This document shows positions 1-64,000 of a DNA stretch of 64,000 nucleotides, piece by piece (position 1 is the first letter of the stretch; every line of letters begins with the position of its first letter). The translations under genes were made by a program, and so were the position numbers. The stretch is from Hydractinia symbiolongicarpus. Its lineage: Eukaryota; Cnidaria; Hydrozoa; Anthoathecata; Hydractiniidae. The stretch lies in the NCBI RefSeq assembly GCF_029227915.1, contig NC_079880.1:24056501-24120500 (forward strand), in the 5' to 3' direction. The notes under the pieces were generated by a model, which was given only the letters and a program-made list of their open reading frames with translations, was not told the DNA's origin and did no database searches.

Positions 1-2302
1 GAAAAACTTTCGATTTGAAGACTAGGCTATGATTTTATTGCCTTTACGCACTCCGTTTGTGTTGTTTCGTTGAATTTTGGTCGAAAAGAATATTTTTCAG
101 GAATGAATAGAAATTAATTTAAAGAAAACAATTTTCAATATTATAAACTTATTATCTTCGATACATAAAAAACTCAGTACAAACAAACAATGAGATTTCA
201 ATCATCAGCACGTCCAGACAGCGCAATGTTCAATTTTCTATTATGTGATTCATCTTTGTGTTGATTCCACAAGTAAATAAAAAATTGCAGATACAACGCA
301 AAATGCGTTTGGGACATCAATTTACAAGAGGACTTTATGTTTTGAATATAACTATTAAATTGCTCACAAATGGAAGAATTTATCGCACTTGAAGCAAGAA
401 GACGGTTGTACTTGAAAGCGTTGGTGCATTTGTGCGTATAACCATGAAATACGTCGTGGAAAAACCTTGTTTTTGCAAAAAATCCAGATTCTCGATTTTT
501 GCAATATTCCGAAAGACTGCATGCAAAATCGTAAAAAATGTCGTCAGGAGCGCTGTTGATATGGGTTAATAGCGACGCGGTAGGGTCCTTTCGTCCTTCC
601 CTTCCAGGAATTGTATGGAAGCCGTAGCAATGTCCATGTAAAGGACAAAACCAAAGAAATACGTAGGTTGTTCCTTTTTTCGAAACTGTTGGAAAGCGTT
701 TCTCACATGCGTTGTCTGGTGGGTCATCAAAATTGGCATGGATACGTTCTTTTGTGTCAATAGTGAACTGTCGCATTTTACGAACTTGACAACCATGTGT
801 ATTAAAGTAATATGCGCGTCCATATTTAGCAGGGTTGTAAGTTTTCGGTATAGGTACTGGATCTTCCGGTGGTTCATCATGATAATGTACATTTTTTATA
901 AATGCCACCAGGTATCTAAGTAACAATATAACATCGTTGCTTGGAAGTTCAGTCGATGACGATATAGAGGATGCGAATAACAAGGAAGATAACTCAGGAG
1001 CATAAAACCTCAGTTCGTACAAAAATAATCGTAGGTCGGCGGTTGTTAATTCTTCATCGGTAATCTTTTGAACAAAATCTAACACGTCTTGACAAAAACG
1101 AAATGGCAACACAGTGTCTACTGAAGCGTCGGATGAAAGTAAAAGAAAGAACTTGGCCAATGCATACCGTTCTTTGCTATCCGAATTGGTAGAAATCATT
1201 TTTTGATATGCAGGTCGAGCATACTCAGTTATAAATTCTGTAATGCCTGTCTCAACCACACCAAGGTCGCAATCAATAATCTTTTGGCACTGCTCCTTTA
1301 ACAAATTTCTCGCCTGACTGAAATCACGAGAATCATGGTCGGGGGTATTAAATATAAAGCAACGATTAAGCCGTTTTAATGTTGTCTCCAAAATTTCCCC
1401 ACCCTCAGCATTTTCGATGGGATCAACGAAAGTATTTTTAAAACCCACTCCTAACTTTGTACCGTCACAGGCTAATATTTTACTTTCGCCTCCACACAAC
1501 CTACATTGCTGACGAAATTCAATTTGCATAGCTGAAATCCATGCGAAGAACCAATCAATAAAAACTGGAACTGACATAAACTTTTGGGCACCGTGATTCC
1601 TTCTCCTGTAACTGTTATTCATAACCGTCACGAAACCGCTAAACGTTTGACCACTTGTTTTTACTGCATCAACAAAATCCCAGCCTATTTCATAACCCGC
1701 ACAAGTAGCTGATGAAAGCCTGAATATGGATTCATTCCATCCATCCCATTTACGTTCACAACAATTCTGCAAGCACAAACGCATGAAAACGTTGCACTTC
1801 ACCACTTTCCTGTCCAAATACAATTTAGACTCCGTTGACTTTCCAATAATTCCTTGTGGGAATTCATCTGAAAACCAACCAGCCTAAAGTGACAATTTTC
1901 TAAAGTGACAAGTCTTAGCGATAAGTTCTACATTTTGTTATAAGGATTATTCCCTACACATAATGCATGCACAAAAAAACAAAAAACATTCTATTTACTA
2001 AAGACAGTATACTTTGCCTTATACTAACCTCACATGGGCATGTTCCATTCATATCAGGTACAAAATCGATGTCTTCGTTTTCCTCACTCCAATTATCTCT
2101 TAATTTTAGATTATCTTGCAATCTTGTAGAAAAAGGATCGCCATCTACGACACACTTGCTGGGACATTTAAGATTAAATTGCCACAAACCAGTTGCCTCA
2201 TTGATTACATCTTTCCACTATAATTCAGAGTTATGATTATAAGACATTATATGATATTAAATAATCATATTTAATAGTCAAGCTTCACCTTATTATCTTA
2301 CA

Positions 2303-2378
2303 AATGGTAAGCGACGCTCTAACCACTGAGCTATCTTCATTTCAGAAGAGCTGGATTTGAACCAGCGACCTTCGCTTT
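2303..2378 (-). other. tRNA-like sequence in circularly permuted order
   Basis: On the minus strand the 3' half of a tRNA comes first: anticodon 3' stem AGCGA, AGGTC, then a perfect T-arm GCTGG-TTCAAAT-CCAGC and acceptor strand TCTTCTG. The 5' half follows about one base later: ATGAAGA, TA, D-arm GCTC-AGTGGTTA-GAGC, anticodon 5' stem TCGCT. The anticodon stem would pair 5/5 and the acceptor 5/7 across the permuted halves. The A box therefore lies downstream of the B box, so normal Pol III transcription is not expected. Possible origins are a deletion between tandem tRNA genes, a SINE head, or an inserted circular tRNA intermediate. Confidence 0.5.
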
Positions 2379-4063
2379 GGAAATACAATGTGTAACTTAC
2401 GTAACAGTCGTGTAGTCTAACTTTATTGTCAGGTTCTGTATGGTGGTTAATAATAACTGTAGCGTGGTTTTATGCCGTTAACAAATAAAAGAAAATAAGT
2501 CCACTGATAATACACTTAAATAGATTGGGAATATATAGTTTAAAAGTAAAAAAAAAAAAAATAGATAATAGATAATAGAAAGTACACACCTTATTATCAG
2601 GAAGAAAATTAGCATTATTACTATCTTCATCACTGATATCATCAACGTCATCAGATTCATTATTGGTCAAATAGAAGTCTCGAAATGACACCAAATGAGG
2701 ACATAAGTCAAAAGCAGTGGTTATGTTTTTGATTGACCTTTTTGATCCTTTGTCAATAACACATAACGAATTTTTGCATTGAACAACTTTTCTATTTGTT
2801 CCAGACACTTTGAAAAGAGATACAATTGCAGCAGAATCTTCATGGGTGATCGAGAATTTGCGAACATTTAATTTAGCAGGAAGTTCCTCAACAACTGTTT
2901 CTGAGCACTTTTAGCCATCATTAATAACTGACATATTCACAAGGCTGACATCAGCACTCACAGGCTCTGGAATATGATCAGAAGATGGGAGAAGTGAAAC
3001 AACACTGGCAAGCAATCGCACATGTAAACAAGAAACACCCAGCCACCTAACATCAAATCTTTCTGGAGCTTCAACACAGGTTTGAGATACAGAAAATATT
3101 TTGCAATTGCAATAATAGGTTGGACCAGTACTTGTGGTAGTTGAAAATACATGAACATATTCAAAATGCTACAAAATATAAATAGTATAAAGTTACAAAA
3201 CATGACTAAAGGTTGTTGAACAGCTGTAGAACCAATAACCTAAAAATAATTAAAAAGTCAAAAAATATATACAAACCATAAATTCACCAGTGTTACAATC
3301 GTAATCATTCACGACAACAACTTTGTAGCTGATTTAACTCTCCATTTGAAGGTGCCATAGTTGAACAACTGTCCACAAAAATACTGATACAACGATTCAC
3401 TGGAGGAAGCTACATTTTGAAGTTGTATACTCTCCATAATATCAACCTGTATACTAGAGTCAGAGGCATCTTCTTCATCACCATCACTCTCTTCTGCATT
3501 CTTCCTGTTGTTTCTCTTTGAAATCAGGTGGAATTTCCTTTTTCTTGTTGTACTTGGCAATTTTTTATTTTTATAATAAGGTATTTCTACTATGTTACCA
3601 AGAATGCAATTTAAAACAGCAATCACTACTTCGCTAGCTTCTTCAGAACCTCTGAAATTACATGCCTATAAATATGAAAATAAAAATAAAATTGTTTAAA
3701 AAATCCCAGTTATTCAAACTTGGAGCACCATGTATATGCTGCTAACCTGAAGAATTCTGTTTCTTGGAGATGCTGGATATCTTCTACAGCTTGTTGAGAA
3801 CTTTTGAACATACTTTACCTCTACTTGCTTTATCTCATCACTACACCATACCCATTTATGAAAGTTAGGTATTGAAGAAATATAAAAAAACTGAGACTCC
3901 AAGGATAGCTCATGGTGAATCATTGGTAGTTTAAATGACACAAGTTCAGTTGATTGAACTTTGTTGGCACGGTAGGTCAATAATAGGTTTTCCCACAAAG
4001 ACGGTTCTTGATCACAAACCATGTACCTGTTATACATAACATTTAAAATAAATAAAAAAATAG

Positions 4064-4316
<253 letters not shown>

Positions 4317-5035
4317 GCTATGTTATGCGATCATATGCTATGTTATGCGATGCATAACATAGCATATGAAGAAGAGACATTTACAATTGCTTTTTTCAAC
4401 AGATGGTTTCACATTATTGACAATATTTTTGATGCTATTTGGATTGTCAATCAAAACTCTTCTGTATGACCTATCCTTGGCATACTGAGGTGTATGTTTA
4501 CCTGAATGAAGGAATGAATATATATGAACATTTAAAACATGTACAAAATTAAACAAAAATTGATTGGTTTCATAATTATATAACAAATATCCACAGTTTT
4601 AATAAATATTTGCACCTTTTTTCAAAGCCTTGAATAAGGACATATTCCTTTTGGAGCATATATCAACATCCATTTCATTATAAAATTGGTAAGGAAGAAG
4701 GCTATATAATGATAGATCTTCCTTAATCTTTTCATGTGCAACATTTCGGTAGAATCCAGAAAAGCCTCCTGCTTCAAAGAATCTTGCAATGTGATGTATA
4801 TTTTCGCCATCTGGAACTGACAAAACAGTACAGCTGAATATGCTGTCACTTGATCCAGAGGCAGATAAATTCAAACAGTTATCCTCCAGTTTTAAAAGTG
4901 GTGAATCAGGTGACAAAACCTCTTGTTGTAATGTTTTTCAAGGAATTCTCCAAAAAGATTGCATCATTGCACTTGTTTAAATTATGTATGATATTATCTA
5001 TAACTGTAGGATCAACCATTTTGTTTCTAAAATGA

Positions 5036-5885
5036 TATTATAATGAAAATCAACTATTTTTGTTTGAATATAATATATTCAAACAAAATTATCAGTTCGT
5101 TTCCTCACACATTCTTAGGACTTTATATTAATTGAAATAAATTAGAAGACATCAATCTCACTGGATAATGGTTTTAAGAAGAAATTCAGTGTAAAAGGAC
5201 CTCTCTTCACCTAATCCCAGCATCTTCTTTTTCTGCCACGCAAATGCCAAAGCCAAAAAGCTTACTACTGAAAAGTAAACAAATTATGTCACAATAGAAT
5301 CCATCTATGCGGTCCTTCTTTTTTGCCTGCTATTTTTTTGCCTGGATACATGCACGTAGCTACAATAATCTGTAAATTTGCTCCTTAACTTTTAGATTAC
5401 AACAGTAGCTTTAACCTTTCCCACAGTGATGATTGGCTAATAAAAAAACTATAGTTAGTTTGTAGGAGGATTAAGGCTCTGCAAGCCTAGCATGTAGCAT
5501 GGTCTAGCATCACACGCTCTCTAGCTATCATCATCATCATCATTCTCGGTTAACATCCGTTTTCCATGCTAGCTCTAGATATAGTTAGCTAGCTACATAG
5601 CAACCTTAAAAAGTGCAGAAAAGAGGAAAAACAATGCAGCTACTTATATCTGTACAAATTATTAAAAAACAGTTTAGCAGAAAGAAAAAGCAAACCAAAG
5701 CAAACAGAAAACAGGCCGATGAAGAACCGTTGCTTGGCTCGTTGCTTTCGCTTTCCGTACCCGAACCTGCTGGAAGCATCAAAAAATGCTAACGCAGCAT
5801 TGGCCTGCAACTGACCAATAGTATTACAATATTTTATGTGGTCTGAAAAGTGAATGTTAACGTCCTCTGATTTGACTTGATTTAG
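5036..5885. other. Non-coding spacer between KDZ gene and Harbinger element
   Basis: No convincing coding sequence on either strand. Contains a short (CAT)n run at 5527-5543 followed by a TCGGTTAACATCCG stretch, which resembles the simple-repeat tail of a LINE/RTE-type insertion, and several TAGCTAGC-rich patches. Confidence 0.5.
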
Positions 5886-6214
5886 TTAAGGCCGTTTCAC
5901 ATTACAGAAATATATTGAATCCAATATATTGGAAATTATTGATAACTATTGAAAAATATTGCCTCAATTAATTGACATAATGTGAAACCAACTTTTGAGA
6001 CACGTTCAAAAAAACATTACGCAATTGCTTTCAATACTTGTCAAGACTTTTTAATTCAAACACGGTTTGAATTAAAAAATATTGCAAGGGAAATTCTTTT
6101 GTTGTGAGAAGACTCAATTGTTCTCCGAACAATAGAAAAATGGAATCAGCAAAGTATTCAAAATTTGTCTGTCTGAAATAAACAGTAAATGAAACATACG
6201 ATCAAAGATAAAAG

Positions 6215-6635
6215 ATGGAGCAAAATAACATTTATTATTTAAGTCAGCCACACGATTTTGCTACGAATGATCAAATACTATTTCCTCAAGCTACGACGCA
6301 ACAGCAACATGCCGCACATGTCTTCACTCAGAGCTCACCAAAACCAACCTCGTCAATCTTGATCCAAAACACACAAATATTCGGTCAGAGCGTGCCACAG
6401 CAACTTCAAATTTCACTCAGCCCGGTGTTTCAAAATCCAGAAGATGAAACTTCTGCGAAACCTCAGAAGCGAGGAAGAAAAGGCTTGAAACATGAGAAAG
6501 TTTGGAGTAGTGGTGAAACTGAACATTTGATAAATTTGTGGTCACAACACGAAGTTCTATACAAGTTAGTTGCCCAGGATATATGGACAAAAACAAAAAA
6601 CAACTGGCACTTGTAGCGATTGCAGCCAAGCTAAA
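6215..6635 (+). pseudogene. Harbinger-1 Myb/SANT-like DNA-binding protein, 5' part
   Basis: Starts with ATG at 6215; a Gln/Ser-rich N-terminus of about 75 residues precedes a basic RGRKG segment and a Myb/SANT-type helix block (KVWSSGETEHLINLWSQHEV). Frame 1 stops at 6614, while the homologous continuation (MDKNKKQLALVAIAAKLN) lies in another frame, so a frameshift falls near 6575-6595. The gene is then cut by the ISL2EU-like element at 6636-6637, and its 3' remnant resumes at 14124. In Harbinger elements this protein brings the transposase to the DNA ends. Confidence 0.7.
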
Positions 6636-7517
6636 TACACAACTTTCCGGTTTCAAAAAATCATGCGCGCGCATAAATGACGAAATTCATAATGGTAGAA
6701 TTTTGGTAGGTAAACACTGCATTTCACCAGAAGACCAAACTTTAAAACCCTGTCAAAAACATTTAGCAATATTGGAAAATTGATACTCTAATCGAAAGTT
6801 CATCAAATTAGCTGTAATGTCTCGACACTGTGCCGTAACAGGATGTAATAATGGCGATTATTTATTAACAAAATGGCGTAAATCAATATGCAACGTTCAT
6901 AAAGTATGTCATAGTGAAAGTCAATGTTCTTGCGAACCACCTTTTACGTAAGCATTTTTTACATACATTTTTAGTATTTTATTGAAAGAAACTGATTGAA
7001 GTTGAAGGAAAAGGAGTGTTTTATTTCTATTCTAGCTACAGCTAATGTATAGCAGCTAGCTAGAGCTACTAAAGCTGCATAGCCATAATGCATATAAACT
7101 TTTATTTTTAATAGATTGTTTCCATTTCCAACTGAGAAGAAGGATTGTATGATGAGGAAAATCTGGCTACAGATGATAAATCGTATGGATGCAGTAAAAA
7201 GGAACAAGTTGTGGTCTCCAGGAAAGTCTTCTAGAGTATGTTCCAAACACTTTGTTTCACAAAGTCCTACTGATAGTCACCCATTTCCATCATTGCATAT
7301 GGGTTACAATTGTAAGCAAAAAGCTGAGACAGTTATGCGTCAGATAAAATCTTCACATAAAATGGAATCCCCTTTACAAGTTGCTGTTTCCACATTAAAA
7401 AATGCAAAGGAGAAATACGTTACAGAGTTACAGATTGCATCACTAATAGAATTCACCAAGAAGGAAGCACATTTAATAAATTCTGTTTATAGTCTTCCAA
7501 TTATTTCACATAGTTAT

Positions 7518-7677
7518 TGTGTATATATTACCCGTTATATCTTAGGAACCCTACTTGTTACGATTTATCTTATGTTAGGAACTCTACTCGTTATGATCTA
7601 GCATTGATCATTATTCAAGATTATAGCATATCAGCAAGTCACAACATTGTCTCAGTTATTGATCTCATCCTTATACA
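7518..7677 (+). repeat. 5' LTR (160 bp)
   Basis: Starts TGTGTATATATTACCCG, ends CTTATACA; identical to the 3' LTR except position 4 (G versus A). Target copy GTTAT lies immediately upstream. Confidence 0.95.
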
Positions 7678-8116
7678 TGGCGCTGCGAGCAGTTTAATCA
7701 TACCTACAACCTTCGATTCCTTGACGCTTGTTCCTTCAACAAACCAAGTCTCGAATCCATCATTCGTTTGTTCAAACGTGAACTCGAACTGTGTAAGTTA
7801 TACAAACATTCAAAAAAAAAAAAAAAACTTTCACAGACCACTAAAAACTTGTTATTTCACTCGAAGTTATACGATTACACATACATCAAACATATTTGAA
7901 CTTGCTGCATCATTTTACAAAACATTGTTTACTCACTAATTCGCTTTGTTATCGCAATTGTATTCACTTTTCGTCGTTTTGTGAGTGCTCCGAACACTCT
8001 CGCTTGTTATTATTCCTTGGTCACACCGCCATCTTGGATTTACGCCATCGTGGTCACATGCCGATTCGCTCTTCAAAGATTTCCCGCTATATCGCCGTAC
8101 TCCGCCTTGAATTGCA

Positions 8117-8260
8117 ATGTCGAACCCTGAGGACGCCGCCCCAACCGCCCCGACCCCCGCCGGTACAGATGCAACTACCGCTGCTCTGGCCATGGTGCTA
8201 GAAATGCAAAAGCAACAGAAAGTCATGCAGGAACAATGGACCCAATTCATGTCCCGTTAG
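8117..8260 (+). pseudogene. Truncated gag start (47 codons)
   Basis: ATG at 8117 opens a Pro/Ala-rich segment (EDAAPTAPTPAG) and a helical Gln/Met-rich segment (LEMQKQQKVMQEQWTQF) like the N-terminus of gypsy Gag proteins, then TAG at 8258-8260. The integrase reading frame starts at 8270 in the same frame, so one deletion has joined the beginning of gag to the beginning of integrase. The leader from 7678 to 8116 has no coding signal. Confidence 0.65.
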
Positions 8261-8269
8261 TACCTAATT

Positions 8270-9499
8270 ATGCTTGAAGATCGCGTCCTGATACCACGCG
8301 CTCTTCGACGTACCCTACTAGAAGAGTTACACATCGGACACCAAGGCGTCAGCGCAATGAGAGAAAATGCAAAAAGACGATTCTTCTGGCCACAAATGAG
8401 CTCACACATACAAAATCACAGGAATCAATGCACCCGATGCAACCAAATCGCTCCCTCAAATCGCAAAGATACACCGGAAGTCCCCGATCCGCCGATTTAT
8501 CCATTCCAACAGACAGCTGCCGATGTATTTCACATGGCAGGGCGTCTGTATATAGTCTACGCAGATCGCTTCTCCGGTTGGCCAGAGGTAGCCTCAACCA
8601 AACCTGATGCTACAGCTACCACGATTGTAAACATTCTTCGAAGATATTTCACAAATTTTGGCGTCCCCGAAGAACTGTCATCAGACGGGGGTCCGCCATT
8701 TACATTTCACGAGTTCGAAAACTTTCTACGATCTTGGAACGTTTCACATCGAGTATCATCTGTCGGCTACCCCCAAAGCAACGGACGAGCAGAAGCCGCA
8801 GTTAAGACTGTCAAACGAGTATTAACGACCAATATTAGTCAATCTGGGTCACTGGACACCGATAATGTCGCCAAAGCCCTTCTCCTGTACCGAAACACTC
8901 CATCACCAGACATGGGAGTCTCACCTTCTGAGCTCCTATTTGGACGCAACATCAGAGACCATCTTCCAGCACCAAGACGTTTCCGGAAAGAATGGATTGA
9001 CTTAGCCGATATTCGCGAGAACGCTTTTACGAGAAGACACCAACAAGCTTGCACGACATCACAACGACAACTCCCTGTTTTGAAAGTTGGAGACACTGTT
9101 TCCATTCAGAACCAAACTGGTAACGCCCCGCTTCGATGGGAAAAGACCGGGGTAATCAGCGAAAGTTTACCCCATCGACAATACCGTGTTGTAGTCGATG
9201 GCAGCCGTCGTACGACATTACGTAATAGACAGTTTTTACGCCCAATACCAAACGAAACACGCAACGATATCATCGATTTAGACATTCTCCGACAAACAAA
9301 AGAAGAACATCTTCCCAGTACTAACGGGACAGATCTACCAGCAATCAATCAACCAGAAACAATTCCAACTGAACAAGAGACAACTCAGGCAGACACTCCA
9401 CCATCAATCGTCTGCCCTCCGACACCCGTCATCCAAACGAGACGATCAACACGCACTAGAAGACCACCAGAAAAATTTAAAGACTATGTTATGAAATAG
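8270..9499 (+). CDS. Ty3/gypsy integrase (409 aa)
   Basis: An uninterrupted frame with the HHCC zinc finger (LHIGHQG ... CTRCNQ), the catalytic triad (AADVFHMAG, SSDGGPPF, NGRAEAAVK) and a C-terminal beta-rich domain with a PLRWEKTGVI-type motif and an RRSTRTRRPP basic tail. The codon use is less AT-rich than the surroundings. Integrase inserts the cDNA into the host genome; here it persists without reverse transcriptase, so the element could move only with a helper in trans. The start at 8270 is the first in-frame ATG after the TAG; initiation without the gag start is uncertain. Confidence 0.88.
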   Translation: MLEDRVLIPRALRRTLLEELHIGHQGVSAMRENAKRRFFWPQMSSHIQNHRNQCTRCNQIAPSNRKDTPEVPDPPIYPFQQTAADVFHMAGRLYIVYADRFSGWPEVASTKPDATATTIVNILRRYFTNFGVPEELSSDGGPPFTFHEFENFLRSWNVSHRVSSVGYPQSNGRAEAAVKTVKRVLTTNISQSGSLDTDNVAKALLLYRNTPSPDMGVSPSELLFGRNIRDHLPAPRRFRKEWIDLADIRENAFTRRHQQACTTSQRQLPVLKVGDTVSIQNQTGNAPLRWEKTGVISESLPHRQYRVVVDGSRRTTLRNRQFLRPIPNETRNDIIDLDILRQTKEEHLPSTNGTDLPAINQPETIPTEQETTQADTPPSIVCPPTPVIQTRRSTRTRRPPEKFKDYVMK

Positions 9500-9591
9500 A
9501 CATTTACACACGAAATTACTCGTGTCCATCATTTAGTATATTTAGTTTTTGTTTAAAAAAAAAAAGAAAAAAAAAAAAAAGAAAAGAGGCA

Positions 9592-9751
9592 TGTATATAT
9601 ATTACCCGTTATATCTTAGGAACCCTACTTGTTACGATTTATCTTATGTTAGGAACTCTACTCGTTATGATCTAGCATTGATCATTATTCAAGATTATAG
9701 CATATCAGCAAGTCACAACATTGTCTCAGTTATTGATCTCATCCTTATACA
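9592..9751 (+). repeat. 3' LTR (160 bp)
   Basis: Starts TGTATATATATTACCCG, ends CTTATACA, followed by target copy GTTAT (9752-9756). Preceded by a long A/G tract acting as polypurine tract. Confidence 0.95.
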
Positions 9752-10969
9752 GTTATTTCTACCTGTTCAAAATGTTCCTGTTTTTGAGTAGTTATTTACC
9801 ATTTTTCTGTATTTTTGCAAAATGTCGCACTGTTGAAAATGCCCCGTCACAACATAAACAGGAAAAGTTACTGTTGCAGCTGACTATTAAAGCTCTTCTT
9901 AACAAAGTCAACATTCTCAACAGGCTTAATAAACAGCTGGAAGAGAAAGTAAAAAACTGTACATGCAAGAAACCTGTTAATGAGCTGCTATTAAATTCTG
10001 ATGAAGATGTTATGTTTTATACTGGAATTACTTCCAGAATATTATTCGATAAACTATGTTCGTATATTACACCATATGTCAAACGTAAATGGAGAGGACT
10101 TAAAGAAACCAATATTACCCTAGTTAGAAAATATAAAAGGACACCAAATAAATCTGGTGCTAAATCAAAGTTATGTGTCAAAGATGAGTTCCTGTTAATG
10201 CTAATGAAAATTAGGCTTGGATTATTAGGGCAAGATTTAGCTCAAAGATTTGGTATTTCTGCTACTATATCTAGTCGCATATTTGCAACTTGGGTAAAAG
10301 CAACAGCAGGTGTATTAAAATCATTTGTTTACTTTCCTGATTATGGACATATTGCTGCTACAAGACCTCCAAGATTCAGAGATGTTCAAAATCTTCATTC
10401 AATAGCTGATGGTACTGAAATATTCATTCAGACCCCCAAAAATCATATAGCACAACGGCAAACCTGGTCTAGTTACAAGCACCATAACACTGCTAAAATA
10501 TTGGTTGTAGTTTTACCTAATTCTCATATAGAATTTATATCCAAAGCATATAGTGGTTGCATTTCTGACAAAGAATTAACAATGCAATCTGGATACTTAG
10601 ACTTTGTTGAACCATATACAGATGTAATGGTAGATAAAGGATTCAATATTGCTGATGAATGTGCAGCTCGCTGTATCAATATAATTGTTCCACCAGGTAA
10701 AAGAGGTCAGAGCCAAATGACACAAGCAGATGTTAGAAAAACCACTAAAATTGCAAAGTTGCGAATTCTGGTTGAACAAGTTATTTCTCGTTTAAAAAAG
10801 TTTCACCTCATTGCAAAAGAAGTTCCTATAACTCTTTTATGTCACTTAGATGACATCATTATAATTTGTGCAGCCTTATGTAACCTCAAAAAGCCGATAT
10901 ATGGAAAGTAAATATATATAATAAATAACCTAGCTATATAACGTATATATATACACATTGTTTTAGAAT

Positions 10970-13534
10970 TTATTTACAATTTGGACAAAACCACTCTTCA
11001 TCTTTAGGTGGAACATTCTCTGATTTTATTTGAACACAGAAAAAGTGATACCATAGTGGACATTTATCACAACCAATACTGTTTTCGTCAAATGATTTAG
11101 GTGCATATGGGAGTTCTTTTTTGCACAATCCACAGTAATATTTATTTTCCACTTTAGGTGCCTTGCTGGTGATTTTGTTGTCACAGTTATCTTTGTTCTT
11201 TCTTTTCTTTGTGCACTGCTCATCTGTTACATTTACAATTTTTGTTGGTAATAGTTTAGTGAGATTCTTTTTAATCGTTTTTTTGTTGTTTACATTTATG
11301 ACACTTGTATTAGTTGATATTGTTTCTTTTGCTGCAATAACAAAATCCACTGGTGATGTTAACATTGTATTAGTTTTTACTTTTGAATTAGGAGGTTCTA
11401 CTTTTATTTTATTGCAATCCACTGTTATTTTATTGTTAACATGCGTTTGAAATGTAGGCTCTGATTTTTTCATTTTTCTTTTTAGAGTTTCTCCAATAAT
11501 TAAGTTAGATGTTGAAGATGCTATAGGAATGATATTTACATTATTTATGGAAGTGGTGTACTCATTTTTCTTTTGGTTTTCGTCATCTTCACTATTTTTC
11601 GAAGTAGAACATATAGTTGAACCGTTATTGATAATATTTTTATGTAATAATTCAGGTGCTATGTAGTGCGTCCAGAAAAAATCTAGTTTTTCTAATAAAG
11701 CAGTCCAAAAGTCTTCAACAAATGGAATTCTCTCTTGAAAATATCCATGGTGGGTATAAACAAAAAAGTCACAGTAGCTCCGGCCTGTTATACCCATTTG
11801 CCCTTCAATTTGAAAATAGTAACTGGTGTTCTTTTTTAATGTCACCCTAGCTCCTAATTCGTCTGTAACTTCATGTAAATAAGAGAGATTATTGCTAGTG
11901 GGAATTTGATATTTGATTGAAAACGGGCATTTTATTTCTACTAACCCTGCTCCACAGCATTCACATTCTACAAGCAAATCAGGAGATGCACCTATATAAG
12001 GATATTGCTTCAATACAACAAGACCAGAGTCTTGTGTTTTAAATTTTTTATGTTTTTTTTTATATAAAAGTTGATATTTTCTTTTTGCATGTGGCTCTAA
12101 AGATGTCCATGTTTTAATGCATGTGTTGTAGGATTGTCTTTATACCCCATGAGGTCCGAAATTAAAGCATCAGCGGAAACTGTTTTTTTTGTTGATTGAA
12201 GTGTGGTAGTTTTTGTAAATACTCTGTGGAAATTCGATGCAGTGATTCGACCCTTTCTATGACTGTGCCATTCTGAACTTTGATTTTGATTTTTTGTTGC
12301 CTCATTGAGATATCTAATATGTTCATCAGTATAAACAAGGCTTTTTTTGAATGAAGTAATATTTTGGTCGCTGTCTATTTTCCTATTTTCTAAAAACGTT
12401 TCTGCTTCGGCGGGTAAAGTTAACAAAGTTGTTTTGTTTGAGTTCATTTTCTCTGCCTCTCTAGATATGCTAATGCCTTCCATACATTCCCACAAGGTAC
12501 TGCCCTTGATGTCGTCTTTAATAACTGCGAATAGTTCTGTTCTGATGTTATCTTTATTTTGAAGCTTTTTTAGACGACTGGGATCAGATGGTGAAAATAA
12601 CTTAAACTTTGCTTTAGTTTCGATAATTTTTTGACTAGCCTCGTGATCTTTCATGTAGTGTGGTTTATCGAAATGTATTTCACTAATCTCTTCAGCTTTT
12701 GTATTTACTTTCGTTCCTGAAGGGGCGTTCCATGTACATAATGTACTGGTCTTGCTAGGATTAGTCATGCCCGCTCTTACTGCGTATTCAATGCGGAAAC
12801 ACATAGCTGTTATATGATTGCATGCACCATAAAGCCCAGCGGTACACGAGCAATAAGCACTTATGATTTGTCCACCAGGTCGACTTGGAGTATCTTTTAC
12901 AATTATTGCCCAAACAAAGTAGGGTTTGTTGTTGACTCTTTGCGAAGGAACTACGCGACATTTCAACATACAATATTTGAGTCTTCGCTTATTGTATTTA
13001 TAAATGTCTCACGAACAAACTGACATGCGAAATATGTGAACGATTTCCCTTGCTTGTAATCACTTTGCATACGCCTTAGAAAATCAGGCTGTTTCAAGCC
13101 GACGTAGTTTGCTATGTCAAGATAATTTAACGAAGGCCACGAGTTAATGCCACTTTTACCGTGCTCTCCAATCCACCCGTCTTTTAAAACAAGGGGGTCG
13201 TCAAATACGGTATCTTTCAACGTCAGTTTACTACGATACTCCTCCAAAACGTCTCTCTCTCTCTGTTCAAGTTCAGGGTCAACATCAATGTTATCACACC
13301 AAGCTGCATAAGCTCTGAAATCGTTTAAAATACGCTGATAAGAAAGTGAAAGAAAATTTTTTACTGAGTTTGTAAATAGACGAAAAAATACCTGGCAGAA
13401 AAATACCTGGCAGTTAGTTCTTCAAAGGATCCATCAGTGATTTTGTTTCTTACATGTAGAAAAGATTTTAAGGCGTTTGTACTCCACAGTTTAAATTTAT
13501 CTAGGGACATATCCAAATTTATATCATCAGTCAT
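10970..13534 (-). pseudogene. YqaJ-family nuclease with SWIM and PHD fingers (ISL2EU-like partner protein)
   Basis: Exon 1 starts at the ATG at 13534 and ends near 13400; the next exon begins about 13316. In order: an N-terminal helical region; a SWIM-type zinc finger (CSCTAG ... CNHI); the YqaJ nuclease with SEWHSHRKGRITAS, GASPD, LVEIKCPF and YYFQIEGQM; a Ser/Lys-rich linker; and a C-terminal PHD finger (CGLCKKELP ... CDKCPLWYHFFC ... EEWFCPNC). YqaJ proteins are lambda-exonuclease-like enzymes. Single-base frameshifts near 12965 and 12105 break the frame. The gene is convergent with the THAP transposase and ends about 60 bp from it. A 15-bp tandem duplication sits at the first donor site (13380-13412). 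Confidence 0.82.
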
Positions 13535-14104
13535 GTCGCAAGTGTTTATAGCTAACACGTGAATTCTCAAAAGAGTCACACGTGAAGTTTGTTTTGAAAA
13601 TTTTCATTTCGCTCTTCGGCATAATTTTGGTTATGTAAAATGCGCAATCGAAATCTTATTTTGTTTTGAAAAGCGACAGCCGCAAAGGTTAAAAATCATT
13701 GATACGCCAGTGTAAAGTAAGAGAGATTTTTGATACTTCCATTGGTCTTTAACAAAAAAAAATTATATGGGCTAAAGCACCATTAGTTCCTTTCACGTTA
13801 TAATTAAGTAGAACAAGATTTATATGAGTGAGAAAATAAAAAAATGGATAAATATCACATGTAAACATAATTTTTAGCGGTTACAATCAAGATTTTTCCT
13901 TCAAAAACGCACAAAAATAATATTTCTTAGTCTTTTTTTATTGAAATACCAAGTTCAATCTTTCCTTTGTCGATATTTGTATAGGTTTTATATAGTTGTT
14001 GACAAGTTTAACTCTTTTTTTGAGATTTTTATAGTTATGTAAAATTCACCGTTTTTCGTGTTTACCTTCCAAAAAGCTACCATTATGATTTTTTTTTATT
14101 TTCC
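13535..14104. other. Right subterminal region of the ISL2EU-like element, non-coding
   Basis: No supported reading frame. Contains A- and T-rich tracts and, near 14060-14090, the subterminal sequence shared in inverted orientation with 6680-6720. Confidence 0.5.
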
Positions 14105-14123
14105 GAAACCGGAAAGTTGTGTA

Positions 14124-14300
14124 TTGTAGCGAGAGTGAAGTACAAAAGAAGATGCACAGCATGAATTGGAATGATGGTGTCAAAGTCTATGTCTTCCATT
14201 CCCGAGAGCGAAGATAAGGAGGAATTGAATAGAAATTTTACAAACAAAACGAAGAATACAGCTTTTCTAGAACCCTTAGATTCGTCATTGTTTGTATTTG
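14124..14300 (+). pseudogene. Harbinger-1 Myb-like protein, 3' remnant after the nested insertion
   Basis: Directly follows the right target duplication (TA, 14122-14123) of the ISL2EU-like element. A short reading frame with a KYKRRC-like basic patch and then an acidic Ser/Glu-rich tail (SMSSIPESEDKEEL) is consistent with the C-terminal end of the Myb-like gene begun at 6215. Frames are broken, so the exact stop is uncertain. Confidence 0.4.
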
Positions 14301-14320
14301 TTGTTTTGGTGAATAAAGTT

Positions 14321-15663
14321 CTATTGTCCGTATACTTGATTCCATTGCCAATGCACCTGACCTATACCTTGAAAATAATCACTGAAAGAATTTCGAATAT
14401 TTTCTGCGCGTGTGCTAAAGTTTCTTGATTTTGTTCCTTCCATCGGGGACAGACTTGATAGGTTGTTAAAAATATTATCTTTGATTTCCGGTCCCTCCGC
14501 GTTTGTGTACGTTTGCATAGACATAGTACACAGCATATTATGTAGCGCACAAGTAGCTAACGTTAGTTTTACAGCAGATTCGGGCAAAACATTTAATTTT
14601 GCAGTGAGGCAGCGAAACCGATTTACAAGTATTCCAAAAGCGTTTTCACTTGTTCTTCTTGCACGTGATAAACGATAGTTGAATATGCGCTTTGACTCAG
14701 TAAGTCCTTTCTGTGCGTAAGGTTTCATGCAATACTCAGTTAAGGGAAAAGCATCATCAGCAACTAGAACGTATGGCAAGAGTGGCTGGTCACACTCAGG
14801 GTTAAGGAAGGAATCATCAATTCCAGATATGTTTGGCAGTTTTCTCCTTTCTGGTAAATCTATGCTGTTTGTAGATAATCCTCTGAAAAATTCACACCGC
14901 CTGAAAACTCCACCGTCGCTCAGACGTCCCTGGCAGCCGATATCGACAAAAATAAATCGATAACGCGCATCAATGATACCTAGTAAAACTAAACTGAAAA
15001 AACCTTTGTAGTTGTAGTATGTTGAACCGCTAAGCTTAGGATGGTACAGAGCAATATGTTTCCATCCATTGCCCCAATGCAATTTGGAAATTGCCACATC
15101 GTTTCGAATTCAGATGCAATTTCAAGCCAGTCGTCTTTGTTTTCGGGGAACTTGAGGAAATCATCTTTTAGTGTATCATATAATGCTTGACAAACCTGAG
15201 GAATAAATGTGGCAATGGTTGAAATACCAACAGAATAGTGATGATGTAAGCTAGTAAAATTCTCCCCAGTAGCGAGAAAGCGCAAAGTTATTGTCAGCTT
15301 CAGCTCCAAAGGTTTCCGTAAATGCGTTGTCTTCTTCGTTAATTTACTTCTGACTTTCTCAAGTAAAAGCTAAACAAAAGGATTGTTTTAGATCAAACTC
15401 AGAATTATTTCACATGAATATCAAGTTAAAAATTATATTCACCTCATATATGTCTGGGCTCATTCGCAGGTATTTGCGGAAACTCTCTTCGTCATACAAA
15501 CGTAGTTCTTGCACTAAGTTATCGTAAACACCGATCAATTTTCGTTTTTTCATCCACTCCTTCACTCAAATTCTGCGCGTAACCTTAGGTTTGGAAAAGT
15601 TTGTCGGAAGTAAAGTTGTAGCAATAATAATCGCAGCAACCGCTTTTCTCTGTTCCTCAGACA
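14321..15663 (-). pseudogene. PIF/Harbinger transposase (Harbinger-1)
   Basis: Begins at MSEEQRKAV (15663). The first exon contains an in-frame TGA after TRRI (expected Trp) and ends at GTGAAT near 15443; the second carries the DDE_Tnp_4 core: CIGAMDG (Asp), YVLVADDAFPL (Asp) and RARRTSENAFGIL (Glu). A one-base deletion just after AMDG (about 15057) shifts the frame so the two halves lie in different frames. The C-terminus ends in VHWQWNQVYGQ at 14321. The transposase excises and inserts the element at TWA sites together with the Myb-like protein. Dead copy. Confidence 0.85.
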
Positions 15664-15842
15664 TTTTGAATTACAACAAAATTTAAATGGACATTTAAAG
15701 AGACATTTAAAGAGACAATTTGCAATAATTCGAAATATTTTCCAATATAATGAATTCAATAATTTTCAATTGATATCATTATTTATAAATATATTGCTGT
15801 CAATATTTTTCTATATATTGCTGTAATGTGAAACGGCCTTTA

Positions 15843-16382
15843 AACAATAGGATTACTAGAAATCAAAAAAAGTTTTATGGCAAGTAATAAGCACCAGAAA
15901 TTAAAAAAAAGGTTGCGAAGCATTTCGCAAGTTGCAAGCAAACTTTTTGGAAGATAACACATTTTATCTAAACAGCCCAGTTACTTCCGTCTTCAATTAC
16001 TTAAAGGGAATATGGCGTGAAAAATTATTTTTTCATATATAAACCACTTTCCAAAGTCATAAAAGAATATCCAGTTCTTATGTTTTGAAGATAAACAAAA
16101 AACAAACAAACAACATAAAAAAGTTTCACATGTTTACATTACAGTCGCTTTCTTCAATGAGGTCGTTTTAACGCGATCAGAGATCTAGACAATCACATTA
16201 GTATGCGTAATTATGCGATTTACGTAAGCAATTGTATAGAAAAAAAACTGAGCCCCCGTAAAAGCAGAAGGTGTATTTTAGAAAAATTATGTAATGTTTT
16301 GAGAAAGTAAATAACATACATTCATATTAAATTTTATCATGGATCAACCAACGGTCCTTGGTTTTTAGTTTGAACCAGAATT
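15843..16382. other. Non-coding spacer
   Basis: A/T-rich with A-runs and a (CAAA)n-like patch near 16090; no supported coding sequence. Confidence 0.4.
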
Positions 16383-16637
16383 CAGGATAATAAACATTAT
16401 GAACCTGAAGAATGTTCTGATATTTCTTTGGGTGATGCGAACTTGCCAGCTATTACAGCAGAGGGAGATAGGAAAGCTGATAGGAAACAATTACCCAAAC
16501 CTTTTTTAGATTGCAGATGTATCACTGAGCACGATAGCTTTTCAAACTTGCTGCTGGACAGGGGTGTTCTGTGGACTGCTTTGGTATCGTTATATGACAA
16601 GGAAAATCGGCTAAACTTTACAATACCACCCGTTTAA
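16383..16637 (+). pseudogene. Fragment resembling the P2RX7 C-terminal-type domain
   Basis: An open frame contains LDCRCITEHDSFSNLLLD and RGVLWTALVSLY, reminiscent of the cytosolic C-terminal domain of P2X7 receptors, which occurs in many cnidarian proteins of unknown role. The Cys/Trp-rich first half of that domain is missing and no partner exons are seen nearby. Likely a fragment; identification from memory of the motif only. Confidence 0.35.
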
Positions 16638-16898
16638 AACATATCCAATGTTGCATTTGCTACGACTGCTACGATGCTACTACAATAATGCATAAGCTTC
16701 CCAATATAATGTTTTCTAAACACAAGGCTGGCGAAACCGGACTTTGCCCTGCGTAACTTTCTTTCTATCTGTTACACTTACATTATAACACCTTCTTTTA
16801 ACGCGTCAACTACATTGTCTTCTTTACCGTTAAATCATTACCAGTGATAAAACGCTCCACGCCAGTCATATTTAAGGCAAGTGGCTAAACGAATTAAC

Positions 16899-19075
16899 CT
16901 ATTATTATTATTATTATTAAACAATATTTATACAGGATTTTTTACACTTCAGTAAAATGAATTACTGCTATCATCGTGTGTCCTGTCAGTAAAAATACAT
17001 AAAAGAAAGAAAAATATAAGCAAAAACTATTACTACTAAATAACCACTCATGAGTTAGCTAAGAAATTAATATAAAACGCATGTACGTACCAAGAAAAAG
17101 GAAAAAGAAAAAAAAAGAATAATGTGAAACTAGAATGCGCAAAAGTTAGAAACAGAAGCTACTTAAATAATTACTAAAAACATATAAAACATATTTTAAA
17201 AGCGAATATTTACATAAAATGTTGATAAACTAATTTTTGGAACTGAAATAAGTTATCGCAACAACGTATTTTTAATGGTAAGTCATTGTATAATGCTGCA
17301 CCAAGATATTTGAAGGATCTTTTTCCGAACTCTAATTTTATACGTGATATTTTCACTAACATATTTCGATTCCGTGTGTTAATTGAATGCTCGTTGATAA
17401 CAAAATAATTATTGAAATTTTCGCAGACAGTGCTCGTCAGACAGCTTTTTACCAAAATGCATGCCCGTCCTTTCATCTTTCCTTCAATACTCCCAATCGT
17501 ATTTTTTCCTCCAACTATTTGTCTGGCTCGATTTTCTATTGATTGTAACTTTTTTCGTTGGGTCATCGTTAATTTTAAATTTAAAAGAGAACTATACAAC
17601 AAAATGGGTTCAATTACCATCTGATAGATTTTATATGCAGCTTCAAAACTCAGAAATGGTCGCATTTTTCTAAGAAGGTTCAATCTTCCGGCTGCTTTCT
17701 TATATGACTTCTCGAAATTATCAACCAGGGTTAGTGACGAATCCAGTTCGTTTGCCAAATATATGTAAGACGTGAATGATGAATAGGTTGACCCTGCATT
17801 GCCAATTGGATTGTATTTTTGGTATTTTTACGGGATAATCTTTTAGATGTTCCAAATAGCACAGTTTCTGTTTTTCCTTTCTTTAGATTCAGTATGAGTT
17901 CGTTATCGTTCAAATAAGTGGATACGTTTTCTAATTCATCGTTCAATGTTGTTTCTATTATATAGGGGTCGGCATTTGCAACATAGATGACGGTATCGTC
18001 AGCAAATTGAATACAGTTACTTTTCTCAAGGTGTTCCGAGAAGTCATTAAAAAATATCAAAAATAGTATAGGACCAAGTATCAATCCTTGCGGCACTCCA
18101 CTTACAACAATAAAACTTGCTGATGTTCGATTGCCAACTTCAACAACTTGTGATCGGTTAAAAAGATAATCTGTAAACCACAACAATTCTACATTTTCAA
18201 CACCGTATGATGAAAGTTTTCTTAAGACTACATCGTGACTGATCGTATCGAACGCTTTACTTAAATCCAGTAACAGCGCTCCAACTAACTTTCCGTTCTC
18301 GGCAGCTTGTCTTACTTCGTCAACAAGTAGTGTTGTTGCAAGATGTGTTGAACGTTTAGCTCTATAGCCAAATTGGGAGTCATTTAGTAATTTCTCATTT
18401 TCTAAAAATTCCATTAATTGTGTGTGTACTGCTTTTTCCAATAATTTAGAGAGTATTGGCAACACTGAAATTGGACGATAATTTTCAGGTTTGTTTGTGT
18501 CTCCTAATTTAAAAAGTGGGACGATTTTTGCTTGTTTCCATGCGTTCTGTACTGGAGCGTAAAGACTGGTTAATAATGTGATGTAACGGAACAATTAAAT
18601 GTTGCGCACAATCTTTAAGCATTCCAGGAGGGAGTTCATCAAGCCCAGTGGATTTCTTTCTCTTTAATTTCTTTTTAAGAAAATCCTTAATAAAAACTTT
18701 AGACACATAATGAAAATTAAAAGATTTTCTAGTTCTGGAGCAAATGTGATTTGACGGTTTCCAGATAAAGTTCTTCAATTTAAATGCGGATGACTTCAGA
18801 TTATTTACGACTGTTGAAAAGTAATCACGGAAGGCATTGGCGCGAGTTTGATTATCTTTCTCGTTATTAGACGCATTTTTTGTGTTAGCCTTTGTCGGAA
18901 ATATAGTTTTCACTGCTTTCCAGAAAGCTTTGGGATTTGTGCGGTTTTCGTCTATTAAGTTCTTGTGATGTTTAGCCTTAGCGTTTTTTTGCATATTGTT
19001 GCATTTATTTCTTAAGTCCTTATATACCTGCCCTTGGTTAAAGTTCTTTTCATCTTTCAAATGTGTTGTGTCCTT
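16899..19075 (-). pseudogene. 5'-truncated LINE with reverse transcriptase
   Basis: Minus-strand RT domain pieces lie in three frames: 19060-18509 (YRP-upstream region, KKLKRKKSTGLDELPPGM), 18594-17731 (ENYRPISVLPILSKLLEK, SKAFDTISHDV, GVPQGLILGP, catalytic FADDT) and 17758-17210 (post-RT thumb region with YSSLLNLKLTMTQRKKLQ). The AP endonuclease is absent, so the element is 5' truncated, and at least two frameshifts separate the pieces. The 3' end is a (TAA)n tract at 16900-16920, typical of CR1/L2-type elements. The clade is inferred. Confidence 0.85.
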
Positions 19076-19245
19076 TTTATTTTTTATATTTTTTTTAATT
19101 AATTCCTTGTAATTCCTTGTAAGAAGAATGCGCTTTTGGAGGCATTTTCTCTAGAGGAGTACAACCTCTAACTTATTTCCCAAGACCTAACAGGTTCAGT
19201 TCATCATTGCAGTGGCTTGCCACCTCTTTGTAAATTATTTGCTTA
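19071..19245 (+). repeat. Dispersed hairpin repeat, copy 1
   Basis: Shares about 170 bp with 29494-29661. Core: CTAGAGG-AGTACAA-CCTCTA stem, an ACCT-AAC-AGGT stem, CATCATTGC, and the hairpin GTGG-CTTG-CCAC (19212-19223). Abuts the RLE-USP retroelement relic. Confidence 0.8.
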
Positions 19246-21060
19246 CCAGATTTAAAAGCTGGAAATTGGAAAGTTAGTGAGGCAGTTCTTTCGGCGGATA
19301 GTCAGCTCAATTTCAAAAGAATTTTAGGTTTGTATCACACTGGTCGAGCTGCCTTAAGCCTCTTAGACCACAAAAATATAACACCGAAAGCTTGTTTCCA
19401 AAATCATTGAAGAAAATGAAGAAGATATTTACCATGCCAGAGCTGTACAGTTGCATTCGCAAGGCAATTGGACGAAATGGTGCTCTTATGTGAAAAATGA
19501 TTTTAGAGAACAATTCTTTAACTGCTACAATGTCTAACTTCCTTTTGTATAGGGGCAACCTACGACACCCTTCCCTCTCCAACCAATCTTGTGAGGTGGG
19601 GAATTAAGAAAGACAAAAGTTGCATTCTGTGCAAGAAACCATCCTCAAATGTCTCTCACATATTGGGTGCCTGTAGGACCTCCCTTACGCAGGGTAGATA
19701 CACATACCGTCATGACTCGGTTTTAATAGTTTTGGTTAAGGCATTAAAATAGTTTTTGGTATCATATGAACCTCTTAAGGTTTCCAAGTGCAACAAAATT
19801 AATTTCATTCCGGCCGGTCAATCACCATCTAAGAAGAGGCATACAAAGTGTCCAGGCCATCTTCACCTTGCTTCCGATTGGAAAATACTGTCAGATTTAG
19901 ATTCCGTTTTAGTTGTTCCACCATACATTGCAATAAGACAACTACGCCCAGACGTGTTATTAATATCCAGTTCTTCCAAAACTGTAGTTATGTTAGAACT
20001 GACTTGTCCATGTGAAGAGAACACGGAATATTGGCACAAACGAAAGCTTAGCAAATATTCTTCACTTTGTTATGCTATGAAAAACAATGGATGGATCGTG
20101 CATTTCTTTGCCATTGAGGTGGGTACAAGGGGTTTCTGTTCAGAATCAGTAAGGACCTGTTTTCGTCGCCTTGGTTTCCCTAACAAGCCTTTACGTTCCC
20201 TATTAAAATCCCTAACTTTTACCTCCATGAGTGCTTCTTTTTACATCTGGATGTCTCGAAATTCTACCACTTGGGTTGAGCCTGAAAAGGCCCCAATCAT
20301 TCCTAAAATTTCTTCTGTTACAAATATGGAATGTAAGAAATCAAAACCCCCTGAGAAGTCTTCCGCAAGTCACACAAAATCTTGTAAAATCAAAAAACCC
20401 GAAAAACTTGCTACAAGGTCTTCCAAAACAACAGTCGCATTGCCATCTAACCCTGATTTTAGGAATAGCAGTCTAAAAAACTTGGGAAACACATGTTATG
20501 CAAACTCCATCTTACAATGTTTTTATAACCTTCCAAAAGTTAAAGAAGCCATTTCTGTCAGCAAAACAACCTCAAAGTTAGGGAGAAGCATTTGTAGGTG
20601 TTCTTCAAAGTTTGGCTGTTTCTAGAAGTCCAGTTGATCCCTCCCATTTTTTGCGTGCTATGAAACATCATATCTCAGCTGCGAAGGGAAGTGCATTTAA
20701 TATCTTTGGTCAGCAAGACGTCCCTGAGGTTCTTGAATATCTCCTACCTGGTCTGTCATTAAACTTTCGATTTCTTGGAAGTCTTTTTAGTATTGGCATC
20801 AAGCAACAACCACTTGCAATTCATGTCATATTACCAGCTCCTCAGAAGTTATAGCACCATGCATCCAACTTTCTCTGCACCCTAAGTTACAATCTTCCTT
20901 AGATAATTTCTTTGAAAGCGAGGAGTTGTCAGACACCAATGCCTACTTCTTCCATGTTTGCAACGCTCATCAAACTGCTCTAGTTGAAAAAAAAGTAGTG
21001 TCGTGCGGTTCTAAACAAGAAGGAATAGTATCTTATTCGTGTTAAGCATGGAAAAAGCAT
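19246..21060 (+). pseudogene. Retroelement 3' end: CCHC + restriction-like endonuclease + ubiquitin-specific protease (copy 1)
   Basis: Pieces in order: a post-RT segment (QLNFKRILGL ... ARAVQLHSQGNWTKW); a CCHC finger CILCKKPSSNVSHILGAC (C-x2-C-x8-H-x4-C); then a PD-(D/E)XK nuclease with RPD, 14 residues, ELTCPCEEN, followed by KRKLSKY and FAIEVGTRGFCSES. A Lys/Ser-rich linker leads to a C19 deubiquitinase: Cys box LGNTCYANSILQC (about 20480-20520), GQQDVPEVLEYL, and a zinc-ribbon region. Breaks: a 4-base loss near 19502, a stop near 19750, a one-base insertion near 20590 and loss of phase after 20850. The nuclease layout matches R2-like RLE retrotransposons; joining to a USP is unusual. Nearly identical to the copy at 62555. 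Confidence 0.8.
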
Positions 21061-21293
21061 CCACATCTCGAAATCTTGATAGATTGTTTTCCCTCACAGC
21101 ACTCTCCTTCTGTGATTAAAAGTTTGAAAAAAATATACAATTGTATACTGTAATAAGGTTTTAACCACCGCGAGTGAGTGGACTAATGTCTTGATAGTTC
21201 AAGCGGGAAATTTAAGAAAACACATGGAGCGCACATGTACAAAAAACAACACTACGATATGAAAAAACCGTTGTGTCTGGAGTTGAAAGAAGT

Positions 21294-24200
21294 ATGACTT
21301 CATGTCGTGTTTGTTTGAAAGAATATAAAAACTGTAAGGAAAGTAGACATCTCTTGTGGCCTATGGAGTTGCAGAGGCTGCACAAAATTGGCTTCCAACT
21401 CCTTAATCGTGATATTGATAGTGTTAATAATGACGACAGGAAAAAAAGTGTGTAAATGGATGGGTGTGTGACAAGTGCTATAGAGGAATAGGAGTACTGG
21501 AGAAAGCAGAAGAACTCAGATTGAGGTGGAAAAACTGTAGATTTAAACGAAAATGTAAAATTGCTGACGATCAGGTAATTCATGAGCGATTTTTTTGTGT
21601 TATTCTTTTCTTTGTATCGTTGATACTATATGCACTAGTTTTTTTCATAGAATGCTTCAGAACTAGATTCCTTAAATATCGTAGTTGAAAACGAGTGCAA
21701 ACAGGAAATGGCAAGAGTTGAGCGTGACAATTTAATGACAGACGTCTCTGTCGATGCTTCAGTCAATTTTAACGACGCGAAATTTTTAGAGAGGATGGAA
21801 GAACTTTGCCCAATCCTGTCGGCTGCCATAAGAGGTGCAGTAGCTGGAGAGAAAGGGTAAGATCGATGACTGTCCAAGAGATACGGAGAGCAACAAAATG
21901 TTACGAATATGTTCTATACGCTTAATATTTTACAGGGTATATATTGGACAACAAGTGGCGTGTTTCGGAATCCTGTTCAAAGCAAGATATCATAAAAGCA
22001 GAGCCTGTATAGTCTCGCATCGCAATGACTAGCTGTTCATTGCCGCTGGTGCTAAGAAGCGGGCGTTTAAATGGTTCAATGCCCTTGGTGTAACCAATAG
22101 TTATCAAACTGCATTAAACAAAAACAAGAAATTAGCCTGTAATCATGACCGAGACGTTAAAGGTTGGAAAAATATGATAGAATCCAATGATCCAGAGAGT
22201 GTTGGGTACCAGGTAATACTTTTTTCTCTAGTAATTCAGAAACGTTGCATTTCAAATATAAGCTGCATATATATTGTATGTTGGCAGATTATTGGCGATA
22301 ATCTAGACTACGAAGTTAACGTCAGACACCAAGGAATCAACAATCCCAATAGGAGTCATCACTGGTTTCATTACATAGCTGTTAAAGATCGCGTGCACCC
22401 CTCTCAAGGTCATTTTTAAATTATTTATTTTTATGTCAAATGCAATAAATGGAATTGGCTTAAATTTTATAAATATGTTTGGGTATATCATGATTGATTG
22501 ATTTAGATCCTAAAAGTTTTGGAGATTACAGGCGTGCAAGTGTTCTACCAGATAACCACACGCTCGTGATGTTGGTAGATAATTTCAAGCACTTGGTAAC
22601 AAGAACTATCATATCCTTCATACCAGCGTTTGAATCTTTCAAGAAACATACGCAGAAACATATAGCACATCCATTCGTCGATGAAATGTCGAAAAAATTG
22701 GAGGTCAGTAAATTCATAACAAAATTATATGTTTGCCTCGCCGTTTTGACATAAAAAATGTTGTCTTTTTTCAGATACTTCAACCGATTCCTTTTGGTGG
22801 GGACCAATTGACTGAGGAACGTTCTATCAACATCATTCGCGCTTTTCTGGATGGCGATACCAGCTACGATCGTATTGAAGGTCTACAACCCAAATTTGAG
22901 GTCTGGCACTTGTAAATGACTCTTTACGAGGTATCAATTTTTTTTAAACTGAAAAATCCCGAAATTTTGATGGAAGTGATATCACTTTCACCTACTTTCC
23001 CGATGTATCAGACAGTTTAAATAATAAAGTGTTTCGTTATAACAGGTCAAAGATTCGCTTTTTCGTAAAGAGACATCAGGCGCAGAGTTTGGAACGACAA
23101 AGTGTGCGATGAACGTGTTACGTACAAGCAATGCTAAAAAAGGTCCACATGCTGCAATGAATGCCTACGGTGAATTTTCGGATAAAGAACTAGATGCATA
23201 AATAGTCGCTATTACAATGGAGCACTTCAACATGGCAACATTTGAAGGTCTTTATGTTACAAATTATTCATGCAAATTTATATAAATTGTTTACTAAATT
23301 TGAAACTTATTTCTTCATTAAGATGACCCAGTACCGACAAATATCAAAACAGGATGTGAGGAAGAGAAACGAAAATGGATTTCTATGCATGTTGAAGATA
23401 TAATAAAAAGGTAGATTTATGTGATAATATATGTTCAGTAATGTCGTCACTAATAAAATTACATTTCATCGAATACTAAATAACAAATGTCTAGATACAC
23501 AGTAGCATATGCTGACAACATAGGCAATGTAAGAGAAAAACTTAAACAGGAAGGCATAAGAAAGCTGAAAATATTCATCTGCTCCAAAAATGCTACTGGA
23601 GAATGTAATCATTGCCCCTTCAAATCCGCACGTACGAGAGATCTTCATGAGAAACTGAAGCATAACATGGACAGGTCAGATAATGTATATTTAAATGTAA
23701 TTATTATGTGAAACCCATGTTCAGTATATATATCGTACCTTTACAGTTAAAATAAAAATAAAAATGTTAAAACTTTTATATTTTCATAGACGCGAACCTG
23801 ATGTAATACAGCAGCCTATTATAAAGGACCACGTCCTATGTTATCAGAAAGCCTTGTTCACTATCAATCTGCTACTCAAGAACTTGAATGATGCAATAAG
23901 GCAGGGAGATGGTGAACGATTAATCGAAAGTTATAAGTTGGTTCTGCTTTACTTCAAGGCAACTCGGCATCACAAATACGCATACACCATCCTGAAGTTG
24001 TTATACCGAATCAGATTGGAACCGGAAAATGCATTCAAGTTGACCTGGGGAAGGTTCATTAATACACAGGGATACAAAGGAAGAAATATATCAAATGATC
24101 TTCACCTGGAATATTTAAATCATTTTTTAAAGGAATTACTGCGTTCATTACGTAGCAACATCAATGAAAAAAATGCTGAAAGGGTGTCGTATACATTACA

Positions 24201-24553
24201 AAATATGAAAGGTAAAAAATATTACAGCTATATGTGAAATATTACTATAATACAATGTAAGATACTATCTGTTAAGAAAAAACATATTTTATTCAAAAGG
24301 AATTGTTGACAACTTGGAAAGGTCACTGGAATTGTCTGAGGTCAAGGGTCATAGAAAGATGCCATCTAGTATTGAAGACGTAAAGAAGTTGGCACTTGCA
24401 TATCATCAGGCTAAAGTATTTAGAGAAACACCAGGAAGAGAATATGAATCGTTTCCAAATTTTAAAGAAACAATATTATGCTCAATAGATGCAGATCATC
24501 TACATAAGTGGTTATCACAGAAAGAACACAAATTCAACGAACTTAATACCTGA
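21294..24553 (+). pseudogene. DUF6589-type gene, about ten exons, with N-terminal zinc finger
   Basis: Starts at ATG 21294 with a ZAD-like Cys pattern (CRVC ... VCDKC). A one-base shift in the A7 run near 21440 separates the Cys pairs. Later exons, most with visible GT/AG borders, encode IIGDNLDYEVNVRHQGINN, HHWFHYIAVKDRV, LQPIPFGGDQLTEERS and RIEGLQPKFEVWH (22260-22915), a Cys/His pair (CNHCPF), and LTWGRFINTQGYKGRNI with NDLHLEYLNHFLKE (23790-24210), ending FPNFKETILCSIDADHLHKWLSQ. These are hallmarks I associate with DUF6589 proteins, common in cnidarian repeats. In-frame stops at about 22028 and 23201 argue for a decayed copy. Function unknown. Confidence 0.65.
24181..24212 (+). repeat. 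32-bp direct repeat, exon copy
   Basis: The stretch starting agggtgtcgtatacatt at the 3' end of a DUF6589 exon is repeated exactly at 24659-24690, downstream of the gene's last exon. Confidence 0.9.
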
Positions 24554-24658
24554 ACCTATTTATTTACTTTTTCATATTTCGTTTTTTGCATTATATTTTA
24601 TAACTTTTTATATTGTACATACTAACTTAATAAAGTAGGACATTTTGGAGATTGAAAT

Positions 24659-24690
24659 AGGGTGTCGTATACATTACAAAATATGAAAGG
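24659..24690 (+). repeat. 32-bp direct repeat, downstream copy
   Basis: Exact copy of 24181-24212, placed just after an AATAAAG-like poly(A) signal region (24634). Confidence 0.9.
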
Positions 24691-25225
24691 ATGATGTTTT
24701 CTTTTGTGATTTGTTATTAAAGCAATTTTTAGTAGAGTTTAAGTTTGAGAATAGGTTCTAAATTCAGTTTGTCATTAAAAAAAATCAATAGTCAAGTTCA
24801 CTGTCATTTGACTCATGTTCAGAGAAATCTGAAAATTCAGGACACTCTAGATTCGTTTTATCAACGATTTCCATGCTATCGTCACATTCTTTGTGAACAT
24901 CTGGAACTTCAATATCGTGAAACACATCATTTTTTTATATTATATATTTTTGACATATGCATTTTTTCCATTTGTGTTTGTTCTGTAACCAGTCCGTTTA
25001 TGTTGTTAGCTCTGTCTTGTGTCGTATTGTTTGTGATTGAAGGATTGTTTTTTCTCTTTAAGATTTTCTCAGTGAATAGTTATAGGTCCAAGTTGGACAG
25101 TACTCATGCTTGTAATAAGCAAGAAAGTGTATTCAGCACCTTCTTCTGGGAGCCTAATCCCAATTTTATTTACATCCACCGTCCCTGTAGACAAGATACT
25201 TCAGTGCAGCTTGCTGTATTGTAAA

Positions 25226-27152
25226 CCTTTTTCATCGAGTATTAGCATAAGTTCCTTGGAAGTATCTGTACCCAGATTGAGATTATTTTGTATATATTCC
25301 ATTGAATTTATGTATGGTAAATGCAAAACAATTTCATTTATACAACTCTTTGATAACCCAGTCATCACTTCTCCAGGCACTAGTAACATTGGTTTGGAAC
25401 ATATAGTTTCATGGTACTCAACTAGCATATCTTTGACAAGTTGTTTATCATCTTCTGAAACTTCACGTATAATCTTTTTACCAAATAATTTGGATTCTTT
25501 TTCTTCTGTTGCAATTTCAAAGGGAAACAACTGACATTCATCAAACTCACATTTCCTTGCACAAAATGAACAACAGTTATGGCCAGGTGACAAAGGCATT
25601 ACACTGTTTCCGTCTTCATTGAATGGAGTGTACAGTGATGTCCTCAAGCAACTCTTTTCATGGCTCTGAATGTAGGATACCATAGAATTATTTACATTTC
25701 CTCTGCCCTGTGGAAAGACATATAATACTGCATGGCAAAGTCCTTCAATGTTCCGTCGTGCTCGGCCAACCTGTTGGCAATAATCAGCGGTGTCATATGC
25801 TGGACCATAATGAACAACAAATTTAACGTTCTTCATATTAACACCACAACCAAGTGAACTTGTTGCAACTACCAACCGAATAGTACCTGTGTCTGATGTC
25901 AGGGCTGATAAAACATTCGATTTTTGGGCTTCCAATGTTCCAGAGTGAAATAAGGCAATTAAGTCGGTAGATTTCATACCATTTCCCAAAGTTTCTCGTT
26001 CAATCATCTTACGAACGTGGTAGTAAACAAAACCACACAAAGTCACTGATCGACAGTAAATTATTACTTTATGTGTATCAGAAACCTCTGATAAAAAAGT
26101 GTCAACAATCCACTTCAGACATTGGACATTTTCCCTACTGGAAATATTCAAAACACACAATCGTATATTTTTTCTGTCACTACATACTGATATTACTCTC
26201 AGTTTTTTTGATAATCCGCAACTTCCGATAACAAGCTGGGTCAAATCAACATCCACAGTGGCACTGAGGGCAAGAATAGGTAAATCTTGACGACAGATAG
26301 ACCGCATTTCACTGATTCTACCAAATGCTTCTCTGAATGGCTTGTCCTCATTGCTCATTGGTGAGGCACCCCTAAAATAAGGATATATAAACATAAAGCT
26401 ATAAAATAAAACTTGGTTCAAAAAATGGAAAACGTTTTCATCTTTTACAGAGAGTGGCAGAAAATGAGCCTGCATCTGCATGTACAGTAAAGTTCATGCT
26501 GTTTTGCATTAAACTACACTCTCTTTTCTCTCGCTAAAAACTAAAGATGCATAGAGGAATATCATGGCGTCAGATTTAGTTATATCTAGCATCATATTAT
26601 GATGGAGGATGTTATTATACAAAACATGCATTCTGAAAATGCTTTCTTTGCAGCTTTGGGGAAGCAATAATAAAAATACCATACCATGACACTTTGTGTA
26701 CTTCATCCACAACAAGGCAAACAGCATTGTCCAGTACAAATTTAGATGAGAGAAACTGTCTCCACCTGGCATTATTAAGCCAAGATTCAGGTGTGCCAAG
26801 CAAAATATTGAAATTGCCAGATATAATATCCCCATAATCATCGCAATCTAGTTTGGAAGCCTTTAATCCTAACGCACTTAACGAATTTGCAGATGAAATT
26901 TGATCTTGGATTAAAGAAATAAGAGGAGAAACGACTAAAATAAGTGGTGAAGGTGCTATATTTAACTCCAAACACACACTTGGTAAAAGTTGGTAGATTA
27001 AACTTTTACCATAACACGTTGGAAAATTACACAAGGTATCGACTCCATAAAAAAATATTTACCACAGCTTCTAATTGTTTGGGTTTAATTGAAAAAGAAA
27101 GTGGAACTAAAATGTTTGAGATGACTTTTGAAACATCCGAAACAGTCGCCAT
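25226..27152 (-). pseudogene. RecQ-like DNA helicase
   Basis: Starts at ATG 27152 (MATVSDVSKVISNIL) with an IKPKQLEAV Q-motif; a one-base shift in the T7 run near 27050 precedes Walker A, which reads PTCYGKS instead of PTGxGKS. Then VVSPLISLIQDQ (Ia), LVVDEVHK (DEVH, motif II), an intron (donor near 26677, acceptor 26372-26373, TTTTAG), LALSATV (III), VIIYCRS (IV), VVATSSLGCGVNMKNV (V), QQVGRARR (VI) and a Cys cluster CCSFCARKCEFDEC like the RecQ zinc-binding region. RecQ helicases unwind 3'-5' at recombination intermediates. The Gly-to-Cys change in Walker A would impair ATP binding. Convergent with the DUF6589 gene, tail to tail. Confidence 0.82.
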
Positions 27153-27184
27153 GTTCAATGAAATAAATTAAATCCATAATTTTA

Positions 27185-28179
27185 ATCATCAGCCTCACTA
27201 TAATATAATTAAAAGGGTGTAGCTTTCTTTATTAGTTTAGTTGATACGGCCACGGATCAACAAAATTGTTGCGCAACTGCCCTGCAAAAATTAGCCAATC
27301 AGAAAGTAGCAGTTGCATTCCTACGGTAGGTTAGTCCTGTCCTCTCTTCAGCGATAGCGCGCTAAAAAAAGCAGGACAGCGCGAGAGCAGAAAAGAGAGA
27401 CAGGTATCCTGTCTACTACTGCTTCGAAAAGTCAACCAACTAGGCAACAAAAATAACTATGTAACCTGTTTATAAAACTATTAACAAAAGAAAAAACGGA
27501 ACTAAGAAACATAAACAACTAAAGAAACAAAAAACTAAAAATAAAAGTTATTGGCACCACGCCCTCGCCTCAGCCCCCATCTCCAACCCCTTCTGTTGGC
27601 ATTCAGCCCAGGTCTTCTTCCTAAAACATACATAAAAATAGTTGCAAAAGGTAGTAAAGGACAATGCATACATTGAAGTTTTTACTTCGACTTGTATGCG
27701 TGGCTTTTGATGAACATATTTAAATATATAAAACAGGCTCGGGTTTTAGAGAATTGACGAAACTATGTAAAAAACTATTTAGTAACTTTATTTTTTTCTT
27801 TCTATTAAGCTGGTTGGTAAAATCAAATTTTTTTTGGAATTTAATATCTGATGACGAGTCACTTTACTTGATATTATTTTATAGTTGTCTTGTAAACCGA
27901 GTTGAATTTTAAACCAAGTTGAGCAAATGTCAAGTTGGTTTAAACCAAGTAGTCCTGCGCGCATTATAGTTAACCAAATTAACTGTTTCGAGTTATTATT
28001 TATTTTTTTAAACTAAGTTGACCCCATGCACCAATTATACTCGCTCCGTTGTACATAGTAAAGTTCCCGATCTATTAAATCTCGATAATAAGGTAACAGA
28101 CTAGATTGGGTTCATAATAGGGTTAAGTGTTTGATGAGACATTTAAAGGTAGAAAGATGTATTTGCAAGCTAAAATATA
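27185..28179. other. Non-coding spacer with a GC-rich hairpin
   Basis: At 27328-27412, CCTGTCCTCTCTT and its near-complement AAGAGAGACAGG bracket AGCGCGC/GCGCG stretches, so the region can fold back; possibly a MITE end. The rest is A/T-rich without coding signal. The motif AAACCAAGTTGAGCAAATGTC at 27911-27931 matches the tandem repeats at 28919-29044. Confidence 0.45.
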
Positions 28180-28918
28180 TGTACAAGGATTTTACATTTC
28201 AAGTACAAAAAGAGTGTGTTGTGGCTGAAATTCTTTCAACAAACTCTTCCAATTTGGCGTAATTGGACAGTTCTTCAAGCAATCGTAAAACTTCACTTTG
28301 CCATCTATGTTCAACAATGAAGTGTTGTGAGCTACGCTTCCTCTACGGCCCATCTAGTGCCCATCCACGTATACCTGAAATTTGAAATAAATAACTATGA
28401 ACGTGATCATAATAAAACAATTTATAGCATCCTTATACCGGAAATAGTTAACGACTTATGTAAAATAAATATGAAGAGTCGATTAAATTTTGCAAACTTG
28501 TCAAATTTGCTATCAATTTTAGTTACCTTTCCGGAAGGATGATTTCTCGCAGAATGTTCTTTAATCCTGTCCCATGAAAGATTTCCACAGATATTGGCAA
28601 AATAAGTGGAAAACATCTAAATTTTTTGGATCATAGGATCTTTTTCCATTGCAGCACGGGTTGCTTTTTCCTCTAAAAATAGACATCAAATTCACATGGT
28701 GAAATATGGACAATTTATAAAATAGGGTTAATTCGAAAACACTTACGTCAAGCTATTATTATCCAAATGGATGAATCTGCTTTTGGGAATGGTTTTTCCA
28801 GTGGTCGCATACATGGTGCCTCAAATGATCCAAACAACCATTCAATGACGGCAGTTGTGAGTAAGGATGCACTCGCACCGTCACCAGTGTTCATTTGTGG
28901 AATAACAGAGGCTGCTTG

Positions 28919-29044
28919 ACTAAATGTCAAACCAAGTTGACTAAATGTCAAACCAAGTTCACTAAATGTCAAACCAAGTTGACTAAATGTCAAGCCAAGT
29001 TGACTAAATGTCAAGCCAAGTTGACTAAATGTCAAACCAAGTTG
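28919..29044. repeat. Six 21-bp tandem repeats
   Basis: Unit gactaaatgtcaaaccaagtt, repeated six times with one or two substitutions; on the minus strand in frame it would encode LTFSQLG repeats. The same motif occurs at 27911-27931, left of the integrase gene. Confidence 0.9.
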
Positions 29045-29493
29045 ACCAACTGCTAAATAAATAACAGGAAAAAATTACATTGAATTTGTGGTAGCCAAGA
29101 CGCCCATTCGTTGCTTTGAAGGTCCCAGTGTTTGCATGATATCATACCCTCGACACAGGCATTAGTTCTTTCAACTAATCCTTGCACCCATGGAGATCGC
29201 ACTTTGCCATTTATCAACTTGCAACTGCCTGGCCATTGCTTCACTAAGTTCCTTATAATTTCGTTCACAAATTCCTTTCCTCTGTCTGAATGGATTATGT
29301 ATGGGAGGCCAAAATACGTAGCGACATGAACTACCATATTGGAAGCAACTTCAGACGCTTTTTTTTTCTCCATTGGAAAAAGAACATGAAGTTTACTAAA
29401 ATGGTCAACAACATGTCCAATCCATTTGAAACTACCATCTGCTGAGATTGACATGTCAATTAAATCGATCTAAAATGCAATGAAATTAGATGC

Positions 29494-29661
29494 TTTTTAT
29501 TTTTTAAGATTTTTTTTAATTAATTCCTTGTAAAAAGGGAGAATTGTGCTTTTAGAGGCATTTTCTCTAGAGGAGTACAACCTCTAGCTTATTTCAAAAG
29601 ACCTAACAGGTTGAGTTCATCATTGCGGTAGCTTGCCACCTCTTTGTAAATTATTTTCTTA
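29494..29661 (+). repeat. Dispersed hairpin repeat, copy 2
   Basis: Closest to copy 1. Contains TTGTAAAAAGGGAG, CTAGAGG-AGTACAA-CCTCTAG, ACCT-AAC-AGGT and GGTAG-CTTG-CCACC (29627-29640). Lies in an intron of the integrase gene. Confidence 0.85.
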
Positions 29662-30589
29662 ATAATATGTTACAATACATGATACATATGGTTCTTAATC
29701 AAAAACATTGTCTTCATAGTCATCCATACCTGAATACGTTGTAGAAACCCTTTTGAAATTATCGGTTTCAGAGGTGCAACAATATTTTGGTGATGTTTTA
29801 ATGTACATGTACTACAAAGTTGAACGAACTTCTGAACAGCAGATCGAGGCAAGTTTGCGTATTCAGTTTTCAACTGGAAAACAAAAAATCTTAGATTATT
29901 GTTTAAGTTCATATTAAGCATTTTAAAGGTAAGCAGAATTGCCAACCATACCTTGTTAAATGTATTAAGGTATCCTGAATGATTCATCTGCAAGTAATGT
30001 ACCCTGTGCAGGATGTCAAATATATCCTCCTTAGCAACTACGCGTTTCACTTCTGCTAATTGAACAGTGTTTTCTGAACAGTTCTAAAGAGATATTTTTA
30101 AATACATTAGCAAAGAAGGCCTAACATGTGCCTTTAACTTAGCTTAATTAATGCAGCATATAATGCGCACCAATAATTACAAAATAAACGCCAAAAAACA
30201 GAAAAGTAAAGTAAAAGAATATGTACGTAATATGTAAAATAAACAAAGTTAGCTAATATGACTTTATTGTTCTGCGTCCTGTTTTTAATCCAAGTACAAT
30301 GTAATTACTCTTACCTTTGCTCTATCTAAAACCCATACACAATTTACTTCGCTTGGGAAGTTCGCTATAGTAAACCGATTTTGGTTTATTTGTTTTCTTC
30401 ATAACTGGACTGATTGAATATCCACCTCCCTCAAGACATGACAATAAATATCTTTTTACTTCCGCTAAATCAGTACGACTAATAAATTTTGTATTTGTTT
30501 TCACTTCAGCTAACCATTCTTTAAAACGTTTTCTGTGCTCGTCAAGCTTTTGTTCCGCCATTTTGAACACCACGAGGCGAGTGAATAAA

Positions 30590-31030
30590 ATAAGAACTCG
30601 CAGTTAAACCAAGCTGGGAATTTCTGATTCGTTTAAACCGAGTTGTATTTTTGGACAACTTGGTATAATATTTCACTTGGGTTACAACAGTTGTATGGTA
30701 TTTTGAAATGCATTAAAAAATTATTTCTTTTATATCCATGAAACTAAATTCTGCTAATTTCATTATGTTTTGTATGTAAAGTATGTTTTTTAAGATTTTG
30801 AAAGATCTGCAACCTTATCTTCCCTCAAACCGCAACAACTGTTTATACAGATCTTGAAAATAACATACCCTGCCGCCTTTCGCGTCCCTCTTGGTGCTGC
30901 TCCTCCAATGCAACAACTAAAGGTTGTACTGAAACTTGATATATACAATATTAAAACTGAACATAACTCGGTAGATTATAGACTAGTGAAAGATAATTAT
31001 TTTCCCCATATACTAATTATAATACCTTCT
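30590..31030. other. Non-coding stretch with AACCAAG/AACCGAG motifs
   Basis: 30605-30665 holds AAACCAAGCTGG, AAACCGAGTTG and ACAACTTGGT, echoing 27893-27955 on the other side of the integrase gene; possible degenerate element ends. No convincing coding sequence. Confidence 0.4.
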
Positions 31031-31440
31031 TCAGCACTGAGCCGACGCCCCTCCTCTGCACCATTCTGCTCTGGTGCTGGTACTGGTGGTGGTGGCTGTT
31101 GTTGTTGTTGATGTTGTTGAGGTGGTGGTGGGGTGGTGGGGTGGTGCTGCTGCTGGTGGTCCTGGCAGCTGACCCAATTGTTGCAATTGCTGCTCTTGCA
31201 GGTGCTGTTGTTGTTGCAGCTGCATGAGCTGATTACATGACGGCCCCACTTTTAACCCCAGTCCATTAGGGAGGCCAAGTTTGCTCACTTTGTATACAGG
31301 GTTAACGATCCTGATGTACCCACAGTTATTGTTATAAGAAGCTTTGCACTTTACCCCAGTAACTTCAGGCTGGTCCTGACATAGGGCTGGTCCCAAGCGT
31401 CAATCACCTGTGTAAGGCTGAGTGTTGGGATCCCATAACA
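31031..31440 (-). other. Low-complexity Gln/Thr/Ser-rich reading frame
   Basis: A minus-strand frame has CAG and CAA runs (Gln), then Pro/Ala/His, then Thr/Ser repeats driven by GGT/TGG/TTG triplets at 31060-31230. The N-terminal part (CKASYNNNCGYIRIVNP) is not repetitive and could be real. I do not recognise it; likely a fragment. Confidence 0.3.
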
Positions 31441-31589
31441 CATGTGGAAAGCTACGGCCAGGTTCACAAGTCCTGGCGCATGGGTGGTTGTCTGCTCTTT
31501 TTTATAGTTTTGTATTTATAGTTTTATATTTATTTGTTTCTTTCTATGTCGTATAGTAATTTGTAACTATCAGTAGGTGTTTGTTATGT

Positions 31590-31765
31590 AATGTTTATAG
31601 AGGGTCTTTAGTTCAATTACCTTGATTCTGCAGACTATTCTTGTAAAAAGGGAGATCGTGCACTGAATATAGATCTCTAGAGGGTGTAACCTCTACAATT
31701 CAAAAACAAAAGAATCAGTAGACTAGTTCCATCATTACAGCTTGCTGTTTTGTTATCTCACAATC
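31590..31765 (+). repeat. Dispersed hairpin repeat, copy 3
   Basis: TTGTAAAAAGGGAG, CTAGAGG-GTGTAA-CCTCTA, CATCATT and the perfect hairpin ACAG-CTTG-CTGT (31737-31748). Shares TTTTGTTATCTCA with copy 5. Confidence 0.85.
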
Positions 31766-32783
31766 AATCTTGTTGCAACTTCAAACGGTGCAACAAATCA
31801 ACTTGGTTCCGCTGGACCTGCAACTGCGCAATACTTTCGCTATTACCCACCTAATAACACAGGAATAATATTAGCAATGTGCATTTAAGGGTTGGACATA
31901 GACCTAGAAATCAGATAACTAAATTGATGATTAAAATTACCCTTTTGAAAATTAAAAAAAAACACTAAAAAATGACTACTTTAACACAATAAAACAAAAG
32001 TTTCTTTGCGTAACAGTAGTATCAGTATTGGTAGTAGCGACAATAGTAGCAGTAATAAGAGAAAAAAACAAAAATAATAAAATAAAGTTGAAAATTATGG
32101 AAAAATTGGTTAAAATTGTCCTGTTATTATCAATTCTTAATTTTTAGTCAAAAGTAAAGAAGAATTCTCTTAGTACCCACGCCATAGACAAGTAAAAAAT
32201 ATTTTTACACTCGTCCCGGAGGAGAGGAGTGTATTGGTTTCGGCTTGTGCGACCAAAAGTGACATGCGATCTGACCGAATATCGTAACTTACCTGCTCCC
32301 CCGCGCCATAATTCTTCTTTTTTTCCGCGACCCTATTTCCCGCTTCTTATCATGTTGTGCGTGTCTTAACCCGTTTTTTGCAGACCACAGACCAGTCGTT
32401 TATGCATCGCTACTGCTGAAGTCGAAGCATGCGCACTGCCCGCTGAGAATCGAAGCACTCTTAGCTGTGTTTTCACATTTCTACGAAATTCTTTTAAAAA
32501 ATAATAGCGGAATATAAATGAAGTATCGCTGGAATATTTATCTTCCTTTCATGCAATCTGCTATCTTGCTAGACTTACTGACCTACTGTTGTTGTACAAA
32601 GTGTGCCTAGTGTGTTGTTGTTCTGCAAAGTCTGCCTTCACTCACTGAAATTTAAAACTGCTAGATCGAGAAGACTTTCAATACCTGGGGAAGCTGCTTT
32701 AGGTACCAAGGTACGTCGTGCTGAATATTATTCATCATTCCATTGACTTAGTGTATTATTTTATTTCATGCAACTAGCTAATT
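31766..32783. other. Non-coding, upstream of Helentron-A
   Basis: No supported gene. 32180-32400 is less AT-rich, 32590-32650 repeats a TGTTGTTGTACAAAGT/TGTTGTTCTGCAAAGT pair. May include the 5' leader of Helentron-A. Confidence 0.35.
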
Positions 32784-32876
32784 ATGTTTTTCTGCCATGT
32801 TTTTACGATATCTTCTTTCTTGCACAAACTTCTATTATTATTGTGCGGGGATATTGAATATAATCCAGGTCCGGCT
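32784..32876 (+). promoter_or_regulatory. 2A-like ribosome-skipping peptide at the ORF N-terminus
   Basis: CGDIEYNPGP matches the 2A consensus D-x-E-x-N-P-G/P; skipping would occur between the final G and P. At the very N-terminus, such peptides can act as a regulated signal sequence. Activity is inferred from the motif. Confidence 0.75.
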
Positions 32877-34520
32877 TACCATATTAAATCAGTTAATGGG
32901 TCATTTAATCAAGGCGACAAAAAGTTTGGTGAAACTGCTGGTATTCAGTGTATGTGCAATGCTCTTCTAGCTATATGTTGGTCCCAACTCAAAAGAATTT
33001 TTGTTTGGAAATCATTTGATTTAGATAACATCTTAGAACATGGCGATGCTAATTTTAAGCAGTCAAATTTCAACAGACCCATGGCATGTTATGAGTTACC
33101 AACATCTATCAATATTGATCGTTTTCAAATTGCTATAAGTCTCTTGAGTAGTACGTCAGCTCTTTTGGGTGATGAACATTACTTCTTAGCTCATAGACAA
33201 ATGAATTCAGAAACAGTTGGTACTGGTTTAATATTTACCACAAGTGGTTACAGTGTTGCTATCATATGGGATAAAAATTACATTTATCTGTTTGACTCTC
33301 ATAGCAGGGATGAAAGTGGTCAGATTTGTCAGAATGGCTTTTCTGTTCTTTTGAAGTTAAGGAATTTTACAAACGTACAAAAGTACATTAAGGATTTGTA
33401 TCTGAATAAAATTGAAAATTCAGTTGAAACGCAGTTTGAAATGCAGTATGTACAAGTTGTAGTGAGTGAGACTGTAGCACAATCAATTAATGTTAGTATA
33501 GCCAAATCCCGTAAAACTGCTCAAAAACGAAAATATGTCAGGAAAACAAGGTTACTTGTCAAAGACTCACATGAACCTCAATCAAAAAAGAAATGTCTGG
33601 TACAAGGACGAAGCAATGGCTGAGAAAATAGAAAGGTTTAGAAGTGCTGTCAAAGAGGGACCAGTATTTATTTGTGTTGTATATCATCGTTGCCATTACA
33701 GAAGATCTGTTGTTTTTTTCTCTTCCGAAAAGTATCCTATTGATCTGCAACTCCACACTGTCTTAAGTAATGATGGAATGTCCTATATTTGTAAATCATG
33801 TCATAAAAAGCTAGTGAAATCTCAAACCCCTTCACAAGCTGTCTGGAACAAATTAGAACTATATGATTTACCAGATGATTTAAAAAATTTAAATAGGCTA
33901 GAAAGAACTTTTGTTGCGAGAAGAATATTATTTAAAAACATAGCAATTATGCCTAAAGGTCAATCTCCTAAACTGAAAGGTAGCATTTGTAATGTTCCCA
34001 TTGATTGCCAAAATGTTACTACTACATTGCCACACGGTGCAGATAGCAATGGCATATTAATGATAAAATTGAAACGGAAATTATCTTTTCGTGGGCATGT
34101 ATATTTTGAACCTGTTAATCCACAGCGTGTGAAAGCAGCTCTGTTTTATTTGAAACAGCACAATCCCCTGTATGCAGATATAGTGATTGATGAAAGTCAA
34201 ATTCCTGTATCTCTTACAAGCCTGAATGAACCTGAAGAAACAGAACATTTATCAAGTGACTCGCATAGAACCAGCATTGACCTTGAAGACATTGAAAACC
34301 CTTTAGACTTGCATGATGTTATATAATGTACCTCAAGCAGAGGATTTTAGTATAGCACCAGGCGAAGGTGAGATACCACTTTCAATGTTACAGGATCTAT
34401 ACTGTGAAGAATTAGCACACCCTCATCTATTCCCAACAGGGAAATTTGGTTACAAAGCTGAACGTGATATTAAACTGAGTCCAGTAAAGTATTTTAACCA
34501 ACGTCTTTTGAATATAGAAA
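32784..34520 (+). pseudogene. Helentron-A ORF, N-terminal half: 2A-like peptide, papain-like protease domain, DUF6570 region
   Basis: ATG at 32784 opens a hydrophobic leader ending LLCGDIEYNPGP (residues about 20-31), the DxExNPG/P motif of 2A ribosome-skipping peptides. A protease-like domain follows: FNQGDKKFGETAGIQCMCNAL (likely catalytic Cys) and YLFDSHSRDESG (likely His/Asp), in the style of C76/OTU papain-fold deubiquitinases. After a frameshift near 33595 comes YICKSCHKKL, LNRLERTFVARRILF, MPKGQSPKLKGSICNVPIDC, LKRKLSFRGHVYFEPV; a second frameshift near 34320 precedes APGEGEIPLSMLQDLYCEEL, HPHLFPTGKFGY and SPVKYFNQRLLN, the start of the Helitron Rep region. The copy is truncated there: Rep and helicase are absent. 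Confidence 0.8.
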
Positions 34521-34659
34521 TGTCCCCACTTTCAAATATATATTCTCCATTCTTCATTTTTCTTGATGTTTATGTTTATTCCATTTTCAGAAGAATAATA
34601 GGCAAAACCAACCGACCTCATTTTTTAGCTTTTATAACCGCCAAGAGCAAATAAACCAG

Positions 34660-35600
34660 CAAGTAGAACTGGAAGTTCAAAATGAGGATGTGAGTCAAGG
34701 TTTCGTTGATAATAAATTTGAGAAGGCGATCAACTTGTGAAAGAAGGTTATCGTTACTTGGAATCAATAAGAAACGTGTATCAACAACCAACAAACCAGC
34801 ACCAACAACACCAAGTACTCAAACAACAGCAGATATTGACTTTTGTTTCGCAAGCAGCATATTTTTTACCATGACACAGGCTATTTTTACCCCCACGCAT
34901 CGCAGCAGCCATTGCATATCTTTTCGCGTTTCGTTCATGTTCGAAGTTTCGAAAGTTTGGTGCGCATAATGGAAATTAAATTTAATGGCGAGCGCGCGAC
35001 AAAATCGCAGCCACCTTCCGGCGCTTTTTGCGCTTCAGCGATAAAAGCGCTGAATGGAGATATAGCTTAAAAACGGATTTCTACTAGACTACTTTTTTCG
35101 CGGAAGCGAAAAATTTCAGTCTCTATTGTTCTCTTCCATTGTGTCTGAAAAATGTCGTGTATATTGCGCAATAAATTGAAGAGAAAAATATGGAGGGAAA
35201 AAATTATTTTTCGCTTCGCGCGAAAAACGTCGCCTAGTGGAAACCCGGCTGAAAAGGCAACCTTAGCAGCAGCGCGCGCTCGAAACGAACAAATGTTATA
35301 ATTTTTTCACATATGCAAGAAACTCCGAAACGTTTACAAAGTACTTTTCTGCCTTTCTTCTTAGGTATAATTACTTGATAATTGCCCTTTCAAAAGAGCA
35401 GTTTCTTGCGCAAGGTAATATCTCAGTGTCAACCTGCTTACTTCAGAATCAAAGTGCTTCAACCACACCAAAAGGCTTTTACAAAAGATTTTTTGCATAC
35501 TGCAAACAAACATAACTTTTTCCATATATAAACATATTTACAGCCAAAAACGTTTCTAAACAGAAGACTTCATATAAAAGCGAAGTGGGCACAACATATA
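34660..35600. other. Non-coding stretch with GC-rich fold-back segments
   Basis: 34980-35240 contains GCGAGCGCGC, GGCGCTTTTTGCGCTT, TTTCGCGGAAGCGAAAAA and TTTTTCGCTTCGCGCGAAAAA hairpins, then CTAGTGGAAACCCGGCT (35226), which resembles the end of a Harbinger-type MITE. I could not place its partner end. Confidence 0.4.
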
Positions 35601-35631
35601 TACAAAAAAAACAATAAAATCTCAAACTGAA

Positions 35632-36991
35632 CTACTTGACACTTATGTTGGTAATTTTTCCATTCACATGTTCAATTGCGAAAGTTTTCGAAAGCATGAA
35701 AATTAAAAAGTCCTCATTGTCACCAATTTCAATGTCATTCGGTGAGACACCTCGAATTAAGGGACCCTCGCACTGGAACTTCTCGTTTGTTGATGAAGTG
35801 AATGACACCATTATCTTTGATTTGCACATGCTTACCAACTGCACAGCACCACAAGATTCACATTTGTGCAACTTTTTGTTCCCACTCTCTATCAGTTGTT
35901 CAGCACATTCATTGCACGACAACACTGAACACAAACTTCCATCATCAATTGAACGTATCTTGACTTCTGCACTCCCTGTCGTGGAATCCAATGTTGAAGC
36001 TAATTCTTCTTCCACTTCGGTAGAGCTTAAATCAGGAATTGATCCTTCTACTTCCTCCGCAACAGAAAGGTATGAACTTTTCAGCCTTTTTTTATTCATG
36101 AAAGTCGTGACTTGGCAGTTAACCAGCGAATAAACGTGTTTTTCTTCAAGTTTATCGACTAGGTCACCAAACATTGTCAAGATAATTGTATTGACACAAT
36201 CATCTGTGATGACATGTTCTCGTAACTTATAGGTGCCCTTGTTGTTTATCTCCCCTCGTGATACGACTCTGAATTTGATGTTGACATAGGTTGCTGGCTC
36301 AATTTCATTGATGATATCATCAATTGTGTGATACTGCCACTCGATTTTTTCATTCTTGAAAGGGACTGTTTTTGGTTTGATGGATGAAAAGTTTGTGAGT
36401 TTTACTTCCATCTTGTTGTTGCCAGTCATAACATTGGTGACCTGGCAACTGGTACCACTTTCGAAGTATTTTTCAAGTCTCCGTCGTTTCTCTGGCGAAA
36501 AACAGACAGCACGAAACTTTTCATCCTCGGTTTTGAACGTCATGTCGAAAAATTTGGTACGTGAATTACTTTTGGCTGTCTGTATTGGAGACAGTTGCAC
36601 CACATATCCTTCCAAATTTTGACCAGTTCCTTTCTCTAAATAATAAAATAAAAGATATACATCATCATGGAAAAATTATAGCTAACTACATACATACAAA
36701 AAATTATACCTAGCTATACCTAGGTAACTATCTATGCAAGTAGTAGTGGTAGAAGTAGTGTAGTAGTCACTCGTTTTATTAACTTTAAAACTACCTAAAG
36801 TTTAACACTCATGAAGGCCTTATTATCTATACAACAGCAGCACAAAACACTTCTTCGTATGCGTAGGTGAAAGTAAAGTCTGTTCTATTTTACCTGGGGT
36901 TCTAGGTTGCTTTCTAAATTGCGCCATTCTACGTTGCTTAATCACCACCACACTTTCACCAAAGAGAACATTCATACGCCATGCTGCCATT
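35632..36991 (-). CDS. RPA1-like OB-fold protein, two exons
   Basis: Exon 1 (36991 to about 36893) starts MAAWRMNVLFGES and ends at a GT donor; the acceptor TTTAG lies near 36640, joining to EKGTGQNLEGYVVQLSP. The second exon runs without a stop to 35632. It shows OB-fold features: GYVVQLSPIQTAKSNSRTKF, MFGDLVDKL, and a Cys4 zinc-ribbon (CNECAEQLIE ... KCESCGAVQ). Single-strand DNA-binding RPA-like proteins are common partners of Helentrons and are thought to protect single-stranded intermediates. The opposite strand relative to Helentron-A suggests it belonged to another copy. It is the most intact gene in the window apart from the integrase. Confidence 0.75.
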
Positions 36992-36999
36992 TTATCCAG

Positions 37000-37435
37000 A
37001 GTTTTAAATGAAGAAATAAATGCAAATCGCTCACCGCGAAAAAATCAGTAATCTAATTGGTTCGTCATGCAACAGGCATTGTCATGTTGTTTGTTGAAGC
37101 AACTTTCGTACTTCCCTTCTGGAACTTCACGACTGGCTAGAACAGTAGAAGCAACAAAGACGGTAACCGGTATCGATGGAAGCGGTTATGGCTTAAGCAA
37201 TCCCATCTATCAAAATATAAGTAATAGAATACTCATGAACATGCACATATACAGAAACGACGAGTGTTTCAAACCGTCAAGGTTTCTTGTTTTTATTTGT
37301 TTCCGGTAACAAAAATGGAAAAGAAAGAAAATAAAACATTTATATCTTAGTAGTACTTAGACCCATCTGTGCAAAAAAATAAATAAAAGTATTATAAGCC
37401 ATTTAGAAAACAGACAAAATAGATAAAACATTTAA
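37000..37435. other. Non-coding stretch
   Basis: Upstream of the RPA-like gene, likely including its promoter; no further coding support. Confidence 0.3.
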
Positions 37436-37436
37436 T

Positions 37437-37602
37437 TCCACCACCCTGTATTTCTATAGCCATCGATACAGTTTTGGACCCACAACCACCCTGCATTTTT
37501 ATAGCCGTTGATACAGTTTTGGACCCACCACCACTCGAGGATTTTTATAGCCGTCAATACAGTTTTGGACCCACCACCAGCCGTCGATACAGTTTTATCA
37601 CC
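37437..37602. repeat. Minisatellite, about 50-bp unit, four partial copies
   Basis: Units of the type TTTTTATAGCCGTTGATACA followed by GTTTTGGACCCACCACC, starting near 37440, 37490, 37540 and 37580 with small length differences. Confidence 0.85.
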
Positions 37603-37613
37603 CAAAAACTTTT

Positions 37614-38040
37614 TTAACATATGTTTAATTTTATCATTAAAGTCTTGTGGTGCCAAAGGGGTAACTCTAATTCATCAAACTGATTCTCAGCAGGGGCTTT
37701 GTCCTGTTCATCAATATTTGTGTCAGAGAGATGCACAATTGGAATTCCCTCTATCTCACAAATTTCCAAAGGTAAAACTTCTAATCTACTTTGCTCTATT
37801 ACAACGTCACTGTAATATGGGTTAGGCGTAACTAAAAAGTATTTTCCATTTAATTTTATTTCAGAACAATGATCAAAACGTGAAAAATTCTCCAAACTGC
37901 TTTATGGCATCACGGACGTCTATTTTTGGACCTTCATGCTTTGATTCAACAGTCTTTAATGCATCCTGGACACTATCCAAATAACGCGCAAAGTGTTTTA
38001 GATACTTTGTTCTCAACTTTGACGCAAATCGCCAAAAGCA
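37614..38040 (-). pseudogene. Unrecognised coding-like fragment
   Basis: Minus-strand frames read FASKLRTKYLKHFARYLDSV and ENFSRFDHCSEIKLNGKYF, then VVIEQSRLEVLPLEICEIEG and HLSDTNIDEQDKAPAE; two frames must be joined near 37890. Composition looks protein-like, but I do not recognise the family and see no start. Flanked by hairpin-repeat copy 4. Confidence 0.3.
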
Positions 38041-38165
38041 GTGATATTTTTCTTTTATATGAGCATATTCTTTAGAGGAGCAAAACCTCTAGAATTTAAA
38101 TTTTAAGACTTAAATGGCCGAGTTTATCATTGTGCGTGCACTCTGTAATTTTCATTCTAGGAATA
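38040..38165 (+). repeat. Dispersed hairpin repeat, copy 4
   Basis: The most diverged copy: TTTAGAGG-AGCAAAA-CCTCTAG stem, AAGACTTAAATGGCCGAG, ATCATT and hairpin GTGC-GT-GCAC (38132-38141). Confidence 0.65.
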
Positions 38166-38196
38166 TGCAAAAGAAATAAAACTACACGTAGACTAC

Positions 38197-38242
38197 AAAA
38201 TAAATACAATCTTCAGGTATTCCTGAAGATTGTATTTATTTT
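38197..38242. repeat. Perfect palindrome, 21-bp arms, 4-base loop
   Basis: Arm aaaataaatacaatcttcag(g) at 38197-38217, loop TATT, exact inverted arm at 38222-38242. Long enough to extrude or to give a hairpin transcript. Confidence 0.95.
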
Positions 38243-38244
38243 AT

Positions 38245-39420
38245 AGAAGCAACTGTCAAACAAAGTTTCATTCTTTGCAAACAACACAGATTTACATAAA
38301 GAGTGCTAAAAAACTAAACAGGCAAGTCAAAAAACAGTAATAACTAGGGTATAGATATATGAAGAGAGATGACAGCATTTATGCCAGAATCATAAGATAG
38401 ATCATATTGTTTTGAAAGCAAAAACAATGACACTTCTTCCATTTCATTAAGTTTTTGTGTCGATGAAGCAATCGTAAAATTTGTTCATAGCGTATGACAA
38501 GACATTTTCCTTTCACCTCTTTGTTGGCATTATTTTCTTGCATTTGATACATCGATACAGCTTTTTATTTCAGATATTTGATTCTGTACTGATAACACCA
38601 GAAGTGGCAACATTAGTAGCATCGATAGCATACTTTTAATCTTCTCTCTGATTGGTACTCAATTGGTGCACACTACTATGAGTAGTCCAAGACGATTCAC
38701 ATTGATATATTTAATCTTGACTCGAAATTCGTAGGTCGTGTATAAAAGCAGATTATCATACTTTCTCCATAGGGTAATCCTGATTAGCCAGTTTCACCAG
38801 ATACGAAGCCTTCTTTAATTGAAACGTTGTTGCTTTTATTTAAATCGTTTGAATATCACCAAGCAACAAACCACCGCGGATCGACACAACTGAATGTACA
38901 GGTAACTCATTCCTGGTTAGAAATCAAATATGGTGAATGGATGAATGTGCAACAACAAGTTTCTGAGTAATTGGAACTTTTTTTGATAGTAGCTCATTTA
39001 AAACTTCCGAATTAAAAATTTAGATCATTGGGGTTCGTTTGGTTAATACTTTGGGTCGAACTTTGGGTTGTTGATGCCTGTTGGATTGATATTATAGGTC
39101 GTTAAAGATCATTTGGATTTGCTGCAATGTTAATTTTCACAATTAAAACATTTCCGTTTCTTATAAAATTTTGTAGTATTTCTTGTGTTGACAACATTGG
39201 TAAGAAAATATTTATGTGTGGTGAAAGGGATATTTGTCTGTACAAATTTATACCTTTAACTATTTAAGAATGTGCCTATTTGCATCTCCTTATTTGTTGA
39301 TTCTTAGGGAACTTTCTGATTCCTTTCCACGTGTCGTCATACACTTTCTTTTGTTACCCATTCAAACTTGTATTAGTACAACTATAATGTAAACGTAATA
39401 AATTTTGTGTGGTAGTTGTG
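38245..39420. other. Non-coding spacer
   Basis: AT-rich; 39010-39110 contains several GGGTCG/GGGTTG repeats. No supported gene. Confidence 0.4.
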
Positions 39421-39426
39421 TGGTTG

Positions 39427-39600
39427 TGTACTGACTGGTAGCCTTGTGATGAGCATTCGCTGCCAGTGCGGGAGGTCTTGGCTTTAAACCCCAGCCGAGT
39501 CATGTCAGAGTCTATAAAAGTGTAAATCTATCCTTTCTGCTTAGCGTTCAGCATGAGAATAGGATTAATATCTTGGCTGTTGTCTACTAGACGATTGCTA
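39427..39600 (+). mobile_element. tRNA-derived SINE-like element
   Basis: The head (39431-39505) has an A-box-like TGGTAGCCTTGTGATGAGC, an anticodon-like stem TTCGC/GCGGG and a degenerate T-arm CTTGG-CTTTAAAC-CCCAG. A tail with CCTTTCTGCTTAGCGTTCAG (39533-39552) follows, of a kind I associate from memory with animal SINEs. Confidence 0.5.
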
Positions 39601-40402
39601 TGCTTGCACAACTTTGTAAGTGAATTAAATTACAAAGCGATGAGAGGTCCCTAACAATAAGGAAAGGCCGTAATTGGAGTTACAAAGTGAGACGTTATAC
39701 CACCTAAAGACACCTATGGGTATAGGAAATTGGTTTCCGAAACATCAAAGGAAATTGAAGAGGAAAGTTACCTTTCCAGAGCATTGTAGCTTCAAGTCCA
39801 AGGCCAGTGGACTAGGTGGGAGAACTATGTTAAATTCGATCTTTCCTGGAAAGACACACTAGCTTAAACCGCCAAACCTTTTAATCTTTCTGTCCCCAGT
39901 CTACATATGATGTCTTACCATCCCCAAACAATCTAAAATGTTGGAAAATAATTACTGAATCATCTTGTTTTTTGTGCCGCAAAAAAATCTGCACCTCTGC
40001 TCACATTCTGGGTGCATGTAAAATAGCTCTAGTTCAGGGAAGATATACGTTTAGGCACGATTCGGTGCTAGTGCACTTGGTTGACACTTTAAAACAATTC
40101 CTGTCAGCACTTCCACTTACCATCTCTAGGAAATGTAATTCTATGACTTTTCTTAAGGCAGGTGCTTATGTTTGTCCCAAATCAAAGACAGAGGTTACAG
40201 GTATATTGCATCTCACCAACGATTGGATAGTTGTTGCCGACACTAGTCCAAACTTTGTTTTTCCAGGGCACATTGCTGTGTCACAACTAAAGGCCCGTTT
40301 CCACTCTGGGAAATTTTCCGTGGACAGGAAAAATTTCCACGGAATTTTTTCTACCGGCATTTCCACAACGCGGGAAAATCAGAAAACGAAATCGAAAATA
40401 AA

Positions 40403-43400
40403 AATGGCTGCAATAAATAGACGCTTGCTTTTACTAATTTTGCTGCGAAAAAGATTATCTAGAGCAAGGCAAAGCAAGCAATGTTGGGTTCGTAAAATAT
40501 TTTCCGAACGTACTTTCAAAGGTGAATATCATGTCCTCATTCAAGAAATGAAATTGTTTGACCATGAGTACTTTTTTAAACAATTTCGCATGTCACCAAC
40601 CCGGTTTGAGCATTTGTTGTCACTGATTGCTCCAATTATTACGAAACTAGTCGATTAGGCCCGTGGAAAAATCCACTTAGGCAGAAAAACAATTGAAAAG
40701 TTCTGTCATTTGAATTGTGATGACATCAGCAAATATTTCAGTATATTGAATATGCCTTTTACTAAAAAAAATAATCTGAAAATGCATCAAAAGAAAGTAT
40801 ATAAGTCATAATTTAACAAAAAAGTTCTTAAAATCTAACACAAAGTATCAAATGTCAAATTGCATGAAATCCTCCCAACAAAACTTCAGACAAAATATGA
40901 AAAACAATGGCATGCAAGGTGTAAAATCTAGTTAGTAGAAAGTTACAACATTGACAGTCACAACCCAGACAGTTACGACAACAATAATAATAATGTCAGA
41001 AATAACACATATCTCAAATATGTATACATCTTATTATGTGATTATGTTGAAAACCTTCAATATTTTAATCCGAAGTGTCGAAAAGAAAGGCTTGCAACAG
41101 TAAGCACAGATCTATGAAATAAGTTCTTTACGCATTTTAAACATTGTCTTTTCCCGAAATGCTTATACAACAATACAACCTGAACAATATCAAAAAGCCA
41201 AACTTAAACAAACACAAAACACCTAAAAACAAAAAGTTAAACTTTGAAAAATCATTTATTCGGTTGCATACCATCCTCTCCCGCAAAAATATACACAAAA
41301 TGTAAAAATTAACCGGTTAACAAAACAATTTTTTGTCTAATGATCCCTACTGACTTTACCAAACATTTTAACCTGAAATGTCGAAAAAGCAATGAGCAAG
41401 GAGTAAATTTCAAATCAACAAAAATCATTATTTTGAAAACATTGTATATATATATTTTCCTTCCTTACAAAAGTTTACAATAAATGTAGAACACAAAGGT
41501 TTATGAGGAGCAAATCAAAATATGAACAAAAATCAGTTCAATTGGCATGTTCTGTATTGTCTTCAGCCATAAAATCTTCCACGAAATTGATATGAAACCC
41601 ATCAAATTCAACTCAGAAAAAGCAGTCATTTAAGTGCATACAAAAATACAACTTGTAGAATATCAAATTATTATTTTTAGTATATATATAATTGCATATG
41701 GTCCTCCCTCACAACAGTTAAATTTTTGCACTAAATTTGCAACACAAAATACAAATTCTAAATAATTCCTATGGTTTTCCTCAAAAGTTTAATCAAAATA
41801 TAAAAGATGAGAAGTGAACGACAAAATCAAAGTTTGCAGAATTTAATTATTTTGGTATATATATGTCTATTGATATATGCCCTTTATAACAATATTTCAA
41901 TCCAAAATGTGAAAAAGAAAAACAGTTTGCAATAAAATCAGTTATTCTGATGACATTGCATACACTTTTTCTCCACAAAAGTGTAAAAAAAGAATGGTTG
42001 TAGGAAATACTTCTGATTCAACAAAAATCAGTATTTGCATCTTGTACTCATTAAATATTAACCAAAATTTCAAAAAACTGTGATTTAGAACGCATTAAAT
42101 TTATAAATAGAGAGGGATCAGTCATTTCGGTATGTTGTACAGAGTCCTGCCCGGTAAGAATTTATACGAAATATAAAAAAAACACAAGTTTTTTCGGTGT
42201 TGTACTCCCTCAAAAAAGTTGAAACTTTTCTTAATTGAGACAAAATGCCATAAACAAACACATTTTAGTCAGAACATCTAGAACAACAAAAATCACTACA
42301 CTTAAGGTACCAGAATTACTACATGTTAAATAAAAATCGTTTCGTCATATTGCATGTAACCGATGTATATAAGTTTAGTTACACAAAATGTGAAAAATAC
42401 ATTATTTGCATACACAAATTGTGAAAAATACATTATTTGCTTAAAAACAGTCCTTAAACTCTTCTTAAATATTATGTAATACTTTTTTAAAAGTTGTTGT
42501 GGCTTGTTAATTTAAGCTTAAAATGTCAATTAAAATAAGTTACAGTCACATTCTTAGCAAAGACCACTAAGATTAGCTTACATGTAAAAAGCAACATAAA
42601 ACTGAAGCTAACATAAGGTAGCTACAGCAGCTAATAACTGGTCACTTAAATATAAACTGGAGACTTAGCTAGGTATAAAGAACATGGCTACATATTTATA
42701 AATTCCTAGCTACCTAGCTAGTTGTTGTTGGTGTGGTTGATGCTAGCTAGCTAACAAACATGTCTCGCATCAATAATATCATCAAAACTTTAAAAAACAT
42801 AAACAAACCTTACTGAAACCTTTCTATACTTCATTTATATACCATGCCCCTTTTTAAATGCTTTTGTAAAGATTTATTTTGAAGGCAAGAGAAGACAAAT
42901 GCTTAAAAAGGACAGCCATCTTTTTTGCAAACACAATTTCCGTTACTTTGTGCTAGAACTTCATTTAACAAACCACACACAACTCGCGGCTTTTCACGAC
43001 AAAGAAGACATATTTTTTTCGGCAACATCAAAGGAAAATGACGATATCAACTTTGCCTGTTACAGACACACAGACACACTCTCCGTATTATTATAAGAGA
43101 TGTTCATTGCGCAGGGAGGCAATTGGTCCGTCAGAAAGACTTTGTTTAACATTACGCTATCTAGTGACTAGTGATTCTCAAGTATCCATTGCATGTAGTT
43201 ATCGCGTAAGTCCGACATCAATTACTCGCATAGTTGCAGAAACGTGCGAAGCTCTTTGGACGATGTTATTGAGAGAAGGCTACTTGAAATGTCCTACAAC
43301 GAGTTAAGAGTGGAAAAAAATATCCCAAAAGTTCGAAGAATTATGGAACTTTCCAAACTGCGTATGTGCAATTGATGGTAAACACGTTATGATGCAAGCA

Positions 43401-44123
43401 CCTGCATCATCTGGCTCTACTTTTTTTTAATTATAAAAAGCATCACAGCATAGATCTGTTAGCTGTATGTAATGCCACTTACGAATTTACGCTAGTGGAC
43501 GTAGGTCAGTCAGGACGGAATAGCGATGGAGGAGTGTTTTTAAATAGTGACCTTGGAACGGCAATAAACGATCAAACGTTGGGCATTCCTAATGCAAGAA
43601 TACTTCGTGGAACTCAAGAGAATTTCCCATATGTTTTTGTGGGCGATGAAGCATTTCCCCTCAAGCGATTTATGATAAAACCATATGCTAGAAGCAATCT
43701 TAATAGCAAAGAAAGAATATGTAACTACCGCTTTTCTCGAGCACGGAGGGTTATAGAGAATTGTTTTGGAATATGCGCTTTAAGATTTCGAATCTTCCGT
43801 CGACCAATAATAAAAAAATAGAGACTGTTGTGAAAATAACAAAAGCTGTGGTGGCTCTCCATAATTATTTAATGAAACACGAATCGGCTAGTTATTGCCC
43901 CCCAGGCTACCCTGATGTAGAGGCGACAAATGGTATAACACCTGGAGAATGGCGAAGTGAAACAACAGATTGTAATGGCTTATTACCTATCGCTAACCAA
44001 GGTTCTAATAATTTTAGTAGGTCAGCAGCACAGATACGAGATCAATTTTGCACATACTTTAATTCTCCGGCTGGTTCATTAAGTTGGCAATGGGATATAG
44101 TAAATACAACTGCAGATATGTGA
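40403..44123 (+). pseudogene. Harbinger-2 transposase, split by a Helentron derivative
   Basis: The N-terminal part (40403-40646) starts MAAINRRLLLLILLRKRLS and reads to IAPIITK. After the insertion the frame resumes at 43101 with CSLRREAIGPSERLCLTLRY, then CVCAIDGKHV (Asp), YVFVGDEAFPL (Asp) and ARRVIENCFGI (Glu), ending SLSWQWDIVNTTADM. A stop (TAA) sits at 43305 before EWKKISQKFEELW, a frameshift follows GSTFF near 43427, and another occurs near 43815. The reading phase is preserved across the insertion, so it landed in a coding exon. Confidence 0.85.
40647..43100 (+). mobile_element. Non-autonomous Helentron (HINE) inserted in Harbinger-2 transposase
   Basis: The 5' end CTAGTCGATTAGGCCCGTGG with hairpin GTGG-AAAAAT-CCAC; the 3' end has ACAGACACACAGACACACT, then CCGTATTATTATAAGAGA. 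Both resemble the ends of the mini-elements at 50594-50829. The 2.45-kb interior is AT-rich and shows no gene, with a 30-bp tandem duplication (GTGAAAAATACATTATTTGC) at 42380-42440. Confidence 0.75.
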
Positions 44124-44175
44124 TAACTTTGTAATATATACATAATAAGTCTATATATATTGTATATGATGTAAC

Positions 44176-45018
44176 TTATTCTTCCTCTGTCAAGTTATAA
44201 AACAATTCACTTATCTTCATTTTCGCATATTGTTGTTTTCGGTTTGATAACTCCTTCAAAGTATGTACAAAACTAAGTAAAAACGAAGTTTCAGAATCGT
44301 TTTCAGCTTTTGAAGGAGCAACTTCCTTATTGTTGTCATCACTTAATGCTTTTATTAACAAAGCATCAACACTCCTTTGTAAATCTGCTTTTTTTTGGCA
44401 GATTTCCTTCTTAATGGCTCAACGTTCTCCTGCAAATCATCGTCAACAGTTTGACTTTCAATAGGTATGGGTACATTTGATGCAGTTTTTCGAAACAGTG
44501 AAACGTCTTTCAGGAAATCCAGCTCAGCAAAAAAATTGCAAGTGGGCAGCTTTTTGTTGCCTGCCCCTGAACGTGTCATCTTCTCTCTTCGTTGAAGCAC
44601 TTCCGATAGTTGTCACGCAACTTCTCCCATTCCTTTTTCAGATATTCCACTTAAATGAAATAAATTTCTTTAAATATATATAGCTACTATTTGCAAAAAT
44701 AAAACCCACGAAAAAATTAAGAAATATTAATTCGTGGAAATTTAAAAGTACATGTATGGCTAGACATCTAAAACTGAAAAATATTTTTTAGTTTTGTACA
44801 AACTAAGCAAAAAAGGTAGCTAGTAGCTTACCATCAATGTCTACCAGGGATCATCACAGCAGAACGAACAGGATATCGCACACGTTCTGCGGTGTTCTTA
44901 GTTGTCCAATGCTACAAATTCTCTGTTGTCGCTTCATATGCTCAAAAAATAACTTGTTTCTTATAATCATTTCGTCTTCCCTTGAAGTTTCATCACTACT
45001 AGTGTTGTTTGCCATTTT
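44176..45018 (-). pseudogene. Harbinger-2 MADF/Myb-SANT-like partner protein
   Basis: Starts at 45018 (MANNTSSDETSREDEM), a first exon to about 44831 that contains stops near its end. The later part has YLKKEWEKLRDNYRKCFNEE, a MADF hallmark, then after a frameshift near 44575 TRSGAGNKKLPTCNFFAELD and a C-terminal helical segment (SFVHTLKELSNRKQQYAKMK). The DNA-binding partner of Harbinger transposase, convergent with it. Decayed. Confidence 0.65.
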
Positions 45019-45971
45019 GTTGTTTGTTTACTCTACATCCAGCAATTTCAGCTACCATTTTTGTCCAATTTAAGTCGATTTGATTGGTTGAAAATATTTT
45101 TTCCGCTGTAAAGAAAAAAAAAGTTGAAAATTTTCAACTTTTATTTTTGTTCCAACTTTTCCAGCGGCAAAAAAGAACCACCTCTGTTTTGATATACTAC
45201 GCATGTGCAATTCGGAAAATTTTTTTTTCCGAGGAAAATTTTCCTGAGTGGAAACGGGCCTTAAGACCTGATATAGTTATATTTTCAAATAAGCTTAAAC
45301 GAGTTATAATTATCGAACTCACTTGCCCTTGCGAGGAAAATGCAAACTATTGGCACTCCACCAAAGTCACTAAATATTCCTGCTTGGTTAACGTAATTCT
45401 GTCCAGTGGTTGGCAAGTTGATTTCTTTGCTGTAGAAGTAGGGGCAAGAGGTTATTGCGCGAGAACAACCATGGCGTGTCTGAAAAGGCTGGGTTTTTCC
45501 AACAAAATGGCATATTCCACCGCAACAAACCTTCGTAAAATCAGTATGACAGCTTCTTTCTGTGTATGAATTGCTCGGGGGTCAAGAGACACACAAGGCC
45601 ATTTCTGTCTGAATTCTTATCGAAAAAAGCAAATAAAACAAAGGAAAACATGTAGAGTGTGAGTAAATATCAAATAATACTGAATAGAACCAAGAAAAGA
45701 GAAATATTTACATCATAAACGGTACTGATGAGGTCATAACTTTTACCGTAGATGGAGAAGTGAAATTTCGTAAAAATTTTCAATTAAGGGCTATTATCAA
45801 CCATTGCGGCAACTTAAATAATGGTCACTACACAACCATAGCCTTCGACCAAATGCTTCACAGGTGGATACATTGCAACAATAATTTTCTTGTGATGACC
45901 GCCTTATTAACAGTCACGAGTCATATGTTTTCTTTTTAGAAGAGCTGAGGTAAGAATATTTTAACCAGAAT

Positions 45972-46150
45972 GAGTCAGCAGGGGGGCCTCGCTACACTCA
46001 GTCTTGTTTTTGGAGAGTGACGGTTTCACTTATTACCCCAGTCAAAATAAAAGCAAAATCAAATAAAAATTAAGTTAGCAAGGGGGTTTGATCATACTAC
46101 GTCTTGTCATTGGAGAGTGACGACTCCACTTATTACCCCAGTCAAAGAAT
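45972..46150. repeat. Imperfect tandem duplication, about 100-bp period
   Basis: GTCAGCAGGGGGGCCTCGCT... and GTTAGCAAGGGGGTTTGATC... each lead to GTCTTG, TGGAGAGTGACG and CACTTATTACCCCAGTCAAA. Confidence 0.8.
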
Positions 46151-46590
46151 ATATAGGTGAAAGGTAGGTCGTATGAGGCCTGTGTAAGAAGTGTTATGTT
46201 GTACGGTAGTGAGACATGGGCAGTGAAGCAGGAAGATCTTGACCATTTAGAAAAGAATGATATGAGAATGGTTAGGTGAATGTGTAACGCCAGTCTGAGA
46301 GACAGAGAGAGTTCAGATGAGCTAAGAAGCAGGCTAAGTCTCTGTAGAATTAAAAATGTTATCCAGATAAGAAGATTGAATTGGCTGGGGCACTTGAAAG
46401 GATGGGGGAGGATAATTGGGTAAGAAAGTGTAGATACTTGATACTTTCTGGGGCAAAGCCCAGAGGCAGACCGAGAAAGACTTGGCAGGAGGTTATAAGG
46501 ACAGACTTGATACAGAGGAAGTTGAGTTTAGATCTAACACAGTCTATAAGATTGGAAGAGGGTCATTAATATGATGATGATGATGATGAT

Positions 46591-46632
<42 letters not shown>
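46150..46632 (+). pseudogene. Non-LTR retrotransposon 3' end with (ATG)n/(ACGATG)n tail
   Basis: Decayed C-terminal RT sequence: LYGSETWAVKQEDLDHLEKN, MCNASLRDRESSDELRSRL, RRLNWLGHLER and PRGRPRKTWQEV, in shifting frames with stops. The 3' end is a microsatellite tail ATGATG then GACGAT repeats (46570-46632). The segment resembles RTE/CR1-like LINEs of marine invertebrates. Only the last 430 bp remain. Confidence 0.8.
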
Positions 46633-46633
<1 letters not shown>

Positions 46634-47164
46634 TTTTATGCCAGAAGAATGCATGCTGCTTGTCCCCTAATGACTAACGTGGAGCTCATCGATCAAAGTA
46701 CGTCTCCACGATTGTGGGACCAGGACTCTTCCTTCGAGGTAAATAAGACCGTTGACAGTATACCATTAATCTCGTAAGTTCCAGTAGCTTCTAAGCGATT
46801 CATCAACGTCGATCTTTTACTTGGGAAAACCGTATGCGATTGCATTAATGAGTGCTTGGTAATCTTTGCCGTGCGATGCAGCCTTCTAAATGTCACCTAT
46901 ACTGACTGACCCTGCTGCGTCTGGACCAGTGGAGTTAAACTGCACCTGAGAAGTGACTACATAGTTATGAGAAAAAAAGATTGTCTGAAGCCGGGTGAGC
47001 CGTTTATTAGCTTCAATATTGTCTTGCGCGCGCAAGGTTAAGAAAAGTTTGACGAGCCGCTGAAAGTACACAACTTCATCAAAATGGCTAGAGAATTTTT
47101 CTTTTTCTACAGATGAGGCACATGAACTTTGTTGCAAAATAAGGTCTGTTATTGATGAATTTAT

Positions 47165-47860
47165 GGTGATGCTGAGAAGTTTTATGCAAAATATTATTCC
47201 TTGCTTGTTAAAAATTTGTTGTTGGATAAGTTTAAAGATAAAAGTGTTAGCAACACTTTACTTGCTGAAGTAGCTAATGATGTTTTACTGCACCTTTCTG
47301 GTTCAAAAGTTGGTGATGCTAAAACCTTAACTAAAATTGCATCTTTACCTGATAAGGAAAAAAAGAGTTTGCAATATCTGCTTGGTTATATATTGCACAA
47401 ACTGCATTCAAAGTTTGGCATGGTACTAAAGTTTCTAAGCAGTATGTATCACTACTACAAGCTTGTATAGTAGAAAGAGATAGCACCCAGACACTGGTTA
47501 GAGCTCGGAACAGAGGTGGACTTTGGATGGCAAGCTCCAAAATCCAAGATGTTTATTACCAATGTGAGCAAATCTTTCGTGAGCACACAATCAATGTGCT
47601 TATTAACTGCAGAGACTTAGTACATGCTATGATCACCAATTAATTAGTTGTTTCCAATTTTAACAGTATTGGGTATAGTGTTAATCCAAAAGTTAAGAAA
47701 GAAACTCAGCTCAATTTGTTGGAACATAAGGTAAGTTTGTTTGTCAAGGTTCGTACCTTCTCGTATGCAAAGGATGTTAAGGAAAAACACAAAATATCGA
47801 AAAAGGCATCAAAGAATGTTCTCTCGGGACAGAAATGAGAAGGGCCAGTTCCACTTGCAG
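47165..47860 (+). pseudogene. C-terminal fragment of a cnidarian TE-like gene
   Basis: Exon 1 (47165-47640) reads KFKDKSVSNTLLAEVANDVL, SLPDKEKKSLQYLLGYILHK, then with a frame change near 47415 RARNRGGLWMASSKIQDVYY. A second piece (47670-47850) has KKETQLNLLEHKVSLFVKVR and TFSYAKDVKEKHKISKKASK. I recall this pattern from many uncharacterised repeat-derived cnidarian proteins but cannot name the superfamily. Confidence 0.45.
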
Positions 47861-47918
47861 TTCAAAACCAACGTAGTAATGTCTTTTGCCAAATTAAAAC
47901 GGTTATTTTTTAGCCGCA

Positions 47919-47980
47919 GTCTCAGTCGTCTGCTGGAAAGATACCAATCTGGTTATCTGGGTTCAACTCCCAGCTGAGAC
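47919..47980 (+). other. tRNA-like sequence with shortened anticodon arm
   Basis: 62 nt: acceptor GTCTCAG/CTGAGAC (7/7), D-like arm GTCT-GCTGGAA-AGAT, short arm ACC-AATCT-GGT, perfect T-arm CTGGG-TTCAACT-CCCAG. No usable anticodon arm, so a pseudo-tRNA or SINE head. Confidence 0.6.
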
Positions 47981-48204
47981 GATGATAACTAAAATGTGTT
48001 TTAGAAATATATATATATATATTTTTATTTGTGTTTTAATATTGATACTTAAAGAACATGTCATGGCATGAAGAAAAATTTGGTAAAATTAGTAAATCTT
48101 GTCTTGTTTCATCATATATAATCTAAGTGTTCGATATGCTGGATTTAGGTATTTTTGTTATGTTCGAAGGACAATAAAAATATATCTTATGCATTTTCAT
48201 AATA

Positions 48205-48275
48205 CAATCCCTGCCTAGGATTTAAGCATAGATCTACCACAATGTGGGTGTCTTACCGTTGGACTACCAGGGCTG
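48205..48275 (-). other. Degenerate tRNA-like/SINE head
   Basis: Minus strand CCCTGGTAGTCCAACGGTAA resembles a Pol III A box; a B-box-like TGCTTAAATCC follows about 30 bp on. Arms do not fold well. Confidence 0.35.
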
Positions 48276-48320
48276 TTTATTAGAAATTCCCTGGGTTCTT
48301 CCAAATTGGGACAAAAGTTC

Positions 48321-50110
48321 TTATTGATTTGATTTCTTTCTTTTCGGTAGTGGAGTATCATCAATAACAATATATTTAACAACAGTACCTCGAACAGTAC
48401 CAGCAATTGGGCGAACAGAAAATTGAGATTTTATGGTGTTGTCGTTGTAGCCGACATCTTTCACAGATGGATTACCTCGTTGATGGCCAATAGAACGCTG
48501 TCTGCCAAAGTAATTTTTTAGATCGTCTTGATAAAACCTTTCAGAAAGAATATATGGAACACCATGCTGAAGAAGAAACTTAGAAACTTCTTTGAAGGAA
48601 TGGACTGTTATTTGCAATCATTCATGTGTCTGCCATTAAACAAACATGTTACTTTTAGCATGGTTAGAAAAGTTTCCTGAACGTTGATCTATGGATTCTT
48701 CCACTGTGTAAAATACGATAGAAAATTATCTAACCACTTAAATCTCTCATAATCTATCGACTCATATGGCTTTAAAACTGTTTTTCGCTTTAATGTATGT
48801 TCAATAGTGTTTCTGACATTCAAGCAATCGAAAAAATTATCCATCATGTCACAAAACTGGGCAGTACCAGCAGCTTCTATTGGCCAAAATTTGTTTAGAA
48901 TCGAACCAACTGTTTCACTTAGGACTTGTGCTGCGAGACGAACTCTCATAACAGAATACGGTGTTAGGTTAATGTGATCAGATCTAAGACAAGTTAGCAT
49001 TTTTAAACCACTGTCCAACTCCTCATAATACAGTTACGATATATGACTCCATAAATTAAAAAAACCAATTATTCCACATATACCTGGTATCACAACCAGC
49101 ACCTGAGTTGGAAAGGCAATTGTACAGACCATCGTTGTAAAAAGGAGAACTTGCTTTGCATAGAGATCTTTAGAGGGTTTAACCTCTACCACTTAAAATA
49201 AGAGTCAACTAGTCGAATCACTACTGCTTGCTGTTTTGTTATCTCATAATCATCAGTACCGGTTTTGCTGTTGTATCGAAGATCTGAATATGAAGATGAT
49301 GATTTAGCAGCAAGAGCCAAACAAAATTTTATAATCATTGGATGATACTGAACACTGCTTGCACTTGATTCTTTTAGGTACTTCTGCTGCTCCTCCCAAA
49401 ATAATTTGATTTGCTATGGATATGAAATCATTGGAAAGTTCAGGAGTCACATTTTTGCTATCTGAAGTTATTGATGTTTTCATATTAATAATTTCCTGTT
49501 CGAACTGCTTACATCTTAAACGCTGGCCTTGTAAGTTTTGTACGTTCAGGCGTAGTAAATTTTATCGGAGCAGTCAGCTGTGCAGGCTCGTTCAGCTTTG
49601 CCTTTTTCCGATTACGTTCATACAAGCACTTCACATTATGTTTATCACAACAAATGCGTATTTTCTGTCCATCATTACTTGAAAAAAGTTCACACATGAA
49701 AGAACAAAAATATTCGTCTTGACTAACAACAGATTTGAATTCCTTTTTTTGGAAATTGATGGTTATCAAATTTTCTCGGAATAACATGGCTTTGACAGCT
49801 GAGTTTTACATCAAGGTCAGGAGCTTGAATAGCAGTACAAAAATTAAACTTCATAACATCACAAACAAAGTTGATATGCTGATATTCCATTCATCAAGTT
49901 GTAGTTTTTGAAGAATTTGTTGGAAATCTGCAAAACATTTATACATATGTGGTGGTTTTAAAGGTGCCAATTGCTGAACCACTAAACATTCTTCACGTTT
50001 CTAAATGGTTAACGTTAGGAGTGCTGCAGGCTTTGGTGTTTTAATACATTTTGGAGAAGATCGATAGTTTGTATTTATTGCACCTTCCTTTAACGATTTT
50101 CGTGTTGGAT
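48321..50110 (-). pseudogene. P-element/THAP9-like transposase relic
   Basis: Minus strand in order: an N-terminal part (near 49850-50040) with VVQQLAPLKPPHMYK and FQQILQKLQLDEWN; ICCDKHNVKCLYERNRKK (49787-49509); a coiled coil; LFWEEQQKYLKESS and YHPMIIKFCLALAAKS (49410-49280). Interrupted by hairpin-repeat copy 5, then RLAAQVLSETVG, FCDMMDNFFDCLNVR, SFKEVSKFLLQHG, GRQRSIGHQRGNPSV and a basic LPKRKKSNQ end at 48321. These are conserved P-element/THAP9 transposase blocks. Stops and frame changes throughout; the catalytic centre is largely lost. Confidence 0.7.
49130..49256 (+). repeat. Dispersed hairpin repeat, copy 5
   Basis: TTGTAAAAAGGAG, TTTAGAGG-GTTTAA-CCTCTA, AGTCAACTAGTCGAATCACT and hairpin ACTG-CTTG-CTGT (49223-49234), then TTTTGTTATCTCA as in copy 3. 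It sits inside the P-like transposase relic. Confidence 0.85.
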
Positions 50111-50593
50111 CTGTTTGGAGAAGAATAAATTAGCAATTAACAAGATAGCTGACCAGCTATGAAGCTGTGGAACGGAGATTCTGAAATACAACTGTTATTT
50201 CGCTTATCTGCCACGGTCAAAACGTAACCCAGGCTACTTCGTCGTTCTTAGCTTTTTTTTTTCTTTTTCAGTTTGCAATATTAGCAAAGCTTTCTTGACC
50301 GACGTTCCAATTTTGAAAAGTCCTGCGAACACGGCGGATTCCTACAACAGTGACTTTAGGCGAACCGCGCCAGCACGCATATCAAGAAAGCGAAAAACCT
50401 AGGGGAATAAATTGCTGGGAATTTTAAGAACTGGGTGCTAGTTTTGCTTATGCCAGATTAGGGGCTTGCATTAACAATTATAATACATTCCCGCGTTACC
50501 TCTAGGTTGAAACGAATCATAAAATGCGTTCTGTAAAATATTAACTGTTATAGGTTTTCTGCATAATTAGTTCGCCTTATGTTTTTTTTTAAA

Positions 50594-50706
50594 CTAGTCG
50601 TTAGCCCGTGGAAAAATCCACGGGTTCGCCCGTCGCAGCTAAGCTACCATTTTGCGTGACAGACAGACAGACGGACGGACAGACGTATACGGGCATTATA
50701 ATATAG
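50594..50706 (+). mobile_element. Mini-Helentron (HINE), unit 1
   Basis: Begins CTAGTCGTTAG, hairpin CCCGTGG-AAAAAT-CCACGGG, GTTCGCCCGTCGC, then (GACA)n/(GACG)n and the end ACGGGCATTATAATATAG. Only the two element ends remain (113 bp). Confidence 0.7.
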
Positions 50707-50829
50707 AAGTCGTTAGACCGTGGAAAAATCCACAGGGTCGCCCGTCCTTTATATATCACATTTCGTGTTTCCGTTACGGGACGCGGTAACCCTTTTGAAC
50801 AGACAGAATACGGCTATTATTAAAGAGAT
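50707..50829 (+). mobile_element. Mini-Helentron (HINE), unit 2, head-to-tail with unit 1
   Basis: AAGTCGTTAGACCGTGG-AAA hairpin, GTCGCCCGTCC, then ACAGACAGAATACGGCTATT with ATTAAAGAGAT at the end. Direct tandem arrangement is known for Helentrons. Confidence 0.7.
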
Positions 50830-51420
50830 AAATGTAAATTATTCAAAATGGTTTTTCGCTGCAAGAGTTTCACCAAGGAAAATAATTGAGCAAAAATGTA
50901 GTAAGTGAATGAGTTTAATAAAATACCAAGAAATGGGAAAGAGTGTTGTTAGAGCATTCAGATTCGAATACACGGTACCAAAAAGAAGTCCTTAACCATT
51001 GTTTTATTACTTGCCAAGGAAATCTGACTAACCAGCATAAAAACAATACATTAACATAATAATGTCCGAATATGTATTTAAATAAATGATCCCCATGTTA
51101 TCTCGTATCATTTGTCTTATATTAATTTTTGTAGGAAATATGTAAGCATATCAAATTACGAACACGTACTTTAAAACAATGATAAAAGAGTTCAGTAAAA
51201 CAAAACAAACAACAAACAGAACGTGATAAATTTCTATGGAGCAATTTTTGTGGACTGCAGCAAGCTGAGTAAAAAATTATAAACTGAAATGTCAATAAGA
51301 AATATCAGAACAAAATGTAAACAAACAAAAAATAAAACTTTTTAAATTAGTTCAAGCAAGCATAACATTTAAGCAAGCATAACATAACAAAAAACATGAT
51401 AGTTCAGTTGAATAAGTAAG
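50830..51420. other. Non-coding, downstream of the RPA pseudogene
   Basis: AT-rich; a short direct duplication AAGCAAGCATAACAT near 51350-51385. No coding support. Confidence 0.4.
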
Positions 51421-52738
51421 TCAATCTTCCTCATCGTTTTTCCCGTCGAGTAATACCATTTCTTCTTCTTCACTAATAAAATTTTGTGATGTCACATTGT
51501 CTTGCTCTTTTTCTTTTAGGCACATCTTAATGGAGTTATCCTCTTTTAGCCTTATCTCAATTATCGAGTTATCCCGCTGATCAAACTTAACTATACCATT
51601 TGCCTTGATCATTTTTTTGGCTAGTGGAATCTTTTTGCAACACGGAATGCCAAAACACTTCTCCAACAAGCTAGGTGAACAATCTAAGACAAGTTTGCCA
51701 GTATCGCCTTCTGCAGTAAAACCAATGTTGGAGTGCTTTCGACACTGCGAGGCATCTGTCATGGTGCAACAATTATTGCATATGGTATAGTCCTTCTCAA
51801 CTTCAAGGTCATTGGATTTGCATGAAGGACACTGGAATTTTTCTGAAAAACTTTTTAAATCTACACTAGTTATGGTGAAATGTGAAGTACAATCTGTTAC
51901 TGTTACTGCTTCGTCGTTTATTTCTAATGGATCCACAGTTCTTAGTTTGGTGAATGGGGTGGCTTTCAAGAACCGATTGTTCATATATTTTGATACCCTT
52001 AGTTCTGTTAAAATATATGTTTCCTTGTTTTTCACTTGCCCACATTGTTCATTATAAAACGTGATTGGCAGTTTTTCGCTTGTTTCGTCAATAAGAATGG
52101 CATTGCGATATGACATATTTTTTCCATTCTTGTCTGTCAGCGCCTTAGTTTCACTCAGTTCATATAGATATGCTTTTGTGTTTACGATTTCATACAGCAT
52201 CGATTCATTAAGAATTGCTGGAATAGTTTTGAGAACAACTTCAGGGGTCTGCAGTTCAAAAGATGGAGCAAGCTTTTTCACAGATGAAAAATCTGTTATA
52301 ATGATGTCATTAGTGTCGCTCCTTTTGTATTTTTTTATTTCACATCCAGTGAGATCTTTGTGAACTTCTGATACCAGTTTATGTTTTTAAGGGGAAAAAC
52401 AAACTGTTCGTTCCATTTTGTCCTCTGTGTTTAGAAGGAAATCAAAGTATTTCCTCTTTGGATTGTTTTTAGCAGTTTTAATTGGTGATACATTCGTAAC
52501 ATACCCAACAATAGAATTATCTGAAAAAACAAAATCTATAAATTCTATCTATAAATTCCTGCCAAATATAAGAATACTGACACTGACATTTATATTTTTA
52601 TATAAGATTAAAGTTTATGACCTAAATTATGTAGTTTGTTTTCTTAACACTTTACAAATGCTTAAACGGATCCTTTAAAATGGTAAAGAAAGATATCTTA
52701 CCAAGACGTTTTTTTGGTGTTTTCTGTTCTGACGACAT
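51421..52738 (-). pseudogene. RPA1-like OB-fold protein of Helentron-B
   Basis: Exon 1 MSSEQKTPKKRLG starts at 52738 and ends at donor GTAAGA (about 52700); the acceptor TTTTTTCAG near 52523 opens DNSIVGYVTNVSPIKTAKNN. One in-frame TAA near 52388 (VCFSP-stop-KHKL; the homologue at 35632 has Glu there) is the only break I see before the frame continues to 51421. OB-fold segments and a Cys4 ribbon (CPSCKSNDLE ... CNNCC) are present, with an acidic tail. Lies directly downstream of the Helentron helicase-endonuclease on the same strand, the usual Helentron order. Confidence 0.75.
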
Positions 52739-52851
52739 CTATAAATAAATAAAATAGACATAAATATATAAATATAATGTAAATGAAGTCCCTGATTTTG
52801 GAATAAATACAATAAATTTAAACAAAAAGATATTAGACATATTGTATCAAG

Positions 52852-54395
52852 CTACCAATGTTTGATTTGCACAGAAATTGCACAATGATCTGAGTAATAT
52901 ACAGGTATAATAGCAACAGACAAATTTTCAATATTGTGAAATTCATTATTTACATATACATGATCTATAAGACCACCAAGTATATGCGTTGGCTCGGTGA
53001 CCAAAAGTTTGTAATTTAATTCATTCATCCTAGTAAGAACAGGTGGAAGTATGTCACAGAGTGCATTTGAATTAAAATCTCCTAACACAAAATCTGGTTT
53101 ATGAAGTTCTACAAGATTTGAAACATAATCTGCAAAACGCTGTGGGTGGCAATTGTTACTTTTATAAAACAAAATTAGTGAGATAAAATGGTCACTGGTT
53201 GAAAAAAACTCGAGATATAGAGCACTTTGCAATCGCAAAATATTACATTGAAGATATTGTTTTTTAAGAAAAGCTAAGCTTTTAAATCGATCTGTATTGT
53301 TATGCAAAAATAAGTCATGCTCTAAAAAATGCTCTTGCAAGGTTGGATGAAGTGAATTATCTAACAACTGTGTCTCAGTTAGGCATACAACATCTGCATT
53401 AGTTAGTCGAATGTCGTGACTTAAGTCAAGAGCATGTTTGGACAGTGACCTAATGTTTAGCAATGCAAATTGAAAGGTGTCTGCAAGAGGTTGTATTTTG
53501 TCAATTGACAAAGCAGATTCAGTTTTTAGTCTGGTGTATTCTTCTGAAACCTTAGGATCAGCTCTGCATGCTTCTAATGTTGGTATACCCTCAATGTGAA
53601 TATGGGCCAATTTTTTTACTCTGCTCAAAGCTACATAGATCTGACCGAAGTTAAAAGTTTTTTGTTTTAATAACTTGAATGAAACCACTACATTAGGTAA
53701 AGTTAAACCTTGCACTTTATGTACAGTACAACCCCATGCTAACATGATAGGAAATTGTGTTCTAGAAATTGCAGGGCTGGACACTGATGACATTGAAACT
53801 GGGATACTGGCTTGTATTCTTTTAATTGGGACTGTATGAGTTTCAAATGCATACTGGTTAGATCGCATTTTAGTATTCCAGCTTGATGGTCATTAAATTT
53901 GACAAAAATAGTTTGGATGGTTCCATCATTGTTATATTGTATATCACGAACAAGACCAATTTGACCATTGATAAGTCGATCATCGATATCAATATTATTA
54001 GTTAGCATTATCAAAGCATTTCTCTTTATAATTAATGACTTACATAGTCCATTTGTCTGACTTACATTTCTGTCCAAAGCTTGATTGATTTTTGATATTG
54101 ATACATTTTCAGGAAATTTGTCAAGGGAATTAATGACAATGTTTTCACCTTCTAATTTACTAAGTTTTGACAAATTCAGTTGGTCTTTTAAACTATTTTC
54201 TGCAAATAAATATATCGAGTCAACTGGTATGTTTTTTGCAATTCGTGAATTAAGAAGTAACAAATCTTTGTCACCTACTTCTCCAATGCGTACATTATTT
54301 AGAAGTTTTATGAAACTATCATCTCCTTGCTGTCTCATAATTTCAGATAGCTCATACAGTTTAAATGATTTTCATGGATGACAAATATTAAGAAA
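52852..54395 (-). pseudogene. Helentron-B ORF, C-terminal half: PIF1-type helicase end plus AP-type endonuclease
   Basis: Helicase motifs from KSFKLYELSEIMRQQGDDSF and RNALIMLTNNIDIDDRLING to WGCTVHKVQGLTLPNV and IYVALSRVKKL, with a frame change near 53800. The same polypeptide continues into an exonuclease/endonuclease/phosphatase fold: FALLNIRSLSKHALDL, VVCLTETQL, FVLGDFNSN, LIDHVYVNN and YYSDHCAISVQI. A helicase fused to an AP-like endonuclease identifies a Helentron rather than a canonical Helitron. Walker A and B are missing because an internal deletion joins this part to the protease segment upstream. Confidence 0.85.
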
Positions 54396-54402
54396 GTCAT
54401 GT

Positions 54403-55044
54403 TTAAATGGAGTGAATATCATATTGTGTAGGGTTTATGGAATTATTATGGTATACCTTTGATATATATTTTGCGACTTCAAACAAATTAATAAACTTTA
54501 ACACAACAGCAGTACCATCTGGGCATGGTCTACCATTAGCATCTCTTGAATGAGAATCAATAATGTAATAATGACGATTGCATTTTAAAATTGACACTGC
54601 AACACCATTGATAATAAATATAATTCTTGTTTTATTGTTTAAATTTGACCTTAAATTAGAAATCAACTCATTAATAGAAGTAGCACTTGAAGTCACAAAA
54701 AAACCAAAACAGTTATGGTCAAAATTTACATCCATATTTACACCTTCAAGTGAAACAGTTCTAGGTAGTTCAGTGCATGTTAAAAATTGAGTTGTATTTT
54801 GCAGTTTGTACAAATTATCACCCTTTTCAAGAACACAATTGATGTCATTTTTTGTCCATCGCGAGACATGCTTAAAAAATGAAAAGAGAGATGCATATAA
54901 TGATATGCAGGTACATTGGATTCCTCTTGTATAGCTAAATTTTTCGTGACCCTGATGAAATGAACCCTTCGTACATTTAATAATTGTGTAAGTTAGGCCA
55001 GAATCTACTTCAACGCTTGTACCACATTCTGACATTTCTAACAT
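54403..55044 (-). pseudogene. Helentron-B N-terminal papain-like protease domain
   Basis: From the ATG at 55044 (MLEMSECGTSVEVDSGL): the position equivalent to the 2A peptide of Helentron-A has lost the NPGP core. Then GSFHQGHEKFSYTRGIQCTC (putative catalytic Cys) and YYIIDSHSRDANGRPCPDGT (putative His/Asp). The frame ends about 30 bp before the helicase remnant, so DUF6570, Rep and the front of the helicase are deleted. Similar domains in other genomes are annotated as C76- or OTU-like; the assignment is by motif. Confidence 0.7.
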
Positions 55045-55099
55045 AAAGAACGCTGGAAAAGTTGAATAATGTTGGAAGGACAAGTGTACAGTCAATTGT

Positions 55100-56075
55100 C
55101 AGTAAAATGAAATAAAATAAATTTATTATATACCTTTTTACAATCAAAGTTTTACTTTACTACTTCCAACCAGTTTGCAACCAGTACTGCGCGGCATCGT
55201 GGTACAGCATTTGAGGATTGAGGAGGAGTATTCGAGCACATGGACGCTGATTGGCCGGTATTATGGCAAAATCATTTGATTGGGGAAAAGTAGCAGGTAC
55301 CATGTGAGTTTTCGCGTGATTATGCAGTTTTTACCCGAAGATAACGTGATATTTCACGTGATTTTTTTAACTTTACTAACCGCCTCGGAGACACGCGTAA
55401 CTTCACTTAAATCCCAGAAGATCAAGATTTTGTTCGAGCTTTCAGCCGAAACTAGAAGCTGTGTGTTCCACAGCTAATTATACATATACAAGTTAATTTA
55501 ACCTCAAGCTTTAGGGAAGAAGCATCATGCCAGATAACATATAGAATTACAAAAAAAATATCCTTGAGTTTTTTACACATCTTTGGTTTTACCTTTGGTT
55601 TTAGTTCTAGCTAGCTAGAGTTAGAAAGACAGGAAGGCAGCTTCTTGTCACTCCAGAAGATACATTTGAAGTTAACAAAAATGATTACAGACTCGCTACT
55701 TACATATCCAGAACTGGTCTTCTGTGAACTGGTCTTTCACATATATAAACTTGGCTAGCATCAATTCTCTTATTTAACAGGTCATCAACAAAAAGATCTT
55801 TCGTAATTATGTTCAAACGTTCACTTCTTCATTTCTTAAAATCATTGTTAGTGGAATCTTGAATATACTAAACTCTTTTTTTCTTCGACAAACAGAACAA
55901 CCATAGATTCAGCAATTTGCGACAGTTATGTTGTAAATATACTCAAAATATTATACAAGAACTTCAACAGATGGGAGTAGCCCGCTAATAATTAGCCATT
56001 TTGAAGTTCTTGTGTACTTTCGGAGATCTGGGCGCCAGCTTAATAATTAGCTAAACGCTAAACAATGGGCCATCG
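55100..56075. other. Non-coding spacer
   Basis: No supported gene. Likely 5' flank of Helentron-B and unrelated sequence. Confidence 0.35.
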
Positions 56076-56397
56076 CCGGCCTCCTCCATCTTTTTTTCTT
56101 ATGACTATGGTGGCTATGATGGATTCCTCGACGTCTAGTTTCGCTGAAACTAATGCAATGATTAGTGGAGGCGGAATCCTGGACAAGGTGTATGCTCCGC
56201 GATTGTCGCTACCGGGAATAGATTTATACGAAATTTGAATGCCAGCATCTTTCCGTGATTTTCAGAAGGCAGTGGTTCGTAATGTCGCTTACGTCACGAA
56301 ATTGTTGAATATTCGTACCAGTAGTTTATGGTCTACTGCAAGTTCTGGCAGCCAACGACAAACGACGTCCTACGACTGTTCAGTCCGAATAATAATG

Positions 56398-57758
56398 TCA
56401 GGGCTTTTCCTTCAAATTGGGGGTATGGATTTTCTGCAACTGTTGTGAAGTAGTAATGCATGTTTGTCGAACGACTTGGAATGTTTTCACGCCATCACGG
56501 ATCTGTTGAATGACCTCCTGTTGTGTCTCTTTGAATAGGTGGTCGAGGGTGTCTTCCCAGTAGAACAAGGATTTGTGTTTTAATAGTTCGCAGAACGGGT
56601 CCATGATAGGGCCTGAGAAAATGCATATGCTGTTTGGTTGACGAGGCCAAACCATGATCTGATCACAGTTAAATTGGTCGGGGTGAAAAACTCCTTGATA
56701 GCCTTCAGTAGTTTGGCTTTTATCTATTAGTTGCAACTCTACATTATCTTCAGCAAACACAAATTTTTGAGGACTGAAGACCACGCCTTTATCACCACAT
56801 AGCTTCATATATCGCATGGAATGCCAAAAATACGGCGCAATATCATCATCCCACAGCAGAAAATGGTCAACATAGCGTGAAGTATGTCCTGGGTGATTTC
56901 ATTAAATCGTTTGGTATATCCGTCGTTTGACGCATGAAAACCTTGTTAAGAGCTGAGGTATTTGTACCGCCACCACTTAGTGATGAATGTGGTTGCGTCC
57001 TTAGCATCTGCGGATAATGACGCGCTGTGATAACCGTTTCATGCGTCAATAATTGTCTTTCTTGCCAGGGGGAATAACACTGAAGACGTTAACTGGTGAG
57101 GGTGTGTGGTGAGTTCCGCGTATGGTGGCTGCATTGAGGTTTTGGATATCAACTGTCCTCCTTGGGGATCCGTCCTTCTTGGCGACAGTTACCATACTGA
57201 AACACCATGTTGTTGGTTTACCTGTCGGACCAGGCTCGATTATGACTAGCGCTACATCTTCGTCAAGTTGGCTTTTGACTGCATATTTCCAATGGTGCGG
57301 CACCGGTATCGGTTTATGTATAGCAACTGGATTGATATTTGGTAGCAATGTCACCTTTAGAGGTTCACCGGACTTTGTTTGCAGGGGTTGGTGTTCACAG
57401 ATGTTGAATGCTTTGATTAATTCTTCTAGATCGGCTCTATGGTTGGTGGTGACAGGATATGGCATGGTAAGTGGAATCTTGGGGCATGTGGTTCGCAATG
57501 GGCAACCGCAGGGGGGGGCTGTTGGGCACGAAAATGATGACAAATCCAAGATTTGAGAATGTTAAAGTTTTTTATGTCAGTTTGTGACAAATAAACGCCC
57601 TTAACATGTTCGCAGATGTATACAATTTCCGTTGATTTGCAGGTGTATAATATGCCAACGATTGTAGCCCCATGTACAGAAAGGTTGTCGTTTTTGACTG
57701 CTCGAAGACGATGTCTGGTTTTCAAAAGTTTGCTCCTGGGTATGATAAGTGTTGTCAA
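56398..57758 (-). pseudogene. gypsy-2 pol remnant (protease/RT)
   Basis: RT fragments: VTLLPNINPVAIHKPIPVPH, SMVTVAKKDGSPRRTVDIQN, LNAATIRGTHHTPSPVN, then CGDKGVVFSPQKFVFAEDNV and PFCELLKHKSLFYWEDTLDH. The catalytic YxDD block and much of the palm are missing or unreadable near 56850-57040. At 57780-57825 an AGCAGTATTGGTGAC unit is duplicated in tandem. Confidence 0.75.
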
Positions 57759-58237
57759 CAGCTTCTTGCCAGCGGTGCATGTTTAAGCAGCAGTATTGGT
57801 GACAGCAGCAGTATTGGTGACAGCATGTTGTTGGGTTTGTTTCCACGTAAAATCATCAACACGGTAGAAAAGTTTTTTATAAGCAGTTCTGCCCAGAGTT
57901 ACTGTGATGTCCGCAACTGGCTGTTGTTCGTGAATTGGTCGTTATTCCAGCGTTTGTGTGGAAGGCCATTGTCTAGTCATAATGACGGGGTCGTGATGCT
58001 TGAGAGAAAGGATACCTCTTCTTGGCAGTCTTTTGCATTTGTCGATGAGCTGTTGCAGACGTCTGCGAAGTGGTTTAGCCTACCACACTTGTTGCATTTT
58101 TTGCCTTGGGCTGGGCACTGCCTACGTCCTTTCTGGTGACAATTCGAATATCCGGTTTCCTCTTACGTTGTTCCTGTCTGCTGGTGAATTTGCACCTATA
58201 GTAGTCCGATTTGATGGGCGCGATATCATCAGGTAGG

Positions 58238-58893
58238 TCAGAAGTAGGATGCGGCTTGAACAGTTGATTCTAGGGTTAAGATACGTTCTACTAATTGGGA
58301 CAGTGTCTTCAGGGTCGGTACTTCACTGAGAACGTTTGTCTGATGTGATTGGTTGTATAAGCCGGCTGTAAGTTGTGATGTTATCGTATTTTCACTATAG
58401 GAGGTCTGGCAATGGCCTCCATCACAGTTTTGGACAAAAGAACATAACATCGCTTGAGACTTCAGACGTGATACGAAATAGATAATAGTCTCACCATAAC
58501 TCTGTTTAAGACGAAAGAATTGTTGGCGATGTACCTCGGGGTTGACAGTTTTGACTGCTACTGAGCGTATGTGAGTAGGGAGTTCCTCTTCAGTGGCTGT
58601 GTTCAACAGGTCTGAGCCAATAAAATTAAAGAGGAGTTCGTTGACGGCACCACCAGTTCATGCAGATCGCGGTTCATTTCGACTTTAGGCAGGGTCGATC
58701 AATTTCACCATTTGCTTATATTTTTGCCAAGCGCTTTAAAGATGACCCACTTGTTATCTGTGCAGTCAGTTTCGATCGTGGGGCGGCTGGGTTTGCTCCT
58801 ATGGGTGGGCTGGTGTAGTTGTTGAGTCTCAGGTAGACGTGCAGCAGGTGTGAGTTGGGTGAACAATTGAGTGATCTGTTGCTGCATGGTGAT
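58238..58893 (-). pseudogene. gypsy-2 gag remnant
   Basis: Starts MQQQITQLFTQLTPAARLPE at 58893; after a frame change the capsid-like part reads EELPTHIRSVAVKTVNPEVH, QQFFRLKQSYGETIIYFVSR, SQAMLCSF and ERILTLESTVQAASYF. Downstream (58200-58010) Cys/His spacing fits one CCHC knuckle, in shifting frames. No intact gag. Confidence 0.7.
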
Positions 58894-59179
58894 TGTCCTG
58901 TTGTGCTGAGTGTCTCTGAGTGTCTGTCATGTGGACTCTCAAGATAGTTTGACTTCGAGATAACAAACTGGCTGTAACTGTACGACGGTACCTATATCTA
59001 ACAAGCATCTGTAAATATAGCGGTAAACCTTGGTGCGGAAATGTTCGTAGGAGTGTTTAGTATCCTATTCGCAGCGCCATGTAAAGTATAAACACAAACA
59101 TGTCTTTGATCAACATCAACTATATTCTCTGTCTAGATCATAGACGTATCGCAAAACAAATATGGTATATCCTACATTT

Positions 59180-60172
59180 TTAGTGTTTTGCTTGATGCTT
59201 ATTAATAAATAGATTCTCAACAGGGCAAAATTTGACTTCAAAATAAGAACTAAATTCAAAATGGCTGTTGTTTATGTTAGGTTTTAAAGGACTTTGCTTC
59301 TCAAACTTTCTTGTTTTCTGCATGCTTCCTATGACTTTTTTAGAAATAGTCATCATGAATAATATAAACACATTTTGCACGCTTTCGGGACATCATTTAT
59401 TTCATATAGTTTGAATTTCAAATGTGTTTAAATTAAACAAACGTTTACTTTGTCACTTATATAATACAAACTTGTGTCAACAAAACGTCACTTCTAAAAA
59501 AGAGAATATAGAAGTAATTTATGTCAAAATAAATACGTGTAAAAACGTCGTAGTACCCAGGAAAAATACTTCCTGAAAAAGTGAGAAACTAATTGAAATA
59601 TTTCCCAATGAATAAATTTCCCCAACTTATGATTTTCCCAATAGCTACTGTCCTCAACTTACGAAAAAAAGAATTAATTAATTTTCAATACGTTTTTTCA
59701 GTTCTTAGAATAAGTAACTCGTTTTTACAACATGTTTAAAGTTTTTACAACATGTTTAAATTCTTGTTAAGATTGAAGAGATTCGTCTAAAATATAATTT
59801 CAACTTACTTTTCGTTTACCATGACTGGCACGTGTCTACCACAACACCTGCACACATACGCCTTATTATCGTCTTAAAATTCCCTGTTTCCTAAATCGCA
59901 TAATTTTCTTAAAAGTCTTCCTTAAAACAGGAATTTCTCAGTGACTTCTTTTGAACATCATAAACCCTAATGTTTATGGTGTTTATAAATAAACCATCAA
60001 TCGATCTTCAGACAGAAAACTAGTAAGGAAACAAGACGAAGAAAGACAAAAGGTGGTTTAAAGTAGTAACATTTTTATTAGCTTCAAACCACTTAAAGAA
60101 AAGTGAAAGTTTGAAAGAAAATAAAACCAGTTAATTCTACAAGCGTTAACCGAAGACTGATAAAGCAACAAT
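59180..60172. promoter_or_regulatory. Non-coding upstream region of the small peptide gene, TATA-like box at about 59983
   Basis: TTTATAAATAAACC at 59981-59994 lies about 180 bp before the ATG at 60173 and could place a transcription start near 60015. A 20-bp exact tandem repeat (GTTTTTACAACATGTTTAAA) sits at 59723-59761. Confidence 0.35.
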
Positions 60173-60349
60173 ATGGAAAGAATATCAACTGTCTTCATTT
60201 ATCTTCTATTACTTGTGGTTTCGATCGATGTTCAAGAGATTAACTGCGCAGCTTTGAAGAAAGCGAATGTAAAAGCAGTTCCAACGCAGACTTGTACGTA
60301 TCAATTACGTCATAAATGTGGGAAGCGTTGTCGTTGGTGGAGATGTCAG
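60173..60349 (+). CDS. Putative secreted Cys-rich peptide, first exon
   Basis: ATG at 60173 opens a clear signal peptide (hydrophobic VFIYLLLLVVSI, cleavage likely after the NCA region, residue 25-27), then a short basic mature part with TCTYQLRHKCGKRCRWWRC. A GT donor follows CQ at 60350 in phase 0; without splicing the frame would run to 60406. Candidate second-exon sequence with more Cys codons lies at 60430-60500 but I could not fix its acceptor. I do not recognise the family. One of the few non-transposon gene candidates in the window. Confidence 0.5.
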
Positions 60350-60499
60350 GTAAAAGCAACAACGATACGATTTGCAGCTTCTGACTTTTCTTTTTCCAAC
60401 GTTTAACAAAAGTTATTACTTTTGGCGGACGGTGTCAATGAATGCGGCTGGTGTCTTGCAGGAGGCAGGGGATGCTTACTCAAGCGACTGCACCGGATC

Positions 60500-61480
60500 C
60501 CAAGCATAAGTGAATTTCACCAATCCTCGTGTTTCCACATTCATAGGTTTTTGTTTCAGTACAGTCGAAATCTGTTAGCTTTCCGTCTATCCCTGTAAAG
60601 GCGAGAATGGAGAAGCTCTCTAGCGGCTTCTTATTCTTTGGAGTGAAACCTCCTTTTTTTCATTAAACTTTCCGTCTTAAAAGACTAGTTTTATCTGTAT
60701 TTCGATGTAGTTGCTCCTATTCTCATGTTTGCAAGTATTTCAAGAAACAAATCTGCAATGGTTAAGAACATATTAGAAGTGCAAACGGTGATAGTTATGT
60801 ACAAAAAAGAAGGATTATATATATGAAAGATGTGTATAACTTTATCAATTTTGAATCATATGTCCACTTGTACACATTTTTTCACAAACGACTTAACTTC
60901 AGTTTACTTTCCAGCCTCATATGTTCTAATTTATGTTCTTCGGAAAAAATAAATTCACTTTCCTGCAACCACGGCTCAAACAAAAAGGACGAATACAGGT
61001 TATCGCAGCCCTGTTAAATGTACAACCAGGCACCCTCTTGTTATTTCGCAGAATAATTCTCTTAAAAGTTCCAAAATTAATGGTTTAAATAGATACATAG
61101 ATTTGTCTTAATTTAAATAGCTTTGACAAATTGGTCTTTGCCCATCATAGCAAAAACAGCCACCAAGCTTCCTCTAATTTACATATTAAAGTGCCAATAA
61201 CAGTAAAAAAATAAAACAAGAGCGAAAGCGTAAGCCCTTAAGTATGGTAGCCATTTTAGAGAAGCCAGTGTTGCCCTCTTTTTGGCGTAATGTCTTCAAA
61301 AAAATAGCTAATTGAAGTTAGTTTAAAGTTTTTACCTAACCAGGCTTAAACATTGAACAGGCTATCGAGACTGTTGCCGCATTGACACAACTAACTTAGC
61401 TACATTTTTGACAAAAACAACATCAGGACATTTTGTTGCAGATTTTTCACTAGCTACTAGGTCAAGATTGAATAAAAGAC
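60500..61480. other. Non-coding spacer
   Basis: No supported gene; possible 3' exon or UTR of the peptide gene at its start. Confidence 0.3.
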
Positions 61481-61483
61481 AGT

Positions 61484-61613
61484 AAATTTGACTAGGATAA
61501 AACGCATTTATGCCATATTAAGTAAAAAATGCAGACATTAGCAATTTACTAGTAAATTTGGCTAGGATAAAGCGCATTTATGCCATATTAAGTAAAAAAA
61601 TGCAGACATTAGA
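61484..61613. repeat. Tandem duplication, about 65-bp unit
   Basis: AGTAAATTTGACTAGGATAA...GCAGACATTAG is repeated at once with four or five differences (61484-61546 and 61550-61613). Confidence 0.9.
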
Positions 61614-61992
61614 CAATTGATTAACGAGTTTAGCTTAAGCCATTTTTTAAAGTGTTAATGTACGGCTCCAAAAAAATTTTCGTTCCATTTTCGATATTTG
61701 AATCTAAAAATATACAACAATGACAACCACGTTGTATTGGTTGCAGAAATTATGCCGCGAATATTTTTCCCGAGATTGAAAGTGGAATTAAGATTCTGAA
61801 TATGTTAAAATGTGTCCCATAGTTTTTAAAAAATGAGAGTTACCATTCGTTGCTGTAAACCTATACGCTCACACAAGAATTCATCTTTAAGCATAAATAT
61901 GCAAGCATCAAGTCCTCAAAATATACTTACATCCATTGACTAGTTTGAAGTTTTTCCACCTGATTTGTAAAGGTCTGTTGTAATGGCTTATA

Positions 61993-62117
61993 AACCGTTT
62001 AGCCGGGCGCTACGGGAAAATAGCGACGGAGGTTGTGACGTCATGGACCGAATGCAGTAAGGTCAATACAAACAACCGAGGTTGCTGTTTTCTCACGTAG
62101 CGCCTGGGTAAACGGTT
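61993..62117. mobile_element. Small MITE-like inverted-repeat element
   Basis: AACCGTTTAGCCGGGCGCTA at the left and its near-complement TAGCGCCTGGGTAAACGGTT at the right, about 125 bp in all. Target duplication unclear. Confidence 0.65.
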
Positions 62118-62469
62118 CACAATCCATTTAGTACCTAGTGGCCCAGAAAATATAGGAATTAAAGTGATCTTTAGCCAAAGTAGATTTAAGTCACAAAAAC
62201 ATTGACATTCGTATGAAAAATATAATACAATATGTTTATATACATTTAGAAACCATGTTTTCTGAAAATATAAACGTTCGTTCAACCGAAGTAGGAAGTT
62301 CTTTTCGAACCCAATAAAAACATTCTTATAGTTTTATTCTGAAAGTTCTGAAATTAGCGGTTGGTGGAGTGGTTGTGTTTGTTTTAAAGCTGAACGAGCA
62401 ATTGTTGAAATTAACCAGAATTAAACGAAAAAATGTAGACACATCACATTAAACGTTTTTTTTGAAGAG

Positions 62470-62512
62470 ATATTTAAGTGGATTTTTCCACGGGTATTAT
62501 CGACTTTGCTAA
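62470..62512 (-). mobile_element. Helentron-type 5' terminal hairpin
   Basis: Minus strand AAAGTCGATAATACCCGTGG then AAAAATCCACTTA, the same hairpin class as 40647 and 50594. No matching 3' end found leftwards, so only a terminus is supported. Confidence 0.5.
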
Positions 62513-62554
62513 ATCTTCTTGCTAACCAATAAAGGTTAATTTTCTTTTTTAACA

Positions 62555-64000
62555 ACATGTGAAAAATGATTTATCTTGGAGAACAATTCTTTCACTGCCA
62601 CGATGTCTAACTTCCTTTTGTATAGGCGCAACCTACGACACCCTTCCCTCTCCAACCAATCTTGTGAGGTGGGGAATTGAGAAAGACAAAAGTTGCATTC
62701 TGTGCAAGAAACCATCCTCAAATGTCTCTCACATATTGGGTGCCTGTAGGACCTCCGGCCGGTCATCCACCATCTAAGAAGAGGCATACAAAGTGTCCAG
62801 GCCATCTTCACCTTGCTTCCGATTGGAAAATACTGTCAGATTTAGATTCCGTATTAGTTGTTCCACCATACATTGCAATAACACAACTACGCCCAGACGT
62901 GTTAATAATATCCAGTTCTTCCAAAACTGTAATTATGTTAGAACTGACTTGTCCATGTGAAGAGAACGCGGAATATTGGCACAAACGAAAGCTTAACAAA
63001 TATTCTTCACTTTGTTATGCTATGAAAAACAATGGATGGATCGTGCATTTCTTTGCCATTGAGGTGGGTGCAAGGGGTTTCTGTTCAGAATCAGTAGGGA
63101 CCTGTTTTCGTCGCCTTGGTTTCCCTAACAAGCCTTTACGTTCCCTATTAAAATCCCTAACTTTTTCCTCCATGAGTGCTTCTTTTTACATCTGGATGTC
63201 TCGAAATTCTACCACTTGGGTTGAGCCTGGAAAGGACCCAATCATTCCTGAAATTTCTTCTGTTACAAATATGGAATGTAAGAAATCAAAACCCCCTGAG
63301 AAATCTTCCGCAAGTCACACAAAATCTTGTAAAATCAAAAAACCCGAAAAACTTGCTACAAGGTCTTCCAAAACAACAGTCGCACTGCCATCTAACCTTG
63401 ATTTTAGGAATAGCGGTCTAAAAAACTTGGGAAACACATGTTATGCAAACATTACAATGTTTTTATAACCTCCAAAAGTTAAAGAAGTCATTTCTGTCAG
63501 CAAAACAACCTCAAAGTTAGGCGAAGCATTTGTAGGTGTTCTTCAAAGTTTGGCTGTTTCTAGAAGTCCAGTTGATCCCTCCCATTTTTTGCGTGCTATG
63601 AAACATCATATCTCACCTGCGAAAGGAAGTGCATTTAATATCTTTGCTCAGCACGACGTCCCCGAGGTTCTTGAATATCTCCTACCTGTTCTGTCATTAA
63701 ACTTTCCATTTCTTGGAAGTCTTTTTAGTATTGGCATCAAGACATCAACCACTTGCAATTCATGTCATATTACCAGCTCCTCAGAAGTTATAGCACCATG
63801 CATCCAACTCTCTCTGCACCCTACGTTACAATCTTCCTTAGATAATTTCTTTGAAAGCGAGGAGTTGTCAGACACCAATGCCTTCTGCCATGTTTGCAAC
63901 ACTCATCAAACTGCTCTAGTTGAAAAAGAGGTAGTGTCATGCGGTTCCCATCTCATTTTACAGCTAAAACGTTTTGCCAATGCCAACGGCCTTGTGTTAA
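62555..64000 (+). pseudogene. Retroelement 3' end: CCHC + RLE + USP (copy 3, runs off the window)
   Basis: Starts VKNDLSWRTILSLPRCLTSF and reads intact through the CCHC finger (CILCKKPSSNVSHILGAC). A deletion of about 130 bp relative to copy 1 at 62755 removes the finger-to-nuclease linker. The nuclease is intact (RPD, 14 residues, ELTCPCEEN). The USP Cys box is damaged by a 5-base loss right after GNTCYAN (63450), but further on the frame is better than in copy 1: LGEAFVGVLQSLAVS, HDVPEVLEYLLP, a zinc ribbon (CNSCHI ... CHVCNTH) and HLILQLKRF (63950-63980), the LKRF box of USPs. Only a few percent different from copy 1 by eye. Confidence 0.82.

Follow-up and report, generated by a model that had tools for sequence, protein, structure and literature searches.

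Retroelement Copies in the Window

In the window, that is the whole 64-kb stretch of Hydractinia symbiolongicarpus DNA that was analysed, a retroelement copy (copy A) carries a CCHC finger, a nuclease of the RLE type and a ubiquitin-specific protease (USP) in succession; its parts are as follows.

19240–21011 (+): copy A, 5'-truncated, frameshifted and devoid of the reverse transcriptase (RT), with linker, CCHC, RLE and the N-terminal two thirds of the USP
19753–20625 (+): open frame with both the RLE and the USP Cys box (ORF list, Pfam)
19945–20010 (+): RLE catalytic stretch, RPD-(14)-E, ELTCP
20476–20520 (+): USP Cys box (KNLGNTCYANSILQC)
20582–20851 (+): middle part of the USP in a different frame, with the QQD box at 20705–20728 (UCH, 0.0099)
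20791–21011 (+): zinc-ribbon part of the USP in a third frame, with CxxC at 20815 (tblastn to copy B)

Residues 241–275 of the frame 19753–20625 are matched by the Pfam family UCH with an E-value of 5.3e-7, above the curated cut-off; the UCH match of the frame 20582–20851 is under the Pfam cut-off when taken alone, and the scan of the frame 20791–21011 against Pfam found no family for it alone. Copy A, which ends abruptly at 21011 within the USP, is 94–96% identical (blastn) to the near full-length family member at the genomic locus L034; the intact ORF of locus L009 matches it over 19246–20592 (tblastn, E 3.6e-84) and the ORF of L017 extends the match as far as 21009 (tblastn). Other fragments of such elements are present in the window.

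62556–64000 (+): copy B, CCHC, RLE and USP, frameshifted, 95–96% identical to copy A
39620–40292 (+): copy C, part 1, thumb, CCHC and pre-RLE region, L009-like (tblastn, 68–69%)
40293–45260: insert in copy C, inverted ends (GGCCCGTTTCCACTC)
45260–45584 (+): copy C, part 2, RLE, L009-like (tblastn, 76%)
45735–46099 (+): independent 3' fragment from the window family, His box GHYTT at 45823–45837 (blastn, 92% to L033)
24927–25236 (+): 5'-truncated copy from the young L009 subfamily, the last 310 bp at the 3' end (blastn, 99.0%, unit positions 5059–5368)
31245–31496 (+): 3'-UTR fragment of related subfamilies with a conserved structured RNA motif (blastn, 81–88%, alignment)

Copy B contains the HLILQLKRF box at 63949–63975 and its USP extends past the window end to the His box (L033:1-363, in the 2.6 kb examined beyond). 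The RLE at 45260–45584 has a protein identity of 76% to the L009 subfamily versus 48% to copy A, and the insert of about 4.95 kb that separates the two parts of copy C, with an inverted repeat at its ends, is probably a DNA transposon. The initial annotation placed a USP directly behind the CCHC finger and the RLE, and the occurrence of the RLE and the Cys box in one open frame bears this out. It also read the USP boxes across three copies of common order: the Cys, QQD and CxxC boxes are indeed found in copy A and HLILQLKRF in copy B, but a complete USP is present in no copy within the window; likewise, the order is common to copies A and B, while the third is a juxtaposition of fragments from two subfamilies.

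Upstream, copy A is adjoined on the opposite strand by another non-LTR reverse transcriptase in fragments (17210–19150, −) with a FADDT box, which we take to be jockey/RTE-like. By motif, the open frames at 14321–15369 (−) presumably correspond to a Harbinger/HARBI1-type DDE transposase and the 430-aa open frame at 25201–26493 (−) presumably to a RecQ-type helicase. The Rfam scan of the window gave three matches, all under the gathering score; one of them, to YrlA (Y RNA-like) at 2291–2390 (−), has tRNA-like halves (E 0.0019, 33.5 of 69 bits) and is perhaps a tRNA-derived repeat.

Intact Elements in the Genome

Hydractinia symbiolongicarpus, whose cnidarian nature the initial annotation guessed correctly, is a hydrozoan; its genome is described, in the part of the report available (PMC11067881), as 15 chromosome pairs with 50% repeats, about 60% of which are unclassified. 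A six-frame search with UCH of the assembly (480.9 Mb, 76 contigs) returned at least 150 matches, a lower bound since 149 of 1015 candidates were scored, and some of them are host genes, e.g., L001. Eleven ten-kb loci were picked among these matches for long frames; an uninterrupted ORF of 1422–1426 aa is present in eight (1426 aa in six, 1423 and 1422 aa in one each), the frames of the other three being shorter or broken. The 290-residue piece of copy A from the RLE to the USP Cys box gave at least 141 genome matches with 51–100% identity (135 of 877 candidates scored; several matches are parts of a single copy).

In the L009 ORF, Pfam recognizes RVT_1 at 339–609 (8.1e-16), zf-RVT at 828–892 (5.3e-5, under its cut-off) and UCH at 1137–1423 (3.7e-32, 112.3 bits against a cut-off of 23.9). 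The fusion of RT, CCHC, RLE and USP in one polypeptide is therefore observed directly and is practically beyond doubt: the tests proposed with the initial annotation, i.e., a UCH profile match, full-length copies that continue past the nuclease and complete RT-CCHC-RLE-USP ORFs in the same genome, all came out in its favour. L034, with 94–96% identity to both window copies, aligns with residues 31–1421 of the L009 ORF, and the window family therefore has the same architecture, although L034 is likewise broken and part of its Cys box is missing. A recombinant origin of locus L015, an idea raised by RT scores, was ruled out by the 97% identity of its RT to that of L017.

Retroelement pieces are also named as host genes in the NCBI gene set: at least P0071 ('USP50'), P0074 ('USP51-like') and P0115 ('USP2-like') align across 84–100% of the RLE-USP query, and P0107 and P0152 are perhaps further pieces annotated as host deubiquitinases. 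Such annotations inflate the USP gene counts of Hydractinia symbiolongicarpus.

Domain Order and Conserved Residues in Relatives

Protein searches gave 70 matches to the CCHC-RLE-USP query, 255 to the RLE-USP ORF query and 131 to the RT query, the best 120 being listed for each of the latter two. The architecture sample comprised 132 proteins (P0001-P0064 and P0190-P0257), outside which stand P0065-P0070, the weakest six of the CCHC-RLE-USP search and without RVT_1, and P0071-P0189, the 119 proteins that the RLE-USP search added. RT-RLE-USP was found in 80 proteins, RLE-USP in one, RT-RLE in 47 and RT alone in four; the USP thus follows the RLE in 81/81 USP-bearing proteins, with an RT match in 80 of them. 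Among the named matches listed, Hydractinia is the sole USP-bearing animal, and many relatives occur in environmental sequence, so that this kind of mobile element is widespread and little-described. The 'Pseudomonadales MAG' proteins P0025 and P0210 probably belong to eukaryotic contigs within a bin, because scans of viral contigs (31 stretches) and prokaryote genome contigs (64 stretches) with alignment A1 gave pattern matches and no relative.

Both the catalytic Cys and the catalytic His are retained in 74 of 74 full-length USP domains, as are two Asp, one in the QQD box and one just behind the third catalytic residue; this third residue is Asn in 58, Asp in 10 and Ser in 6, and the oxyanion position is Asn in 67. 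Three of the four zinc Cys are conserved in all 74 domains and the first in 72. These counts refer to homologues found via similarity to these very regions, hence to a sample biased to conserved ones. The catalytic DD of the RT is kept in all alignment rows reaching the RT box, and in the 45-row alignment (P0001 numbering) P577, D578, E593, K609 and Y613 of the RLE as well as C468, C471, H480 and C485 of the CCHC finger are invariant.

In the structural models the USP is predicted to adopt the palm, thumb and fingers of the USP fold, and the linker between RLE and USP is disordered. In sequence, the distance from the end of the USP to the C-terminus is 0–10 residues. The nearest PDB sequences of the USP part are USP8, USP15 and USP2, and a profile of five Hydractinia USPs matches USP8 at 4e-38. 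R2 proteins are the nearest for the RT part by PDB sequence search (E 6e-20 to 3e-19), and R2 also ranks first by Foldseek E-value for the RT; the whole-chain Foldseek match to R2Tg is loose (TM 0.32–0.36, rmsd 13 A). Residues and predicted fold together make it highly probable that the USP is catalytically competent.

Origin and Evolution of the USP Domain

In a quick RT tree (111 rows) all 62 USP rows fall in one clade (SH-aLRT 96), and in a careful tree of 93 rows, which excludes 14 whose ends are unknown as well as 4 that are long or odd, the smallest clade holding the 62 has a support of 99/96. This clade includes 13 rows devoid of USP, 12 of which form one clade (100/99) in addition to the single contig P0199; the domain is thus not essential to every lineage. 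The distribution of the USP needs three changes on the RT tree and one gain with two losses would fit, and a single capture in the ancestor of the large clade is a reading that we consider quite probable.

RT distances correlate with USP distances (r 0.79, 56 proteins, 0/999 permutations) and with RLE distances (r 0.84). Over the 56 proteins the mean identity is 0.52 for RT, 0.45 for RLE and 0.29 for USP, and the USP evolves faster than the RT. In the USP tree a branch (SH-aLRT 92) separates the 62 USPs of retroelements from five host-type USPs, a thin sampling of hosts. The initial annotation counted a mapping of the USP to a separate host gene against its reading; in this tree the USP of the elements does not group with the host-type ones. 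The RT and the USP of P0046 group with different relatives in their two trees, possibly owing to an exchange of USP between elements. Five relatives with an Ulp1 domain (Peptidase_C48), P0249 and P0251-P0254, fall outside the USP clade in the RT tree, so that elements close to this lineage acquired a ubiquitin/SUMO-type protease on more than one occasion. P0249 alone of the five was scanned, and its Ulp1 domain is in front of the RT.

As for selection, synonymous sites are saturated between subfamilies, where pN/pS gives bounds only, and within subfamilies the copies are too young for dN/dS to be of use; the RLE comparison of L009 and L017 (922 codons via merged matches) was left out. In the large clade the USP domain has been retained for long, probably under selection.

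Insertion Anatomy and 3' UTR

The unit of the young L009 subfamily is 5368 bp long (L009 2689-8056) with unrelated flanks on both sides; it begins with TTATTGTTGACC and finishes with CCTTTTTCATC, without poly(A). Of the 3' ends in the subfamily that meet other DNA, 8/8 coincide to within 2 bp; L018 is truncated within the unit, as is the fragment at 24927–25236 of the window at its 5' side. No LTRs were found, the head-to-tail repeats being of variable length and not LTRs; the eight copies showed no convincing target-site duplication (longest shared word, 7 bp) and no site-specific insertion, their flanks, compared with one another, being eight different ones. The L009 subfamily has been recently mobile.

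Every complete unit in the fetched loci has the 3' piece of another unit upstream, head to tail; the upstream pieces measure about 480, 2450, 291, 1035, 208, 112 and 2026 bp in seven loci, and L010 has a full unit. The exact 27-base word of the 5' end occurs 11 times genome-wide, a search that would miss diverged 5' ends, and the 3'|5' junction word is found at the same 11 places, so that at none of the 11 does the insertion start with the 5' end of the unit itself.

Examples of the 11 head-to-tail places: L009:2209-8056, L010, L011, L012, L013, L014, L016, L019

This arrangement suggests that the reverse-transcribed template was multimeric or circular. Jumps between templates are known for R2 enzymes, according to the parts available of two reports (PMC12222951, PMC12203849); jumping alone would be insufficient, because it should also leave insertions starting at their own 5' end.

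Within the 3' UTR, some 76 bases are 82–90% identical across subfamilies whose USPs are 45–55% identical, and they form a fold of 26 pairs, 5 of which have both partners changed among five sequences; this conserved RNA probably represents the recognition element of the RT.

L009:7648-7731: conserved 3'-UTR RNA stretch
L017:7798-7873: conserved 3'-UTR RNA stretch
L006:982-1070 (−): conserved 3'-UTR RNA stretch
Window 31394–31486: conserved 3'-UTR RNA stretch

A diverged copy at L009:9710-9767 matches the Twister-P5 ribozyme with E 0.012, under the gathering score. A Twister ribozyme in the element was rejected, the sole match being in a neighbouring fragment at L009:9710, outside the L009 unit; Rfam found none in 11 further loci, and the U at what we take to be the Twister cleavage site is absent from the other aligned copies.

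Comparison with Known Elements

R2 likewise encodes, in a single ORF, an RT with thumb followed by a CCHC finger and an RLE at the C-terminus; the R2 protein ends after the RLE, whereas in L009 a USP of 300 residues follows, and the insertion sites are unrelated. With eight different flanks in eight copies, the L009 subfamily does not show the insertion at a single 28S rDNA site that marks the R2 clade proper. Pfam at E 0.1 matched neither zinc fingers nor Myb at the N-terminus of L009, which R2 elements have, and C2H2 fingers are present in the distant relative P0054. Penelope-like elements share only the head-to-tail arrangement with the L009 subfamily, which does not belong to them: a GIY-YIG nuclease, typical of that group together with a PLE-type RT, had no match in L009 at E 0.1, and an RLE is present.

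As for captured proteases, NeSL and Utopia-1_TSP are described as RLE elements with an Ulp1 protease (PMC4640811, in part) and are alike in combining an RLE element with a cysteine protease of the Ub/SUMO type; in these, however, it is an Ulp1 (C48) N-terminal of the RT, as in the nematode families of NeSL, while the Hydractinia element, of another clade, has a USP (C19) C-terminal of the RLE, and a Pfam scan at E 0.1 found Ulp1 (PF02902) in neither L009 nor L017. In the portion available of a further report (PMC2836005), Ginger1 DNA transposons carry a C-terminal OTU or Ulp1 and the Trichomonas vaginalis protein XP_001314237.1 combines transposase_11 with Peptidase C19. Ginger1 resembles the Hydractinia element in having a deubiquitinase-type domain at the C-terminus of a mobile-element protein and differs in the DDE transposase and in the OTU or Ulp1 fold instead of USP; XP_001314237.1 also couples C19 with an enzyme from a mobile element, but this is a DNA transposase in a single named protein and not a retroelement. 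Cellular USP2, USP8, USP15, USP21 and USP46 are alike in fold, sequence and Cys, QQD, zinc-ribbon and His boxes and differ in being stand-alone host enzymes; these PDB structures were not part of the USP tree. No report of a USP in a LINE was found in the titles and abstract openings covered, mostly outside subscription journals; capture of Ulp1 or OTU by mobile elements is already known.

Proposed Role of the Deubiquitinase

The whole is best explained, and likely so, by an RLE-type (R2-like) LINE with a C-terminal active USP, which may guard the element's own RNP. By homology, RT and RLE would carry out target-primed reverse transcription as in R2; a flexible linker would join the RLE to a complete C-terminal deubiquitinase of the USP type (C19) which, given its residues and fold, would be active and tethered to the RNP, where it may deubiquitinate the element's own protein or RNP and allow escape from proteasomal turnover. 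That the substrate is the element's own RNP is the favoured proposal and a tentative one. The initial annotation had suggested stabilisation of the retroelement proteins or a counter to host restriction via ubiquitin, and either role would be plausible.

The juxtaposition of a decayed retroelement and a host USP gene or pseudogene, which the broken frames and incomplete USPs of the window could suggest, is refuted by the intact single ORFs, and the same order in all USP-bearing relatives and the abundance of genome matches to the RLE-USP piece make it exceedingly improbable. An idle USP, retained as a ubiquitin-binding or scaffold domain, would agree with the Ser at the third catalytic position in six domains and with the fact that the domain can be wholly lost; it is improbable given that Cys, His and the neighbouring Asp never vary despite the low mean identity of the USP, because binding alone would not preserve the nucleophile. 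Even less credit can be given to a role in maturation, in which the protease would cleave the polyprotein of its own element, as might be indicated by its terminal position in so long a polyprotein and by the disordered RLE-USP linker: USPs require folded ubiquitin in the substrate, the L009 ORF has no GG and a Ub-like GG tail motif is found in 3/81 proteins, so that polyprotein cleavage is unlikely, and an Apg12-like match in the thumb region is merely sub-threshold.

The substrate could be sought instead at the integration site, where the USP, acting on histones, PCNA or repair proteins that carry ubiquitin, would ease cleavage or repair of the insertion. Enzymes of the USP1/USP7/USP21 type act on ubiquitylated chromatin and repair targets, the USP adjoins the nuclease, and a similar idea was proposed for Ulp1/OTU in Ginger1 in the part available of that report (PMC2836005); the sequence names no substrate, however, and we regard this action as rather unlikely. 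Below protection of the own RNP and action on chromatin or repair ranks the block of another host ubiquitin defence, for which the prospects are slim. It is similarly doubtful, although conceivable, that an ancient R2-like lineage combines a deubiquitinase as counter-defence with amplification from multimeric or circular RNA; if true, the element would be the LINE equivalent of viral deubiquitinases, fast-evolving around a fixed catalytic core, and its full-length insertions would be left as head-to-tail partial dimers.

The maintenance of a full USP across a large retrotransposon lineage points to ubiquitin as a front line between LINEs and their hosts, and the Hydractinia element offers both a directly testable enzyme and a naturally occurring fusion in which a deubiquitinase is attached to an integration enzyme of the R2 type.
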